48,679 bases of DNA from Nitrospirota bacterium. Its GTDB lineage: Bacteria > JACPQY01. The stretch spans positions 1-48,679 of the forward strand of contig JACPQY010000049.1 in NCBI GenBank assembly GCA_016190245.1, in the 5' to 3' direction. The position numbers and the translations under genes are program-made. How positions within the stretch are numbered: the first letter of the stretch is position 1; every line of letters begins with the position of its first letter. Under the pieces are notes generated by a model. That model ran no database searches and was not told the origin of the DNA. It worked only from the letters and a program-made list of their open reading frames with translations. Positions 1-48,679 of the stretch are shown piece by piece.

Positions 1-11
1 AAGCCCCGCAG

Positions 12-90
12 GCCATGGTCCATGCCGCGCCATCTCCGCCGCGGCGGACGCGGCGACACTGCATGGCCCCATGCCCTCCTCGGCAAGGGG
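12..90. repeat. Left-end copy of a dispersed repeat
   Basis: Positions 62-90 are the reverse complement of 48613-48641 with 28 of 29 bases matching, and 12-25 match the reverse complement of 48666-48679 at 13 of 14. The spacers between the two blocks differ (36 and 24 nt), so these are two diverged members of one repeat family in opposite orientation. The element is non-coding. Confidence 0.75.
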
Positions 91-290
91 ATGCGGGGCA
101 TGTAACGTGGCATTCCTACCTGCCCGCCGAGGTCCGCCGCAGCGGACAGGCGGGTGCGTCCGAGAAGACGGACCGATTAGAATCGGTCCCTACAGCGTTG
201 AAGGCAGGCCATCCTGGCCTGCTTCCTTTCGCAGTACCAGGCCGTCCTGGGCCAGGTACGACGGAGGCACACCCATCGGGTGCGCCGCTC
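35..290. repeat. Cluster of unrelated palindromes downstream of the first operon
   Basis: This gene-free stretch holds a run of hairpin-forming sequences. There is a perfect 14-bp palindrome at 35-48 and an interrupted stem at 123-154. A 9-bp stem with a 2-nt loop lies at 170-189 (ggaccgatt/aatcggtcc). An 8-bp stem lies at 204-222 (gcaggcca/tggcctgc). Stems at 234-259 and 266-286 follow. The 123-154 hairpin resembles the one at 25271-25312. No credible gene is seen in 1-419. Confidence 0.6.
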
Positions 291-384
291 TGGCTCGGGA
301 ATCCGGCGTTGTCTACGGATTAAGGCCAAGATGTGCATATTGATATTTCTGAGTTTCTTGGGCTCGAATCCGGAGGATTCGTAA

Positions 385-422
385 TAGGAGCGTGTCGGAG
401 CCAATATTCCAACACGCTCCTA
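385..422. repeat. Perfect 11-bp stem palindrome at the end of the FkbM gene
   Basis: The arms taggagcgtgt (385-395) and acacgctccta (412-422) pair perfectly around a 16-nt loop. The TAG stop of the minus-strand FkbM gene lies in the right arm. No U-run follows on the minus strand, so it resembles a REP-type palindrome more than a classical intrinsic terminator, though it could stop or protect the operon transcript. Confidence 0.55.
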
Positions 423-1274
423 GGGGGAATTCGGGGCGGCGTCTTTCCGATAGGCGTAGAGTAGGAGGTCCTGGAACCGCCGAGGTGAGAACGGCGGCCT
501 CAGTCCGGCATGCACTTGGTACCCGTACCCATTCCGTTCGAGCAGCGAGAGGATCTCCGACAGCCGGTCCTCGCCGGGCTCGGCATGATGGTGATACTCG
601 ATCACCGCCTGACGAATGAGAGTCAGCTTCCCGGTTCGGTCCAGATCCTGAAGCACCAGGTGTTCCGCGCCTTCGACGTCGAGCTTGAGGAAGTCCACTT
701 CGCCCGAGATGTGATCGGACAGCGGCACGGCCTCGACCCGAAAGCGGTTCCCCCCCCCACGGGAGCGGAGAAGGCTGGGGGTGAGCGCCCCGGGCCGGTC
801 GGGATAGGCGAAGAAATCCACGGTTCCGAGGCGATCCGCCAGCGCCTTGCGGTGGAGTTGGACATCGGCGAGGTGGTTGGTCTCCACGTTCCGTGTGAGA
901 ACGTCGAACAGCGTGGGATGCGGTTCGAAGGCGATGACCCTGGCGTTGGGATGGAGCAGCTTGAAGTACAACAGCGACATCCCGATGTTGCTGCCGGCAT
1001 CGATGATCAGGGGCTTCGGCCCCCTGGCTTCGAACTTGTAGGTCTGTGAGACGAAGATCTCGCCAAACATGAGTAGGAACGTGTGGTGCTCGAGGAAATG
1101 GATCTGATGCCCCTCAATCTTGCGTTGAGTGGGTTCCCTCCGGAACGCGTACCATTCCAGGAGGTACCGGTATTTCAGGCCGAGGTATTTCAGGCGTGAC
1201 CGGACGCGATCGTTCGTGCGGAACGCCTCCAGGAACCATCCGAGGTCCGTGACCAGCTCGCGGAGGCGGTTCAA
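420..1274 (-). CDS. FkbM-family SAM-dependent methyltransferase
   Basis: A 284-residue protein predicted to O-methylate a sugar hydroxyl of the glycan or its precursor in the cytoplasm. The SAM-binding loop IIDAGSNIG is at residues 90-98, the ribose-binding acidic motif FEPHP at 116-120, and the FkbM-type LKLDVEGAE at 197-204. The start is TTG, overlapping the TGA of the upstream exostosin gene as TTGA, so translation is probably coupled. It is the last gene of the leftward operon. A nine-G run on the sense strand (750-758) encodes part of the SRGGGN stretch and could slip. Family assignment is firm; the methylated position is unknown. Confidence 0.9.
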   Translation of the reverse strand: MNRLRELVTDLGWFLEAFRTNDRVRSRLKYLGLKYRYLLEWYAFRREPTQRKIEGHQIHFLEHHTFLLMFGEIFVSQTYKFEARGPKPLIIDAGSNIGMSLLYFKLLHPNARVIAFEPHPTLFDVLTRNVETNHLADVQLHRKALADRLGTVDFFAYPDRPGALTPSLLRSRGGGNRFRVEAVPLSDHISGEVDFLKLDVEGAEHLVLQDLDRTGKLTLIRQAVIEYHHHAEPGEDRLSEILSLLERNGYGYQVHAGLRPPFSPRRFQDLLLYAYRKDAAPNSP

Positions 1275-2428
1275 GATCCCCCCCCGTGGGGATGCGGGGG
1301 CGGGCCCGAGTTCCGGACTTCTCCAGGTTCCGAGGCCGAACGCGAACTCCGAAGTTTAGCCAGGAGATGGAGCTTTGAGAAATACCCCTCGGGAGAGAGC
1401 CATTCAATCCAGAGCCGCCGATTGGCCTCCTGGAGGGCCGAGAAGTCCTGGTCCCCGAGCTGCCGGTGGAACTCTGCCACCCTCTTCGGCATGCTGGACA
1501 GATCGTCAGCCGGCACAATTACGCAATGCCGCTCCCACGGGATGTGAGCCGGGAAGGGAAACGCCACATCCGTATCCACCACCACGGGAATTCGCCCACA
1601 ACACAGGGCCTCACAGAAGCGGTAGGAGAAATTTCGGTCGCCTCGCACGCACAGGGCATAGTCGGATGCCAGGAGGTTCTGAACGAATTCCCGGTGGACT
1701 TGCTGTTGGAGGGCAAGGTCGATCGTGCCGTCATGGAGCGCTCCCCCCCATAGGCTTTGCCGGACGACGGAGTTCAGTACCACCGCCTGACTGCTCCCCA
1801 GGATTCTGAGTGCCCTTCGGCGCAGCACGTGCCCGTAGAGATGGGAGCGGTGGAGTTTCCGCAGGCCCAAGGTGCAAGCTGCCCAATGCAGGGCCTGTCG
1901 CGGGTTCTCGCGGAAGATGTGCCGGAGGGTCGGCGCGTTGCCGCAGAACCCCACCACCGGCATCGGCCCTTTCGTGCGGAGCGGCAGGACGCCGTTCGAA
2001 TAGCGTTCGATCAGGTCCCCACACCATGCGGGCGCGATGAGGTCAGCCTGACTCGTGCGAGACCTCTCATACGAGTGTCGCACGACATAGTCCGGGGCGA
2101 TCGGCAGGGGTTCGTCCAGTTCGCTCCAGGTGAACACGACGACCGGTACTTGGTATCTCCCGGCCTCGCGCGCGAACTCGCGCACAAGGCTTGCCCCGTC
2201 GGGTAGGTACATCAAGCCGGACCAGGTCGTGGGAAGGACGGCGAGATCGGCGGTTTCCAGCGGCGCCATTTCGAACCATTTCCCACCCTCGCGCGCGTAG
2301 CGGTCGAACCTGCCGGCGAGCGGATTGGCGGGGTCTTCGGGGGGCAGACCCCAGAACGGGTAGAAGAGAACGCTCCACAGAACATCAGGGGGAAGGTATC
2401 GTCGAGACGACCAGATCCGAAGGCGCAC
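1271..2428 (-). CDS. Exostosin-family (GT47-like) glycosyltransferase
   Basis: A protein of about 385 residues. The C-terminal half carries the exostosin signature near residues 260-285 (CVRGDRNFSYRFCEALCCGR followed by IPVVVDTD), where family members bind the nucleotide sugar. I choose the GTG at 2428 because agggagg sits 8 nt upstream; an in-frame GTG at 2461 would overlap the preceding SDR gene. There is no signal peptide or membrane segment, so it should act at the cytoplasmic side on the growing glycan. The coding region ends in an 8-base G run (1278-1285) that meets the start of the FkbM gene. Donor and linkage cannot be predicted. Confidence 0.85.
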   Translation of the reverse strand: MRLRIWSSRRYLPPDVLWSVLFYPFWGLPPEDPANPLAGRFDRYAREGGKWFEMAPLETADLAVLPTTWSGLMYLPDGASLVREFAREAGRYQVPVVVFTWSELDEPLPIAPDYVVRHSYERSRTSQADLIAPAWCGDLIERYSNGVLPLRTKGPMPVVGFCGNAPTLRHIFRENPRQALHWAACTLGLRKLHRSHLYGHVLRRRALRILGSSQAVVLNSVVRQSLWGGALHDGTIDLALQQQVHREFVQNLLASDYALCVRGDRNFSYRFCEALCCGRIPVVVDTDVAFPFPAHIPWERHCVIVPADDLSSMPKRVAEFHRQLGDQDFSALQEANRRLWIEWLSPEGYFSKLHLLAKLRSSRSASEPGEVRNSGPPPHPHGGGS

Positions 2429-2436
2429 GGCCGAGC

Positions 2437-2446
2437 CCTCCCTCCT
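2437..2446 (-). promoter_or_regulatory. Shine-Dalgarno deciding the GTG start at 2428
   Basis: On the minus strand aggagggagg lies 8 nt before GTG 2428 and overlaps the TAG stop of the upstream SDR gene. It supports the shorter form of the exostosin-like glycosyltransferase and reinitiation after the SDR. Confidence 0.6.
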
Positions 2447-3377
2447 ACCTGAGTCGCCCACTTTCGAGCCACGAGAGGGTGGAGCGTATGCCCTGCTCGA
2501 GATTGCCCTCGTATCTGAAGCCCAGGTTGATCAGCCTGGCCGGGGAAACGGAATACGAGAGTTGGTTCATGATGGGCGTATCCACATACTTGACGAGGTG
2601 GTCCGGCACCACTCGGGAGATGAGGTCGAGGATTTCCTGGACGGTCGTGTTGGTGGTGACCACATTGTAGATACGGCGGTCGAAGAGTTGTCGTGCCAAG
2701 ACGAACTCGATCGCGGCCACGGCATCGGTCAGGTCGAGGTAGGGGCGTTTTTGGTTGAGGGCGGTGCGCCAGACCGTGAGGGGTTGGCCCATGGCCGCCT
2801 GCCAGCAGAACTTGTTGATGGCCGTGTGGAATCGCATGCCGACGGATGTGCCGAAGATCGTGCCGAAACGGAAGGCGACCCAACGCAGCGCGGTCCCGCG
2901 GGATTGGAGGTATCGCTCAGCACTCAGCTTCGATTGGGCGTAGGGGCTTTGCGGCCGGAGCACAGATTCCGGACAGTCTTCGTCCACGACCTCATCCTGG
3001 GGTCCGTAGACGCTCGTTGTGGAAAAGAACACGAGGGGGCATCCGGCGCGGACGCAGGTATCGGCCACTCTTTGGGTGCCCTCGGCATTGACTTTGGCGA
3101 CCTTGTCTTTCTGGTCGAAACTGCCTTCCGCGTTCGTGATGGCCGCGAGGTGGACCACCGCGTCCGCACCGCGCAGGAGGGGGTCGAGTTCGACTGTGGT
3201 GATGTCCGCCTCAACAAAGCGATACCGAGCCGTCCGGGGAAGCTCAAACAGGGAGCAGTAGCGCTGGGTGGACAGGTCATCGACAATCACGACTTCCGGG
3301 TTCTCGAACGTCTCGGGCAGGTGTCGAATGAGGCGCGACCCGATGTGCCCCAGGCCACCGGTGACGACGATTCTCAC
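2445..3377 (-). CDS. NAD(P)-dependent nucleotide-sugar epimerase/reductase (extended SDR)
   Basis: A 310-residue extended short-chain dehydrogenase/reductase. The Rossmann loop GGLGHIG is at residues 7-13, the Thr/Ser active-site region STTSVYG at 119-125, and the catalytic YxxxK as YAQSK at 146-150. Such enzymes epimerise, dehydrate or reduce NDP-sugars. The start is GTG, overlapping the previous SDR's stop as GTGA; the same frame stays open further upstream but loses similarity there. Three SDRs in a row next to an RfbC-like cupin, a DegT aminotransferase and a C-methyltransferase point to stepwise construction of a deoxy/amino/branched sugar. The exact reaction cannot be told. Confidence 0.88.
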   Translation of the reverse strand: MRIVVTGGLGHIGSRLIRHLPETFENPEVVIVDDLSTQRYCSLFELPRTARYRFVEADITTVELDPLLRGADAVVHLAAITNAEGSFDQKDKVAKVNAEGTQRVADTCVRAGCPLVFFSTTSVYGPQDEVVDEDCPESVLRPQSPYAQSKLSAERYLQSRGTALRWVAFRFGTIFGTSVGMRFHTAINKFCWQAAMGQPLTVWRTALNQKRPYLDLTDAVAAIEFVLARQLFDRRIYNVVTTNTTVQEILDLISRVVPDHLVKYVDTPIMNQLSYSVSPARLINLGFRYEGNLEQGIRSTLSWLESGRLR

Positions 3378-4342
3378 GGCTTTGTCCTGTTTCGCTGTCG
3401 GTCCATGACGGCTTTCGTGCGCCGGAGGCCGCCCTCCAAGGTGAAGCGGGGTTTCCAGTTGAGGGCGCGGCGGAGTCGCGCAGCCGAGAACCGAACATGC
3501 TGGATTTCGATGCGCCGTCGCTCTTCGGGCCACTCCGTGTGGATGACTCGACCGCTCTTCAGGACCCGTACGATGGTCTCGGCGATGGTCTTCACGGGGA
3601 GATGTTCGTCGCTGGTGGCGAAGAAGGTCTGGCCGATGAGACGTTTCTCGTGGGCGGCCCTCCAGAGGAGATCGGTGGCGTCTTCCACGTACATCACGTT
3701 GCGCAACTGGTCGCCGGAACCGAAGAGCTCGATGTTGGCGTCCGTCCGCGCGAGATGGATGAAATAGTTCACAAAGCCGAATTCGGGATATCCCTTGCCG
3801 TACGGGCCGAAGAGGTTGGCGAACCGCAGGACGACGGTCTTGAGGTCGTGCAGCGTATGGTAGATCCGGTAGTACTTCTCGGCCACCCCCTTGTTCGCGG
3901 AGTAGATCTCGAGGGGCTTCTCGCCGTGATCCTCGTCCACCGTAGAGGAGAGGGCGCGACCGATGACCGTGCTGCTCGACGTGTAGACGACCACCGCCTT
4001 CCTGTTCACGAGGCGCAAGGCCTCGAGGAGTTTGAGGTTGCCCAGGCAGTTGATCTCGGCGTCCAGCAGGGGGTACTGAATCGAGAGGGGATGGGAGGTC
4101 TGGGCGGCGCAATTGAAGACGATGTCCTGCTCCTGCACCAGTTCGGCGAGGAGCGTCTCGTCGCGCAGGTCTCCGCGGACGAAGCGGATGCGTTTCCACA
4201 CGTCCCGCAGCGTCTCGACGGAGGCGTGGAGATGCGCGTCGAGGGAATCCATGGCGGTGACCCGCACCCCTTTCTCCCTGAGGCACCTCCTCACGAGGTT
4301 GGCGCCCAGGAAGCCTGCGCCGCCGATGATCAGAACGTTCAC
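3374..4342 (-). CDS. NAD-dependent epimerase/dehydratase (extended SDR)
   Basis: A 322-residue extended SDR starting at ATG with GGAGFLG at residues 7-13 and YSANK at 147-151. The region TSSSTVIG at 121-128 holds the active-site Ser/Thr. The C-terminal part (AEEIL-type sugar-binding region of the family) is complete, so the protein looks intact. It resembles 4-epimerases and paratose/tyvelose-type epimerases, but a specific substrate is not readable. It lies between two other SDR genes in the leftward operon, and its TGA overlaps the next gene's GTG. Confidence 0.88.
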   Translation of the reverse strand: MNVLIIGGAGFLGANLVRRCLREKGVRVTAMDSLDAHLHASVETLRDVWKRIRFVRGDLRDETLLAELVQEQDIVFNCAAQTSHPLSIQYPLLDAEINCLGNLKLLEALRLVNRKAVVVYTSSSTVIGRALSSTVDEDHGEKPLEIYSANKGVAEKYYRIYHTLHDLKTVVLRFANLFGPYGKGYPEFGFVNYFIHLARTDANIELFGSGDQLRNVMYVEDATDLLWRAAHEKRLIGQTFFATSDEHLPVKTIAETIVRVLKSGRVIHTEWPEERRRIEIQHVRFSAARLRRALNWKPRFTLEGGLRRTKAVMDRQRNRTKP

Positions 4343-4357
4343 CCTGTACCTATCCTT

Positions 4358-5350
4358 TCACAAAAAGGCCTCGATGGTACGGTCTATGCCGTCGGCCAGC
4401 GAGACCGTCGGACGCCAACCCGTCGCGGATTGAAATCGGGCGGTGTCCGCGATGAAATTGCGGGCCTCGATGGGCGGGAGGGGAGCGGGAGGATCCACTT
4501 GGCGGAGCTCGACTCGCGTCCCGGTCTTGAGCGCGACGCGTTCGCGGACCAGTCTGAGGGAATCGGCGATCGAGGTGCCGATGCCGCTTCCAAGGACGAA
4601 ATGCCGCCCGTTCACCAGATCAGGCATGGCTGCAGCTCGCACGAAGGCATCCACGGTGTCCGTCACAAAAAGGAAGTCACGAATCGCGTCTCCGGCTCCA
4701 TAGACGGTGAGCGGTTCGCCCTCGAGCGCCCGGCGGATCATCATGTTCAGAATGCCGCGGTCGGCGCGACTGCTGCGCGGCCCCGGGCCGAAGATGTTGG
4801 GGAGCCGCAGGCAGGTTCCTCGAACGATGCGGCGCCGGACGTAGAGCATCAGGTACTGTTCCGCCGCCCACTTGTTCAGGTCGTACGCGGTGACCGGTCG
4901 GTCCGGATGGGATTCGTCCACGGGCACGCGCTCGGGTATTCCAGCCTGCGTCACCGTCCCGGCCAGGATCACCATGGGGGAAGACCCAAGAGAGCGGCAG
5001 GATTCCAGAAGATGGAGCATGGACACCACGTTGGAGTTCAGGTCTTCGAGGGGGGCGTTGTCGGCTGCGGTGGAGCTGGTTTGGGCGGCCAAGTGAAACA
5101 CGACGTCCACACCCGGCAGAACTTGAGACCAGGTTTCCTTCCGGCGGACGTCGCCTCCGATATCCTGGATGGTCGCGGGACCCCGGAGTGGAGGCAGATT
5201 TTCGGGCCTCCGAGCGAGGCGGACAAGACGGCACGGGATCTCCTTGAGCCGAAGGGCCAGACCGCTTCCGATGTATCCGGCGGCCCCCGTGATCAGGAGC
5301 CGCTTCCCTGCGAGCGAATCCACCAGCGACTGCGGTTCGGGTCTGTCCAA
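4358..5350 (-). CDS. NAD-dependent epimerase/reductase (extended SDR)
   Basis: A 330-residue SDR with an N-terminal extension of about 15 residues, GAAGYIG at 22-28, and YDLNK at 156-160 as YxxxK. FHLAAQTS (85-92) is the usual SDR structural motif. A role as a 4-ketoreductase or epimerase for a dTDP- or GDP-hexose is plausible, since the next upstream gene encodes an RfbC-like 3,5-epimerase cupin. It is separated from the following SDR by 15 bp, the widest gap among the three SDRs. No anomalies are seen. Function beyond family is inference. Confidence 0.87.
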   Translation of the reverse strand: MDRPEPQSLVDSLAGKRLLITGAAGYIGSGLALRLKEIPCRLVRLARRPENLPPLRGPATIQDIGGDVRRKETWSQVLPGVDVVFHLAAQTSSTAADNAPLEDLNSNVVSMLHLLESCRSLGSSPMVILAGTVTQAGIPERVPVDESHPDRPVTAYDLNKWAAEQYLMLYVRRRIVRGTCLRLPNIFGPGPRSSRADRGILNMMIRRALEGEPLTVYGAGDAIRDFLFVTDTVDAFVRAAAMPDLVNGRHFVLGSGIGTSIADSLRLVRERVALKTGTRVELRQVDPPAPLPPIEARNFIADTARFQSATGWRPTVSLADGIDRTIEAFL

Positions 5351-5379
5351 TGCGCGCGTGCTCCCGACAGGGCGAGGGG

Positions 5380-5877
5380 CTACTTGATCGGTGGGCCACT
5401 CAACCAGTCGTAGCCGATCTCTGGATCGTCATGGGGAATCCGACCTTCGTCGGAGGGGTCGTACACTCGAGAAGTAATGTAGAACAGCTCGGCCGGACCG
5501 TCAAGGCAGCGGCAGCCATGCGCCACGCCGGGCGGGATGCGCAGGATGACGGGGGGGTGGTGGTCGCCCATCAGCAGCTCCATGGTCCGCCGGAACGTGA
5601 TCGAATCGGGGCGCGTGTCGTGCAGGGCCACCTTGATGACGCCCCTGTTCACGTACCACCAATCCACCTGCTTCTCGTGCAGGTGCCACGCCTTGATGAC
5701 ACCCACGTGCATGCGGGAAATGCTCCACTGGCCGAAGCCTTCCCTGAAGAAATCGTCGGTCACGCGGATCAGCTCGCGGAAGAAGCCGCGGCCGTCGGCG
5801 TGTGTCTGGAGCTGCTTCAGCTCGACGCCTTCGAGCGTCCTATGCGGGGTCAAAGGAATGGATGGTTTGAATGACAT
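5380..5877 (-). CDS. RfbC/RmlC-like cupin (NDP-4-keto-sugar 3,5-epimerase family)
   Basis: A 165-residue single-domain cupin related to dTDP-4-dehydrorhamnose 3,5-epimerases. The family's histidine region appears as [12 protein letters not shown] (64-75), followed by PPGVAHGC with the second conserved His region. It would epimerise a 4-keto nucleotide sugar at C3 and/or C5 before reduction by a neighbouring SDR. It overlaps the end of the DegT aminotransferase gene by 38 bp in another frame, which is long for this window, and the start codon ATG 5877 is the only good one. It is slightly shorter than typical RmlC (about 180 residues), so a non-rhamnose substrate is likely. Confidence 0.82.
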
Positions 5878-6940
5878 GCTGCACCTTCTCTTCTTCGAGT
5901 TCCGGATAGAGAGGCAACGAGAGCACCTCTCGGACCGCGCGTTCGGTTTGGGGAAGGGGCCCCTCAGGGGCCAGGCGGCCCCGGTAGGCGGGTTGAAGAT
6001 GGACGGGGACGGGGTAGTGCACGCCCGCCCCGATGCCGTGCCGCGTCAGCAAGTCCCGGAGGGCATCGCGCTTCGCACTTCGCACCACGTACAGGTGGAA
6101 GACATGCGTCCCGGGCTCCCGCTCTGCCGGGAGGACGAGGCCGAGGTCCCGCAGCCCATCGGAGTACATTCGGGCGAGGCGGCGCCGCGCCCAGTTGGCT
6201 CCGTCCAAGTGCCGCAGCTTGACGCGTAGGATGGCGGCCTGCACCTCGTCGAGTCGGGAGTTCCATCCGGGGATCCGGCTCACGAATCGCTCGGCCCAGC
6301 CATATTCGCGCAGGAGGCGGGAGCGTTCCGCGAGGGCGGTGTCCGACGTAACGACGATTCCCCCATCACCGAGGGCGCCGAGGTTTTTCGTCGGGTAGAA
6401 ACTGAAGCAGGCCATGTCCCCGAACGAGCCCACGCGGCGGCCATTGTAGAGCGCGCCGTGGGCCTGGGCACAGTCTTCGATGACGCGCAGACCGCGGGCA
6501 CGGGCGAGCCGGAGGATGGGGGACAGGTCGGCCGCATGCCCGTACAGGTGGACGGGCACGATGGCCTTCGTCCGGGGCGTGAGGGCGGCCTCGATCCGAG
6601 CGGGATCGAGGGTGAAGAAATTCGGTTCGATGTCCACCAGGACGGGTCTGGCGCCGGCCAGTTCGATGGCGGCCACCGTAGCCACGGCGGTGTGCGAGAC
6701 GGTGATGACCTCGTCACCCGGCCCGATTTCGCAGGCGCGCAGGGCCACGTGGAGAGCATCGGTCCCGTTCCCCACGCCGATCCCATGCGCCGCGCCGACA
6801 TAGGATGCGAAGTCCGACTCGAAAGCCTTCACTTCCGGGCCCAGGATGTAGTTTCCGCCCTCGAGTACGGCCCGGACGGCCGCGTCGATCTCGGCCCTGT
6901 GGCCCAGGTACTGCGCCAGCGGGTTGGCCTGGGCAATCAC
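5840..6940 (-). CDS. DegT/DnrJ/EryC1/StrS-family PLP-dependent sugar aminotransferase
   Basis: About 366 residues starting at GTG 6940, which overlaps the TGA of the upstream C-methyltransferase (GTGA). It transfers an amino group, usually from glutamate, to a 3- or 4-keto NDP-sugar. PLP-binding features are visible: the Asp/Gln pair in IEDCAQAHG (155-163) and the Schiff-base lysine K185 in [15 protein letters not shown]. Length is normal for the family. The pairing with the C-methyltransferase and RfbC-like cupin recalls 3-amino-3-C-methyl sugar clusters. A longer open frame upstream of GTG 6940 lies inside the neighbouring gene and is not used. Confidence 0.92.
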
Positions 6941-8154
6941 GACAGGATCTGAACCTGCGGCACGTACACGATCCAGCGGCCGCCGGCGGCTCGGAACTGC
7001 GGCTCCTTGGCCATGATCTCTCCGGCGTGATTCCACGCGAAGAGCAACGCGCAGTCCGGGTAGCGGGCTGAAAACTCGCCGTGGGGCCGCACCGGGATGT
7101 GAACCCCCGGGGTGTACTTGCCCTGCTTGATCGGGGTGGTGTCGCTGACAAACTCGACCAAGTCTGGGGTGATGCCGCAGTAGTTGGTCACGGTGGTGCT
7201 CTTGGAGGTCGCGCCGTAGCCCACGATGCGCTTCCCCTCCTTCCGGAGGCGGACAAGGAGATCCTTCAGCGCGTCCCGCGAGCGTTCAATGCGGGTTCGG
7301 AGCGTTTCGTAGGTGTCCCGGCGGTGGAGGCCGAGGGCCCGTTCGTGCGCCCGCAGATCCTCGACGGCGCTCGATACGGCATGGCGCCCTTTCCGTCCGA
7401 CGTAGTACCGCATGGAGCCTCCGTGCTCCTCGAGGGGTCTCACGTCGTACACCTCCAAGTCGTATTGTTCGAACAAACGCGAGAGCGAGCCGAGCGAGAA
7501 ATAGAACACGTGCTCGTCGTAGATCTGGTCATAGGAAACCTTCTGGACGATCTCGCCCAGGTAGGGATCCTCGAAGACAAGCACGCCTTCCGGCTTGAGC
7601 AACACGCGGGCGCCCTTGGCCACGGCGTGGAGATCCGGGATGTGGCACATGACGTTCGCCCCAACCAGGACGTCGGCGGGACCATGTTCGGAGGCGATCC
7701 GTTTCGCCAGCGATTCGTCGAAGAAGGCACACAAGGTCTGAACTCCCCTCCGGCGGGCTTCCTCGGCGACGTTGCTCGAAGGCTCAATCCCGAGGTGACG
7801 TTGGCCGGCCTTCGCGAAGCTCGAGAGCAGCGTCCCATCGTTGCTCCCGATCTCGACCACGAGGGGGTCGGACGAGGTGAGGTGACGGGTGCGTATCTCA
7901 TCGGCGAACTCCGTGAAGTGTTTCACCATCCGGGAGGAGGTGGAGGTGAAGAACGGGTAGGTCTCGTTGAAAAGCCTTTCGCGATCGACCCGCTCGGTGA
8001 GCTGCACCATCCCGCAGGACTCGCAAAAGCCCACTTGTAGATCGAAGAAGTACTCGGTGGCGAACTGCTCCCGCGTGAGGAAGCCATTGGCGATCGGCAT
8101 GCGTCCGAACGACATGAAGGGAGGGATGGGCGCGGAGCAGATCAGACAGGCCAT
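6937..8154 (-). CDS. Sugar C-methyltransferase (zinc-binding N-terminus, SAM domain, C-terminal Rossmann domain)
   Basis: A 405-residue three-domain protein of the NDP-hexose C-3 methyltransferase family (TylCIII/TcaB9 type). N-terminal zinc ligands are CLIC (3-6) and CESC (44-47). The SAM motif is [12 protein letters not shown] (99-110), and YDEH at 212-215 supplies the Tyr, Glu and His positions conserved in the active site. The C-terminal domain begins near residue 305 with [12 protein letters not shown]. It adds a methyl group to C3 of a 4-keto sugar, making a branched-chain sugar. ATG directly follows the TGA of the GT2 gene. All key motifs are intact, unlike the homologue at 39353-40543. 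Confidence 0.92.
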
Positions 8155-9129
8155 TCAGGCAGCGGGCGCGGCCGGCGGCCGCTTGAGAGGCCCCAACGCC
8201 CGGAAGATCTCCCGGTCGTCCACTCGCGCCTCCCTGCGGGCCACGGCGCGCCGCCGAAGCGCCGCGGGGAGGTGCGGCAGGGCACCGAGGAAGCCGATCG
8301 AGTAGGCCGTGCGGCCCACGAAGGGCATCAGGAGGACTTCAGGGAGAACAAAGGCGAGGTGCTGGAGCCAGCAGGAGGACGAATGGATGTTCTTCCACGT
8401 GAAGAGGAACCGGTTTCTCCACTGCCGCCGCTCGATCCCTTTGCGCGAGACCACGTTGAGAATGGTGGTTGACCCCTGGTGGAACACCCGGCTGCGGGGC
8501 TCGCTCAACACTTTCCATCCCTTTTTCCAGGCCCGGTAGGACAGATCGACGTCCTCCATGTAGAAGCGGCCATAGAGGGGATCGAAGCCCCCGAGCTCGA
8601 AGAACTTCTCGCGGTCCACCGCGCATTGGCTGGCCGCGGCGAAAAGCACCGGCACGGCCCGCGTGGCATGGTCCTCCGCGGGTTCGTAGTAATTCGAGAA
8701 AACCCCGTATCGAAACCGGACGCGGGGGATGTAGTGGGGACCGAACGGCTCCGGCGGCTTGCGGATGGAGCGGCTTTCGACGGCGAAAACGGTCGGGTCG
8801 TCGAAGTGCTCCAGCAAGGGCGGGAGGAAATCATCCATGACCAGGACGTCATTGTCCATGAGATACAGGATGTCGTACCGGGCGAGCTCGGCGCCCCGCT
8901 GGAGGGTGGGGCCGTTCCCGATGTTGGCGGGGTTCTTCTCGAAGCGGACGTGCGGGAAGTTGCTCGCGAGCCAGGGGCCGGTGTCATCGCTCCCCGCATC
9001 GTCCACGACCATCACCTCCCACGGCGTGCGGTAGCGGGAGAGGGCGGCCCACAGGGGAGGAAGGAACTGTTCGAGGATCTTCCTGCCGTTCCACGATGCG
9101 ATGACGACACTCGTGCTTCGCCTGCTCAT
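8155..9129 (-). CDS. GT2-family glycosyltransferase
   Basis: A 324-residue GT-A fold glycosyltransferase. It begins with SVVIASWNG, has VVDDAGSDDT (41-50), the metal-binding DxD-type MDND at 91-94, and FYMEDVDLSYR containing the ED acceptor motif. A hydrophobic stretch near residues 255-285 (LAFVLPEVLLMPFVGRTAY) may associate with the membrane. It would add one sugar to a polyprenyl-linked intermediate at the inner face of the cytoplasmic membrane. It is the second gene of the leftward operon, immediately followed by the C-methyltransferase with no gap. Confidence 0.9.
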   Translation of the reverse strand: MSRRSTSVVIASWNGRKILEQFLPPLWAALSRYRTPWEVMVVDDAGSDDTGPWLASNFPHVRFEKNPANIGNGPTLQRGAELARYDILYLMDNDVLVMDDFLPPLLEHFDDPTVFAVESRSIRKPPEPFGPHYIPRVRFRYGVFSNYYEPAEDHATRAVPVLFAAASQCAVDREKFFELGGFDPLYGRFYMEDVDLSYRAWKKGWKVLSEPRSRVFHQGSTTILNVVSRKGIERRQWRNRFLFTWKNIHSSSCWLQHLAFVLPEVLLMPFVGRTAYSIGFLGALPHLPAALRRRAVARREARVDDREIFRALGPLKRPPAAPAA

Positions 9130-9145
9130 GCTCTCGCGGGGGCAA

Positions 9146-9973
9146 TCACGCGGTCGGATGCGGCGAGCCGTCCGGGACCAAGTCCACCAGGCCCGTGCCG
9201 GCCCAGTGGGCGAATGAGACCATGTCCAGCTTGGGTTTGGTGACGGCGCGCCAGACCGGGAGAAGGAACATCCGCCGGATGCCGCAGACGATCAGTACCG
9301 GTCGTCTCCTGAACCGCACGGTGTCGAGAAGGGCGAGGATGCGGTGATAGGCGTTGGCGGCTTCGCAGATGTCGACAAGGATGATGTCGCACTCTTCGAA
9401 CAGAGATCGGTGTTGATCGAAGGTGGCTGGTTGGGTGACGTCTGCGAGGCGCAGCGAGATGCTTCCCATCCCGGGGGGGAGATCGCTCAGGGCGTAGAGA
9501 GGATCGGAGCTCCAATCCATAATGTCGAACGTGACAAGCCGGCCGTCGGCGGGCTGAAACTTGCGCATGGTGGCGGCCGACCATCCGAGGTGGGTGCCCA
9601 GTTCAACGATGACGGATGGACGCAGTTCCGTCACGAGGCCCGCGAGGAGGCGATAGTGTTCTCCGGGCCACACGTTGAGGTAGGGCCAGGCCCCTGCCCG
9701 GGGCGAAAGGTTCCGGAGATCCGTCACGCGAGCGCGGCCGATGGCGGCAATAGCGAGGTCGAGAAGGCGTGGCGAGGGAGGATGCGGCTCGTCATCAAGG
9801 GAGAGGCACATGGAGTAGACTTGGTGGCGGGTTCGGACGGGTGGGGGCATGAGTCGGCGTACGAGGATGCCTTTTGCACGTTCGAGAAGGTCAGTGCTCA
9901 TCCCGGAGTTTGGCGCATTGTACAACATGATCCTGCGGCCATGCCAGCCGGGAGCGGCCCCCGTTTCGGTCAC
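9146..9973 (-). CDS. Class I SAM-dependent methyltransferase (Methyltransf_24/CmcI-like)
   Basis: Up to 275 residues. The SAM motif is VIVELGTHLGWSAAT, followed by an acidic loop FDIMDW and a post-II motif ILVDICE, typical of CmcI-like methyltransferases that act on small hydroxylated molecules or sugars. The start is uncertain: GTG 9973 gives the longest form, while ATG 9928 and ATG 9901 (MSTDLL) are alternatives. A tacaat hexamer at 9917-9922 on the minus strand could be a -10 element favouring the shortest form. It is the first gene of the ten-gene leftward operon and faces the rightward operon across a region of about 100 bp. Confidence 0.8.
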   Translation of the reverse strand: MTETGAAPGWHGRRIMLYNAPNSGMSTDLLERAKGILVRRLMPPPVRTRHQVYSMCLSLDDEPHPPSPRLLDLAIAAIGRARVTDLRNLSPRAGAWPYLNVWPGEHYRLLAGLVTELRPSVIVELGTHLGWSAATMRKFQPADGRLVTFDIMDWSSDPLYALSDLPPGMGSISLRLADVTQPATFDQHRSLFEECDIILVDICEAANAYHRILALLDTVRFRRRPVLIVCGIRRMFLLPVWRAVTKPKLDMVSFAHWAGTGLVDLVPDGSPHPTA

Positions 9974-10036
9974 GAGACCGGGCGGCGATTCGCCTCAGGT
10001 GGATTGGGTGGAGAGGGATTCCTCCAGCCGGCTGAC

Positions 10037-10065
10037 TTGATGTGGGGTCGCCGCTGTCCTACGAT
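10037..10065 (+). promoter_or_regulatory. Possible sigma70-type promoter for the 10081-13718 operon
   Basis: ttgatg (10037-10042) and tacgat (10060-10065) are separated by 17 bp, each matching consensus at four of six positions. Transcription would start about 9 nt before ATG 10081. It lies in the only gap between the divergent operons. Confidence 0.3.
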
Positions 10066-10080
10066 ACGAGCCGCGTCCTG

Positions 10081-11211
10081 ATGAAGATTCTCCTCGTCGA
10101 CTACCCCGACTACACCGGAGAGGGGCGCCTCAGGGCCCTCGAGAAAATGGGGCATGACGTCCTCTTTTACGATCACACGGGCGACCGGTTCCTCCCCGGG
10201 CGGTGGGGAAAACGGGCTCGGGCATGGGTGCGCCGCATCGTGGGTGATCCCTTCCGGTTCAAGGTTGTCCACCGGATGGAGGGTCGCGCGATCAACAGCG
10301 GCCTGCTGAAAGCCGCGCTGGCCTATCGTCCGGATTTCGTCATTGTGGTCAAGGGTTCAATGCTGACTTCCGAGACGCTCGGGGAGCTGAGGGAGCGATT
10401 GAGGGTGCCGATGGCGTGCTACTTCGTGGATCCCGTCGCTGTGCCGGAATTGGGCGCCCTCGCACAGCGGATCGCGCCCTACTTCGACGTGTTCTTTCTG
10501 CTGGATGAGATCGAGGCGACCCGCGAGGTTCCTCTTCGATGCTCCGGGATCGAGGTCGCGCCGCATGGAGTTGACCCGGAGGTTTTCCGGCCCATCCGAC
10601 TCACGGCCGCCGAAAAGGAGACGTACGACAGCGACGTGTGCTTTGTCGGGATCGTGAATGAGATCCGGCGCGGGGTCATCCGGGAGTTGGCCCGCATGCC
10701 TGTGAAGGTTCGGATCTGGGGCCGCGTGGACTTGGGCGGCCGGGACTGGGCGGCCCGCGAGCCGGAGATTGCCCGCTGCTTCATGGGGCGATGGGTGCCG
10801 GCGGAGGAGATGGCCCGCATCTACTCGGCCGCAAAGATCGTCTTCAATCTTCACGGCATGTCTCTGGGGAGCGATCCGTATCGAGGGATGCCTCTGCGGA
10901 CCTTCGAAATCCCCGCCTGCCGCGTGCTCATGCTCGCGGACGACTGCGCGCAGATCCGCCGGGTCTACCGCGTAGGCGAGGAGGTGGACGTTTACGATTC
11001 GGTCGATTCCTTGAAGGAGAAAGTCCGCTTCTACCTCGATCGTGAGGATTTGCGGATCTCGATGGCTGAAAAGGCCTACGAGAGGACACTCCGCGAGCAT
11101 ACCTGGGAGTGCCGATTGCGGCACATCCTGGACGTCACCCTACAGGTCGCACGGGGCAGGAGTTTCGGGTTGAGCGCGGAGAGCCGGCGCGCGGTTCAAG
11201 GGGGGGGGTGA
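10081..11211 (+). CDS. CgeB-like glycosyltransferase (GT-B fold)
   Basis: A 376-residue protein resembling the CgeB/spore-coat-type glycosyltransferases. The N-terminal half starts KILLVDYPDYTGEGRL and includes FVIVVKGSML. The C-terminal half holds the donor-binding region (FNLHGMSLGSDPYRGMPLRTFE, then ACRVLMLADD). ATG 10081 is preferred over an in-frame GTG at 10042 because homology begins at MKILLVD. The gene ends with a nine-G tract (11200-11208) directly before TGA, so slippage there could extend it toward the next gene, 4 nt downstream. It is the first gene of a three-gene operon with GT2 and a sugar O-methyltransferase. Donor unknown. Confidence 0.82.
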   Translation: MKILLVDYPDYTGEGRLRALEKMGHDVLFYDHTGDRFLPGRWGKRARAWVRRIVGDPFRFKVVHRMEGRAINSGLLKAALAYRPDFVIVVKGSMLTSETLGELRERLRVPMACYFVDPVAVPELGALAQRIAPYFDVFFLLDEIEATREVPLRCSGIEVAPHGVDPEVFRPIRLTAAEKETYDSDVCFVGIVNEIRRGVIRELARMPVKVRIWGRVDLGGRDWAAREPEIARCFMGRWVPAEEMARIYSAAKIVFNLHGMSLGSDPYRGMPLRTFEIPACRVLMLADDCAQIRRVYRVGEEVDVYDSVDSLKEKVRFYLDREDLRISMAEKAYERTLREHTWECRLRHILDVTLQVARGRSFGLSAESRRAVQGGG

Positions 11212-11215
11212 CGAG

Positions 11216-12352
11216 GTGGGCCTGCGTGTGTCCGTCGTCATCTGCTCCAAAGACCGGCACGCGATGCTCTTGAGGACGGTGGAGGCCGTCCGCCGGCAGT
11301 CATTTCCTGCGGAGGCGTTCGAAATCGTTGTGGTCGAGGAAGGGGATCTGCCGCAGCCCGTCGAGAATGTGCAGTACGTTCTCCTCCCGCGCCTCAACAA
11401 AGGGGTGGCGTTCGCCCGAAACGAGGGCGTGCGGCGCGCGGCGGGCCTGATCATCGCGTTTGTCGACGATGACGTTCTCCCATCGGTGGATTGGCTGGCG
11501 CGGCTTGTCGAGCCGTTCGCGGACCCCGCGGTCTACGCCGTGGCGGGCATGGTTCGGGCCCAGCCTTCCACCCTGGCTGGGGAGGCGGAGGAGATCCTGG
11601 GGATTCCCGGGGGCGGCCTGCCGCGCTGGGCGGCGGCGGGGAATCGGGTGGTCCGGACCGATTCCGTGTCCACGGCGAACGGCGCCTTCCGGCGGCAGGT
11701 GTTCGAGACGCGGATGTTTCCAACCGAGGGAGTGGCCGCGTCGGGGGGGGAGGACTTCATCCTGTCCCACGAACTGAGCCGGGAGCACGCCGTGGTGTTC
11801 ACGCCGTTTGCCGTTGTTCACCACCAGCCGCGCGCGAAGTTGAGGGCGGTTTTCAGGGATGGCTACTACAGGCGCGTCAAGGGCTACGTCTATGCCCGGG
11901 AGATTCTCCGGAAGTCGAAGGGGGGCGCCCTCTTCGGCGGCCCCCTCGATTCCTACTTGGTGCGCGTGATCATCGGCTTGGCCGCCGCCGGCCTCTTGCA
12001 GTGGGAGGGGCTGGCCGGTGTGGCCGTGGTTTTCTATTCGGCCAGCCTGTGGGGCGCGCGGCGCACCTATCCCCTGGTGCGCCGCAAGGGCTCCTTCTGG
12101 CTCTATCCGTTCGTCAAGCTGGCGTGGGACCTCGGCGCAGCTCGCGCGGAGTTGGATTGCCTGCGACTGGACGAGGGGGCCGTGAGGGGCCGGCTCAGCC
12201 GGCTCCATAGCGTGACCTCCCTTCGTCGCTGGGCGCGGGGGGGGGAGGTGGGTCCGGCCCGGGCGCCCTGCTCCACCCGACAGGAGCGTGCCGGACGCAC
12301 GGTGCGCGAGGAGCCTCCGGTCAAGGCGGGGCCTTCCGTGAGACCGCAATGA
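11216..12352 (+). CDS. GT2-family glycosyltransferase with C-terminal membrane-associated region
   Basis: 378 residues. The GT-A fold is shown by VSVVICSKDRH (5-15), VDDDV at 83-87 as the DxD motif and GGEDF at 177-181 as the acceptor/base motif. The second half has hydrophobic segments around VRVIIGLAAAGLLQW and LAGVAVVFYSASLW, suggesting membrane attachment. The start is GTG. An eight-G run (11743-11750) encodes the Gly-Gly before the catalytic Glu-Asp, and a nine-G run (12237-12245) lies in the Arg/Gly-rich tail; slippage at the first would remove the catalytic half. The tail after residue 330 looks low-complexity. Confidence 0.88.
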   Translation: MGLRVSVVICSKDRHAMLLRTVEAVRRQSFPAEAFEIVVVEEGDLPQPVENVQYVLLPRLNKGVAFARNEGVRRAAGLIIAFVDDDVLPSVDWLARLVEPFADPAVYAVAGMVRAQPSTLAGEAEEILGIPGGGLPRWAAAGNRVVRTDSVSTANGAFRRQVFETRMFPTEGVAASGGEDFILSHELSREHAVVFTPFAVVHHQPRAKLRAVFRDGYYRRVKGYVYAREILRKSKGGALFGGPLDSYLVRVIIGLAAAGLLQWEGLAGVAVVFYSASLWGARRTYPLVRRKGSFWLYPFVKLAWDLGAARAELDCLRLDEGAVRGRLSRLHSVTSLRRWARGGEVGPARAPCSTRQERAGRTVREEPPVKAGPSVRPQ

Positions 12353-12377
12353 ATCTCGTGCTGCCGGTCGGCTGCCG

Positions 12378-13718
12378 ATGAACGGGGTGGCGGTGCTCAG
12401 GGAGTTCCTCCGACGGTTCCCGCGTGCCTACGATCTTCTGCGTTATCTTCGCATCCTGGCGGAAGCCGCCGGGCGCATCGATGGAAAGAGGCTTCGCGCA
12501 GCGACATGCTTGCACGTCGGGCGCGGCTTCGTTCGGAAAGGAGACCGGTCGGGGGCGCTACGACTGTTCCGCAAGGGGCTTGACCTTGATCCCGGTTTGA
12601 ACCCGCTTCACGCGGACCTGGCCGAGCTTCTGCAGCGCGACAGTTTCGGCGACGCGGCGATGAGCCTCTCGGGTCTCGTGGATGCCCCCGAGCTTCGTAC
12701 CATGCTTGCCGATCTGGCTCAGGCTCCGGTGCTCTACCATCCGTCGAAGTTCTGGACGTTTTTCGCCACGCTCAACATCTGCCAGCTTCGGGCTTCGGGC
12801 CTCGCCAACTTCAAGCAAACGGTCAACCAGAATTACTTCAACTGGGTGCTCAACTCGATGCGCGACCAATGGGATATCCTGGGAGGCGGGCAGGGGGCAT
12901 GGGCGGGCCTCGATCCACCACCCGTGCCCCACGGTCGAAAACCGAAGGGGTGGACGAGGTCTCAATGGATCCAGTATGGCCGCTTCGTGGCTCTCCTGTG
13001 GGAGGCTGCTCGAAGTCAGGATCGACTGGGGGTATTGGCCCGATTGGAGGAACCCCTTCTGGGGAATCCGATGGCCGTGCGCCACCGGGGCAGGCTGATC
13101 TCTCAAGACCTCTGCAATTCGAGCATGGAAATCAACGCGGCGTTCGAGGGAATCGACCGATCGAGCCCGCGTCCGCTTCGCGTCGCCGAACTGGGGGCCG
13201 GCTACGGGCGCATCGCCTTCGCGTTACTCAAGGCCTTCACGGATGTCCAGATCATCATCCTGGACATTCCACCGGCGCTGCATCTCGCGCAGTGGTACCT
13301 GGCGACGCTTTTCCCGAACCGGAGGGTTTTCAGGTATCGCCCAGCGATCAGCTCCGGGGAGGCGCGGTCCGAACTGGAGGCGGCGGAGATCGCGTTTCTT
13401 GCGCCCCATCAGGTGGAGCAGTTGCCCGACAAAGGGGTGGACGTTTTCCTGACCGTCAGCACCTTTCCGGAGATGACGCCGGCTCAGGTGGAGATGTGGT
13501 TCTCGCACATCGACCGCGTGTGCAGGGGGGTATTCTATTTCAAACAATGGATCGAGGGGACGAACACCTACGACGGGACGCGAATGTCGCGCGAGACCTA
13601 CCCTGTTCGCCCGCATTGGGCACGGGTGTTCGATCGGGTTTGCCCGGTCCAGACAAGGTACTTCGAGGCTTTGTGCCGCGTGGGTCCGGGCGGACGAGAG
13701 GCCGGCGCTTCGCTGTAG
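12378..13718 (+). CDS. Putative sugar O-methyltransferase
   Basis: A 446-residue protein of the large 'putative sugar O-methyltransferase' family found in glycan loci. Residues 45-95 look like a single TPR-like helical repeat (GDRSGALRLFRKGLDLDPG). The family-typical block HPSKFWTFFATLNICQLRAS is at 121-140 and FKQTVNQNYFNW at 145-156. The SAM motif VAELGAGYGR is at 269-278, followed by an acidic residue in IIILDIPPAL. It would methylate a sugar of the nascent glycan. ATG 12378 is the first usable start; an ATG overlapping the upstream stop leads to a stop after ten codons. Third gene of its operon. Confidence 0.85.
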   Translation: MNGVAVLREFLRRFPRAYDLLRYLRILAEAAGRIDGKRLRAATCLHVGRGFVRKGDRSGALRLFRKGLDLDPGLNPLHADLAELLQRDSFGDAAMSLSGLVDAPELRTMLADLAQAPVLYHPSKFWTFFATLNICQLRASGLANFKQTVNQNYFNWVLNSMRDQWDILGGGQGAWAGLDPPPVPHGRKPKGWTRSQWIQYGRFVALLWEAARSQDRLGVLARLEEPLLGNPMAVRHRGRLISQDLCNSSMEINAAFEGIDRSSPRPLRVAELGAGYGRIAFALLKAFTDVQIIILDIPPALHLAQWYLATLFPNRRVFRYRPAISSGEARSELEAAEIAFLAPHQVEQLPDKGVDVFLTVSTFPEMTPAQVEMWFSHIDRVCRGVFYFKQWIEGTNTYDGTRMSRETYPVRPHWARVFDRVCPVQTRYFEALCRVGPGGREAGASL

Positions 13719-13737
13719 CGGACCCGGCAGGGCCCGC
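13718..13737. terminator. Possible bidirectional terminator between convergent genes
   Basis: gcggaccc (13718-13725) and gggcccgc (13730-13737) pair at 7 of 8 positions around a 4-nt loop in the 39-bp gap between the convergent O-methyltransferase and SBBP genes. There is no clear T-run on either side, so termination is only suggested. Confidence 0.3.
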
Positions 13738-13757
13738 GACGCCGTGTGCACCGTGGG

Positions 13758-16310
13758 TCAGGGGAGGGGGATGGTGCCGATCACGTTGGCTGTCCCGCAG
13801 ACGAGATGGTTCGCGGGATCGAGAGGGATGACCAAACGATTCGAGCCTTGCACGATTCGACGCACGAACGCCGCGAGCGACGTGCGGGCGTCCGCGTGTT
13901 CGCCGGCGTCGAGCTGCTGCTGGGCGGTGTCCAGCAACGCCAAGAGCGCATCGATGACCCGCTGCGGTACCCCTTGGCTCGCGAGGGCCGACACCTCATC
14001 CTCAAGCTCCGAAATGGTGAGAACGGTGGAGCTGCACGGGAGGTCGGGGGCGATGACGGACAGGTACGAGTCACGGCCCAGCCCGGGGCTGGGCTGAAAC
14101 GCATCCGGCGTGACGGGGAAATCGGGCAGGACATCGAGTTGCGTGTAGCCGGACAGCACTAGCGCTCCCGAACCGCCGAGCGCCAGCGCGCGGCCCTCCT
14201 CGCCGCCCGTCGAACCCAGGAACGTGGAGAAGACAAGTGCGGAGCCCGATGGAGTGATCTTCGTCGCCACGATGTCTTGAGGGCCCAGGAGGCTTGCGGA
14301 ACCGGAAAGCGGCAGCACCACCGGGTAGTCCGGCGACTTCGAGGAGCCTATCAAGTGGAGACTGCCGCCGGCGTCCACCGCAGCCACCTTTCCGGCCACG
14401 TCGGGATGGAATTGTCCGATTCCACCCTGATCGAAATTGATTTTCTCGTCAGCGGATCCACCGAGATAGGATGAAAAGACTAGCGAGTCGGCTCCCATGC
14501 CGGCGGATGGGTCCACCTTGCAGTAGAAGAAGTCGATGCCGCCGGCCAAGGCGGCTTGGTAGGGTGTTCTTGTGGGGAGATTTCTTGAGTTGGTGATGCC
14601 GGCGGCATAGACGAACCCGCCTGTGCCGAGCGCGAGGCCGTACGATTCGTCGCTCCCCGCGCCACCCATGTAGGTACCGTAGAGTAGGCTCGCCGCCGAA
14701 GGGTCGAGCTTCGCGATGAACGCGTCCACTCCTCCGCCGGACGTGGCTTGGAAGGCGTTGGCGGTTGTCGGGAAGTCCGTGCTGTCGGTTCTCCCCACGA
14801 TGTGGGCGTTCAGCCCCGCGTCAACCGCGATTCTCATGCCCATTTCCGAAACTGTGCCTCCCGAGCCGCCGAGGAAGGTGGCGTAGAGGATGGTGGTGGC
14901 GTCCGAACTGAGCTTGACGGCAACCCCGTCCGCGGGCCCACCGTTGCAGTAGGGCTGGAAGACCCCAGGTGTGGTGGTGAATCCGCAGCCCCCCGCGCCG
15001 GTCATGTAGGCGTTCCCAGAGGCGTCGAGGGTGATTCCCCGCAAACTGAGTTGGTTGTTCGTGTCGGAGTAGGTCAGGGCTGCGCCCGTGGGATCGAGCT
15101 TGGCGATGAAGGCCCCGGGGGTAGGTGTGTTCCAGATCGGGTTAACACGAGGGAAATCAGCAGAGTACGTTACGCCGACGATCCAGACGTTTCCGAGGGC
15201 ATCGGCCGTGATGCCGTACCCGATGTCATGGCCTTCGCCGCCAATGTAGGTGGAGTAGACGGGTGCGGAGCCGTCCGGCAGGATTTTCGTCACGAAGACG
15301 TCGTGCAGGCCGTTGGGTGTGTTGTTGGCGCCCGGGAAATCGGTCGAGTCCGTGAAGCCCGTCAGGTAGACGGCCCCATCGGGTCCAACGTGGAGGTCGT
15401 TGGTCTCGTCACGATCGTTGCCGCCCAGATAAGTGGAGTAGTCGAGAATCGGATCAATCACGACGGGATTCCTCCGATCGTACGGTCCCAGGCGAAAACC
15501 GGCGGAGTGGGTGGACGGGTCGAGAACAAACTCCGCGTCCACCGGCTGGTGGGCGAGGAGGGTATCCTGGTAGGCCACCGGACGCCGGAGGGTGAGCTCG
15601 CCGGCGGGTCCCTTGATCCAAAGGTCTCCGTTGGGCGTGACCGCGGCTGTGGATGCCGTGCCCCATCCTATGCGGATGGACTGCGTATTGGCCCCCGGCG
15701 CGACAAGGAAGTCGAACTCGATACGCTTCGAGCTGGTGTGGTAGATCAGGTCGATCCCCGGGTACACATCTTCGTAGGCGACGCGGGCGTAGTGGGGGAT
15801 GTCGGTCAGCGATCGGTCGGGGTTCGGGCCTTTGAAATAGTGGCTTCGGGTGCGGACGGGATCCAAGCCGAGGGCGACGGGATCTTTCCGTGCGCCCTGA
15901 AGATCGAGCTCCCAAGTCGCATCGGCGTTGCCTGCGGTGACGACAGGGCCGCCCTTCGTGGTGTAGAGGGTGAAGTGGCCGGACCTGCCGACAAAGTCGA
16001 TGCGGGCCTGTGCCTGCCCCACGTTTCGCTCAAACGTGAGGGCCGGGTGGACACTCCGAACGGGGACCTCCCTCGAAGCGGGGGCGGATGTCGGATGGTT
16101 TGCCTGTCTGTCCTTCCCCTCGGCCGGTCCCTCCCGATCCGTCCCACGGTAGAGCCGGAGATGCTTTTCGGGGTTGGTGGACATGCCGCTGCCGCCGGTC
16201 GCGACGGCGGGTAACAGCCCCAGAATGAATGTCAGCATGAGGCCCCCGTGGGCCACCTGAGGAAAGCTTAGACGGCTGGGCGGTGTCTGTGAGGCGTTGA
16301 ACACGCGCAC
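13758..16310 (-). CDS. Secreted SBBP-repeat beta-propeller protein
   Basis: An 850-residue extracytoplasmic protein and the only non-glycan-type gene of the window. GTG 16310 is chosen because aaggaggtga lies just upstream. The N-terminus has a hydrophobic segment (LMLTFILGLLPAVA, about 31-44) acting as a signal peptide. Residues about 85-270 match the N-terminal domain usual in this family (FERNVGQ, HYFKGPNPD, DVYPGIDLIYHT). About seven repeats of the STYLGG...DxxGxxYxxGxTxSxDFP type follow, enough for one seven-bladed propeller. The C-terminal 100 residues contain a charged helical stretch (SELEDEV...LLDTAQQQLDAGE). The function of such proteins is unknown; surface binding or matrix attachment is inference. 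Confidence 0.85.
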   Translation of the reverse strand: MRVFNASQTPPSRLSFPQVAHGGLMLTFILGLLPAVATGGSGMSTNPEKHLRLYRGTDREGPAEGKDRQANHPTSAPASREVPVRSVHPALTFERNVGQAQARIDFVGRSGHFTLYTTKGGPVVTAGNADATWELDLQGARKDPVALGLDPVRTRSHYFKGPNPDRSLTDIPHYARVAYEDVYPGIDLIYHTSSKRIEFDFLVAPGANTQSIRIGWGTASTAAVTPNGDLWIKGPAGELTLRRPVAYQDTLLAHQPVDAEFVLDPSTHSAGFRLGPYDRRNPVVIDPILDYSTYLGGNDRDETNDLHVGPDGAVYLTGFTDSTDFPGANNTPNGLHDVFVTKILPDGSAPVYSTYIGGEGHDIGYGITADALGNVWIVGVTYSADFPRVNPIWNTPTPGAFIAKLDPTGAALTYSDTNNQLSLRGITLDASGNAYMTGAGGCGFTTTPGVFQPYCNGGPADGVAVKLSSDATTILYATFLGGSGGTVSEMGMRIAVDAGLNAHIVGRTDSTDFPTTANAFQATSGGGVDAFIAKLDPSAASLLYGTYMGGAGSDESYGLALGTGGFVYAAGITNSRNLPTRTPYQAALAGGIDFFYCKVDPSAGMGADSLVFSSYLGGSADEKINFDQGGIGQFHPDVAGKVAAVDAGGSLHLIGSSKSPDYPVVLPLSGSASLLGPQDIVATKITPSGSALVFSTFLGSTGGEEGRALALGGSGALVLSGYTQLDVLPDFPVTPDAFQPSPGLGRDSYLSVIAPDLPCSSTVLTISELEDEVSALASQGVPQRVIDALLALLDTAQQQLDAGEHADARTSLAAFVRRIVQGSNRLVIPLDPANHLVCGTANVIGTIPLP

Positions 16311-16314
16311 GGGG

Positions 16315-16339
16315 TCACCTCCTTGCATCACGAGCAAGG
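16315..16339 (-). promoter_or_regulatory. Strong Shine-Dalgarno within a small hairpin, SBBP gene
   Basis: On the minus strand aaggaggtga precedes GTG 16310 by 4 nt (7 nt from the aggagg core). Its first bases are part of gcaagg (from 16326), which can pair with ccttgc (from 16339) across a 7-nt loop, so part of the ribosome site may be masked. Whether the fold matters is untested. Confidence 0.5.
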
Positions 16340-16361
16340 GCCCCTCGGGCACCGTTTCGGG

Positions 16362-16391
16362 CTTGTAGCACTTCCCCGACCAGGCCGTCAA
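16362..16391 (-). promoter_or_regulatory. Promoter candidate for the SBBP gene
   Basis: Minus-strand ttgacg (16391-16386, five of six to the -35 consensus) and tacaag (16367-16362, four of six) are separated by 18 bp. Predicted transcription start is near 16355, giving a leader of about 45 nt that includes the Shine-Dalgarno hairpin. Confidence 0.4.
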
Positions 16392-16422
16392 GGCGGCCGC
16401 ATGTCCAAGGTTCGGGGGCGGC

Positions 16423-16450
16423 TTGATTCGCCCTGACGCGCGGGTAGAAT
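16423..16450 (+). promoter_or_regulatory. Promoter candidate giving a leaderless transcript for the first radical SAM gene
   Basis: ttgatt (16423-16428) and tagaat (16445-16450, five of six to the -10 consensus) are separated by 16 bp. The -10 ends 8 nt before GTG 16459, so the mRNA would begin at or next to the start codon. No good Shine-Dalgarno is present. If TTG 16423 were the true start this reading would fail. Confidence 0.35.
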
Positions 16451-16458
16451 TAGGATGG

Positions 16459-17628
16459 GTGCTGAGGACTACCTTCCGCAATCTCGGGAGACTCGTCAAG
16501 AAGGCCTACGCTCAGCCGGGATATGCCGCGAGAGCGGTGATGTTTCGGCTTCGCGGCGCCTACGCCTACCATGCCCGCAGGGGAGAGGCGCCCTATCCCG
16601 AAACGATCACGCTTTTCATTACTTGGAATTGCAACCTGCGGTGCAGGATGTGCGGGCAGTGGGGGGAGAACGGCTCGTCACTGGAGTATTCCAAGGACAC
16701 GTTGAAGCGATCGATCCCGGAGGAGGTGCTCAAGCGCCTCGTGGATGACGTGAGATTCTTCAAACCCACCATCACCTTTTTCGGTGGCGAACCTCTTCTC
16801 TACAAGAACATGGTGCCCATCATCGCACACATCAAGGCCCGAGGGATGCGGTGCAACATGATTACCAACGGTACGACGCTCCGCTTCAAGGCCGAGGAGC
16901 TGGTGGAGGCGGGCCTGGACGAATTGATCTTCTCGCTCGACGGGCCGGAGCCGATTCACGACGAGATCCGCGGACTGGACGGGACTTTTCGAAGGGCGAT
17001 GGAGGGTGTGAAACTCCTGCAAGAGGCCAAGGTTCGCATGGGCCGCCGCAAGCCGGTGTTCAACGTCAACAGTACGATGACGGCTCAGAACTTCCGGCAC
17101 CTCGAGGAGATGATCCACGTGGCGGAGGACTTGGGTGCGGAGACCCTCACCTTCCACCATCAGATCTACCTTGGATCGGAAGTCTACGATCACCACCGGC
17201 AGGTCTTTGGCCATCTGTTCGGGGAAACGAGCCCGGATTGGGCGGGGTTCGTGCGAGCGGCGCCCCCGGCGTTCGACGTGCAGGCCCTCTCGGGCGAGGT
17301 GGACCGGATCCAGCGGACACGCTGGAAGACGCGCGTGGCGTTCTACCCGAACTACAGTGCCACGGAGATCCGTCGGTACTACGGCAGCCCCTTCTTCAAT
17401 CCCCTGACCTACGATCACAACTGCGTCAGCCCCTGGTTGCAGTGCTACATCTTCCCGGACGGGGGCGTGCGGGCTTGCGAATCCATGAACCTCACCTTCG
17501 GCAACATCAACGAACAGCCTTTCACGGAGATCTGGAACAACGAGGGCTTCGTGAAGTTCCGCGCCGATCTGCGCGAACGAGGCGAGTATCCTGCGTGCAA
17601 CAAGTGCACCGAGTACTATCGTTTTTGA
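16459..17628 (+). CDS. Radical SAM/SPASM-domain protein
   Basis: About 389 residues from GTG 16459 (an in-frame TTG at 16423 would add 12). The CxxxCxxC motif CNLRCRMC at residues 58-65 binds the [4Fe-4S] cluster that cleaves SAM, and GGEP at 109-112 binds the SAM amino group. The C-terminal SPASM-like region contains CVSPWLQCYIFPDGGVRACES and a final CNKC, suited to auxiliary Fe-S ligation. It is the first gene of a rightward operon with a GT4, two methyltransferases, an oxidoreductase-like protein and a polymerase. Radical SAM enzymes in glycan loci can dehydrate, epimerise or otherwise modify sugars; no RiPP precursor is seen nearby. Substrate unknown. Confidence 0.88.
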   Translation: MLRTTFRNLGRLVKKAYAQPGYAARAVMFRLRGAYAYHARRGEAPYPETITLFITWNCNLRCRMCGQWGENGSSLEYSKDTLKRSIPEEVLKRLVDDVRFFKPTITFFGGEPLLYKNMVPIIAHIKARGMRCNMITNGTTLRFKAEELVEAGLDELIFSLDGPEPIHDEIRGLDGTFRRAMEGVKLLQEAKVRMGRRKPVFNVNSTMTAQNFRHLEEMIHVAEDLGAETLTFHHQIYLGSEVYDHHRQVFGHLFGETSPDWAGFVRAAPPAFDVQALSGEVDRIQRTRWKTRVAFYPNYSATEIRRYYGSPFFNPLTYDHNCVSPWLQCYIFPDGGVRACESMNLTFGNINEQPFTEIWNNEGFVKFRADLRERGEYPACNKCTEYYRF

Positions 17629-17650
17629 TGTCCCGCCCGAGCCACCGGCG

Positions 17651-18820
17651 TTGAGGCCGGCACCCTCCCCACCGTCGCGGATTCGGGTTCTGCACGTCAT
17701 CACGCGGCTGGATCCGGGAGGCACGCTGCGCGTGCTCCAGGGGCTTTTGCCGGAGCTCCAGCGGATGAATGTGGAGGTGGAACTGGCCGTGGGGCCCGGG
17801 CTGACGCAGGAGGGCGAGGGCCCCGGCTGGTTTGCCCGGCGGGGGATCCCCGTTCACGTCGTGCCCCACCTCGTGCGCGAGGTGAGTCCTCGCTCCGACC
17901 TTGCAGCAGCCCGGGCGCTGATTCGCCTTCTGCGGCAAGGGGGCTACGACGTGGTACACAGCCACACTTCCAAGGCGGGATTTCTGGGGCGCCTGGCGGG
18001 CCGCTGGGTGGGGGTGCCCGCCGTCTACTCGCCGCACGGGAACTTCTTTTTCGGTTACTTTGACCGGATCGTGGGCCGGCTCTTCACCGCCCTGGAGCGC
18101 GTTGCGGCCCGCTGGAGCGCCCGGATCATCGTGCCGAGTGGAGTGGAGCGCGATGCGTACCTCGAACACCGCGTAGGGCAACCGGAGCAGTATGTGACCA
18201 TCCCCAATGCGGTTAATCTTTCGGGATGGCCGCTCGCCGCCGAATCCAGCCCCGGGCTTGGAACGCGCGTTTGTTTCGTGGGGCGCTTGGAGGCGGTGAA
18301 AGGGCCCCAGGTGCTGTTGGAAGCGTTGCCTGCCGTGCGCGATGCGATTCCCCGCCTGCACGTGTGCATCGTGGGAGACGGTTCGCTCCGGCGGGAACTC
18401 GAGGCGCGGGCGAAGGAGCAGATGCCGGGCGTCGTGCGGTTCGAGGGCCACCGCGAGCGTGTGGCGGACTACTTGTGCGAATCGGACGTGGTGGCGGTGC
18501 CCAGCCTGAACGAGGGGTTCGGTCTGGTCGCGCTGGAGGCGTTGGCCGTCGGTCGGCCCGTCGTGGCCAGCCGTGTCGGCGGGCTCGTCGAGGTGCTGGA
18601 TGACGGTCGGATGGGGAGATTGGTGCCGCCGGGGGACGCCACGGCTTTGGCGACAGCCTTGGTGGGCTTGCTGAACGACGGCGAGACCAGACGACGTCTC
18701 TCGGCAGCGGGTCCGAGATGGGTGAGGCAGCGCTACAGCGTGGAGACCATGGCGCGGCGAACCCTGGAAGTCTACGGCTGTGTGCTTGGCGAGGGAGAAC
18801 CGGGGATGGACGTGCCGTGA
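17651..18820 (+). CDS. GT4-family glycosyltransferase
   Basis: A 389-residue GT-B fold enzyme. The N-terminal domain has VLHVITRLDPGGTLRVL and YDVVHSHTSKAGFLGRL. The C-terminal donor-binding domain has CFVGRLEAVKGP, VCIVGDGSLR and the retaining-GT4 motif SLNEGFGLVALEALAVGRP, whose glutamates hold the nucleotide sugar. The start appears to be TTG 17651, 22 bp after the radical SAM stop; no ATG or GTG in frame precedes the first beta strand. Its TGA overlaps the next gene's GTG (GTGA). Specificity is not predictable. Confidence 0.9.
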   Translation: MRPAPSPPSRIRVLHVITRLDPGGTLRVLQGLLPELQRMNVEVELAVGPGLTQEGEGPGWFARRGIPVHVVPHLVREVSPRSDLAAARALIRLLRQGGYDVVHSHTSKAGFLGRLAGRWVGVPAVYSPHGNFFFGYFDRIVGRLFTALERVAARWSARIIVPSGVERDAYLEHRVGQPEQYVTIPNAVNLSGWPLAAESSPGLGTRVCFVGRLEAVKGPQVLLEALPAVRDAIPRLHVCIVGDGSLRRELEARAKEQMPGVVRFEGHRERVADYLCESDVVAVPSLNEGFGLVALEALAVGRPVVASRVGGLVEVLDDGRMGRLVPPGDATALATALVGLLNDGETRRRLSAAGPRWVRQRYSVETMARRTLEVYGCVLGEGEPGMDVP

Positions 18821-19824
18821 AGGGCCGGCTTCCGGAGCAGGAGCCCGCGGGTTGCTTTCTGTGTCCCGACGTGGAACCCCGGCCTCTGTTCGAGGTGTGG
18901 GACAGGATGTTCGATGTCCCGGGAAAGTTCACGTTTGCCGAGTGCCCGTCCTGCGGGCTGAAGCTGCTTTCGAACCGCCCCACGGTGAACGCCCTGGCCG
19001 CGCACTACCCCGAGGAGAGCTACTACGCCTACGGTGGAGTCACGGGAGGCCGACGCGGGTGGCTGAGCGCGACCCGCCAGGCATGGCTCCGATCCAAGCG
19101 GGCCATGACCCGGGGCATGCCGAGGCTCGGGGCGGCGTTTGGGGCCGACTACGCGCTGGCCGCCTCGCGACCGCCCGGCTCCGTGGTGGAGGTGGGCTGC
19201 GGGGCGGGTGAAACGCTCGACACGTACAAGGCGCTCGGCTGGAAGACCGTCGGGGTGGAGGTCTCGGCGGCCGCCCGCCGGGAGGCGCACCGCCGGGGTC
19301 ACACCACACACTCGATCTTCGAGGCGCGCAATCTGCCGCGTGAGGGATTCGACCTCGTTCGGATGCGCCATGTGCTCGAGCACATGGCGGACCCGCTCTC
19401 GGCTCTCAGGACGGCGTGGACTGTACTGCGCACGGGGGGAACGGTGGCCATCGATGTCCCGAACTTCGGGGGCCTGCTCTACCGGTTGTTCGGGGCTCAC
19501 TTCTGGCAAATTGACGCACCGCGTCATCTCTACGGCTTTACGCCGTCCACGCTCGCGCGGGCGATGGAGCTTGCGGGATTCGAGGGTGCTCGCGTGAGGA
19601 CCTACTCGTCCGGCTCGGGGATCGGACGCTGCGTCGCCCTGCGCCTGAAAGACCGAAAAGTTCCCGGTTTTCGATCCTATCGCCTCGCATCGGCCGGCCT
19701 GGCGGGACGCGGTTTCGACGCCGTTTTGGACGGTCTGTTGTCGCCCCTGGCGCGCGCCGTTGATCTGAGCGGTCGGGGCGAAAACCTTTGGGTGACGGCG
19801 AGGAAGACGGGGAACGGGGAATGA
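18817..19824 (+). CDS. Class I SAM methyltransferase with N-terminal zinc-binding motif
   Basis: 335 residues from GTG 18817, overlapping the GT4 stop as GTGA. The N-terminus carries two CxxC pairs (CFLC 13-16, CPSC 43-46) likely to bind zinc. The SAM loop VVEVGCGAGET is at 123-133, and MRHVLEHM is the post-II motif of the Methyltransf_23 group. Proteins with this layout lie in many O-antigen clusters, where they methylate sugars or carboxyl groups. It ends ATGA-overlapped with the Gfo/Idh-like gene. The domain set is like the C-methyltransferases elsewhere in the window but without their third domain. Confidence 0.86.
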   Translation: MKGRLPEQEPAGCFLCPDVEPRPLFEVWDRMFDVPGKFTFAECPSCGLKLLSNRPTVNALAAHYPEESYYAYGGVTGGRRGWLSATRQAWLRSKRAMTRGMPRLGAAFGADYALAASRPPGSVVEVGCGAGETLDTYKALGWKTVGVEVSAAARREAHRRGHTTHSIFEARNLPREGFDLVRMRHVLEHMADPLSALRTAWTVLRTGGTVAIDVPNFGGLLYRLFGAHFWQIDAPRHLYGFTPSTLARAMELAGFEGARVRTYSSGSGIGRCVALRLKDRKVPGFRSYRLASAGLAGRGFDAVLDGLLSPLARAVDLSGRGENLWVTARKTGNGE

Positions 19825-20936
19825 AGGCGAGGCTCTCGCGATGGCTGGGGAACGCCAGGTCCATGCTGGTCTATCTGCTGGGCGGTTCGCTTTGGGTACG
19901 GGCGGTACGCGATGGGACGGCAGGGGCGCTTCTGCGGGCGGTCCTGAAACCTCCACGAAATGGGCGGCGGGTGGCCGTGCGGCGCGGCGGTGAGGGGTCC
20001 GTCCGTGTAGGGCTCATCGGGTTCGGCCGCCAGGCCGCAAGCATCCTGTGGCCGGCCATGCGGCAAGTTTCGTCGCTGAGGCTGGTGGCTGTGGGCGTGC
20101 GGCGAGAACGGGTCGCCACGCCGGCCGGGCTCGGCCTGCCCGACGATGTTGCCCTGACACGTGGGCATGAGGCCGTGCTGAACCGGACGGATGTTGAGGC
20201 CGTGATCATTGCGACGCCGACGTCGCTCCACGAGATGCTCACTCGCGAAGCCCTCCGGCGCGGTAAGCACGTCTTTTGCGAGGTCCCCGGAATCGTCACC
20301 GGGGCGAGGGGTCTCCGCCTGGCGCGCTGGGCGGAGGGGGCGGACCTGCGGGTGCAGTACGATTTCCGGTTCCATCACGCCCCTCCCTACGGGCAACTGC
20401 TGCGACGGGGACGCGATTGGAGGGCCGAGGGGCGTCCGGTCGTGCTCGATGTGGAGGGCTCGGAGCGCCTGCATCTTTACACGCTCGTCCTGGGTCTTTC
20501 CGAGGGGCCGTGCCGGGTTCAGTGCGAGGAACGGTCGGCGAACGGGGCGAAATACACGATCGAGACCGACGACGGGGTGCGCATGATCTATCGTGAGCAT
20601 CGGAGCCCGCGCGTGGAAAAGGCCCACCTGAGATCGGGGGAGCGGCTCCTGAGCCTCGAGTCCGGCAGTGAACTGAGCGAGGTTCGCGGGGAGGGCGTGG
20701 CAACGCTGTGGCGGTACGATGGCGGAGACGATCTGCTGAAGCTTCCCGAGGACTTTCGCGCCGAGAACGGAATCCCGGGGTCAGCCTACCTCCATGCGCG
20801 GGGATTCATCCCGGGACTACGCTCCTTCGCCGACGCCGTGCAGCGAGGGGAGCGGCCGGCATGCGACATCGTCTTCGCTGCGCGAGCGCAGACGCTCTAC
20901 CGCGATCTGGTTCGTTCGCGGTGGCGTGCCTCCTGA
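19821..20936 (+). CDS. Gfo/Idh/MocA-family oxidoreductase-like protein lacking the catalytic lysine
   Basis: 371 residues from ATG 19821 (ATGA overlap). After about 60 residues of basic and hydrophobic N-terminus, the Rossmann domain starts VRVGLIGFGRQA. AVIIATPTSLHEMLTREALRRGKHVFCE follows in two parts, as in NAD-dependent sugar dehydrogenases. The usual EKP motif is EVP here (CEVPGIV), so the lysine that normally polarises the sugar carbonyl or hydroxyl is missing. The C-terminal domain is recognisable but divergent. It could be an unusual oxidoreductase, a non-catalytic sugar-binding protein, or use another base. No frameshift is visible. Confidence 0.78.
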   Translation: MKARLSRWLGNARSMLVYLLGGSLWVRAVRDGTAGALLRAVLKPPRNGRRVAVRRGGEGSVRVGLIGFGRQAASILWPAMRQVSSLRLVAVGVRRERVATPAGLGLPDDVALTRGHEAVLNRTDVEAVIIATPTSLHEMLTREALRRGKHVFCEVPGIVTGARGLRLARWAEGADLRVQYDFRFHHAPPYGQLLRRGRDWRAEGRPVVLDVEGSERLHLYTLVLGLSEGPCRVQCEERSANGAKYTIETDDGVRMIYREHRSPRVEKAHLRSGERLLSLESGSELSEVRGEGVATLWRYDGGDDLLKLPEDFRAENGIPGSAYLHARGFIPGLRSFADAVQRGERPACDIVFAARAQTLYRDLVRSRWRAS

Positions 20937-21011
20937 GAGGCGGGTGGCGATGATCGACCACGGGAGCGGTTTCCTTGCGAAGAGGGACGCGCGGCGCTAC
21001 CATTCCCTGGA

Positions 21012-21689
21012 GTGGGAGCCCTCCAGAGCATCCGTTCGTTGTGGATTTCCCCCGCAGATCGAGACCTGCGTGATGCCGGCGGCATCACGCAGAGGATCCG
21101 CTCACGTGCCGCAGAGTTGAGTGTCGGCGTGGAGGGTCGTGTGCTCGAGATCGGATGCGGAGAGGGGATGCTGCTGCGCATGCTGCAGATCCCCGGATGC
21201 TCGATTTTTGGGGTGAGCCTGGATCTGCCTCCCCTGATCCACGCGAGGGGCATCGCGCCACCGTCGGCCAAGCTCCTCCAGGCCGATGCGGCATCGCTAC
21301 CGTTCAGGGACGGTTCGTTCGAGATGATTTTGTGTGTGAATACCCTGACTTCGTTCTCCGGGTGGGAACCGGTGCTCAAGCTATTCCGGGAAGTCCGCAG
21401 GCTTCTCGCGCCGGGAGGGTCGCTGGTTCTTGACCTGCGAAGCGCCGCTCACCCCCTCAATCAACTTAACTGGCTGGTCTCGTGGTGGGGAGATGGCAGC
21501 CTGGGGCGGCCCGTCAGGCCCTACCGTCTCTCCGAGGTCATGGCCCTCTTGCACTTGGCGGGGCTGGTGGGAGAGGTCGCCGCCTGGGGCGGCCCGCGGC
21601 GGCTGCCTCTCTTCCGCATGATCCGCGCCCGCACCGTGCCTGGCAGGAAGCGCGCGCGAAATGGCGGGTCCGAACATGCTTGGGCGTAA
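21012..21689 (+). CDS. Class I SAM-dependent methyltransferase, N-terminus uncertain
   Basis: 225 residues if GTG 21012 is used. The SAM motif VLEIGCGEGMLLRML is at about 44-58, followed by DAASLPFRDGSFEMILCVNTL and a FREVRRLLAPGG loop, typical of Methyltransf_11. An ATG at 20950 with gagg upstream opens a different frame (MIDHGSGFLAKRDARRYHSL), and its product looks like a methyltransferase N-terminus, so a single-base frameshift around 21010-21030 is possible. A 27-bp near-perfect palindrome sits inside the N-terminal coding part. The end overlaps the polymerase gene by 29 bp. Confidence 0.75.
   Translation: MGALQSIRSLWISPADRDLRDAGGITQRIRSRAAELSVGVEGRVLEIGCGEGMLLRMLQIPGCSIFGVSLDLPPLIHARGIAPPSAKLLQADAASLPFRDGSFEMILCVNTLTSFSGWEPVLKLFREVRRLLAPGGSLVLDLRSAAHPLNQLNWLVSWWGDGSLGRPVRPYRLSEVMALLHLAGLVGEVAAWGGPRRLPLFRMIRARTVPGRKRARNGGSEHAWA
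21066..21092. repeat. 12-bp stem palindrome inside a methyltransferase gene
   Basis: ctgcgtgatgcc and ggcatcacgcag pair perfectly across a 3-nt loop. It is read as RDAGGITQ in the methyltransferase frame. So strong a hairpin is unusual within coding sequence here. Confidence 0.7.
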
Positions 21690-23112
21690 CCTGATCGTCG
21701 CGGCGCTGGCCATCGCGATGATGGCCGCGCTGGCGATGGTCCTCTCAGCCGAGGTGTCCATGGTGACCCTCGTGGGACTGGCGGGCGGTTCCCTGGTCTT
21801 TCTCCTCACGTTCATCATGCCCGAGCTGACGATCCACATCGTCATTTTGAGCATGCTCCTGAGCCCGGAATGGATGGTGGGAGGAAGCGAGTACGAGATT
21901 GGGGGGCACTCGACGGCCACGCTGCGCGTGGAGGATGTTCTGATGTTCTTCCTGGGGATGAGTTGGCTGGCCCGGATTGCCATCATGAAGGAAATCGAGG
22001 TTGTGCGAGGCAACCTTCTCAACGGGCCGATCCTGGCCTACCTCATGGCTTGCCTCTTGGGCACGGGATGGGGACTGCTCGGGGGAAACGTGAAGAGCGT
22101 CTCTGCCGCGGGTTTCTATCTGCTCAAGTATTTCGAGTACTTCTTCCTCTTCTACACCGTGGTCACCTTCGTTCGCCGTGCCGATCAGGTTCGGCGGCTG
22201 GTCCTCACCTTTTTCATCACGGCTGTAATTGTCTCCCTCGTCGGGATTTCCCAGATCCCCCAGGGGCAACGGATCTCGGCCCCGTTCGAGGGGGCGGGGG
22301 AGCCCAACACGTTTGGCGGGTACCTGATCTTCATCATGGGGCTGTGCCTGGGGATGGTGCTGACAGTGGATCGGTTGGGTGCGAAGATCGGGGCCTTGCT
22401 TCTGCTGGCGTTCTTCGGGATCCCACTTGTGTACACGCAGTCGAGATCGTCCTGGGTCGGGCTCATCCCGATGGGCCTGGCGGCGCTGGTCTGGCATCCG
22501 CGCAAGATTCTGGCGCTGAACCTGATCCTTGCCGCGGTCGCGCTCTGGTTCGTGGCAGTGCCGGCCGAGGTGCGCGACTTGGCTTCGCAGCGGATCGAGC
22601 GTACATTCGTTCCGGAAGGGGGGCACAGCGAGGAGATGCTGGGCGTGGTTTTCGACGAATCGACGTCGGCCCGAATCTCGACGTGGAAGAGAAGTCTGGT
22701 CCGCTGGACGGAGTCGCCCATTGTCGGGCACGGGGTCACCTCCGTGTTTGCGGATGCGCAGTTGCCACGGGTGCTGGTTGAGTCGGGAACGGTGGGGCTG
22801 GCCGCGTTCCTCTGGCTGGTGATCACGATGTTCCGGGTGGGGGTGCGGGCGAATCGAGCCGTGGCCGGCAGCACGTACTTCTCAAGCCTCACCTCGGGTT
22901 ACGTGATCGGTATGGCAGCCGTGATGGGGCACTCTCTCGGGGCGAACACCTTCGTGATCGTGCGCATCATGGAACCCGTCTGGTTCCTGACGGGCATCAT
23001 GCTGATCATTCCCACGCTTCCTGAGTTTTCCGCGTCGGAAGAGGCGCAGACCATCCAGCCGGAGTCGGTCCCTTCCGCGCTGCCGGCCCAGGCACCCACG
23101 TTCCTCCGGTGA
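21661..23112 (+). CDS. O-antigen ligase/polymerase family membrane protein (Wzy_C)
   Basis: A 483-residue polytopic inner-membrane protein with about ten to twelve hydrophobic segments, for example NLIVAALAIAMMAALAMVLS and IGALLLLAFFGIPLVYTQSR. The Wzy_C signature lies around YTQSRSSWVGLIP, followed by a long periplasmic loop (about 300-350, ERTFVPEGGHSEE...SARISTWKRSLVRWTESPIVGHG) as in WaaL/Wzy proteins. It would polymerise repeat units or ligate the finished glycan to a carrier in the periplasm. It is the only candidate polymerase/ligase in the window. ATG 21661 or 21676 could start it. Its TGA overlaps the SDR's GTG. Confidence 0.86.
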   Translation: MAGPNMLGRNLIVAALAIAMMAALAMVLSAEVSMVTLVGLAGGSLVFLLTFIMPELTIHIVILSMLLSPEWMVGGSEYEIGGHSTATLRVEDVLMFFLGMSWLARIAIMKEIEVVRGNLLNGPILAYLMACLLGTGWGLLGGNVKSVSAAGFYLLKYFEYFFLFYTVVTFVRRADQVRRLVLTFFITAVIVSLVGISQIPQGQRISAPFEGAGEPNTFGGYLIFIMGLCLGMVLTVDRLGAKIGALLLLAFFGIPLVYTQSRSSWVGLIPMGLAALVWHPRKILALNLILAAVALWFVAVPAEVRDLASQRIERTFVPEGGHSEEMLGVVFDESTSARISTWKRSLVRWTESPIVGHGVTSVFADAQLPRVLVESGTVGLAAFLWLVITMFRVGVRANRAVAGSTYFSSLTSGYVIGMAAVMGHSLGANTFVIVRIMEPVWFLTGIMLIIPTLPEFSASEEAQTIQPESVPSALPAQAPTFLR

Positions 23113-24095
23113 GAGTGCTCGTCACCGGCGGTGCCGGATTCATCGGATCCCACCTTGTGGATCGCCTCCTAGCGGAGGGGTACGAGGTGGTGGTTCTGGA
23201 CAACTTCTCGAGTGGGAGGCGGGAGAACCTGCGGGACGCCCTCGCCTCACCTCACCTCAAGCTGGTCGAGCAGGATGTGGCCGATCCCGACGGCGTGCGC
23301 CGGTGCATGGACGGCGTCGAGCGGGTTTTCCATCTCGCCGCCCTTGCCGACATCGTCCCTTCGGTCAACAGACCCCTTGTCTACCATCGGTCGAATGTGG
23401 ACGGGACGGTCTGCGTCCTGGAGGCGGCGAGGGCGGCGGGGGTGCGGAGGTTTGTCTATGCCGCCTCATCGTCCTGCTATGGAATCCCGGATCTCCACCC
23501 CACCTCGGAGGAGGCGCCGCCTCGACCTCAATACCCCTACGCCCTGACCAAACTGGTGGGGGAGCAGTACGTCCTCCACTGGGGGCGGCTATATGGACTG
23601 CCGGTGGTCTCGCTCCGTCTATTCAACGTCTACGGGCCGCGATCCAGAACGACGGGCACGTATGGGGCCGTCTTCGGCATCTTTCTTGCCCAGAAGCTGG
23701 CGGGGAAACCCTTTACCGTGGTGGGTGATGGCACGCAGTCCCGGGATTTCACGTACGTGAGTGATGTTGTGGACGCCATGGTGCAAGCGGCGGAGTCAGC
23801 CTTGTCGGGAGAGATTCTCAATGTCGGGAGCGGAAGACCTCAAACCGTCAACCGCCTGGTGGAACTCCTGGGCGGCGGCGTTGTCCATGTTCCCAAACGT
23901 CCAGGCGAGCCGGATCGAACGCATGCCGGCATCTCGAGGATTCGACGGCTGCTGGGCTGGGAGCCACGGATCTCCTTGGAGGAAGGAGTGGTGGTCATGC
24001 TGCGCCATATCGAGGATTGGCGGGAGGCTCCGGTTTGGACGCCCGAGAAGATCGAAGACGCCACCCGGGATTGGTTCCGGTACCTGGGGAAGTAG
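23109..24095 (+). CDS. UDP-glucose/GlcNAc 4-epimerase-like extended SDR
   Basis: 328 residues starting at GTG (GTGA overlap). GGAGFIG at 7-13, Ser region ASSSCYG at 119-125 and YALTK at 144-148 are the full extended-SDR set. LRLFNVYGPR and FTYVSDVVDAM are typical of UDP-hexose 4-epimerases (GalE/WbpP type). The C-terminus ends with an extra aromatic-rich tail (EDWREAPVWTPEKIEDATRD). It probably supplies UDP-Gal or UDP-GalNAc type donors. It is the last gene of its operon, 5 bp from the convergent GT4 gene, with no terminator evident between them. Confidence 0.88.
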   Translation: MRVLVTGGAGFIGSHLVDRLLAEGYEVVVLDNFSSGRRENLRDALASPHLKLVEQDVADPDGVRRCMDGVERVFHLAALADIVPSVNRPLVYHRSNVDGTVCVLEAARAAGVRRFVYAASSSCYGIPDLHPTSEEAPPRPQYPYALTKLVGEQYVLHWGRLYGLPVVSLRLFNVYGPRSRTTGTYGAVFGIFLAQKLAGKPFTVVGDGTQSRDFTYVSDVVDAMVQAAESALSGEILNVGSGRPQTVNRLVELLGGGVVHVPKRPGEPDRTHAGISRIRRLLGWEPRISLEEGVVVMLRHIEDWREAPVWTPEKIEDATRDWFRYLGK

Positions 24096-24100
24096 GCGCG

Positions 24101-25222
24101 TCAGCCCGCGGCGGTTTCGAGAGCGGCGAGAAATCCCTGCGCCATGGCCGCCGGTGTGAACCGGCGGGCGCGTTCGAGGGCGCGACGACTCATCTGTTGG
24201 CGCTTCGCTTCCTCGCCAACGAGGTCCTGCATCCGGTCGGCCCAGACTTCGGGCCGGTCCGGCGGAAGCAGAACGGCGGCCTCCCCGGCCACTTCACGCA
24301 CGACGGGGAGATCTGATGCCACGATGGGTGCGCCGCACGCCAGGGCCTCCAGCACCGGCAGGCCGAAACCCTCCTGGAGAGCGGGGTGAACGACCAGCGA
24401 CGCGCCGGAGAAGAGCGCCGCGAGGTCATCGTCGGAGATCGGCCCGAGCGATCGCACCTGCGGGTGGAGGGATTGAACTTTCGCAGCGCCCGAGGTGTGG
24501 CCGGGCGGGGCGCTTCCGACCACCGCAAGGGGATGCCGGCGCCGAAGCGAATCCGGCCAGAGGCTGTGGGCGCGCAGGACCAAGTCCAGGTTCTTGTGCG
24601 GCCGGAAATTGGTCACCGTGACCACGCAATGAGGCGGCAGGGCGTATCGTTCGAAGACGCGGGCCACCTCGTTCGGCGTGCGGGGATGGAACTCTCCCGA
24701 GACGCCGACGTGCACGGTGCGGATCCGATCCCCCAGAGGTCCGAACTGGCGTTCCAGGGCGACTTGCGTGGCGTGGCTGATGGCAACAATGGCTCCGGCT
24801 CGTCGAACGGAACGCGCGAGGCGCAGGCGGAACAGCCCGCGGTACAGGCGTGAGGTTCCCGAGGTGATCTCGAGAGGGATCGTGTCGTTCGCCATCAACA
24901 CAAAGGAGAAGGGAGCGATGAGCGGAGTCTTGTAGTAGGGGCACAGCATCACATCGATCCGGTGTCGCCGTGCGGCAAGGGGCAAGGCGGCCTCATCCCA
25001 GAGCAGACGGGTGGGAACGCGCAGTCGGACGGGAGTAATCCCGTCACCCACCACCCGGAACTGCGTTTCGTGGGATCCGAACAGGAGGAAGGACCACGCA
25101 GGCCGGAGGGCCGGAGCGGTTTGCAGGAACAGCTCGAGATACCTTCCGATGCCCGTGGATCGCCCCGGCACCCACTCGCGCACATCCACCCCTATCCGAA
25201 GGGAGGTTCCCGGGTGTGCCAT
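24101..25222 (-). CDS. GT4-family glycosyltransferase
   Basis: A 373-residue GT-B enzyme. LRIGVDVREWVPGRSTGIGRYL at the N-terminus (in two parts) is the WfcD/mannosyltransferase-like opening, with IVAISHATQVAL in the middle. In the C-terminal domain VVTVTNFRPHKNLDLVL is followed by HPALQEGFGLPVLEALACG, the EX7E-type motif of retaining GT4 enzymes. Such proteins often transfer mannose or rhamnose from GDP/dTDP donors; that is a family tendency only. Start ATG 25222. Upstream lies a 174-bp spacer filled with hairpins that separates it from the GT2 gene on the same strand. Confidence 0.9.
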   Translation of the reverse strand: MAHPGTSLRIGVDVREWVPGRSTGIGRYLELFLQTAPALRPAWSFLLFGSHETQFRVVGDGITPVRLRVPTRLLWDEAALPLAARRHRIDVMLCPYYKTPLIAPFSFVLMANDTIPLEITSGTSRLYRGLFRLRLARSVRRAGAIVAISHATQVALERQFGPLGDRIRTVHVGVSGEFHPRTPNEVARVFERYALPPHCVVTVTNFRPHKNLDLVLRAHSLWPDSLRRRHPLAVVGSAPPGHTSGAAKVQSLHPQVRSLGPISDDDLAALFSGASLVVHPALQEGFGLPVLEALACGAPIVASDLPVVREVAGEAAVLLPPDRPEVWADRMQDLVGEEAKRQQMSRRALERARRFTPAAMAQGFLAALETAAG

Positions 25223-25252
25223 TCAGGTATCCGCTCAGCACCCCCCATCCTC

Positions 25253-25369
25253 TCCGCCACGGGCGGATTCCCCCGCCAGTCCGGTCCGCCACGGCGGACG
25301 GACAAGCGGGGAAGGGAGAAGAGGGGGAGCGGTTTCCACCTTCTGCCCCTCCCCCTTGACGGGGGAGGG
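25253..25369. repeat. Three hairpin repeats between two glycosyltransferase genes
   Basis: tccgcc/ggcgga pair at 25253-25267. A large interrupted stem spans 25271-25312 (ccccgc...gtccgcc/ggcggac...gcgggg). ccctccccc pairs with gggggaggg across a 5-nt loop at 25347-25369. The middle one resembles the hairpin at 123-154, so at least one is a dispersed family. Confidence 0.65.
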
Positions 25370-25396
25370 TATGGGTGGGGGTGAACGCCTTCTCAT

Positions 25397-26371
25397 TCAG
25401 ATGCGTTCGAGGGCCAGGCGACAGCCGTCGCGGCTGCGTGAGAGAGACTCCGAACCCGTCAGGCGGGAGAGCAGCCCGTACGTCCAGACCCTGGCCCGGA
25501 GGCCGCCCCTGAGGAAGCTTCGGGCTGCGACCCGCACGGGGCCGGTGTAGTACTTCTCGTAGTAGCGCCAGTGGCTCTCGAACAGTCGGGCGATGATTTC
25601 GGGGTCGGCCCGTCGCGAGGACGCTCCCCATTCGTGGACCACACGTGCGTCGGGAATGTAGGCGACCCGCCATCCGTCCCGCCACATCCGCCGGCACCAG
25701 TCGGCGTCTTCCTGAAAAAAGAAAAACCGCTCGTCCAGAGGTCCGACCTTTCTCACGGCCTCCGGTCGAACCAGCAGGCAGGTGCCGCCTGCCCAAGCTA
25801 CCGTCCGAAACCGGCCATGGAGGTGCTCGTGCCAGGGTTTGAGGGCCGTTCTCAGGGCGGGGTGGCGGCGGATGCGGAAGATGACGCCCTGGAGGCCGGC
25901 TGCGGCCCCGACCAGGCTCAGCATCCCCGGGAATGTGAGATTGATCGAAGGCTGGAGGCTGCCGTCCGGATTCTCGAGGCGGCAGGCCAGCAGCCCGACG
26001 TCGGTCCGGCGGTCCATCGAATCAACCAGTGCGCGCAGGGCACCCGGTTGCACCCGGGCATCGCTGTTGAGCAGGAGAGAATAGCGGCCGCGCGCTTCAC
26101 GAAGCCCCGCATTCACCCCGGCGGCGAAACCCCTGTTCTCCGAGTTACGGACGAGACGGACGTACGCATGAGCCCGGCGCAGGTGATCGCACGTCCCATC
26201 GCTGCTGCCGTTGTCTACCACGATCGTCTCGATGGACACGCGGTCCGCAGCGCCCACTGTGCGAAGGGCGTTCAGGCAGGTATCCAGAAGGTGCCGTCCA
26301 TTCCACGTCACGATGATGGCGCTGATGTCCGGCTGCCTGGAGGAACGGGCCTGGGGGACCCCAACACCCAT
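25397..26371 (-). CDS. GT2-family glycosyltransferase (rhamnosyltransferase-like)
   Basis: About 324 residues from ATG 26371. The frame is open to 26539, but that part translates a spacer repeat, so the shorter start is preferred. ISAIIVTWNG opens the GT-A fold, IVVDNGSSDGT is the donor-binding loop, LLLNSDARV holds the DxD-type motif, and FFFFQEDADWCRRM carries the ED base region. This is the WbbL-like group that often uses dTDP-rhamnose, though donor choice is not proven. It pairs with the GT4 gene downstream. No membrane segment is obvious. Confidence 0.88.
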   Translation of the reverse strand: MGVGVPQARSSRQPDISAIIVTWNGRHLLDTCLNALRTVGAADRVSIETIVVDNGSSDGTCDHLRRAHAYVRLVRNSENRGFAAGVNAGLREARGRYSLLLNSDARVQPGALRALVDSMDRRTDVGLLACRLENPDGSLQPSINLTFPGMLSLVGAAAGLQGVIFRIRRHPALRTALKPWHEHLHGRFRTVAWAGGTCLLVRPEAVRKVGPLDERFFFFQEDADWCRRMWRDGWRVAYIPDARVVHEWGASSRRADPEIIARLFESHWRYYEKYYTGPVRVAARSFLRGGLRARVWTYGLLSRLTGSESLSRSRDGCRLALERI

Positions 26372-26396
26372 CTGAGATTTGAAATCTGAGATTTGA
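26370..26396. repeat. Two 13-bp direct repeats at 14-bp period
   Basis: atctgagatttga occurs at 26370-26382 and again at 26384-26396, followed by a partial third gagattt. The unit contains the inverted pair agattt/aaatct. It overlaps the ATG of the minus-strand GT2 gene and resembles low-complexity spacers common in some environmental genomes. Confidence 0.7.
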
Positions 26397-26498
26397 GATT
26401 TCTCGGGGGATGGCGGAGTCACGTAAGTGGATTGTACGTCGGTTTCCTTCCGGGGTGAAATCCGGCGGCCGGCGGATGAATCGCCCGGCTCGGCCATG

Positions 26499-26504
26499 TA
26501 TAAT
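26499..26504 (+). promoter_or_regulatory. Consensus -10 box placed for a leaderless mRNA
   Basis: A perfect tataat lies 7 nt before ATG 26512, so transcription would begin on or beside the start codon. No matching -35 hexamer and no Shine-Dalgarno are seen. It would drive the long rightward operon from 26512. Confidence 0.4.
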
Positions 26505-26511
26505 TCATGGG

Positions 26512-28062
26512 ATGACTTCACCCCAGCCGGCGGCGGCACGGCCCGGTGGCAAGATCGTCAGCCTTGAGGACTTGGCCCGAATTCTCGAACAAGGGAGGCG
26601 GGACGGTCGCCGAATCGCCCACTGCCATGGCGTGTTCGACCTCCTCCACGTGGGGCACATCCGCCACTTGCAGGAGGCCCGGGGAATGGGGGACATGCTT
26701 GTGGTGACCATCACGCCGGACCGGTTCGTCAACAAGGGCCCAGGACGGCCCGCGTTCCCCGAGGCCCTGCGCGCCGAGGTCGTCGCCTCGCTGGAATCGG
26801 TGGACCACGTGGCCGTGAACCGCTGGCCGACGGCCGTCGAGGCGATCAAGCTGCTGCGACCCCACTACTATGTGAAAGGACCGGACTACCGCGATGACCG
26901 CCAGGACGTCACCGGTGGGATCACGCTGGAGCGTGAGGCCGTGGAATCCGTCGGCGGCGAGATTCGGTACACAAACGACGTCACGTTCAGTTCCTCGTTC
27001 CTCCTCAACCGGCACATCCCCCTGTTTCCTCCCGGAGTGACCGAGTTCCTCAAGGGGTTTCGGGAACACCACTCGGCCTCCGAGTTGATCGCGGCGATCG
27101 AGGGCCTGCGTCCCCTGCGCGTCCTCGCGGTAGGCGAAACCATCCTCGATGAGTATGTGTATGGCTACGCCATAGGCAAGTCCTCCAAGGAGGCTGTCCT
27201 GGCCGTCCAGTACCAGAACCGCGAGCTGTATGCCGGCGGCATCCTCGCCATCGCCAACCACGTGGCGGAGTTCTCCGAGCACATTGATCTGGTCACCTAT
27301 CTGGGCACCTCCGATCCGCGGGAGGACTTCGTGCGCGCCGGCTTGAAGACGGGGATCACGCCCGAATTCATATACAAGGAGGGGGCCCCCACGATCGTGA
27401 AGCGGCGCTACGTGGACAAGTATCTTCTCTCGAAACTCCTTGAGGTTTACGAGATGGACGATCGGCCGCTCTCCCCGGACGCCGATGACCGCCTGTGTGA
27501 GGTTCTTCGCGAGCGCATGAAAAGGGCGGACGTCGTGGTCGTCGGCGATTTCGGGCACGGGTTGATCTCGCCTCGCGTGGCGGAGGTGCTCAGCCGCGAG
27601 GCGCCCTTCCTATGCGTCAATACCCAGGTGAATGCGGCCAACATCGGATTCCACACGATCTCCAAGTACCCGCATGCCGACTACGTGTGCATCCACGAAG
27701 GGGAGATCCGGCTGGACAAACGGGACCGGCAGGGGAACATTGAAGATCTCGTGCGCGATCTGTCCCGCAGGCTCGGATGCCCGACCATCAACGTGACCCA
27801 GGGGTCCAACGGCAGCCTGACCTACCGGGACGGCGAGGGCTTCTCGAAATGCCCCTCCCTGGCGTTGCGCGTGGTGGACAGGATCGGCGCGGGAGACGCG
27901 GTGTTCGCCGTCACGTCGTTGTGCGCGGCCCGGCGCGTGCCTTGCGAGCTGATGGGCTTCGTCGGCAACCTGATCGGCGCCCAGGCCGTGGCCGTGATCG
28001 GCAACAGCGCCTCGGTGGACCGTGTCGGCCTGATGCGAAGCGTGGAGTCGATCCTCAAGTAG
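26512..28062 (+). CDS. Fused nucleotidyltransferase-PfkB sugar kinase, HldE-like with reversed domain order
   Basis: 516 residues with two domains. Residues about 15-168 match the heptose-1-phosphate adenylyltransferase domain: GVFDLLHVGH (40-49) with the HxGH motif, DRFVNKGPGRPAF (70-82) and YVKGPDY (120-126). Residues about 203-515 are a PfkB/ribokinase-fold kinase with DRIGAGDAVF (456-465), whose Asp is the catalytic base. In HldE the kinase comes first; here the order is reversed. It would phosphorylate a sugar and activate it as an NDP-sugar. Its neighbours are an SDR and a split transketolase, a combination that suggests a heptose or branched sugar. Nucleotide and sugar are inferred. 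Confidence 0.88.
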   Translation: MTSPQPAAARPGGKIVSLEDLARILEQGRRDGRRIAHCHGVFDLLHVGHIRHLQEARGMGDMLVVTITPDRFVNKGPGRPAFPEALRAEVVASLESVDHVAVNRWPTAVEAIKLLRPHYYVKGPDYRDDRQDVTGGITLEREAVESVGGEIRYTNDVTFSSSFLLNRHIPLFPPGVTEFLKGFREHHSASELIAAIEGLRPLRVLAVGETILDEYVYGYAIGKSSKEAVLAVQYQNRELYAGGILAIANHVAEFSEHIDLVTYLGTSDPREDFVRAGLKTGITPEFIYKEGAPTIVKRRYVDKYLLSKLLEVYEMDDRPLSPDADDRLCEVLRERMKRADVVVVGDFGHGLISPRVAEVLSREAPFLCVNTQVNAANIGFHTISKYPHADYVCIHEGEIRLDKRDRQGNIEDLVRDLSRRLGCPTINVTQGSNGSLTYRDGEGFSKCPSLALRVVDRIGAGDAVFAVTSLCAARRVPCELMGFVGNLIGAQAVAVIGNSASVDRVGLMRSVESILK

Positions 28063-28076
28063 GAAGGGTGAGCGCG

Positions 28077-29099
28077 ATGGTGACGGATCGCCCGAGAAGG
28101 GTCCTCGTGACCGGCGGCGGTGGCTACGTGGGTGCGAGGTTGGTACCCCAACTGGTTGAACGCGGCCATCGCGTGCGCGTGCTGGACCTGTTTCTGTACG
28201 GGGAAGACGTGTTCGACGGTGTTGCGAGCGGCGGCGGGCTGGAATGCGTTCGAGGGGACCTGAGGGATGCCGGACTCCTCGCCCGTGCGTTGGAGGGTTG
28301 CGATGCGGTGATCCACCTGGCCTGCATCTCCAACGATCCGAGTTTCGAACTCGATCCCGTGCTGGGCCGCAGCATCAACTACGAGGCCTTTCCCCCGCTC
28401 GTCCGCCTCTCGAAGGAGAAGGGTGTGCGGCGCTTCATCTACGCCTCCACGTCGAGCGTCTACGGCGTGAGCGATTCGCCGGAGGTGACGGAAGAGCATC
28501 CCTTGGTACCCTTGACCGACTACAGCAGATACAAAGCCCTCTGCGAGCCGATCCTGCTGGAGCAGGCCGGCGCAGGTTTCGTGCCCGTCGTCATCCGTCC
28601 GGCGACCGTGTGCGGGTACTCGCGGCGCATGAGGCTGGATCTCACCGTCAACATTCTGACGGCCCACGCGGTCCAGCGCCGGATCGTCACCGTGTTTGGA
28701 GGCGACCAGACACGACCCAATATTCACATTCAGGACATGGTGGACCTCTACACCATGCTCCTGGACATGCCCGATGAGCGGGTGGCCCGAAAGGTCCTGA
28801 ACGCGGGATGCGCGAACCATCGCGTGTCGGACCTCGCCAGGATGGTCAAGACCGTGGTGGAAGAGGAGAGGCCTGACGGCGGACCGATCACGATCGAGAC
28901 CCGCGCCTCCGATGACAAGCGGTCCTATCGCATTACCTCGGATCGCATTCGGAAAGAGCTGGGGTTCGTGACACGCCACTCGATCGAGGATGCGGTTCGC
29001 GAAGTGGCCCGCGCCATCGGAGACGGGAGGATTTCAGACCCGCTCGGGAATCAGCGCTACTACAACATCCGGACCATGCAGGCCGTGGAGCTGAAGTGA
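28077..29099 (+). CDS. NAD-dependent epimerase (extended SDR, HldD/WcaG-like)
   Basis: 340 residues from ATG 28077, with aggaagg 9 nt upstream; an in-frame GTG at 28068 is possible. GGGGYVG at 13-19, STSSVYG at 124-130 and YSRYK at 149-153 make a complete active site. VIRPATVCGYSRRMRLDLTV and RPNIHIQDM (in the sugar-binding half) are typical of a group next to nucleotidyltransferase/kinase and transketolase genes. It likely epimerises or reduces the nucleotide sugar made by the preceding fusion protein. Its TGA overlaps the transketolase GTG. Confidence 0.88.
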   Translation: MVTDRPRRVLVTGGGGYVGARLVPQLVERGHRVRVLDLFLYGEDVFDGVASGGGLECVRGDLRDAGLLARALEGCDAVIHLACISNDPSFELDPVLGRSINYEAFPPLVRLSKEKGVRRFIYASTSSVYGVSDSPEVTEEHPLVPLTDYSRYKALCEPILLEQAGAGFVPVVIRPATVCGYSRRMRLDLTVNILTAHAVQRRIVTVFGGDQTRPNIHIQDMVDLYTMLLDMPDERVARKVLNAGCANHRVSDLARMVKTVVEEERPDGGPITIETRASDDKRSYRITSDRIRKELGFVTRHSIEDAVREVARAIGDGRISDPLGNQRYYNIRTMQAVELK

Positions 29100-29953
29100 G
29101 GGGCGCCGGCGCGACAGTGGAAGAAGCCTCGGGTCGCCCTGACCTTCGCGGGATGGACGAGACGGCCCGGCGCATCCGGGGAAGGCTGGTGGACATGTCG
29201 CACCGCGCCAAGACGCCCCACTTGGCTTCCGCGCTTTCCTGCGTGGACATCCTCGTCGCAGCCTACTGGGGTGTCTTGCGGATCGATCCGGCCCTCCCGC
29301 AAGACCCGGACCGGGACCGCTTCATCCTGAGCAAGGGTCACGCGGCCACGGCGCTGTACGCCACCCTCGCGCAACGCGGGTTCTTCGATCCGGCGCTCCT
29401 GGACTCGTTCGCCGCGGACGGAAGCCCGTTGGCCGAACATCCTGCCCCACGTTGCGCGCCGGGCGTTGAGCTGGCCACCGGCTCGCTGGGCCACGGACTT
29501 CCGGTGGGCCTGGGCATCGCCCTCGGCTGCCGGCTCCTCCATCGGTCCTACCGCGTCTTCGTGGTGATGAGCGACGGGGAGTGCAACGAGGGCTCCGTGT
29601 GGGAAGCAGCCCTTCTGGCGGCAGCGCACAGGCTCGACCGACTGTGCATCGTGATCGACTACAACAAGTGGCAGGCGACCGCCCGGAGCAACGAGACGAT
29701 GGCCCTCAGCCCGCTCCGGGAGAAATGGCAGGCGTTCGGATGGGAGGCGGTCGAAGTGGACGGACATGATCCGGCCGCCCTCCTCGAAGCGATGGGCGGG
29801 GTTCCGCACCCGTCCGGTCGGCCGCGCGCCATCGTGGCGCACACCGTCAAGGGGAAGGGTGTCTCCTTCATGGAGGACGATAACAACTGGCACTACCGTG
29901 TCCCGACGGCGGAAGAAGTGCGCCGCGCGAAGGAGGAGTTGGGTCTCGCATGA
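29096..29953 (+). CDS. Transketolase-like protein, N-terminal (ThDP pyrophosphate-binding) subunit
   Basis: 285 residues from GTG 29096 (GTGA overlap). SKGH at 79-82, GSLGHGL at 129-135 and SDGECNEGS at 159-167 correspond to the cofactor- and substrate-binding motifs of transketolase, with DYN at 188-190 completing the GDG-x-N type ThDP/metal site (first Gly is Ser here). It forms a split enzyme with the next gene. Transketolases move two-carbon ketol units; in a glycan locus this could supply sedoheptulose phosphate or build a two-carbon branch. A housekeeping role is less likely given the neighbours. Confidence 0.92.
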   Translation: MRGAGATVEEASGRPDLRGMDETARRIRGRLVDMSHRAKTPHLASALSCVDILVAAYWGVLRIDPALPQDPDRDRFILSKGHAATALYATLAQRGFFDPALLDSFAADGSPLAEHPAPRCAPGVELATGSLGHGLPVGLGIALGCRLLHRSYRVFVVMSDGECNEGSVWEAALLAAAHRLDRLCIVIDYNKWQATARSNETMALSPLREKWQAFGWEAVEVDGHDPAALLEAMGGVPHPSGRPRAIVAHTVKGKGVSFMEDDNNWHYRVPTAEEVRRAKEELGLA

Positions 29954-30879
29954 GGAATGCGTTTGCGGCGGAACTGACGGCACTGGCGGTCGAAGATCCT
30001 CGCATCTATCTCCTGTCGGGCGACATCGGCAATCAGCTCTTCGACAAGTTCAAGGCAGCACGCCCGGACCGCTTCCTCAACTGCGGGGTCGCCGAGGCCA
30101 ACATGATCGGTGTCGCCGCCGGACTGGCCTTGAACGGATTCCGTCCGATCGCGTACACGATCAACGCTTTCATCACCACCCGCTGCTATGAACAGATCCG
30201 CGTCGATCTGTGCTACCACAACCTCCCTGTCATCCTCGTCGGGGTGGGCGGCGGATTGGCCTACGCATCGCTCGGTCCGACGCACCATTCGTGCGAGGAC
30301 ATCGGGATTCTCAGGATCCTGCCCAACATGAAGGTGGTCTGTCCGGGGGACGCGGTCGAGGCGCGCCTGGCCATGCGGGCCGCCCTTCGAGAGCCGGGGC
30401 CCGTGTACATTCGGCTCGGGAAGAAGGGGGAGCCGGTTGTGCATGCGAGCCCGCCGCCCTTTCAACTGGGGAAGGCCATAGTTGTTCGCGAGGGGAGCGA
30501 GGTCTGCATCCTCAGCACGGGGAACACGCTTCCACTGGCCATCGAGGCCGGCGAGGAGTTGAACCGAGGCGGCGTCTCAACCCGCGTGGTCAGCTTCCAC
30601 ACGGTGAAGCCTCTCGACGAGGGTTGTCTGACCGAGGTGTTCTCCCGCTTTGCGGTGGTGGCCACGGTCGAGGAGCACAGCCGGCTGGGGGGCTTGGGGG
30701 GCGGCATCGCCGAGTGGATGGCCGACCGTGGCCCGGTCCGGGCCCGCCTCTGCCGCATCGGCACGCCTGATCGCTTTCTCCACGAGGCCGGTGAGCAGGC
30801 GCATGCGCGTGAGGCGTTCGGCCTGACCCCACAGCAGGTCGCCTCGACCATCCTGGCGGCCCGCCGTCCATCAGCTTGA
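29950..30879 (+). CDS. Transketolase-like protein, C-terminal (pyrimidine-binding) subunit
   Basis: 309 residues from ATG 29950 (ATGA overlap with the N-terminal subunit). VAEANMIGVAAGLALNG contains Glu49, the residue that activates the ThDP aminopyrimidine. GGGLAYASLGPTHHSCED marks the phosphate-binding loop, and the C-terminal domain includes ILSTGNTLPLAIEA. The two subunits together equal a full split transketolase of normal size. The stop overlaps the TTG of the SGNH-like gene. Substrate is unknown; see the linked module finding. Confidence 0.92.
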   Translation: MRNAFAAELTALAVEDPRIYLLSGDIGNQLFDKFKAARPDRFLNCGVAEANMIGVAAGLALNGFRPIAYTINAFITTRCYEQIRVDLCYHNLPVILVGVGGGLAYASLGPTHHSCEDIGILRILPNMKVVCPGDAVEARLAMRAALREPGPVYIRLGKKGEPVVHASPPPFQLGKAIVVREGSEVCILSTGNTLPLAIEAGEELNRGGVSTRVVSFHTVKPLDEGCLTEVFSRFAVVATVEEHSRLGGLGGGIAEWMADRGPVRARLCRIGTPDRFLHEAGEQAHAREAFGLTPQQVASTILAARRPSA

Positions 30880-31940
30880 ACCGCTCGTCGAGCGTCGTCC
30901 AACACCCCCCGGACGGGTCGGAACGGGGTACGGGCGCGGACCCCGATGCGAAGAGGCGCTCCGTCTCAGGCATCGGCGAGGACGTTGGGTTCGTGATCAA
31001 GGTTCTCGGCCTGAGCCTTGGCGGACTTGTCTCGATCGCCCTGCTCAATCTGCTGGTGGACCCCGAGGGCAGCTACGGGACCGGATGGGTCCGTCCCCTC
31101 GTGTGGAGCGCGCGCGACGAGAAACGTGAGTTGCTGTTGGGGATGGCGGAGAGCCCCCCGACTTGCCTTATTCTCGGGAGCTCGCGGACCATGAAGCTGG
31201 AGCCCGACGTGATACGGACGGCGGTGGGCGGGCGCGTCTTCAACGCCTCCATTGAAGAGGCCAGGGCGGGCGATTTCCTGCCGACCCTGGACTTCGTGCG
31301 CCGGCGCCTCGGCGCGCAAATCCGTTGGTTGATTGTGGGAGTGGACCCCACGACGTTCGAACAAGGGAAGAGCGATCCGTTTCGCGTCGTGAGCCATACG
31401 GTCAACTACCACCACGCGATCATGTCACTCCGCTCGATCACCTACGCGCTGACGCGCTATCCCGAGTCTGCCATCGGATTCAACAAAGACGGCTTCCTGG
31501 TCTACAAGAAGGACGACGCCGACCTGCAGGCCGGTGTCTTCGACCTCGAGGCCAAGCTAAGGGATTCCATCTCCTGGTACGTGCCGCGCCACGGGAATGA
31601 CCGGGGCCTTTCCTCGCAGGCCCTGGACACGTTCGAGGTGTTCGTGAAGGAAGTGCGCGCACGCGGGATCGAACTTGCTGTCTACGAGCCGCCCTACCAT
31701 CCGAGAATGATCGAGGCGCTCAGGTCGCGCTCGCACTACCCCGAGCTCCACGAGGCCTTGACCCGAGAGCTTGAACGGCTTGCCTCGCTGTACGACTTTC
31801 GAATGTTCGACTTCTCCGAGATCGAGGCTTTTGGTGGACGTCCGGACTGGTTCTACGACGCCATCCATCCTCGGATCGAGAACAACCGACTGATCCTGGC
31901 CCGGTTGTTGCCGGCGTCTCCACCCCATGCTCTTCAATAG
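30876..31940 (+). CDS. Membrane-anchored SGNH-hydrolase-like protein, partner of the MBOAT acyltransferase
   Basis: 354 residues from TTG 30876 (TTGA overlap). One N-terminal membrane segment (VIKVLGLSLGGLVSIALLNL, about 39-58) should leave the rest in the periplasm. CLILGSSRTMKLEP resembles the block I Ser region of SGNH/GDSL folds, and DWFYDAIHPR near residue 328 has the Asp and His spacing of block V. The next gene is an MBOAT of the AlgI type, overlapping by 14 bp; such pairs (AlgI/AlgJ, DltB/DltD, PatA/PatB) move acyl groups onto extracytoplasmic polymers. Sequence match to a named family is weak. Confidence 0.72.
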   Translation: MNRSSSVVQHPPDGSERGTGADPDAKRRSVSGIGEDVGFVIKVLGLSLGGLVSIALLNLLVDPEGSYGTGWVRPLVWSARDEKRELLLGMAESPPTCLILGSSRTMKLEPDVIRTAVGGRVFNASIEEARAGDFLPTLDFVRRRLGAQIRWLIVGVDPTTFEQGKSDPFRVVSHTVNYHHAIMSLRSITYALTRYPESAIGFNKDGFLVYKKDDADLQAGVFDLEAKLRDSISWYVPRHGNDRGLSSQALDTFEVFVKEVRARGIELAVYEPPYHPRMIEALRSRSHYPELHEALTRELERLASLYDFRMFDFSEIEAFGGRPDWFYDAIHPRIENNRLILARLLPASPPHALQ

Positions 31941-33321
31941 CTTCGTCTTCATCTTTGTCTTTCTGCCGCCGGTCCTCGCGATCTGGTGGTGGCCGGGCCT
32001 TGGGCGGCGAACCCGGCTCGCCGTCCTGACGGGGGCCAGTTATGTTTTCTACGGGTACTGGGATTGGCGATTCACGTTTCTCATGCTTCTTTCTACACTC
32101 GTCGATTTCGGAGCCGGCCTGGCCATGGAAAGGAGCCGGAGCCAGGGCATGCGGCGGTTCTTCCTTGTATGTTCTCTGGCCGCCAATCTGGGGCTTCTCG
32201 GTTTCTTCAAGTACTGGGGCCTGCTCGCCACCTCGCTGAACGCGGTCGCGGCGGGGCTGGGGTTTGGGGCGTCCTTCCCGACCATCGAGGTCGTCCTGCC
32301 GGTCGGGATCTCGTTCTACACCTTTCAGACCATGAGCTACTCGATTGACGTGTATCGGCGGCAGGTGGGTGCGACCCGCGATTTTCTGGCCTTCTCGGCC
32401 TTCGTCTCGATGTACCCGCAGCTCGTGGCGGGGCCGATCGTGCGCTACGTCGAGTTGGCCGAGCAGATCGATCGCCCGCGGCAGCGGCCCGAGTGGGAGG
32501 AGATCCGCCGCGGGGTCGAGCTGTTTCTGATCGGTCTCTGCAAGAAGGTGCTGCTGGCGGATGCCATCGGTGCCCAGGTCGATCGCGTCCTGGAGACCCC
32601 CGATCTCCTCGGACTGGCCGGGAGCTGGGCGGCCATGGTCGGGTTCGCGCTTCAGATCTACTTCGATTTTTCCGGATACAGCGACATGGCCGTAGGGCTG
32701 GGATACCTGCTCGGGTTTCGGCTGCCGATGAATTTCAACTCGCCGTACAAGGCCCGGAACATCTCGGAATTCTGGGAGCGCTGGCACATCAGTCTGTCGA
32801 GTTGGCTCAGGGACTACCTGTACATCCCGCTGGGCGGGAGTCGAAAGGGTCACGCTCGCACCCTGCGCAATCTGGCGATCACGATGTTTCTCGGGGGCCT
32901 GTGGCATGGCGCGAACTGGACCTTTGTGGCCTGGGGCCTCTATCACGGGGTTCTGCTTCTCGGCTACCATTCATGGCGCCGCGCGCATCTGCCCGTGCCG
33001 GGGCCGCGCACGAGCATGTTCCTTACCTTCGCCCTCGTCGTGGTCGGGTGGGTCTTCTTCCGCTCCGACGGTTTCGGCATGGCGGGGATCCTGCTCGGCC
33101 GTATGTTCGGCCTGAGCGGTTCCGCGCTCTCGCCGGCGGGGGCCTCTCCAGCGCTGCTGGTGCTCGTTGGGGCAGGGTGTGCGTGGTGCCTCATCGCCCC
33201 CAACTCCTGGGACTTCCGCCCCCCCAAAAGCCGCCTGTCGATGGTGGCCCTCGCGCTCATGGCGATCCTGGGCACGATGAGGCTGGAGGTGCTGAGGCCC
33301 TTCCTTTACTTCCAGTTCTGA
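31927..33321 (+). CDS. MBOAT-family O-acyltransferase (AlgI-like)
   Basis: A 464-residue multi-pass membrane protein. The AlgI/DltB signature is clear: LPVGISFYTFQTMSYSID (124-141), FDFSGYSDMAVGLGYLLG (247-264), FWERWHISLSSWLRDYLYIP (282-301) with His287, and GGLWHGANW (323-331) with the invariant catalytic His327. It would pass acyl groups, commonly acetyl, across the membrane for transfer to glycan hydroxyls in the periplasm. It overlaps the SGNH-like gene, supporting joint action. Length is normal for the family. Confidence 0.94.
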   Translation: MLFNSFVFIFVFLPPVLAIWWWPGLGRRTRLAVLTGASYVFYGYWDWRFTFLMLLSTLVDFGAGLAMERSRSQGMRRFFLVCSLAANLGLLGFFKYWGLLATSLNAVAAGLGFGASFPTIEVVLPVGISFYTFQTMSYSIDVYRRQVGATRDFLAFSAFVSMYPQLVAGPIVRYVELAEQIDRPRQRPEWEEIRRGVELFLIGLCKKVLLADAIGAQVDRVLETPDLLGLAGSWAAMVGFALQIYFDFSGYSDMAVGLGYLLGFRLPMNFNSPYKARNISEFWERWHISLSSWLRDYLYIPLGGSRKGHARTLRNLAITMFLGGLWHGANWTFVAWGLYHGVLLLGYHSWRRAHLPVPGPRTSMFLTFALVVVGWVFFRSDGFGMAGILLGRMFGLSGSALSPAGASPALLVLVGAGCAWCLIAPNSWDFRPPKSRLSMVALALMAILGTMRLEVLRPFLYFQF

Positions 33322-33370
33322 GAACGTGGACCATGCGTAGGTCGTGGGGTACGATGGGGCCGGGTCGCCC

Positions 33371-34426
33371 ATGAAAACCGTTGCTGCGGTACTTGTCGAG
33401 ACGGGACGGCCACTCGAGCTCGCCGAGCTGGAAATCCCTCCGCTCCGACCGGGGCAGGTCCTGGTGCGTGTGGCGTTCAGCGGCGTCTGCCACACGCAGC
33501 TTCTCGAGTGTCGGGGCTATCGCGGGGTGGATCGCTTTCTCCCGCACTGTCTCGGGCACGAAGGCTGCGGCACGGTGGTCGAAGTGGGCCCTGACGTGAC
33601 AAAGGCGAGAGTGGGGAAGAAGGTGATCCTTTCGTGGATGAAGGGCCTGGGCCGAGACGTCCCGGGCACCACCTATGCGTGGGACGGCCGGACCGTCAAC
33701 GCGGGCGGCATCACCACGTTCAGCGACTGCGCGGTCGTGAGTGAGAATCGGGTCACGGCCGTCGAAACATGCCTGTCGGGCGCGGAGGCGGCCTTGCTCG
33801 GATGCGCGATCCCCACCGGAATGGGGGCGGTGCTCAATACGGGCGATGTGAAGGAAGGAGAGTCGGTGGCGGTCTTCGGCGCGGGGGGAATCGGGCTCTG
33901 GAGCGTGGCCGCGGCCTCGGCCGCCGGGTGCCGTCCGGTCGTCGCCATCGACACGAACGAGGCGAGGTTGATGGCGGCGAGCCAGGTGGGCGCCGACCGT
34001 CTCGTCCGAGCCGATCGTGAGAATGCCGGGGCGCGGTTGCGCGAGCTTGTCCCGGGCGGTCTGGACTGCGCAGTCGAGGCCTCGGGGCGGCCCGACGTGA
34101 TGCGCTTGGCGCTGGCGTGCGTGCGACCGCGTGGCGGCCGGGCCGTGGTGGTCGGCAATGCGCGCCACGGAGAGGTCCTCACGATTGACCCAAGCGAGCT
34201 GAACCAAGGCAAGCGTCTTCTGGGCACCTGGGGGGGGGACAACCGGCCCGACACCGATTTCCCGCGGTACGCCCGGTTCTTCGACGAGGGGCGACTCAAG
34301 ATCCCCCAGGGCCTGGTGACGGAGTACGATCTCGCCCGCGTAAACGAGGCTCTGGAAGCTCTTGAGGCGGGTCGCGTGGGTCGCGCCGTGCTGAGGATGG
34401 AGGGAGCTGAGTCCGGCGGGTGGTGA
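33371..34426 (+). CDS. Zinc-dependent medium-chain dehydrogenase (MDR) without the structural-zinc loop
   Basis: 351 residues from ATG 33371. Catalytic zinc ligands are visible as Cys40 (GVCHTQ), His63/Glu64 (GHEGCG) and Cys145 (LLGCAIPTG). NAD(P) binding is by GAGGIG at 170-175. The four-cysteine structural zinc lobe normal in alcohol dehydrogenases is absent; residues 90-118 read KGLGRDVPGTTYAWDGRT and on. A nine-G run at 34230-34238 encodes GTWGGDN. It may oxidise or reduce an alcohol/aldehyde on the sugar precursor. tacgat at 33350-33355 with tggacc 17 bp upstream may be a weak internal promoter. Confidence 0.88.
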   Translation: MKTVAAVLVETGRPLELAELEIPPLRPGQVLVRVAFSGVCHTQLLECRGYRGVDRFLPHCLGHEGCGTVVEVGPDVTKARVGKKVILSWMKGLGRDVPGTTYAWDGRTVNAGGITTFSDCAVVSENRVTAVETCLSGAEAALLGCAIPTGMGAVLNTGDVKEGESVAVFGAGGIGLWSVAAASAAGCRPVVAIDTNEARLMAASQVGADRLVRADRENAGARLRELVPGGLDCAVEASGRPDVMRLALACVRPRGGRAVVVGNARHGEVLTIDPSELNQGKRLLGTWGGDNRPDTDFPRYARFFDEGRLKIPQGLVTEYDLARVNEALEALEAGRVGRAVLRMEGAESGGW

Positions 34427-35043
34427 TCGGTCTCGACTTGGACAATACGCTGGCTTCCTACGACGCCCTCTTTCACCGCCTGGCTCTGGAACGGGGTTGG
34501 ATTTCCTCGGCCGTGGCCGTGGTCAAGGACGAGGTTCGCAATGCCCTCCGCGCGGCGGGCCGCGAGGACGACTGGACCCGGCTGCAAGGGGAGGTCTACG
34601 GGATTCGAATGGGTGACGCGGTTCCTTTCCCGGGTTCTCTGGAGTTCGTCCGTGCCTGCCTGCGCCGGGGAATCGAGGTGTATGTTCTGAGTCACCGGAC
34701 CCGGAGGCCGTACGACGGGCCGGATTTTGACCTCCATCAGGCCGCGCGACGATGGCTGATGGCACGCGGATTTGTCGGCGAAGCACGCGAGGCCCTGGAG
34801 GACTCGAATCTCGTCCTCGCCGAAACCAAGGCAGGGAAAATTGCCGCAATTCGCGAGAAGGGTTGCACGCACTTCGTGGACGACCTGCCGGAGTTCCTGC
34901 TGGAGCCGGGTTTTCAGGCCGACGTTATGCGAATCCTCTTCGACCCGGCCGGCCGCCACGTGCCCCCGCCGGATGGGCTGCGACGGATCGGCAGTTGGCA
35001 CGAACTGGAGTTCCTGTTGTGGGGCGCGCCGACCGCCGCCTGA
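34423..35043 (+). CDS. HAD-superfamily hydrolase (putative phosphatase)
   Basis: About 206 residues from GTG 34423, which overlaps the dehydrogenase stop as GTGA; the GTG one codon earlier is also in frame. Motif I is DLDNT with the nucleophile Asp5 and acid Asp7. Motif II is VLSHRT, motif III probably the Lys in ETKAGK, and motif IV HFVDDLPEF. A cap insertion lies between motifs I and II. In this module it could remove a phosphate from a sugar bisphosphate, the step done by GmhB in heptose synthesis, but it is not a close GmhB match. Overlaps the next gene by 25 bp. Confidence 0.83.
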   Translation: MIGLDLDNTLASYDALFHRLALERGWISSAVAVVKDEVRNALRAAGREDDWTRLQGEVYGIRMGDAVPFPGSLEFVRACLRRGIEVYVLSHRTRRPYDGPDFDLHQAARRWLMARGFVGEAREALEDSNLVLAETKAGKIAAIREKGCTHFVDDLPEFLLEPGFQADVMRILFDPAGRHVPPPDGLRRIGSWHELEFLLWGAPTAA

Positions 35044-36071
35044 GCCCCGCGCAGATCCGGGCCCTCCGCAAGCTGATGTCCCGCGCGGGGCTGGGGTGTC
35101 CCCTGCGGATCACGCCGGAGGAAGGGGGAAAGAATAACAGGGCGTTCGGTGTAGATACGGATAGATGCAAGATATTCATGAAGTGTTACTTCAGATACTC
35201 AGGAGACCGCAGGAACCGGCAACACGCTGAGTTTGCGTGGAGCCGCTTTGCGTGGCGCAGGGGTGTCAGGTGGTTGCCCGAGCCGCTGGCCACGGATCGC
35301 CGCTCCGGCTTCAGCCTCTTCGAATACGTCCCCGGTCGCCGACTGGACGCCGGCGAGGTGACGGCCGGGCACGTGGGTGCGGCATTGCGTTTCTTCGCCG
35401 AGATCAACCGCGGCCGACGAGGCGCCCCGGCGCGGCGCCTGCCGGCGGCCTCGGAATCGTGTTTCAGTGTCGAGGAACATCTGAGGTGCGTCGAGAGAAG
35501 GGTACGACGCTTGGAAGGAATCCGACCAAAAAGCGCCGTTCAACGCAGCGCTCGCCGGTTTGTGAAGGAGGAACTCGTTCCGGAGTGGAATCGGGTTCGG
35601 GAGGGTGCCCGGACTCAGACCGGCACCGCGGCGTTGAGAAGAGCCCTCCCTTTCGCGGATCGCGTCCTTTCACCTTCCGATTTCGGTTTCCACAATGTCA
35701 TCGTCAGGCCGGAGGGCGAGCTGTGTTTCATTGATTTCGAGTACGCGGGATGGGACGATCCCGCAAAGATGATCTGCGATTTGTTCCTGCAACCGGCCGT
35801 GCAGGTGCCCGTGCGCCATCGAACGCGGGTTCTCGATGCGGCGGCGGAATGGGTCGCGGATCCAACGGCGTTGAGGGCGAGGGTTGACCTCCTGGCGCCC
35901 GCCTACAGGATCAAGTGGGTTTGCATCCTGATGAACGAATTCCTAGCCGTGGGCCGACGGCGGCGTGTCTTCGCGGTTCCCGGGGAGGACCTCGATGTTC
36001 GCCAAGCCCGCCAACTCGCGGCGGCGCGCGCGATGCTTCACGGGGCGGAGGCGGCCCCGCACCTATCCTGA
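35019..36071 (+). CDS. Aminoglycoside phosphotransferase/choline-kinase-fold protein
   Basis: 350 residues if GTG 35019 is used; ATG 35076 is an alternative. The N-lobe has a Gly-rich loop EEGGKNNRAFGV and the ATP-binding lysine in IFMKCYF. The C-lobe has LSPSDFGFHNVIV (Brenner motif: catalytic Asp and Asn present, first His replaced) and FIDFEYAGWDDP with the Mg-binding Asp. It would phosphorylate a sugar, choline-like or amino-sugar substrate. Codons around 35128-35210 are AT-richer and rarer (ATA, AGA, GTA, TCA) than the surroundings. The stop codon lies inside the left inverted repeat of the GIY-YIG element, so the last residues are encoded by it. Confidence 0.8.
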   Translation: MGRADRRLSPAQIRALRKLMSRAGLGCPLRITPEEGGKNNRAFGVDTDRCKIFMKCYFRYSGDRRNRQHAEFAWSRFAWRRGVRWLPEPLATDRRSGFSLFEYVPGRRLDAGEVTAGHVGAALRFFAEINRGRRGAPARRLPAASESCFSVEEHLRCVERRVRRLEGIRPKSAVQRSARRFVKEELVPEWNRVREGARTQTGTAALRRALPFADRVLSPSDFGFHNVIVRPEGELCFIDFEYAGWDDPAKMICDLFLQPAVQVPVRHRTRVLDAAAEWVADPTALRARVDLLAPAYRIKWVCILMNEFLAVGRRRRVFAVPGEDLDVRQARQLAAARAMLHGAEAAPHLS

Positions 36072-36354
36072 CAGCGATGTACTACGTATACTTACTGAGG
36101 AGTCTCCACCACGATTGGGGCTACATCGGCTACACTTCGCACTTGAGGACACGCATGCGTCAGCATCGGACGGGGCAGGCGCGGTCGACAAGACCCTATC
36201 TGCCCGTCAAGCCGGTCTACTACGAGGCCTACATTTCCTGGGAAGACGCGAGACATCGCGAGCAGGCACTGAAGTACTTCGGGAAGGCGTACGGGCAGCT
36301 CAAGAGGCGCTTGGCGCACTCCTTGCGTCTTCCCGTGTCAGGATAGGTGCGGGG
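36055..36354 (+). mobile_element. 300-bp element: GIY-YIG gene bounded by perfect 19-bp inverted repeats
   Basis: ccccgcacctatcctgaca (36055-36073) and its exact reverse complement (36336-36354) bound a single 89-codon GIY-YIG nuclease gene. The left repeat carries the stop of the phosphotransferase and the right one begins the GTG of the following SDR. No obvious target duplication is seen. The arrangement fits a minimal mobile element, but mobility is inference; no transposase other than the nuclease is present. Confidence 0.55.
36077..36346 (+). CDS. Single-domain GIY-YIG endonuclease (COG2827-like)
   Basis: 89 residues, the normal size of stand-alone GIY-YIG proteins. MYYVYLLRS stands for the GIY strand and WGYIGYTSHL for YIG. 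The catalytic Arg region LRTRMRQHRTG and the metal-binding Glu in ARHREQALKYF are present, so it should be an active DNA endonuclease fold. ATG begins 4 nt inside the left 19-bp inverted repeat, and the TAG stop lies inside the right one. It interrupts an otherwise continuous glycan operon and is the only non-glycan gene between 26512 and 41088. The biological role of this family is unsettled. Confidence 0.88.
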   Translation: MYYVYLLRSLHHDWGYIGYTSHLRTRMRQHRTGQARSTRPYLPVKPVYYEAYISWEDARHREQALKYFGKAYGQLKRRLAHSLRLPVSG

Positions 36355-37343
36355 TGAAGATCGTCGTCCTTGGCGCGAATTCCTTTTCCGGCCAGGACTT
36401 CGTGGACCTGCTCTTGGACGATCCCTCGAATGAGGTCCTCGGAGTCAGCCGATCGCCGGAGCGCAGCGAAGTCTTCCTCCGCTACAAGCTGCGCCCGGAT
36501 CTGTCGCGCTATCGCTACCACGCCCTCGATTTCAACTCGGACATGGACGCGATCCATTCGCTTCTTGACCGCGAGCGTCCCGAGGCGATCGTGAATTTTG
36601 CCGCGCAAAGCGAGGTGGCGCCGAGCTGGGAACATCCCGAGCATTGGTACCAGACCAACACGGTGGCGCTCGCGCGTCTCGTCAACCACTTGAGACGGCG
36701 GGATTACCTGCGGCGCTATGTGCACATCTCGTCTCCGGAGGTCTACGGCTCGTGCGAGGGACGTGTCGCGGAGGACGCGCCGATGAACCCCAGCACGCCC
36801 TATGCGGCGAGCAAGGCGGCTGCCGACCACCTGCTCTTTGCCTACCACCGCCAGTTCGCATTCCCCCTGCTCGTGGTCCGCGGCACCAATGTCTACGGCG
36901 CGCGGCAGCAGCTCTTCAAGATCATCCCCCGCACGGTGATCGCCCTGAGGCAGGGCAGGAAGATCGAGCTCCACGGGGGGGGGGTCGCCGTCAAGTCCTA
37001 CATTCATGTCCGGGATGTCTCGCGCGGCGAGGCCCTTGTCCTGCGAAACGGCAAGGCCGGTTCAATCTACCACCTCTCGCCACCGGCGGGGATCGCGGTC
37101 CGCGACGTCGTCCGCCGGATCTGCGAGCGCTTGGGACGGCGTTTCGAGGACTCGACCACGGCCGTGGCGGAGCGCCCGGGCCAGGACCGGGCCTACGTGA
37201 TCGACTCGACCCGCGCGCGAACGGAGCTCGGGTGGTTACGCCGGATTGACTTGGACGAGGGGATCGGCGAGGTGGTGGAATGGATCGGCCGCTATTGGAA
37301 CGAAATCGAACGCCTTCCGCATGAGTATGTGCACAAAGCCTAG
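36354..37343 (+). CDS. NDP-sugar 4,6-dehydratase-like extended SDR
   Basis: 329 residues from GTG 36354. GANSFSG at 7-13 is the Rossmann loop, SSPEVYG at 126-132 corresponds to STDEVYG/STSELYG of RmlB and GMD (the Glu is kept, the RmlB Asp is Pro), and YAASK at 150-154 is YxxxK. It probably dehydrates or otherwise converts a GDP- or dTDP-hexose at the start of a deoxysugar branch. A ten-G run (36975-36984) encodes LHGGGVAV mid-gene; a one-base slip would truncate the protein there. The start codon overlaps the right inverted repeat of the GIY-YIG element. Confidence 0.86.
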   Translation: MKIVVLGANSFSGQDFVDLLLDDPSNEVLGVSRSPERSEVFLRYKLRPDLSRYRYHALDFNSDMDAIHSLLDRERPEAIVNFAAQSEVAPSWEHPEHWYQTNTVALARLVNHLRRRDYLRRYVHISSPEVYGSCEGRVAEDAPMNPSTPYAASKAAADHLLFAYHRQFAFPLLVVRGTNVYGARQQLFKIIPRTVIALRQGRKIELHGGGVAVKSYIHVRDVSRGEALVLRNGKAGSIYHLSPPAGIAVRDVVRRICERLGRRFEDSTTAVAERPGQDRAYVIDSTRARTELGWLRRIDLDEGIGEVVEWIGRYWNEIERLPHEYVHKA

Positions 37344-37416
37344 CATTCGGCATTCGGCATTCGGCAGTCGAGAGAGAGCTGCCGTCCGCTCCCGCGATTT
37401 CCGACTGCCGAATGCC
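37343..37416. repeat. 7-bp tandem repeat with a 15-bp inverted repeat in a spacer
   Basis: gcattcg is repeated three times (37343-37363) and followed by a variant gcagtcg. The stretch ggcattcggcagtcg (37356-37370) is exactly complementary to 37402-37416, leaving a 31-nt loop. The spacer runs 37344-37437 between the SDR and a methyltransferase. Confidence 0.8.
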
Positions 37417-37437
37417 GGCTCCCAACTGCCGATTTGA

Positions 37438-38100
37438 ATGGCCTACATCGACTTCATCTCCCGGATCCATCGCTCGACGAAGCGGGACTATGTTCAACGG
37501 GTCGTTGAGCACGACAAGGCCGAGTGCGCGGAGGTGGCGATCAAGTTCGGCCGCGAGTACTGGGATGGGGATCGCCGCTTCGGCTATGGGGGGTACAAAT
37601 ACGATGGGCGGTGGAGGGCCGTGGCCGAGGCGATGGCGAGCCACTACGCACTCAAGCCCGGCTCCACCATCCTCGACGTCGGGTGCGGGAGGGGTTTCCT
37701 GCTCTACGATCTCAGCCAGGTTGTCCCGGGGTCGCGCGTCGCCGGCATCGACATCTCGCTCTACGGGATCGAGACCGCCAAACCCGAGCTGAGGGGGCGG
37801 CTGGCCGAGGCCACAGCAGCGCGCCTGCCCTTCAAGGATCGCTCGTTCGATTTTGTCGTGACGGTCAATGCCCTTCACAACCTGCACAACTACGACCTCT
37901 GGAGAGCCCTCGGGGAGATCGAGCGGGTGGGGCGGGGCGCGAAGCACATCATCATCGAGGCCTATCGGAGCGAGCGGGAGAAGGTGAACCTGATGTACTG
38001 GCAGCTCACGTGCCGGGCGATGCTCACGCCGCGGGAGTGGGAATGGCTTTTCGAAAAAACCGGCTACACCGGCGACTACTCGTATATCACCTTTGAATAG
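37438..38100 (+). CDS. Class I SAM-dependent methyltransferase
   Basis: 220 residues from ATG 37438. The N-terminal region FGREYWDGDRRFGYGGYKYD precedes the SAM motif ILDVGCGRGFLLYDL at about 78-92. RLPFKDRSFDFVVTVNALHNL is the motif II region (given here as a family landmark, about 128-148). It resembles methyltransferases found beside transketolase/HldE-like genes in other glycan loci, from memory. Substrate unknown. The following gene starts at or just before its stop. Confidence 0.86.
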   Translation: MAYIDFISRIHRSTKRDYVQRVVEHDKAECAEVAIKFGREYWDGDRRFGYGGYKYDGRWRAVAEAMASHYALKPGSTILDVGCGRGFLLYDLSQVVPGSRVAGIDISLYGIETAKPELRGRLAEATAARLPFKDRSFDFVVTVNALHNLHNYDLWRALGEIERVGRGAKHIIIEAYRSEREKVNLMYWQLTCRAMLTPREWEWLFEKTGYTGDYSYITFE

Positions 38101-38104
38101 AGCC

Positions 38105-39346
38105 GTGGGGGACTCGTACCGCCGGAAGACCTGCCGACTTTGCGACTCGGCGGATTTGGAGCTTGTCGTGCCGCTCACGCCGTGCGGGCTGCCCGACGCG
38201 TATTTGCCGCTGCACCGCCTGCAGGAGAGGCAGGGCGTCTATCCCCTCGATCTCTATCTCTGCCGAGGCTGCGGACATGTGCAGATGCTGGATATCGTCG
38301 ATCCGGCGATCCTCTTCAGCGGAGAGTATCGGTATCTGACCGGCAGTACGCCTGCCGTGGTGCGCCACTTCGAGGAGTATGCCGACCGGGTGATCGCCCG
38401 CGTGCGGCCGGCGCACGGGTCGTGGGCGATCGATGTGGGTAGCAACGATGGAACCCTTCTAGGGTTCTTCAAGGCTCGCGGGCACCGCGTCCTCGGCATC
38501 GATGCCGCGAAGGAGGTCGCGGCGCAAGCGACCGCCGCCGGGATCGAGACGATTCCGGAGTTTCTGACACCGCAGCTCGCCGAGCGCGTGCGCCGTGAGT
38601 ATGGGCCCGCCGCCGTTGTCACCTGCAACAACGCGTTCGCGCACGCGGACGACTTGGCCGGCATGGCGGACTGCATCCGGGACCTCCTCGCGGAGGACGG
38701 TGTGTTCGTGTTCGAGGTATCCTACGTGCTGGACATCGTGGACAAGATGCTGCTCGGCACGATCTTCCACGAACACCTGAGCCATCACTCCGTGAAGCCG
38801 ATGGTGTTGTTCCTGCGCCGGCACGGCATGGAACTGATTGACGTGCACCGGGTCTCGCTGCAAGGGGGCTCCTTCATCGGAACCGCACAGCTCGCGTCGG
38901 GCCGCCGGCCGGTGGATGCCTCGGTGGGGGCCGCTCTGGCCCTGGAGGCCGAGCGACGGCTGGACCGCCCGGAGGTGTACAGGGAATTCTCGGCGCGGCT
39001 GGAGCAGGCCAAGGCCGCGCTCCTCCGGATTCTGGAAGACCTGAAAGGCGAAGGCAAGAAGATCGCCGGATTCGGCGCGGCTCGTGGGGGAACCACGATG
39101 CTTTTCCACTTCGAACTGAATCGCTTTTTGGAATTCATCGTGGATGACAACCCGGCCAAGCAGAACACCTTCAGCCCCGTGCATCACATCCCGGTGCTCC
39201 CGACGCGGGCGCTTTTCGATCGGCGCCCGGACTATGTGTTCATTCTGGCCTGGGTCCACGCGCGGCCGATCATCGAGAAGTACTCGGCCTTCCGGACGCA
39301 GGGGGGACGGTTCATCGTCCCCCTGCCTCAGCCGGAAGTCGTATAA
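38105..39346 (+). CDS. Sugar C-methyltransferase family protein (second canonical-type copy)
   Basis: About 413 residues from GTG 38105 (TTG 38093 is an alternative that overlaps the upstream stop). It has the same three-part layout as the protein at 6937-8154: zinc ligands CRLC and CRGC, a complete SAM motif [12 protein letters not shown], and a C-terminal Rossmann domain starting KKIAGFGAARGG. In the active-site block the Glu-His pair is kept (IFHEHLSHH), but the Tyr seen in TcaB9-like enzymes is Phe. It likely methylates a keto sugar at carbon, with altered geometry. It is followed 6 bp later by a diverged homologue. Confidence 0.88.
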   Translation: MGDSYRRKTCRLCDSADLELVVPLTPCGLPDAYLPLHRLQERQGVYPLDLYLCRGCGHVQMLDIVDPAILFSGEYRYLTGSTPAVVRHFEEYADRVIARVRPAHGSWAIDVGSNDGTLLGFFKARGHRVLGIDAAKEVAAQATAAGIETIPEFLTPQLAERVRREYGPAAVVTCNNAFAHADDLAGMADCIRDLLAEDGVFVFEVSYVLDIVDKMLLGTIFHEHLSHHSVKPMVLFLRRHGMELIDVHRVSLQGGSFIGTAQLASGRRPVDASVGAALALEAERRLDRPEVYREFSARLEQAKAALLRILEDLKGEGKKIAGFGAARGGTTMLFHFELNRFLEFIVDDNPAKQNTFSPVHHIPVLPTRALFDRRPDYVFILAWVHARPIIEKYSAFRTQGGRFIVPLPQPEVV

Positions 39347-39352
39347 CCCTGC

Positions 39353-40543
39353 ATGAGTTGTCTCCTCTGCGGAGGCCGGCCGGACCCCGTCCTCGATCTC
39401 GGCCCGCAGCCGGTCAGCCACCATTTTCTGGAGAAGCCCGGCAAGGAGCGATGCTACCCACTCGCCCTAGCCCTGTGCGGGGAGTGCGGCTTGGTTCAAG
39501 TCGCCCATCCCATCGGGGCTGAAGGGCTGAAGCCGAAGTATGACTGGGTGGTCCATGTCGAGCCGTCGGCTCATCTTGACGAACTCGCCTTGCGTCTCCA
39601 ATCGCTTCCGGGTCTGTCCCAAGCCAGTCGAGTGCTGGGCCTGACGTACAAGGACGATGGCTTGATCGAGAGGCTGGGGCGGGCGGGGTGGACTGGAGCC
39701 TGCCGACTTGATCCCCAGGGCGATCTCGGGATTCCGGATCGGCGCATCGGGATGGAGACGGTCCGGTCGGCCCTGACGTCAGCCTCCGCCGAGAGGATCG
39801 CGCGTGCCCGTGGAGAGGCGGATCTGGTGATCGCCCGCCACATCTTCAAGTACGCCCACAACCCGCTCGATTTTCTGTCTGCGTTAGCGCGACTGACAGG
39901 GCCCGCTGGATACATCCTGATCGAGATCTCGGAGTGCCGGACCGCCTTGGAGGCGGGGGACTACTCCGTCATTTGGGAGGAGCACATCCTCTATCTCACA
40001 CCGACCACCCTGTGCGAGGGGCTTGAGCGGGGCGGCCTCCGGATCGAGCACTTCTGGTTTTTCCCAAACACGAACGAGTCGTGCCTTGTCGCGATCTGCC
40101 GGGTCGGGAAGGGGATCCCGAAGGCGGATCCTGGGCTCTTGGCCGAGGAGCATGGGCGTGCCCTGGGATTCGCCGAAGGCTACCCGGGATTCCGGCGACG
40201 GGTGCGGGAACGTGTGGAGGGGTTGGCGGCCGGGGGGGGGGTCGCCATCCTGGGCGCGGGACACCGGTCGGTGGCGTTCGTCAATCTGCTTGGGCTGGCG
40301 CCGTGGCTCCGCGCGGTCATTGATGACGACCCCCGCAAACAAGGCCTCCTCATACCCGGCTCACAACTCCCGATTCGCCCCTCCTCGGTGCTCGCCGGTG
40401 GCGAGATCCGAACCTGCCTCCTCGGCGTCAAGCCGGAAGATGAAGTCAGAGTTGTGGCGCGGAATGAGGTTCTCGTGAAGGCGGGCGGTCGGTTCCTTTC
40501 CATCTTCCCGCTCAGCCCCCAGTTCCTCCTGCGCTCGATTTGA
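39353..40543 (+). CDS. C-methyltransferase-like protein with a degenerate SAM site
   Basis: 396 residues from ATG 39353. The zinc motifs CLLC and CGECG are intact, and the C-terminal Rossmann domain is recognisable (AILGAGHRSVAFVNL, then VIDDDPRKQG). The central domain lacks the glycine-rich SAM loop: where homologues read [10 protein letters not shown], this has LGLTYKDDGLIERL. The Glu-His pair survives in VIWEEHILYL. It may not bind SAM and could be a pseudo-enzyme, a partner of the adjacent canonical copy, or do another reaction. A ten-G run (40232-40241) encodes AAGGGVAIL at the start of the last domain. Confidence 0.8.
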   Translation: MSCLLCGGRPDPVLDLGPQPVSHHFLEKPGKERCYPLALALCGECGLVQVAHPIGAEGLKPKYDWVVHVEPSAHLDELALRLQSLPGLSQASRVLGLTYKDDGLIERLGRAGWTGACRLDPQGDLGIPDRRIGMETVRSALTSASAERIARARGEADLVIARHIFKYAHNPLDFLSALARLTGPAGYILIEISECRTALEAGDYSVIWEEHILYLTPTTLCEGLERGGLRIEHFWFFPNTNESCLVAICRVGKGIPKADPGLLAEEHGRALGFAEGYPGFRRRVRERVEGLAAGGGVAILGAGHRSVAFVNLLGLAPWLRAVIDDDPRKQGLLIPGSQLPIRPSSVLAGGEIRTCLLGVKPEDEVRVVARNEVLVKAGGRFLSIFPLSPQFLLRSI

Positions 40544-40584
40544 CAGCCGCGCACCATGTTCGACATGATCGAGGATGGCGAGCC

Positions 40585-41088
40585 ATGCCTGAGGTGATCT
40601 ACGCGGAAGAGGACATCGTGGAGGTCAAGCCCGTGTGGCTCGACCGCCTGAAACGAGAGGCCGCGGTCTCACCCCGCAAGCGGGCGCGTCTCTGTCTGCA
40701 CAGGGACGAGAACGACCGTGTTCACGAGATGGTCATCGTGATGATCAAGGGGACCCTGATTGCGCCCCACAGGCACGTCAACAAGAGTGAATCCTTCCAC
40801 ATCATCGAAGGAGACCTGGTCGTCCTTATCTTTGACCCGTCGGGGCGCGTGGTGCGCCACATCGCGATGGGACCGCCCGGATCCGGGAAGACGTTTTTCT
40901 ACCGATTGTCCACCAGCGATTGGCACAGCGTAGTGCCCGTGTCGGAGACCGTGGCCTTTCATGAAACGACGGCGGGCCCGTTCGTCCGAGGAAGCGCCGA
41001 GCCACCGCCCCCCTGGGGGCCCCGCAGCCCGGAAGAGTGGCTGGCCTGGCTGGATCAGGCCGCGAGGGCCGGTAGCCGCAAGCTTTAG
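40585..41088 (+). CDS. WbuC-family cupin
   Basis: 167 residues from ATG 40585. A cupin fold is indicated by IAPHRHVNKSESFHIIEGDLVV (split over two strands, metal-ligand His residues near 67, 69 and 77) and by STSDWHSVVP with a later His. WbuC-family proteins occur at the ends of O-antigen operons; their reaction is not established. The final GSRKL residues and the stop codon come from the first REP sequence, which suggests the original C-terminus was replaced when the REP element arrived. Confidence 0.8.
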   Translation: MPEVIYAEEDIVEVKPVWLDRLKREAAVSPRKRARLCLHRDENDRVHEMVIVMIKGTLIAPHRHVNKSESFHIIEGDLVVLIFDPSGRVVRHIAMGPPGSGKTFFYRLSTSDWHSVVPVSETVAFHETTAGPFVRGSAEPPPPWGPRSPEEWLAWLDQAARAGSRKL

Positions 41089-41125
41089 GTTGCGTCTTCT
41101 GCGCAGGCTGAAGCCTGCGGCTACC
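41071..41125. repeat. REP doublet, copy 1
   Basis: 55 bp beginning ggtagccgca and ending tgcggctacc. It contains two small stem-loops; the second (gcaggct ga agcctgc) is perfect, the first has mismatches. It matches copy 2 at 52 of 55 positions. It supplies the stop codons of both WbuC and the RAYT gene. Confidence 0.85.
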
Positions 41126-41609
41126 AGTCCTCGAGATTGTAGACCGTCGACCCCTTGAAGGGGTACACCTTCCAATTGTCGACCAATCGCTTTCTGTCGG
41201 GATTGTCCAGAATGTACCGAACATGCCGGGCGAGGTCTTCGTCCCGGCGGAGGATGTGGTCATAGAAATCTTTCTGCCACCGGGCACTGATGGAAGACTG
41301 ACCGAGAAGATAGCCGCTGTACTGTTTGAATCGCACAAGGCATCTCCACAGGTCTGAGGATTCCGACGCGCCCTGCAGAACAACGTGGGCATGATCGGGC
41401 ATGAAAAGGTAGACCGGAGAGTCACACTCAGACTCCGCCAGGGATCGTTTGAGGAGAACATCGACGGATGGGAAGAGGGACGCGTCTGTGAAGACTTGCT
41501 TCCGCCCGGCCACACACAGGGTGAATGAGGCTATGACGGTTCCCCGGTACCTTTCGCGTGGCAACCGATGAGTACGTTCGCGGATTCCCCCCACGGGGAA
41601 ATCATACAC
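41121..41609 (-). CDS. REP-associated tyrosine transposase (RAYT, TnpA-REP)
   Basis: 162 residues of the Y1/HUH transposase family. THRLPRERYRGTV near residues 13-25 is the typical RAYT opening. The HUH metal-binding motif is PDHAHVVL with His73 and His75. The catalytic Tyr is probably Tyr116 in WQKDFYDHILR (111-121), and YILDNPDRKRLV is the usual C-terminal helix. RAYTs cut and join single-stranded REP palindromes. Flanking REPs in direct orientation support an active or recently active unit. It seems complete. The ATG at 41609 is the first plausible start; the gene ends inside REP copy 1. Confidence 0.93.
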   Translation of the reverse strand: MYDFPVGGIRERTHRLPRERYRGTVIASFTLCVAGRKQVFTDASLFPSVDVLLKRSLAESECDSPVYLFMPDHAHVVLQGASESSDLWRCLVRFKQYSGYLLGQSSISARWQKDFYDHILRRDEDLARHVRYILDNPDRKRLVDNWKVYPFKGSTVYNLEDW

Positions 41610-41623
41610 GCACCACGCGGGGC

Positions 41624-41678
41624 GGTAGCCGCAACCTTCAGGTTGCGTCTTCCGCGCAGGCTGAAGCCTGCGGCTACC
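41624..41678. repeat. REP doublet, copy 2
   Basis: 55 bp in the same orientation as copy 1. Both inner stem-loops are perfect: gcaacct tc aggttgc and gcaggct ga agcctgc. It lies 7 bp from the end of the AAC(3) gene. Confidence 0.85.
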
Positions 41679-41684
41679 CCTCCT

Positions 41685-42515
41685 CTACCGTTCGGGATCG
41701 TGCGGACCTCCCAGAATGGCGTCACGACAGCGCAGGCATTCGGGCGAGCAGCGAGTGATCTCAGGATCGGCGCGGATGAGCTCGGCGGCTCGCGCGATCA
41801 GGGCTTCAAGCGGAGCCGCAAGCATTTGGCAGGGGCCGAGCTGATGCTCACGGAAGAGGGGCCTGCATTGGGGCATCAGGCGCTCGAAACCCTTTGCGCA
41901 ACCTGCAACGCGGATGCGGCGCACGCCCCCGTCGGGACCGATCGCCCACCGGATGAAGGGGCGTCGGCCGGCACGTTCTTCGGCAAGGTGAATGGCCGTG
42001 CACGCCGTGAGGCTGACTCCCACGAGGAGACCCCATCCGCCTTTCCGGGCGAGTTTCTCGACGGGGGCATTCGGCCGGTCCCACGGATGATCGGCGACCA
42101 TCTCCTTCGCACCTGTGCCGCAGGCGGACCACGAGTGCCAGGGGTGGTAGCTTCGCTGCACATCCGGGCGACGGGCAAACTCCAATGCCAGGGCCCCCAT
42201 GCGGGGATTGATGCGGGCGTGATCCAGGTCGAACGGGCCCGGCCTGCCTGTCCAGGTGTCGTAGAACCGGTAGTCGCAGCCGTTTTGGAGTGGATGATCG
42301 TCGGCGGGCGGGGCAGCGTGGGAATCGGCGGAGAAGGCGGGCATCATCAAGGTTGAGCAGCACGCCACCAGCGCACGGATGACGGTCTCCGCAGCTCCTT
42401 CCACGCGTCCGAGGCTCCGAAGGGAGGCATGGACTACGACGTCGCGGCCCTGAAGTCCAAGGGCTGCCATCGCCTCGCGCAGGTCGGTCTCGCCTACCGG
42501 TGGCATGGGGTCCAT
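41685..42515 (-). CDS. AAC(3)-family N-acetyltransferase, probably acting on an amino sugar
   Basis: About 276 residues from ATG 42515, 7 bp after the aminotransferase stop. VVVHASLRSLGRVEGAAETVI is the conserved opening (in pieces VVVHASLRSLG and EGAAETV), LMMPAFS follows, and GVSLTACTAIHLAEERAGR contains the family His. AAC(3) proteins move acetyl from acetyl-CoA to an amino group. Its place directly after a DegT sugar aminotransferase makes acetylation of a glycan amino sugar far more likely than antibiotic resistance. The C-terminus has a short Cys pair (CSPECLRC). Last gene of its operon. Confidence 0.85.
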   Translation of the reverse strand: MDPMPPVGETDLREAMAALGLQGRDVVVHASLRSLGRVEGAAETVIRALVACCSTLMMPAFSADSHAAPPADDHPLQNGCDYRFYDTWTGRPGPFDLDHARINPRMGALALEFARRPDVQRSYHPWHSWSACGTGAKEMVADHPWDRPNAPVEKLARKGGWGLLVGVSLTACTAIHLAEERAGRRPFIRWAIGPDGGVRRIRVAGCAKGFERLMPQCRPLFREHQLGPCQMLAAPLEALIARAAELIRADPEITRCSPECLRCRDAILGGPHDPER

Positions 42516-42522
42516 CGCCAAG

Positions 42523-43773
42523 TCACTTCGAAAACCAGGCCTCGACCTTCGTAATGGCAGTCGCGATGTCATCCACCTCCCGCTCGCCGTAGTTCTCGTT
42601 CAGCGCGAGATTGAAGGATCTGTCTCGGCAATCTATCGCGTTCCGAGTCACGTAGTCGTCCGCTAGGTGGCGTTTCAACCAGGGCCACTCGCACACCACG
42701 TATTGGTAGTGGGGGTTTAGGGGGATGCCTTCCGCGGCCACGGCCACCGCAAAGTCCCTTTTTGTGCAGCCGATCTCGTCTGGATTCACGAAGATGGGTT
42801 GAAAGAAGGGCGCATCGTTTTCGCTCACGCCCATCAGACGGCAGGCGCGCGAGCGCCCGCGTAGGGCGGCTCCGAGGGACCGCAGAAATGCGAGCCGGCG
42901 CTCCCGAACACGGTCGACCTTTGCGAGCGTGGACAGACCGATGGCGCACGAAATCTCGTCGATGTTCAGATTTAGGGCGGGAAACAGGAAGGTGTTGGGA
43001 TCGCGGAACTGGAAGGGATCTAGACCCCGGAATTCGGGGCTGGAAAACGGCTTGCCGCGGTCGGCGTAGCCGCGCGCCAAGTCGAAGAGCTGCCGGTCCT
43101 TCGTGAACACGACGCCTCCGCATCCGCCTGTGGCATGTCCCTTCGTGAAAACGGTCGAGAAGGCCGCGATGTCGCCGAAGGTCCCGACTTTCCCGTCGCC
43201 GATCAGGGCCCCGTGGGCTTGGGATACGTCTTCGATCACCCGGATGCCGCGCTCCCGGGCCGCCGTGGCAATCCGGTCCACGGGTGCCGGCCTGCCGGTG
43301 GCATGAACCACCATGACCGCGCGTGTACGATCCGTGACCCGTTCGAGAAACTGCTCAAGGCCCATGTTGTACGTGTCGGGCATGGAATCGGCCACCACCG
43401 GCACGAGGCGGTTGAAGATCAGCGCGTTGACCGTCCCGGGATCGGTGATCGGGGAGACGATCACGTGGCTCCCCTCGGGGAGTTGGAGGGCCGCGGTCGC
43501 GACGTACAGGGCCGCGGTGCCGGTGCAGACGCCATCCGCAAACCCGGCCACTCGCAGGTACTGGACGAAGGCCTGTGTGTAGCGGGTTTCGAAGTCGCCC
43601 TGGTAGCCGAAGTCAACCCCCTTGGCCCAGTAGTGTCGGAAGACTTCCTCCACCGCTCGCAGCTCGTCCTCACCGAACGCTCTGCGGGGGGGCATCGGAT
43701 CCCGCCGTACCTTCGGCCCACCGAGTATCGCGGGTTTCTGGGATGGTGAAGCGGGACCTGGCCGCTGGCTCAT
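42523..43773 (-). CDS. DegT/DnrJ/EryC1/StrS-family PLP-dependent aminotransferase
   Basis: 416 residues from ATG 43773, overlapping the upstream stop as ATGA. Cofactor residues are seen in VIEDVSQAHGA (Asp and Gln) and the probable Schiff-base Lys in STVFTKGHATGGCGG. The spacing after the Lys is one residue longer than the usual KxxTxGEGG, so the loop is atypical. The C-terminal part NPHYQYVVCEWPWLKRHL is longer than in the copy at 5840-6940, and the two share only family-level likeness, so they probably serve different sugars. The product would be acetylated by the next gene. Confidence 0.88.
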   Translation of the reverse strand: MSQRPGPASPSQKPAILGGPKVRRDPMPPRRAFGEDELRAVEEVFRHYWAKGVDFGYQGDFETRYTQAFVQYLRVAGFADGVCTGTAALYVATAALQLPEGSHVIVSPITDPGTVNALIFNRLVPVVADSMPDTYNMGLEQFLERVTDRTRAVMVVHATGRPAPVDRIATAARERGIRVIEDVSQAHGALIGDGKVGTFGDIAAFSTVFTKGHATGGCGGVVFTKDRQLFDLARGYADRGKPFSSPEFRGLDPFQFRDPNTFLFPALNLNIDEISCAIGLSTLAKVDRVRERRLAFLRSLGAALRGRSRACRLMGVSENDAPFFQPIFVNPDEIGCTKRDFAVAVAAEGIPLNPHYQYVVCEWPWLKRHLADDYVTRNAIDCRDRSFNLALNENYGEREVDDIATAITKVEAWFSK

Positions 43774-44960
43774 GGATGCCTCACGCCCAAGGCAGGGCCG
43801 GTCCCTTCTCGACCGGGCCCGGGGGGCGGCAGGATGAGTTTCCATCGTCGCGATGAGGGGTAGCGCCGGAGGAGTCGGCTTCGGACCCGTTGCGCGGCGT
43901 TTCGTGTGAAGGCGAGGACGACCGGGAGATCCTCGGGGGCGTCTTCGGGATGGACCACAGGGGCTTTCCCGATGAGCTTGCCGGCTCGCCGCCGGTCCTC
44001 GTCGATGAACAATGCCGGGGGGTGTGGCAACTGGGTCGAGAGCCAGATGCCGGCCATGCCCGTGCCGAAGATCGCGTAGGGCCCGTGCCGGGCGGCTTGC
44101 TGCATTTCTCTCACGGCTCTGTTGAGCCACTGGAAGCACAGGCGCGTGGCGGCCGCCCTGCGGCGTGTCCGCGATGCGCCCTTACGCTTCTCGACCGGCC
44201 GCATAAGGAGGGTAATGCAATTGTGGGTCAGTTTCTCTCCATCGAGCACGGGTGAGAAACCGGCCGCCGAGGCGAGGCCCAGCAAGCCGGACTTCGCAAA
44301 GTGTGAGCAATGATCGATGACCGCCAGATCGTAGGGCGTTTTCCACACGTCGGGGACCTGCACCAGCAGCGCGCCGCGCGGGCGGAGACGTCCCCGAATC
44401 GCTCGCAGAAGGTCGAGCGGGTGGGGGGTGTGCTCAAGCACATGCCACAGGACCGCGGCATCGAAGGGGCCCTTGGGGATGGCCTCCAGGGGCCCTGACT
44501 CGAAGGTGAGGACGTGCGGGATTCTCAACACCTCGTCCTTGCGGGTATCGGCGACGTCGAAGGCGTGGAGCCGCCATTTTGGTAGGACGGTGCCGGCGGA
44601 TTTGAGGACCGATCCGTTGCCGGTGCCGATGTCCAGCAGATCTCCCGACGTGGGCAGGTGTGAGCGGCAGGCCGCCAGCGCCAGTTCGGTGCGAGGTTTG
44701 GGTTGGGGGCCGGTCCCGAATCCGAGTTGCTCGCCACCATCCGAAAGGTGATGTCCTTCGTAGGCCCGGTACAGGGCCTCCACGCGCCGGGTTTGGGCTC
44801 GAGTCATGGATTTCTGGAGATGCCCGCACCGAGTGCAACGGAAGATGCGCGCTGCATACGGAGTGGCCTTCGAATCCGATGTCACGGAGAACCGCCGCAG
44901 GCCTGTCCGGCCGAGCAGACGCGGGTTTGGGTGGCCACAGGTATTGCACACGAGGGGCAC
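43770..44960 (-). CDS. Zinc-motif SAM methyltransferase with C-terminal Rossmann-like domain
   Basis: 396 residues from GTG 44960 (GTG 44951 also possible). Zinc ligands are CNTC and CTRC. The SAM motif LLDIGTGNGSVLKS is near 108-121, and WHVLEHTPHPLD is the post-II motif. A final domain starts YAIFGTGMAGIWLS and includes LFIDEDRRRAGK, similar to the third domain of sugar C-methyltransferases. It lacks their full EH block, so it may methylate oxygen or nitrogen. A gataat hexamer 5 nt before the GTG suggests a leaderless transcript. It heads the three-gene leftward operon. Confidence 0.83.
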   Translation of the reverse strand: MPLVCNTCGHPNPRLLGRTGLRRFSVTSDSKATPYAARIFRCTRCGHLQKSMTRAQTRRVEALYRAYEGHHLSDGGEQLGFGTGPQPKPRTELALAACRSHLPTSGDLLDIGTGNGSVLKSAGTVLPKWRLHAFDVADTRKDEVLRIPHVLTFESGPLEAIPKGPFDAAVLWHVLEHTPHPLDLLRAIRGRLRPRGALLVQVPDVWKTPYDLAVIDHCSHFAKSGLLGLASAAGFSPVLDGEKLTHNCITLLMRPVEKRKGASRTRRRAAATRLCFQWLNRAVREMQQAARHGPYAIFGTGMAGIWLSTQLPHPPALFIDEDRRRAGKLIGKAPVVHPEDAPEDLPVVLAFTRNAAQRVRSRLLRRYPSSRRWKLILPPPGPGREGTGPALGVRHP

Positions 44961-44965
44961 AGCTT

Positions 44966-44971
44966 ATTATC
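44966..44971 (-). promoter_or_regulatory. -10-like box placed for a leaderless mRNA
   Basis: Minus-strand gataat ends 5 nt before GTG 44960, with tggcaa 17 bp upstream as a weak -35. No Shine-Dalgarno is present. It is the third operon-first gene of the window with this spacing. Confidence 0.3.
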
Positions 44972-45306
44972 TCAGCCTGGGCGTGAGGTTGCCACCACAG
45001 GCCGGCTCGAGGAGATCGTTTCTGTGCCCGCTTCCCGCATAGCGGCCTTTGGTGTCCCGTGGCGCAATTGACAGGGGAGCCGATCGGCTGCTACCTTGTG
45101 ACATCGGATCGAATGCGCCGAGGGCCGCAAGCCGATGATTGACAAGTTCCTAGCCGTCAAGTTCGTTCTGCCGTGGAGAAGGTACGGTATCCTGGGAGAC
45201 AGCTACTCCAGGAGATTTACCCCAGCGCGCTGTGAGGTACGGGGCGTGAGGGTTCTCTTACCTTGACATCGAACGGGTCGGCCCTCGGACCAGGCGTCGG
45301 GATCGC
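44972..45306. other. Divergent intergenic region, AT-richer, with two ttgaca boxes
   Basis: This gap separates the leftward methyltransferase operon from the rightward radical SAM operon. ttgaca occurs at 45068-45073 and 45139-45144, but neither has a good -10 at 16-18 bp. One short frame (45135-45266) is listed separately. No RNA gene or repeat is recognised. Confidence 0.4.
45135..45266 (+). CDS. Possible 43-residue basic peptide upstream of the second radical SAM gene
   Basis: ATG 45135 to TGA 45264-45266 encodes a 43-residue peptide that starts MIDKFLAVKFVLPWRRYG and contains one Cys. Its TGA overlaps an in-frame TTG (45263) of the radical SAM gene as TTGA, the same coupling seen at many gene pairs here. 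Ribosome-site evidence is poor (gaggg 14 nt upstream). It could be a leader peptide, a radical SAM substrate or chance. It is not recognised as any family. Confidence 0.2.
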   Translation: MIDKFLAVKFVLPWRRYGILGDSYSRRFTPARCEVRGVRVLLP

Positions 45307-45316
45307 AAAGGAGGAG
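45307..45316 (+). promoter_or_regulatory. Shine-Dalgarno deciding GTG 45323
   Basis: aaaggaggag ends 6 nt before GTG 45323, an ideal spacing. It favours this start over the in-frame TTG 45263, which has no ribosome site but has a TTGA overlap. Confidence 0.6.
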
Positions 45317-45322
45317 AATGCG

Positions 45323-46330
45323 GTGCCGGTTCCGGACCTGCCCACCCGCATTCTGATGGACTTGGCTGAAGGCTACTGCAACCTGCGCTGTCCAAAATGC
45401 TACGTCTACGGTTCCGCCGAAGGACGAGCGGCCATCCGGCCAAGGCGCGGCTTCATGTCTCTGGAAGACGCGCGGGCGATCCTCGATGAAGTCATGTCTG
45501 CCCGGCCCTTGGTGCAGCCGGGGATGTGGATCGAACCCCTTATGGCGAAGAACTTCGACGAGCACATTGCAGCCATGAAACAACGCGGGCTTCCCGTGGC
45601 CCTCAACACCGACGGGCTGCTTCTGAGAGAGGAGACGGCCCATCGGCTGGTGGAGTTGGGGGTAGACTGCGTGTTCGTCAGCATCGACGCCACGACCGTG
45701 GAGACTCTCAAGAAAGTGAGAGCCACCGACAAGCTCGATCAGATCCACGAAGCGGTTCACCTCCTGCTTCGCACCAGGGCGGACGCGCCCAAGCCTCGCA
45801 TCGGTGTGTCGTTTGTCGTGGAAGATGCCAACGAGCACGAGCGTGACTCTTTTGTTGCTCACTGGGTGCGCCACGTGGATGTGGTTCGGATCAACGAGGT
45901 CTATCGGCCGGACGGGAGTGTTCGCGGTTCCGCCGTTCCGCCTGTGCGGACCCCGTGCAAGTCCCTGTACGAAACCATGCCCATTCACCACAACGGCGAC
46001 GTCTCCCTTTGTTGCCTCGACGCCTTTGGCCGGCACAAGATGGGCAACGTCCTGAAGGAGGGTGTGCGCGGCGTCTGGCACGGCGAGGCTTTCAGGCGGA
46101 TGCGTCACCTTCATGAAACAGGACGGTACGACCAGATCCCGTTCTGCCGGACGTGCGACGTGTGGGCCGTTTACGATTACCAGGAAGAGGTCCGGGAGGG
46201 GTTGTTGATTCGCCGGAGCCCCATCATGACCTACTACAACCGCATCGACAGGTTGGGGCCTTGGCTTGGCCATGCCCGAGGGGGTCACGCTTCACCTGCC
46301 GCAGATGTCGTGATCGCCGACCCGCGCTGA
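45323..46330 (+). CDS. Radical SAM/SPASM-domain protein
   Basis: 335 residues from GTG 45323. CNLRCPKC at about 19-26 is the CxxxCxxC cluster motif. The barrel continues with ALNTDGLLL and VFVSIDATT. The SPASM part has TPCKSLYETMPIHHNGDVSLCCLDAFG (listed in pieces: TPCK, GDVSLCCLDAFG, MGNVL) and a final FCRTCDVW, giving auxiliary cluster cysteines. It differs from the protein at 16459-17628 in length and lacks the usual GGEP (WIEPLM instead), a departure in the SAM-binding strand. It is followed by GT2 and GT4 genes, so a modified sugar or lipid carrier is the likely substrate. Confidence 0.86.
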   Translation: MPVPDLPTRILMDLAEGYCNLRCPKCYVYGSAEGRAAIRPRRGFMSLEDARAILDEVMSARPLVQPGMWIEPLMAKNFDEHIAAMKQRGLPVALNTDGLLLREETAHRLVELGVDCVFVSIDATTVETLKKVRATDKLDQIHEAVHLLLRTRADAPKPRIGVSFVVEDANEHERDSFVAHWVRHVDVVRINEVYRPDGSVRGSAVPPVRTPCKSLYETMPIHHNGDVSLCCLDAFGRHKMGNVLKEGVRGVWHGEAFRRMRHLHETGRYDQIPFCRTCDVWAVYDYQEEVREGLLIRRSPIMTYYNRIDRLGPWLGHARGGHASPAADVVIADPR

Positions 46331-46351
46331 CCTTCGCGTGTGATTTCGGGT

Positions 46352-47335
46352 ATGTCTTGCCCCACTGTCTCGGTCGTGATGCCCAACTTCAATCACGGCC
46401 ACTACATCGGCCAGTCCCTTGAAGCGATGTTGGGATCATCCGATGGCCCGGTCGAGGTCATCGTGATCGATGACGCCTCAACGGACAGCAGCGTGAGCGT
46501 CATCGAAGGTTTTGGCCGCAGGGACTCCCGCGTGCGCTTGTTTCGGAACGCCCGGAACATGGGGCACCAACGCAGCGTGAACAGCCACCTCACTGAGGCC
46601 CGGGGGGACTACGTTTTCCTCGCCTCAGCGGACGACTACGTTCTGCCCTCTTTCTTTGAGCGGATGATGCCGGCCCTGTGCGAGCATCCCACGGCAGGCT
46701 TGGTTACCTGCAACGGCCGTGTGCTGGATGAGGTGACCGGGGAGTCCAAGGACTTTGATCAGCCGCTGTGTGACAAAGAGATGTTTCTCAGTCCGGACGC
46801 GCTGGTGGAGGCGATCCGCGATCTGTGGTTCGGATTCCCCGACTACACGTGCTTCATCAAACGCGCCAGCCTCTTGGAGATGGGCGGCATCCCGGAGGCG
46901 ATGCGGTCCCACGCGGGGGTGTACATGAACTACCTGGCCGCATTCAAAGACGGGGTGGCCTACATCCCCGATTGCCTGGTGACCCAGCGGCGCGCGCCCA
47001 CGACGTACGCGGCGCGGGAGGGGCGGGACCGCGACGGGCGGATCGGACCCGTCGTGGCGATTCTGCGGGGATTCAAGGAGGAGAAGAGCGGCGAGGTGTT
47101 CCGGCGGGTGAAGGCGAGCACGCTCGTCGCGGGTTTCCGGCTGGATCTGTTCCGCGCCGTCTGGCGCCACCCCGAGCATCGGGACTATCTCTCACCCTTG
47201 GTGGTTGAGCGCGCCCTGTTCATGGATGCCGTGGGGCGTGGCCTGCGTGTGGCGCCGAAAGGGACCCGCGCCTTCATGGCCCTGCACGCGAGATTGCTCA
47301 CGCGCAAGAGCCGTCGGCTCGGCTGCCACACTTGA
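46352..47335 (+). CDS. GT2-family glycosyltransferase
   Basis: 327 residues from ATG 46352 (an in-frame GTG 46340 would add four). VSVVMPNFNHGHYIGQSLEA opens a classical GT-A fold, VIVIDDASTDSSV is the nucleotide loop, and FLASADDYVLPSFF contains the DxD-type metal site. The C-terminal half is mainly basic and helical and lacks membrane segments. It would add a sugar to the lipid-linked chain. The stop overlaps the GT4 TTG (TTGA). No anomalies are visible. Confidence 0.9.
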   Translation: MSCPTVSVVMPNFNHGHYIGQSLEAMLGSSDGPVEVIVIDDASTDSSVSVIEGFGRRDSRVRLFRNARNMGHQRSVNSHLTEARGDYVFLASADDYVLPSFFERMMPALCEHPTAGLVTCNGRVLDEVTGESKDFDQPLCDKEMFLSPDALVEAIRDLWFGFPDYTCFIKRASLLEMGGIPEAMRSHAGVYMNYLAAFKDGVAYIPDCLVTQRRAPTTYAAREGRDRDGRIGPVVAILRGFKEEKSGEVFRRVKASTLVAGFRLDLFRAVWRHPEHRDYLSPLVVERALFMDAVGRGLRVAPKGTRAFMALHARLLTRKSRRLGCHT

Positions 47336-48480
47336 CGCATCGGGCTGTTGAGGAAGAGGCGCGCCGGAAGAGCGTGTCGCCCGCCTGCCGGATCCTGTAC
47401 GTTGAGGATCCTATCGCCGGTCTGGGTGGTGCCCAGAGGAGTCTGATCGAGTTGGCGTCCGCCATCCGGGAGCGCCGCTTCGATCCGGTGGTGGCATCCC
47501 GCCCCCAGCAGGAGTTCGAGCAGGCCCTAGCGGACGCGGGCGTGCGGCACGTCGCGTTGCGGCCGGGCCCGGGGGGGGTCTGGCGGGTGCTGTCGCGGGT
47601 CCGTCCGCAGATCGTGCACTGCAACGTGGCCACCGAACGTCTCACGCTGTACGGCGCCCTGGCCGCGCGGGCCCGGCGGATCCCTTTCGTGTGGCACGTG
47701 CGGATCGCGGCCTCCACAGGCTGGCGCGACCGGTTGCTGGCGCGCTTGTCTTCACATGTCGTCTGCATTTCCGCGGCGGTCGCCTCGAAGTTCCTGTACG
47801 TCGAACCATCGCGCCTGAGCGTGATCTACAACGCATGCGACGTGAGCCGCTTCAGGCCGCTCCGCCGGGACCCGGAGTTGAGAAGGCGACTCGGGTGGTC
47901 GGAGCGCGCGGCTGTGGTCGGAGTCGTCAATCGTATCGATCCCGGCAAGGGCATCGGCATCTTCCTGCGGGCCTTCGCGCGAGTGCGGGAACGCCACCCT
48001 CGGGCGCACGCCTTGGTCGTTGGGGGGGGGGATGAGGCACATTTGAAGGCGCTGAAGGCCGTCGCCCGCCGGGAGCGGATCGCTGGGAGCGTGGTCTTCG
48101 TCGGACACTCGGAGGACGTCCCGCGGTGGATGTCCACGATGGATGTGGTGGTGCACTCCCCGGTCATCCCGGAGCCGTTCGGGCGGGTGATCGTCGAAGC
48201 CATGGCGTGCGGCAGGCCGGTGGTGGCGGCCGATCTGGGAGCACCCTCGGAGATCATCACGGACGGTTGGGACGGTTACCTGGCCCCCGGGCGCGATCCG
48301 GCAGGGCTGGCGCGCTGGATCGTCCGCCTCCTCGATGACGCGGAGCTGCGGGAGAGAATGGGCAGGAGGGCGAGACGGACCGCTTTGCGGAGATTCAGCC
48401 TGGATCGGCTTGCCCGCGAGGTGGGGGTGCTTTATCGGCGGCTGCTGAGGGACAACGGATCGGCGGTGCAACTGCGATGA
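47332..48480 (+). CDS. GT4-family glycosyltransferase
   Basis: 382 residues from TTG 47332 (TTGA overlap). ILYVEDPIAGLGGAQRSLIEL is the acceptor-domain opening (in pieces ILYVEDP and GLGGAQRSL). VVGVVNRIDPGKGI and HALVVGGGDEAHL are donor-domain landmarks, and VIPEPFGRVIVEAMACGRPVV carries the two glutamates of the EX7E motif. Two G runs lie in the gene: eight at 47571-47578 and ten at 48022-48031, the latter encoding VVGGGD in the donor domain. Last complete gene of the window. Confidence 0.9.
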   Translation: MTHRAVEEEARRKSVSPACRILYVEDPIAGLGGAQRSLIELASAIRERRFDPVVASRPQQEFEQALADAGVRHVALRPGPGGVWRVLSRVRPQIVHCNVATERLTLYGALAARARRIPFVWHVRIAASTGWRDRLLARLSSHVVCISAAVASKFLYVEPSRLSVIYNACDVSRFRPLRRDPELRRRLGWSERAAVVGVVNRIDPGKGIGIFLRAFARVRERHPRAHALVVGGGDEAHLKALKAVARRERIAGSVVFVGHSEDVPRWMSTMDVVVHSPVIPEPFGRVIVEAMACGRPVVAADLGAPSEIITDGWDGYLAPGRDPAGLARWIVRLLDDAELRERMGRRARRTALRRFSLDRLAREVGVLYRRLLRDNGSAVQLR

Positions 48481-48601
48481 GTAGCGGCTCCTGCACTCCC
48501 GATGAATCGGAACGGAAGTCCGGGCGCGGGCTGCCGCGCCGACAGGCGGGTCCGTCCAGAGGCGGAAAGCCCGCGACTACCGTCGGGAACCCAACTGGTG
48601 T

Positions 48602-48679
48602 GGTAGCCGCACCCCCTTGCCGAGGATGGCATGGGGCCATGATAGGTTGCGGCCCAGGAAGGCCCGCATGGAACATGGC
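48602..48679. repeat. Right-end copy of the dispersed repeat
   Basis: 48613-48641 and 48666-48679 are inverted copies of 62-90 and 12-25. The copy is preceded by ggtagccgca at 48602-48611, the same ten bases that begin the REP doublets at 41071 and 41624. The 120 bp between the GT4 stop and this repeat contain no gene. Confidence 0.75.

Follow-up and report, generated by a model that had tools for sequence, protein, structure and literature searches.

The window analysed here, a 48,679-nucleotide stretch of DNA from a Nitrospirota bacterium, contains on its forward strand a 300-bp unit (positions 36055–36354, both arms included) delimited by a perfect 19-bp terminal inverted repeat, with the left arm CCCCGCACCTATCCTGACA at 36055–36073 and the right arm TGTCAGGATAGGTGCGGGG at 36336–36354. 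One ORF on the same strand (36077–36346, 89 aa, TAG stop), encoding a GIY-YIG nuclease (PF01541, E=3e-12), occupies the interval between the arms and fills the unit, which also contains a minor internal inverted repeat on that strand (36240–36334; arms 36240–36252 and 36322–36334, 13 nt at 92%). The upstream gene, for an APH-type phosphotransferase (kinase; 35076–36071, forward strand), ends within the left arm (TGA at 36069–36071), and the downstream gene, for an SDR/nucleotide-sugar dehydratase (GDP_Man_Dehyd/Epimerase; 36354–37343, forward strand), begins with a GTG rebuilt by the last base of the unit, the final G of the right arm. The 19-nt arms form the longest inverted repeat of the window with arms 50–400 nt apart, followed by repeats of 16 and 12 nt, whereas the longest repeat in 60 Markov shuffles of the window measured only 11–15 nt. 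The original prediction, made from the sequence, had claimed exact repeats at these positions, a GIY-YIG gene taking up the interval and ends shared with both neighbouring genes, and all three claims are borne out. As it also proposed, removal of 36055–36354 would leave ...GCG GTG AAG... in a single frame, fusing the flanking frames and recreating the GTG. The view that the element sets the gene boundary is likewise correct, and this is a signature of the family, start codons being rebuilt elsewhere too.

No clean target duplication was found at the flanks of the window copy (GGCGG to the left and TGAAG to the right), and G001, the sole family relative, has no orthologous locus (best SDR match 33% identical). 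Since the locus lacks a G001 ortholog and its left flank lacks a duplication, we infer the insertion of this copy from the family. Short gcattcggca-type repeats, direct and inverted and including a 16-bp inverted repeat, were also observed in the window between the SDR and methyltransferase genes (37348–37417).

The 89-aa protein is a member of the GIY-YIG superfamily, with the domain and its catalytic residues; Tyr5, Tyr16, Arg26, His30 and Glu62 do not vary across the family alignment. PF01541 was the only domain detected, and DDE, DEDD, HUH and serine or tyrosine recombinase domains were absent. The predicted fold (mean pLDDT 77.5) yielded top Foldseek matches to UPF0213 (1zg2) and Slx1 (6seh and 4xlg), all with weak E-values, and 1zg2 was also the closest solved structure by sequence. 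UPF0213/YhbQ-type proteins and Slx1, the latter a nuclease for branched DNA, are described as host proteins, and we know of none within a repeat-bounded element. Stand-alone GIY-YIG proteins are widespread and, to our knowledge, have no settled role. The nuclease had no match in plasmid or phage collections.

Our survey of small GIY-YIG loci revealed perfect flanking inverted repeats, 14 bp or longer, at 24 of 131 loci, as against none of 228 control placements at the same loci. An out-of-sample test was carried out by searching 386 genomes with a profile of the nuclease, and the first five matches from new genomes (L240–L244) all lay between repeats, with one mismatch in L240 and L243. In one clade of the phylogenetic tree (16 tips; support 0.94), terminal inverted repeats flanked 14 of the genes and a 15th (L039) lay between two CCCCGCACCT hairpins; some labels (L240, L242, L243 and L038) were set by hand from the flanks, and the clade count is therefore descriptive.

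The search for further copies with the same ends, suggested by the original prediction, was positive in both the source genome (G000) and other genomes. G000 has five GIY-YIG genes in total, one of which lies in a second copy of 302 bp on contig 33 (L004/L030). The repeat of this copy (ACCCCGCACCTATCCTTGCC, 20 bp) is also perfect, and the copy likewise occupies a stop/start junction between two genes. The arms of this copy and of the window copy have the same first 15 nt, followed by four differing residues (GACA versus TGCC) that pair within each copy; at least the first 14 nt are also common to two elements of G000 lacking a gene. The nuclease proteins of the two copies are only 64–66% identical, which gives no indication that either copy moved recently; the element interiors are 68.6% identical over 258 nt, and the differences between the two genes are concentrated at third codon positions (24/21/43). 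A profile search of genome contigs returned two loci only.

About ten other genomes also carry related elements, of which two lie within 23S rRNA genes. Elements of the same build are present in G001, G052, G021, G095, G362 and a WOR-3 genome, and in an Omnitrophota genome the nuclease gene is flanked by two short hairpins with CCCCGCACCTTC ends. Gene-bearing elements are 272–374 bp long, typically about 300 bp, and the nuclease (77–93 aa in the copies examined) is their only gene. Their repeats are terminal inverted repeats common to the copies, perfect or near-perfect, as in insertion sequences, with the conserved outer motif (A)CCCnGC...GCnGGG(T). In a comparison of 11 elements, the outer CCCCG was near-invariant, and positions 7–19 took several different pairs and remained mostly paired, indicating covarying arms. 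Most gene-bearing copies have a 3-bp target duplication or none, and two of them (L240 and L241) are flanked by TGAA duplications.

The 10-mer CCCCGCACCT was found as closely spaced inverted pairs in G000, G001 and G362, delimiting elements of 23–212 bp that lack the nuclease gene. Four such gene-less elements are present in G000 (111, 112, 209 and 212 bp), five in G001 (107–114 bp) and about 30 in G362 (1.3 Mb), a genome in which the pattern occurs at 69 sites and the reversed control pattern at none. The gene-less ends of G362 (CCCCGCACCT) differ from those of its own gene-bearing copy (CCCCGCCCCC), and a matching gene-bearing copy is found in the sister genome G095. An origin of the gene-less elements by internal deletion of the nuclease element was considered and rejected, as their interiors show no similarity to it; those of G000 and G001 are related neither to the nuclease gene nor to one another. 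Gene-less elements in G000, G001 and G386 (L071–L078 and L081) nevertheless cluster at 107–114 bp, despite these sequence-unrelated interiors.

An identical 4-mer flanks 20 of 34 gene-less elements, in every case TNNA and in 11 cases TGAA; shuffled flanks (2000 replicates) gave a mean of 4.5 and a maximum of 10 identical 4-mers. The flanks of G362 elements were joined and searched for in six genomes of its family, and base-exact empty sites retaining exactly one 4-mer were recovered for six of them (L203, L204, L205, L207, L208 and L212); at L210, L211 and L213, genomes of this family retain the element. As with insertion sequences, a gene-bearing copy was present in one genome and missing from the orthologous position of another in three cases: the thiolase/thiolase locus L030, with an element-free ortholog in G001 (L124); the priA/yicC locus L009, with one in G000 (L126); and the G095 locus L220, with one in G362 (L223). 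A further candidate, the G390 counterpart of L157, was left out of the count because no alignment was obtained for its right flank, although the left flank matches up to TCAA. What looks like a gene-less element with CTCCGCACTTTT ends, bordered by TGAA on either side, is nested close to the right end of the L220 element (contig 35). Empty sites, which had been proposed as a check on mobility, thus exist for three gene-bearing relatives and, to the base, for gene-less ones, and were not obtained for the window copy. Target duplications together with exact empty sites are features of the gene-less relatives; L240 and L241 have the duplication, and the window copy shows neither. The suggestion of a tiny mobile element bearing a nuclease therefore stands on the family copies and their empty sites. 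Overall, mobility of the family is well supported.

In 21 element/gene pairs, the element stops precisely where the following gene starts, and its terminal G (A in L240) forms a GTG or ATG start codon with the TG of the target. The N-termini of the genes restarted in this way resemble those of what we take to be adenylate kinase, GuaA, RadA and ArgD. In six elements (L030, L009, L031, L012, L240 and L241), the nuclease reading frame continues through the right arm, and the target TGA or TAA serves as its stop codon. Other insertions are found in ribosomal RNA: the L014 element and an 81-bp gene-less one on the same contig lie in a single 23S gene, and the 23S gene of another genome holds the L242 element, whose stem measures 21 bp, in its 5' part.

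The GIY-YIG gene might be a homing-endonuclease gene, whose product cleaves a single conserved site into which the gene is then copied by repair, the inverted repeats being part of the recognition site. GIY-YIG enzymes do include homing nucleases, such as I-TevI (Foldseek match 1ln0), and a small single-gene element inserted at rRNA and gene boundaries would suit such a gene. However, the insertion site differs in every element (thiolase, priA/yicC, ABC permease/gldG, 23S at two positions, and after tRNA-Ser) rather than being a single conserved one, the repeats travel with the element, and homing would not be expected to yield gene-less elements with TNNA duplications. We therefore give this explanation very little weight. 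Alternatively, the repeats may act mainly as RNA, with a stem around the nuclease message that is cut by RNase III or masks the downstream ribosome-binding region, and with mobility ancient or incidental. The covarying perfect stems of 12–21 bp, the position between co-transcribed genes and the two copies inside 23S rRNA hairpins, as for known intervening sequences, fit such a role, but it leaves the 4-bp duplications, the exact empty sites and the shared gene-less ends unexplained. As the principal explanation we consider it very improbable, although it is compatible with mobility of the element rather than exclusive of it.

It is also conceivable that the ends and the gene-less elements are moved by an unrelated transposase (RAYT/TIRYT-type HUH or DDE), the GIY-YIG gene being a passenger or a parasite. 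RAYT-related genes of the same genomes are likewise bounded by perfect repeats, in which the outer motif is conserved and the inner part varies (TGGGGTCAAG...), corresponding to the TIRYT class (PMC3733652). However, none of 30 Y1_Tnp genes had CCCCGCACCT-type ends, their own repeats often being of the TGGGGTCAAG type, and G362, the genome richest in gene-less copies, has no Y1_Tnp gene. Furthermore, no pairs of CCCCGCACCT ends wider than the nuclease elements were found among the listed positions in five genomes, and nearly the whole nuclease clade, in about ten genomes, lies within such ends. RAYT as the mobiliser thus found no support (0 of 30 genes), and an unrelated mobiliser in general appears fairly unlikely. 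Seven of the Y1_Tnp (TIRYT) genes (L094, L095, L098, L100, L101, L105 and L116) lie between perfect repeats of 16–44 bp, most of which start with TGGGGTCA and have a variable inner part.

We favour, with a probability of about 70%, an interpretation of the 300-bp unit as a very small mobile element resembling an insertion sequence, the sole gene of which, for an Slx1/UPF0213-like GIY-YIG nuclease, mobilises both itself and gene-less derivatives. The role of the nuclease as mobiliser is suggested by its linkage to the ends, which is not proof of catalysis. Being Slx1/UPF0213-like, the nuclease would presumably act on DNA with branches or hairpins, and might recognise the folded ends and cut at their foot, between TNNA and CCCC and between GGGG and TNNA, making a 4-nt staggered cut at the target. 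Strand joining would be performed by the nuclease or by host repair; we know of no strand joining by GIY-YIG enzymes in prokaryotes. Recognition of a hairpin rather than of an exact sequence would preserve the pairing of the inner arms. Many insertions hit an ATGA or GTGA start, where the duplicated TGA(A) and the terminal G or A rebuild GTG or ATG, so that the downstream gene still has a start. In 23S rRNA, the stem could allow the element to sit on an rRNA hairpin, and trimming by RNase III would be possible, as in known intervening sequences.

These elements constitute a previously unnamed family of tiny mobile elements present in many unrelated bacteria. Analogous HUH-based REP/TIR elements have been described (Di Nocera 2013, PMC3733652). 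Like RAYT/REPtron and TIRYT/TIRtron elements with their REPs (PMC2817692; PMC3733652), those studied here are small, with one nuclease gene, gene-less derivatives and end repeats that combine a fixed outer motif with a variable self-complementary inner part; they differ in having a GIY-YIG enzyme, CCCnGC...GCnGGG ends and a 4-bp duplication, instead of an HUH Y1 enzyme and a GGGGWSAS or GTAG motif. Terminal inverted repeats, short target duplications and gene-less derivatives are shared with DDE insertion sequences and their MITEs, from which the present elements are distinguished by a total length of about 300 bp and a GIY-YIG nuclease with no known transposase domain. With GIY-YIG homing endonucleases (I-TevI, SegA-type), they have in common the catalytic domain family and a single-gene mobile unit, but they have no fixed target, possess their own terminal repeats and produce gene-less copies. 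Insertion at rRNA stem-loops recalls 23S rRNA intervening sequences and the rRNA insertion sequences of CPR bacteria, some of which contain GIY-YIG ORFs that were left unexplained (PMC11270868); that study makes no mention of inverted repeats, and the elements described here also occur between protein genes. The literature searched, which did not extend to subscription papers or preprints, contained no link of GIY-YIG genes with REPs or short terminal repeats. On balance, it seems probable that the family represents a class of prokaryotic DNA transposon absent from that literature, of about 300 bp, with a GIY-YIG nuclease as sole enzyme acting on folded ends; such a transposon would duplicate TNNA and favour start codons as targets while keeping them functional. 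One clade of stand-alone GIY-YIG proteins thereby gains a concrete and testable role, and the rebuilding of start codons explains how elements can lie between genes and convert ATG to GTG without breaking starts. If the nuclease is the mobiliser, these would rank with the smallest DNA elements able to move themselves, with a chemistry outside the known bacterial transposase classes.

Other groups of small GIY-YIG genes were found near repeats or tRNA genes. A separate, strongly supported clade (YYVYILASKRNGT type) includes 20 loci (among them L282, L025, L029, L272, L300, L023, L026, L143 and L024) located between inverted REPs of the CGTC/GTCATTGCGAG type. No dedicated transposase is known for CGTC REPs (PMC3733652), and sister GIY-YIG lineages may be candidates for their missing mobilisers. 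Genes of a third group (L001, L002, L005, L010, L011, L013, L150, L165 and others) adjoin tRNA genes; a tRNA lies within 150 bp of 42 of 133 small GIY-YIG loci, as against 21 of 208 control placements. At the G362 locus L040 (contig 53), part of a tRNA-Gly gene recurs beyond a CCCCGCACCT end, an arrangement resembling the insertion of an element end at this tRNA. At three G000 loci of the third group (L001, L002 and L005), a partial, degenerate copy of the adjoining tRNA, with extra hairpins, comes after the gene.
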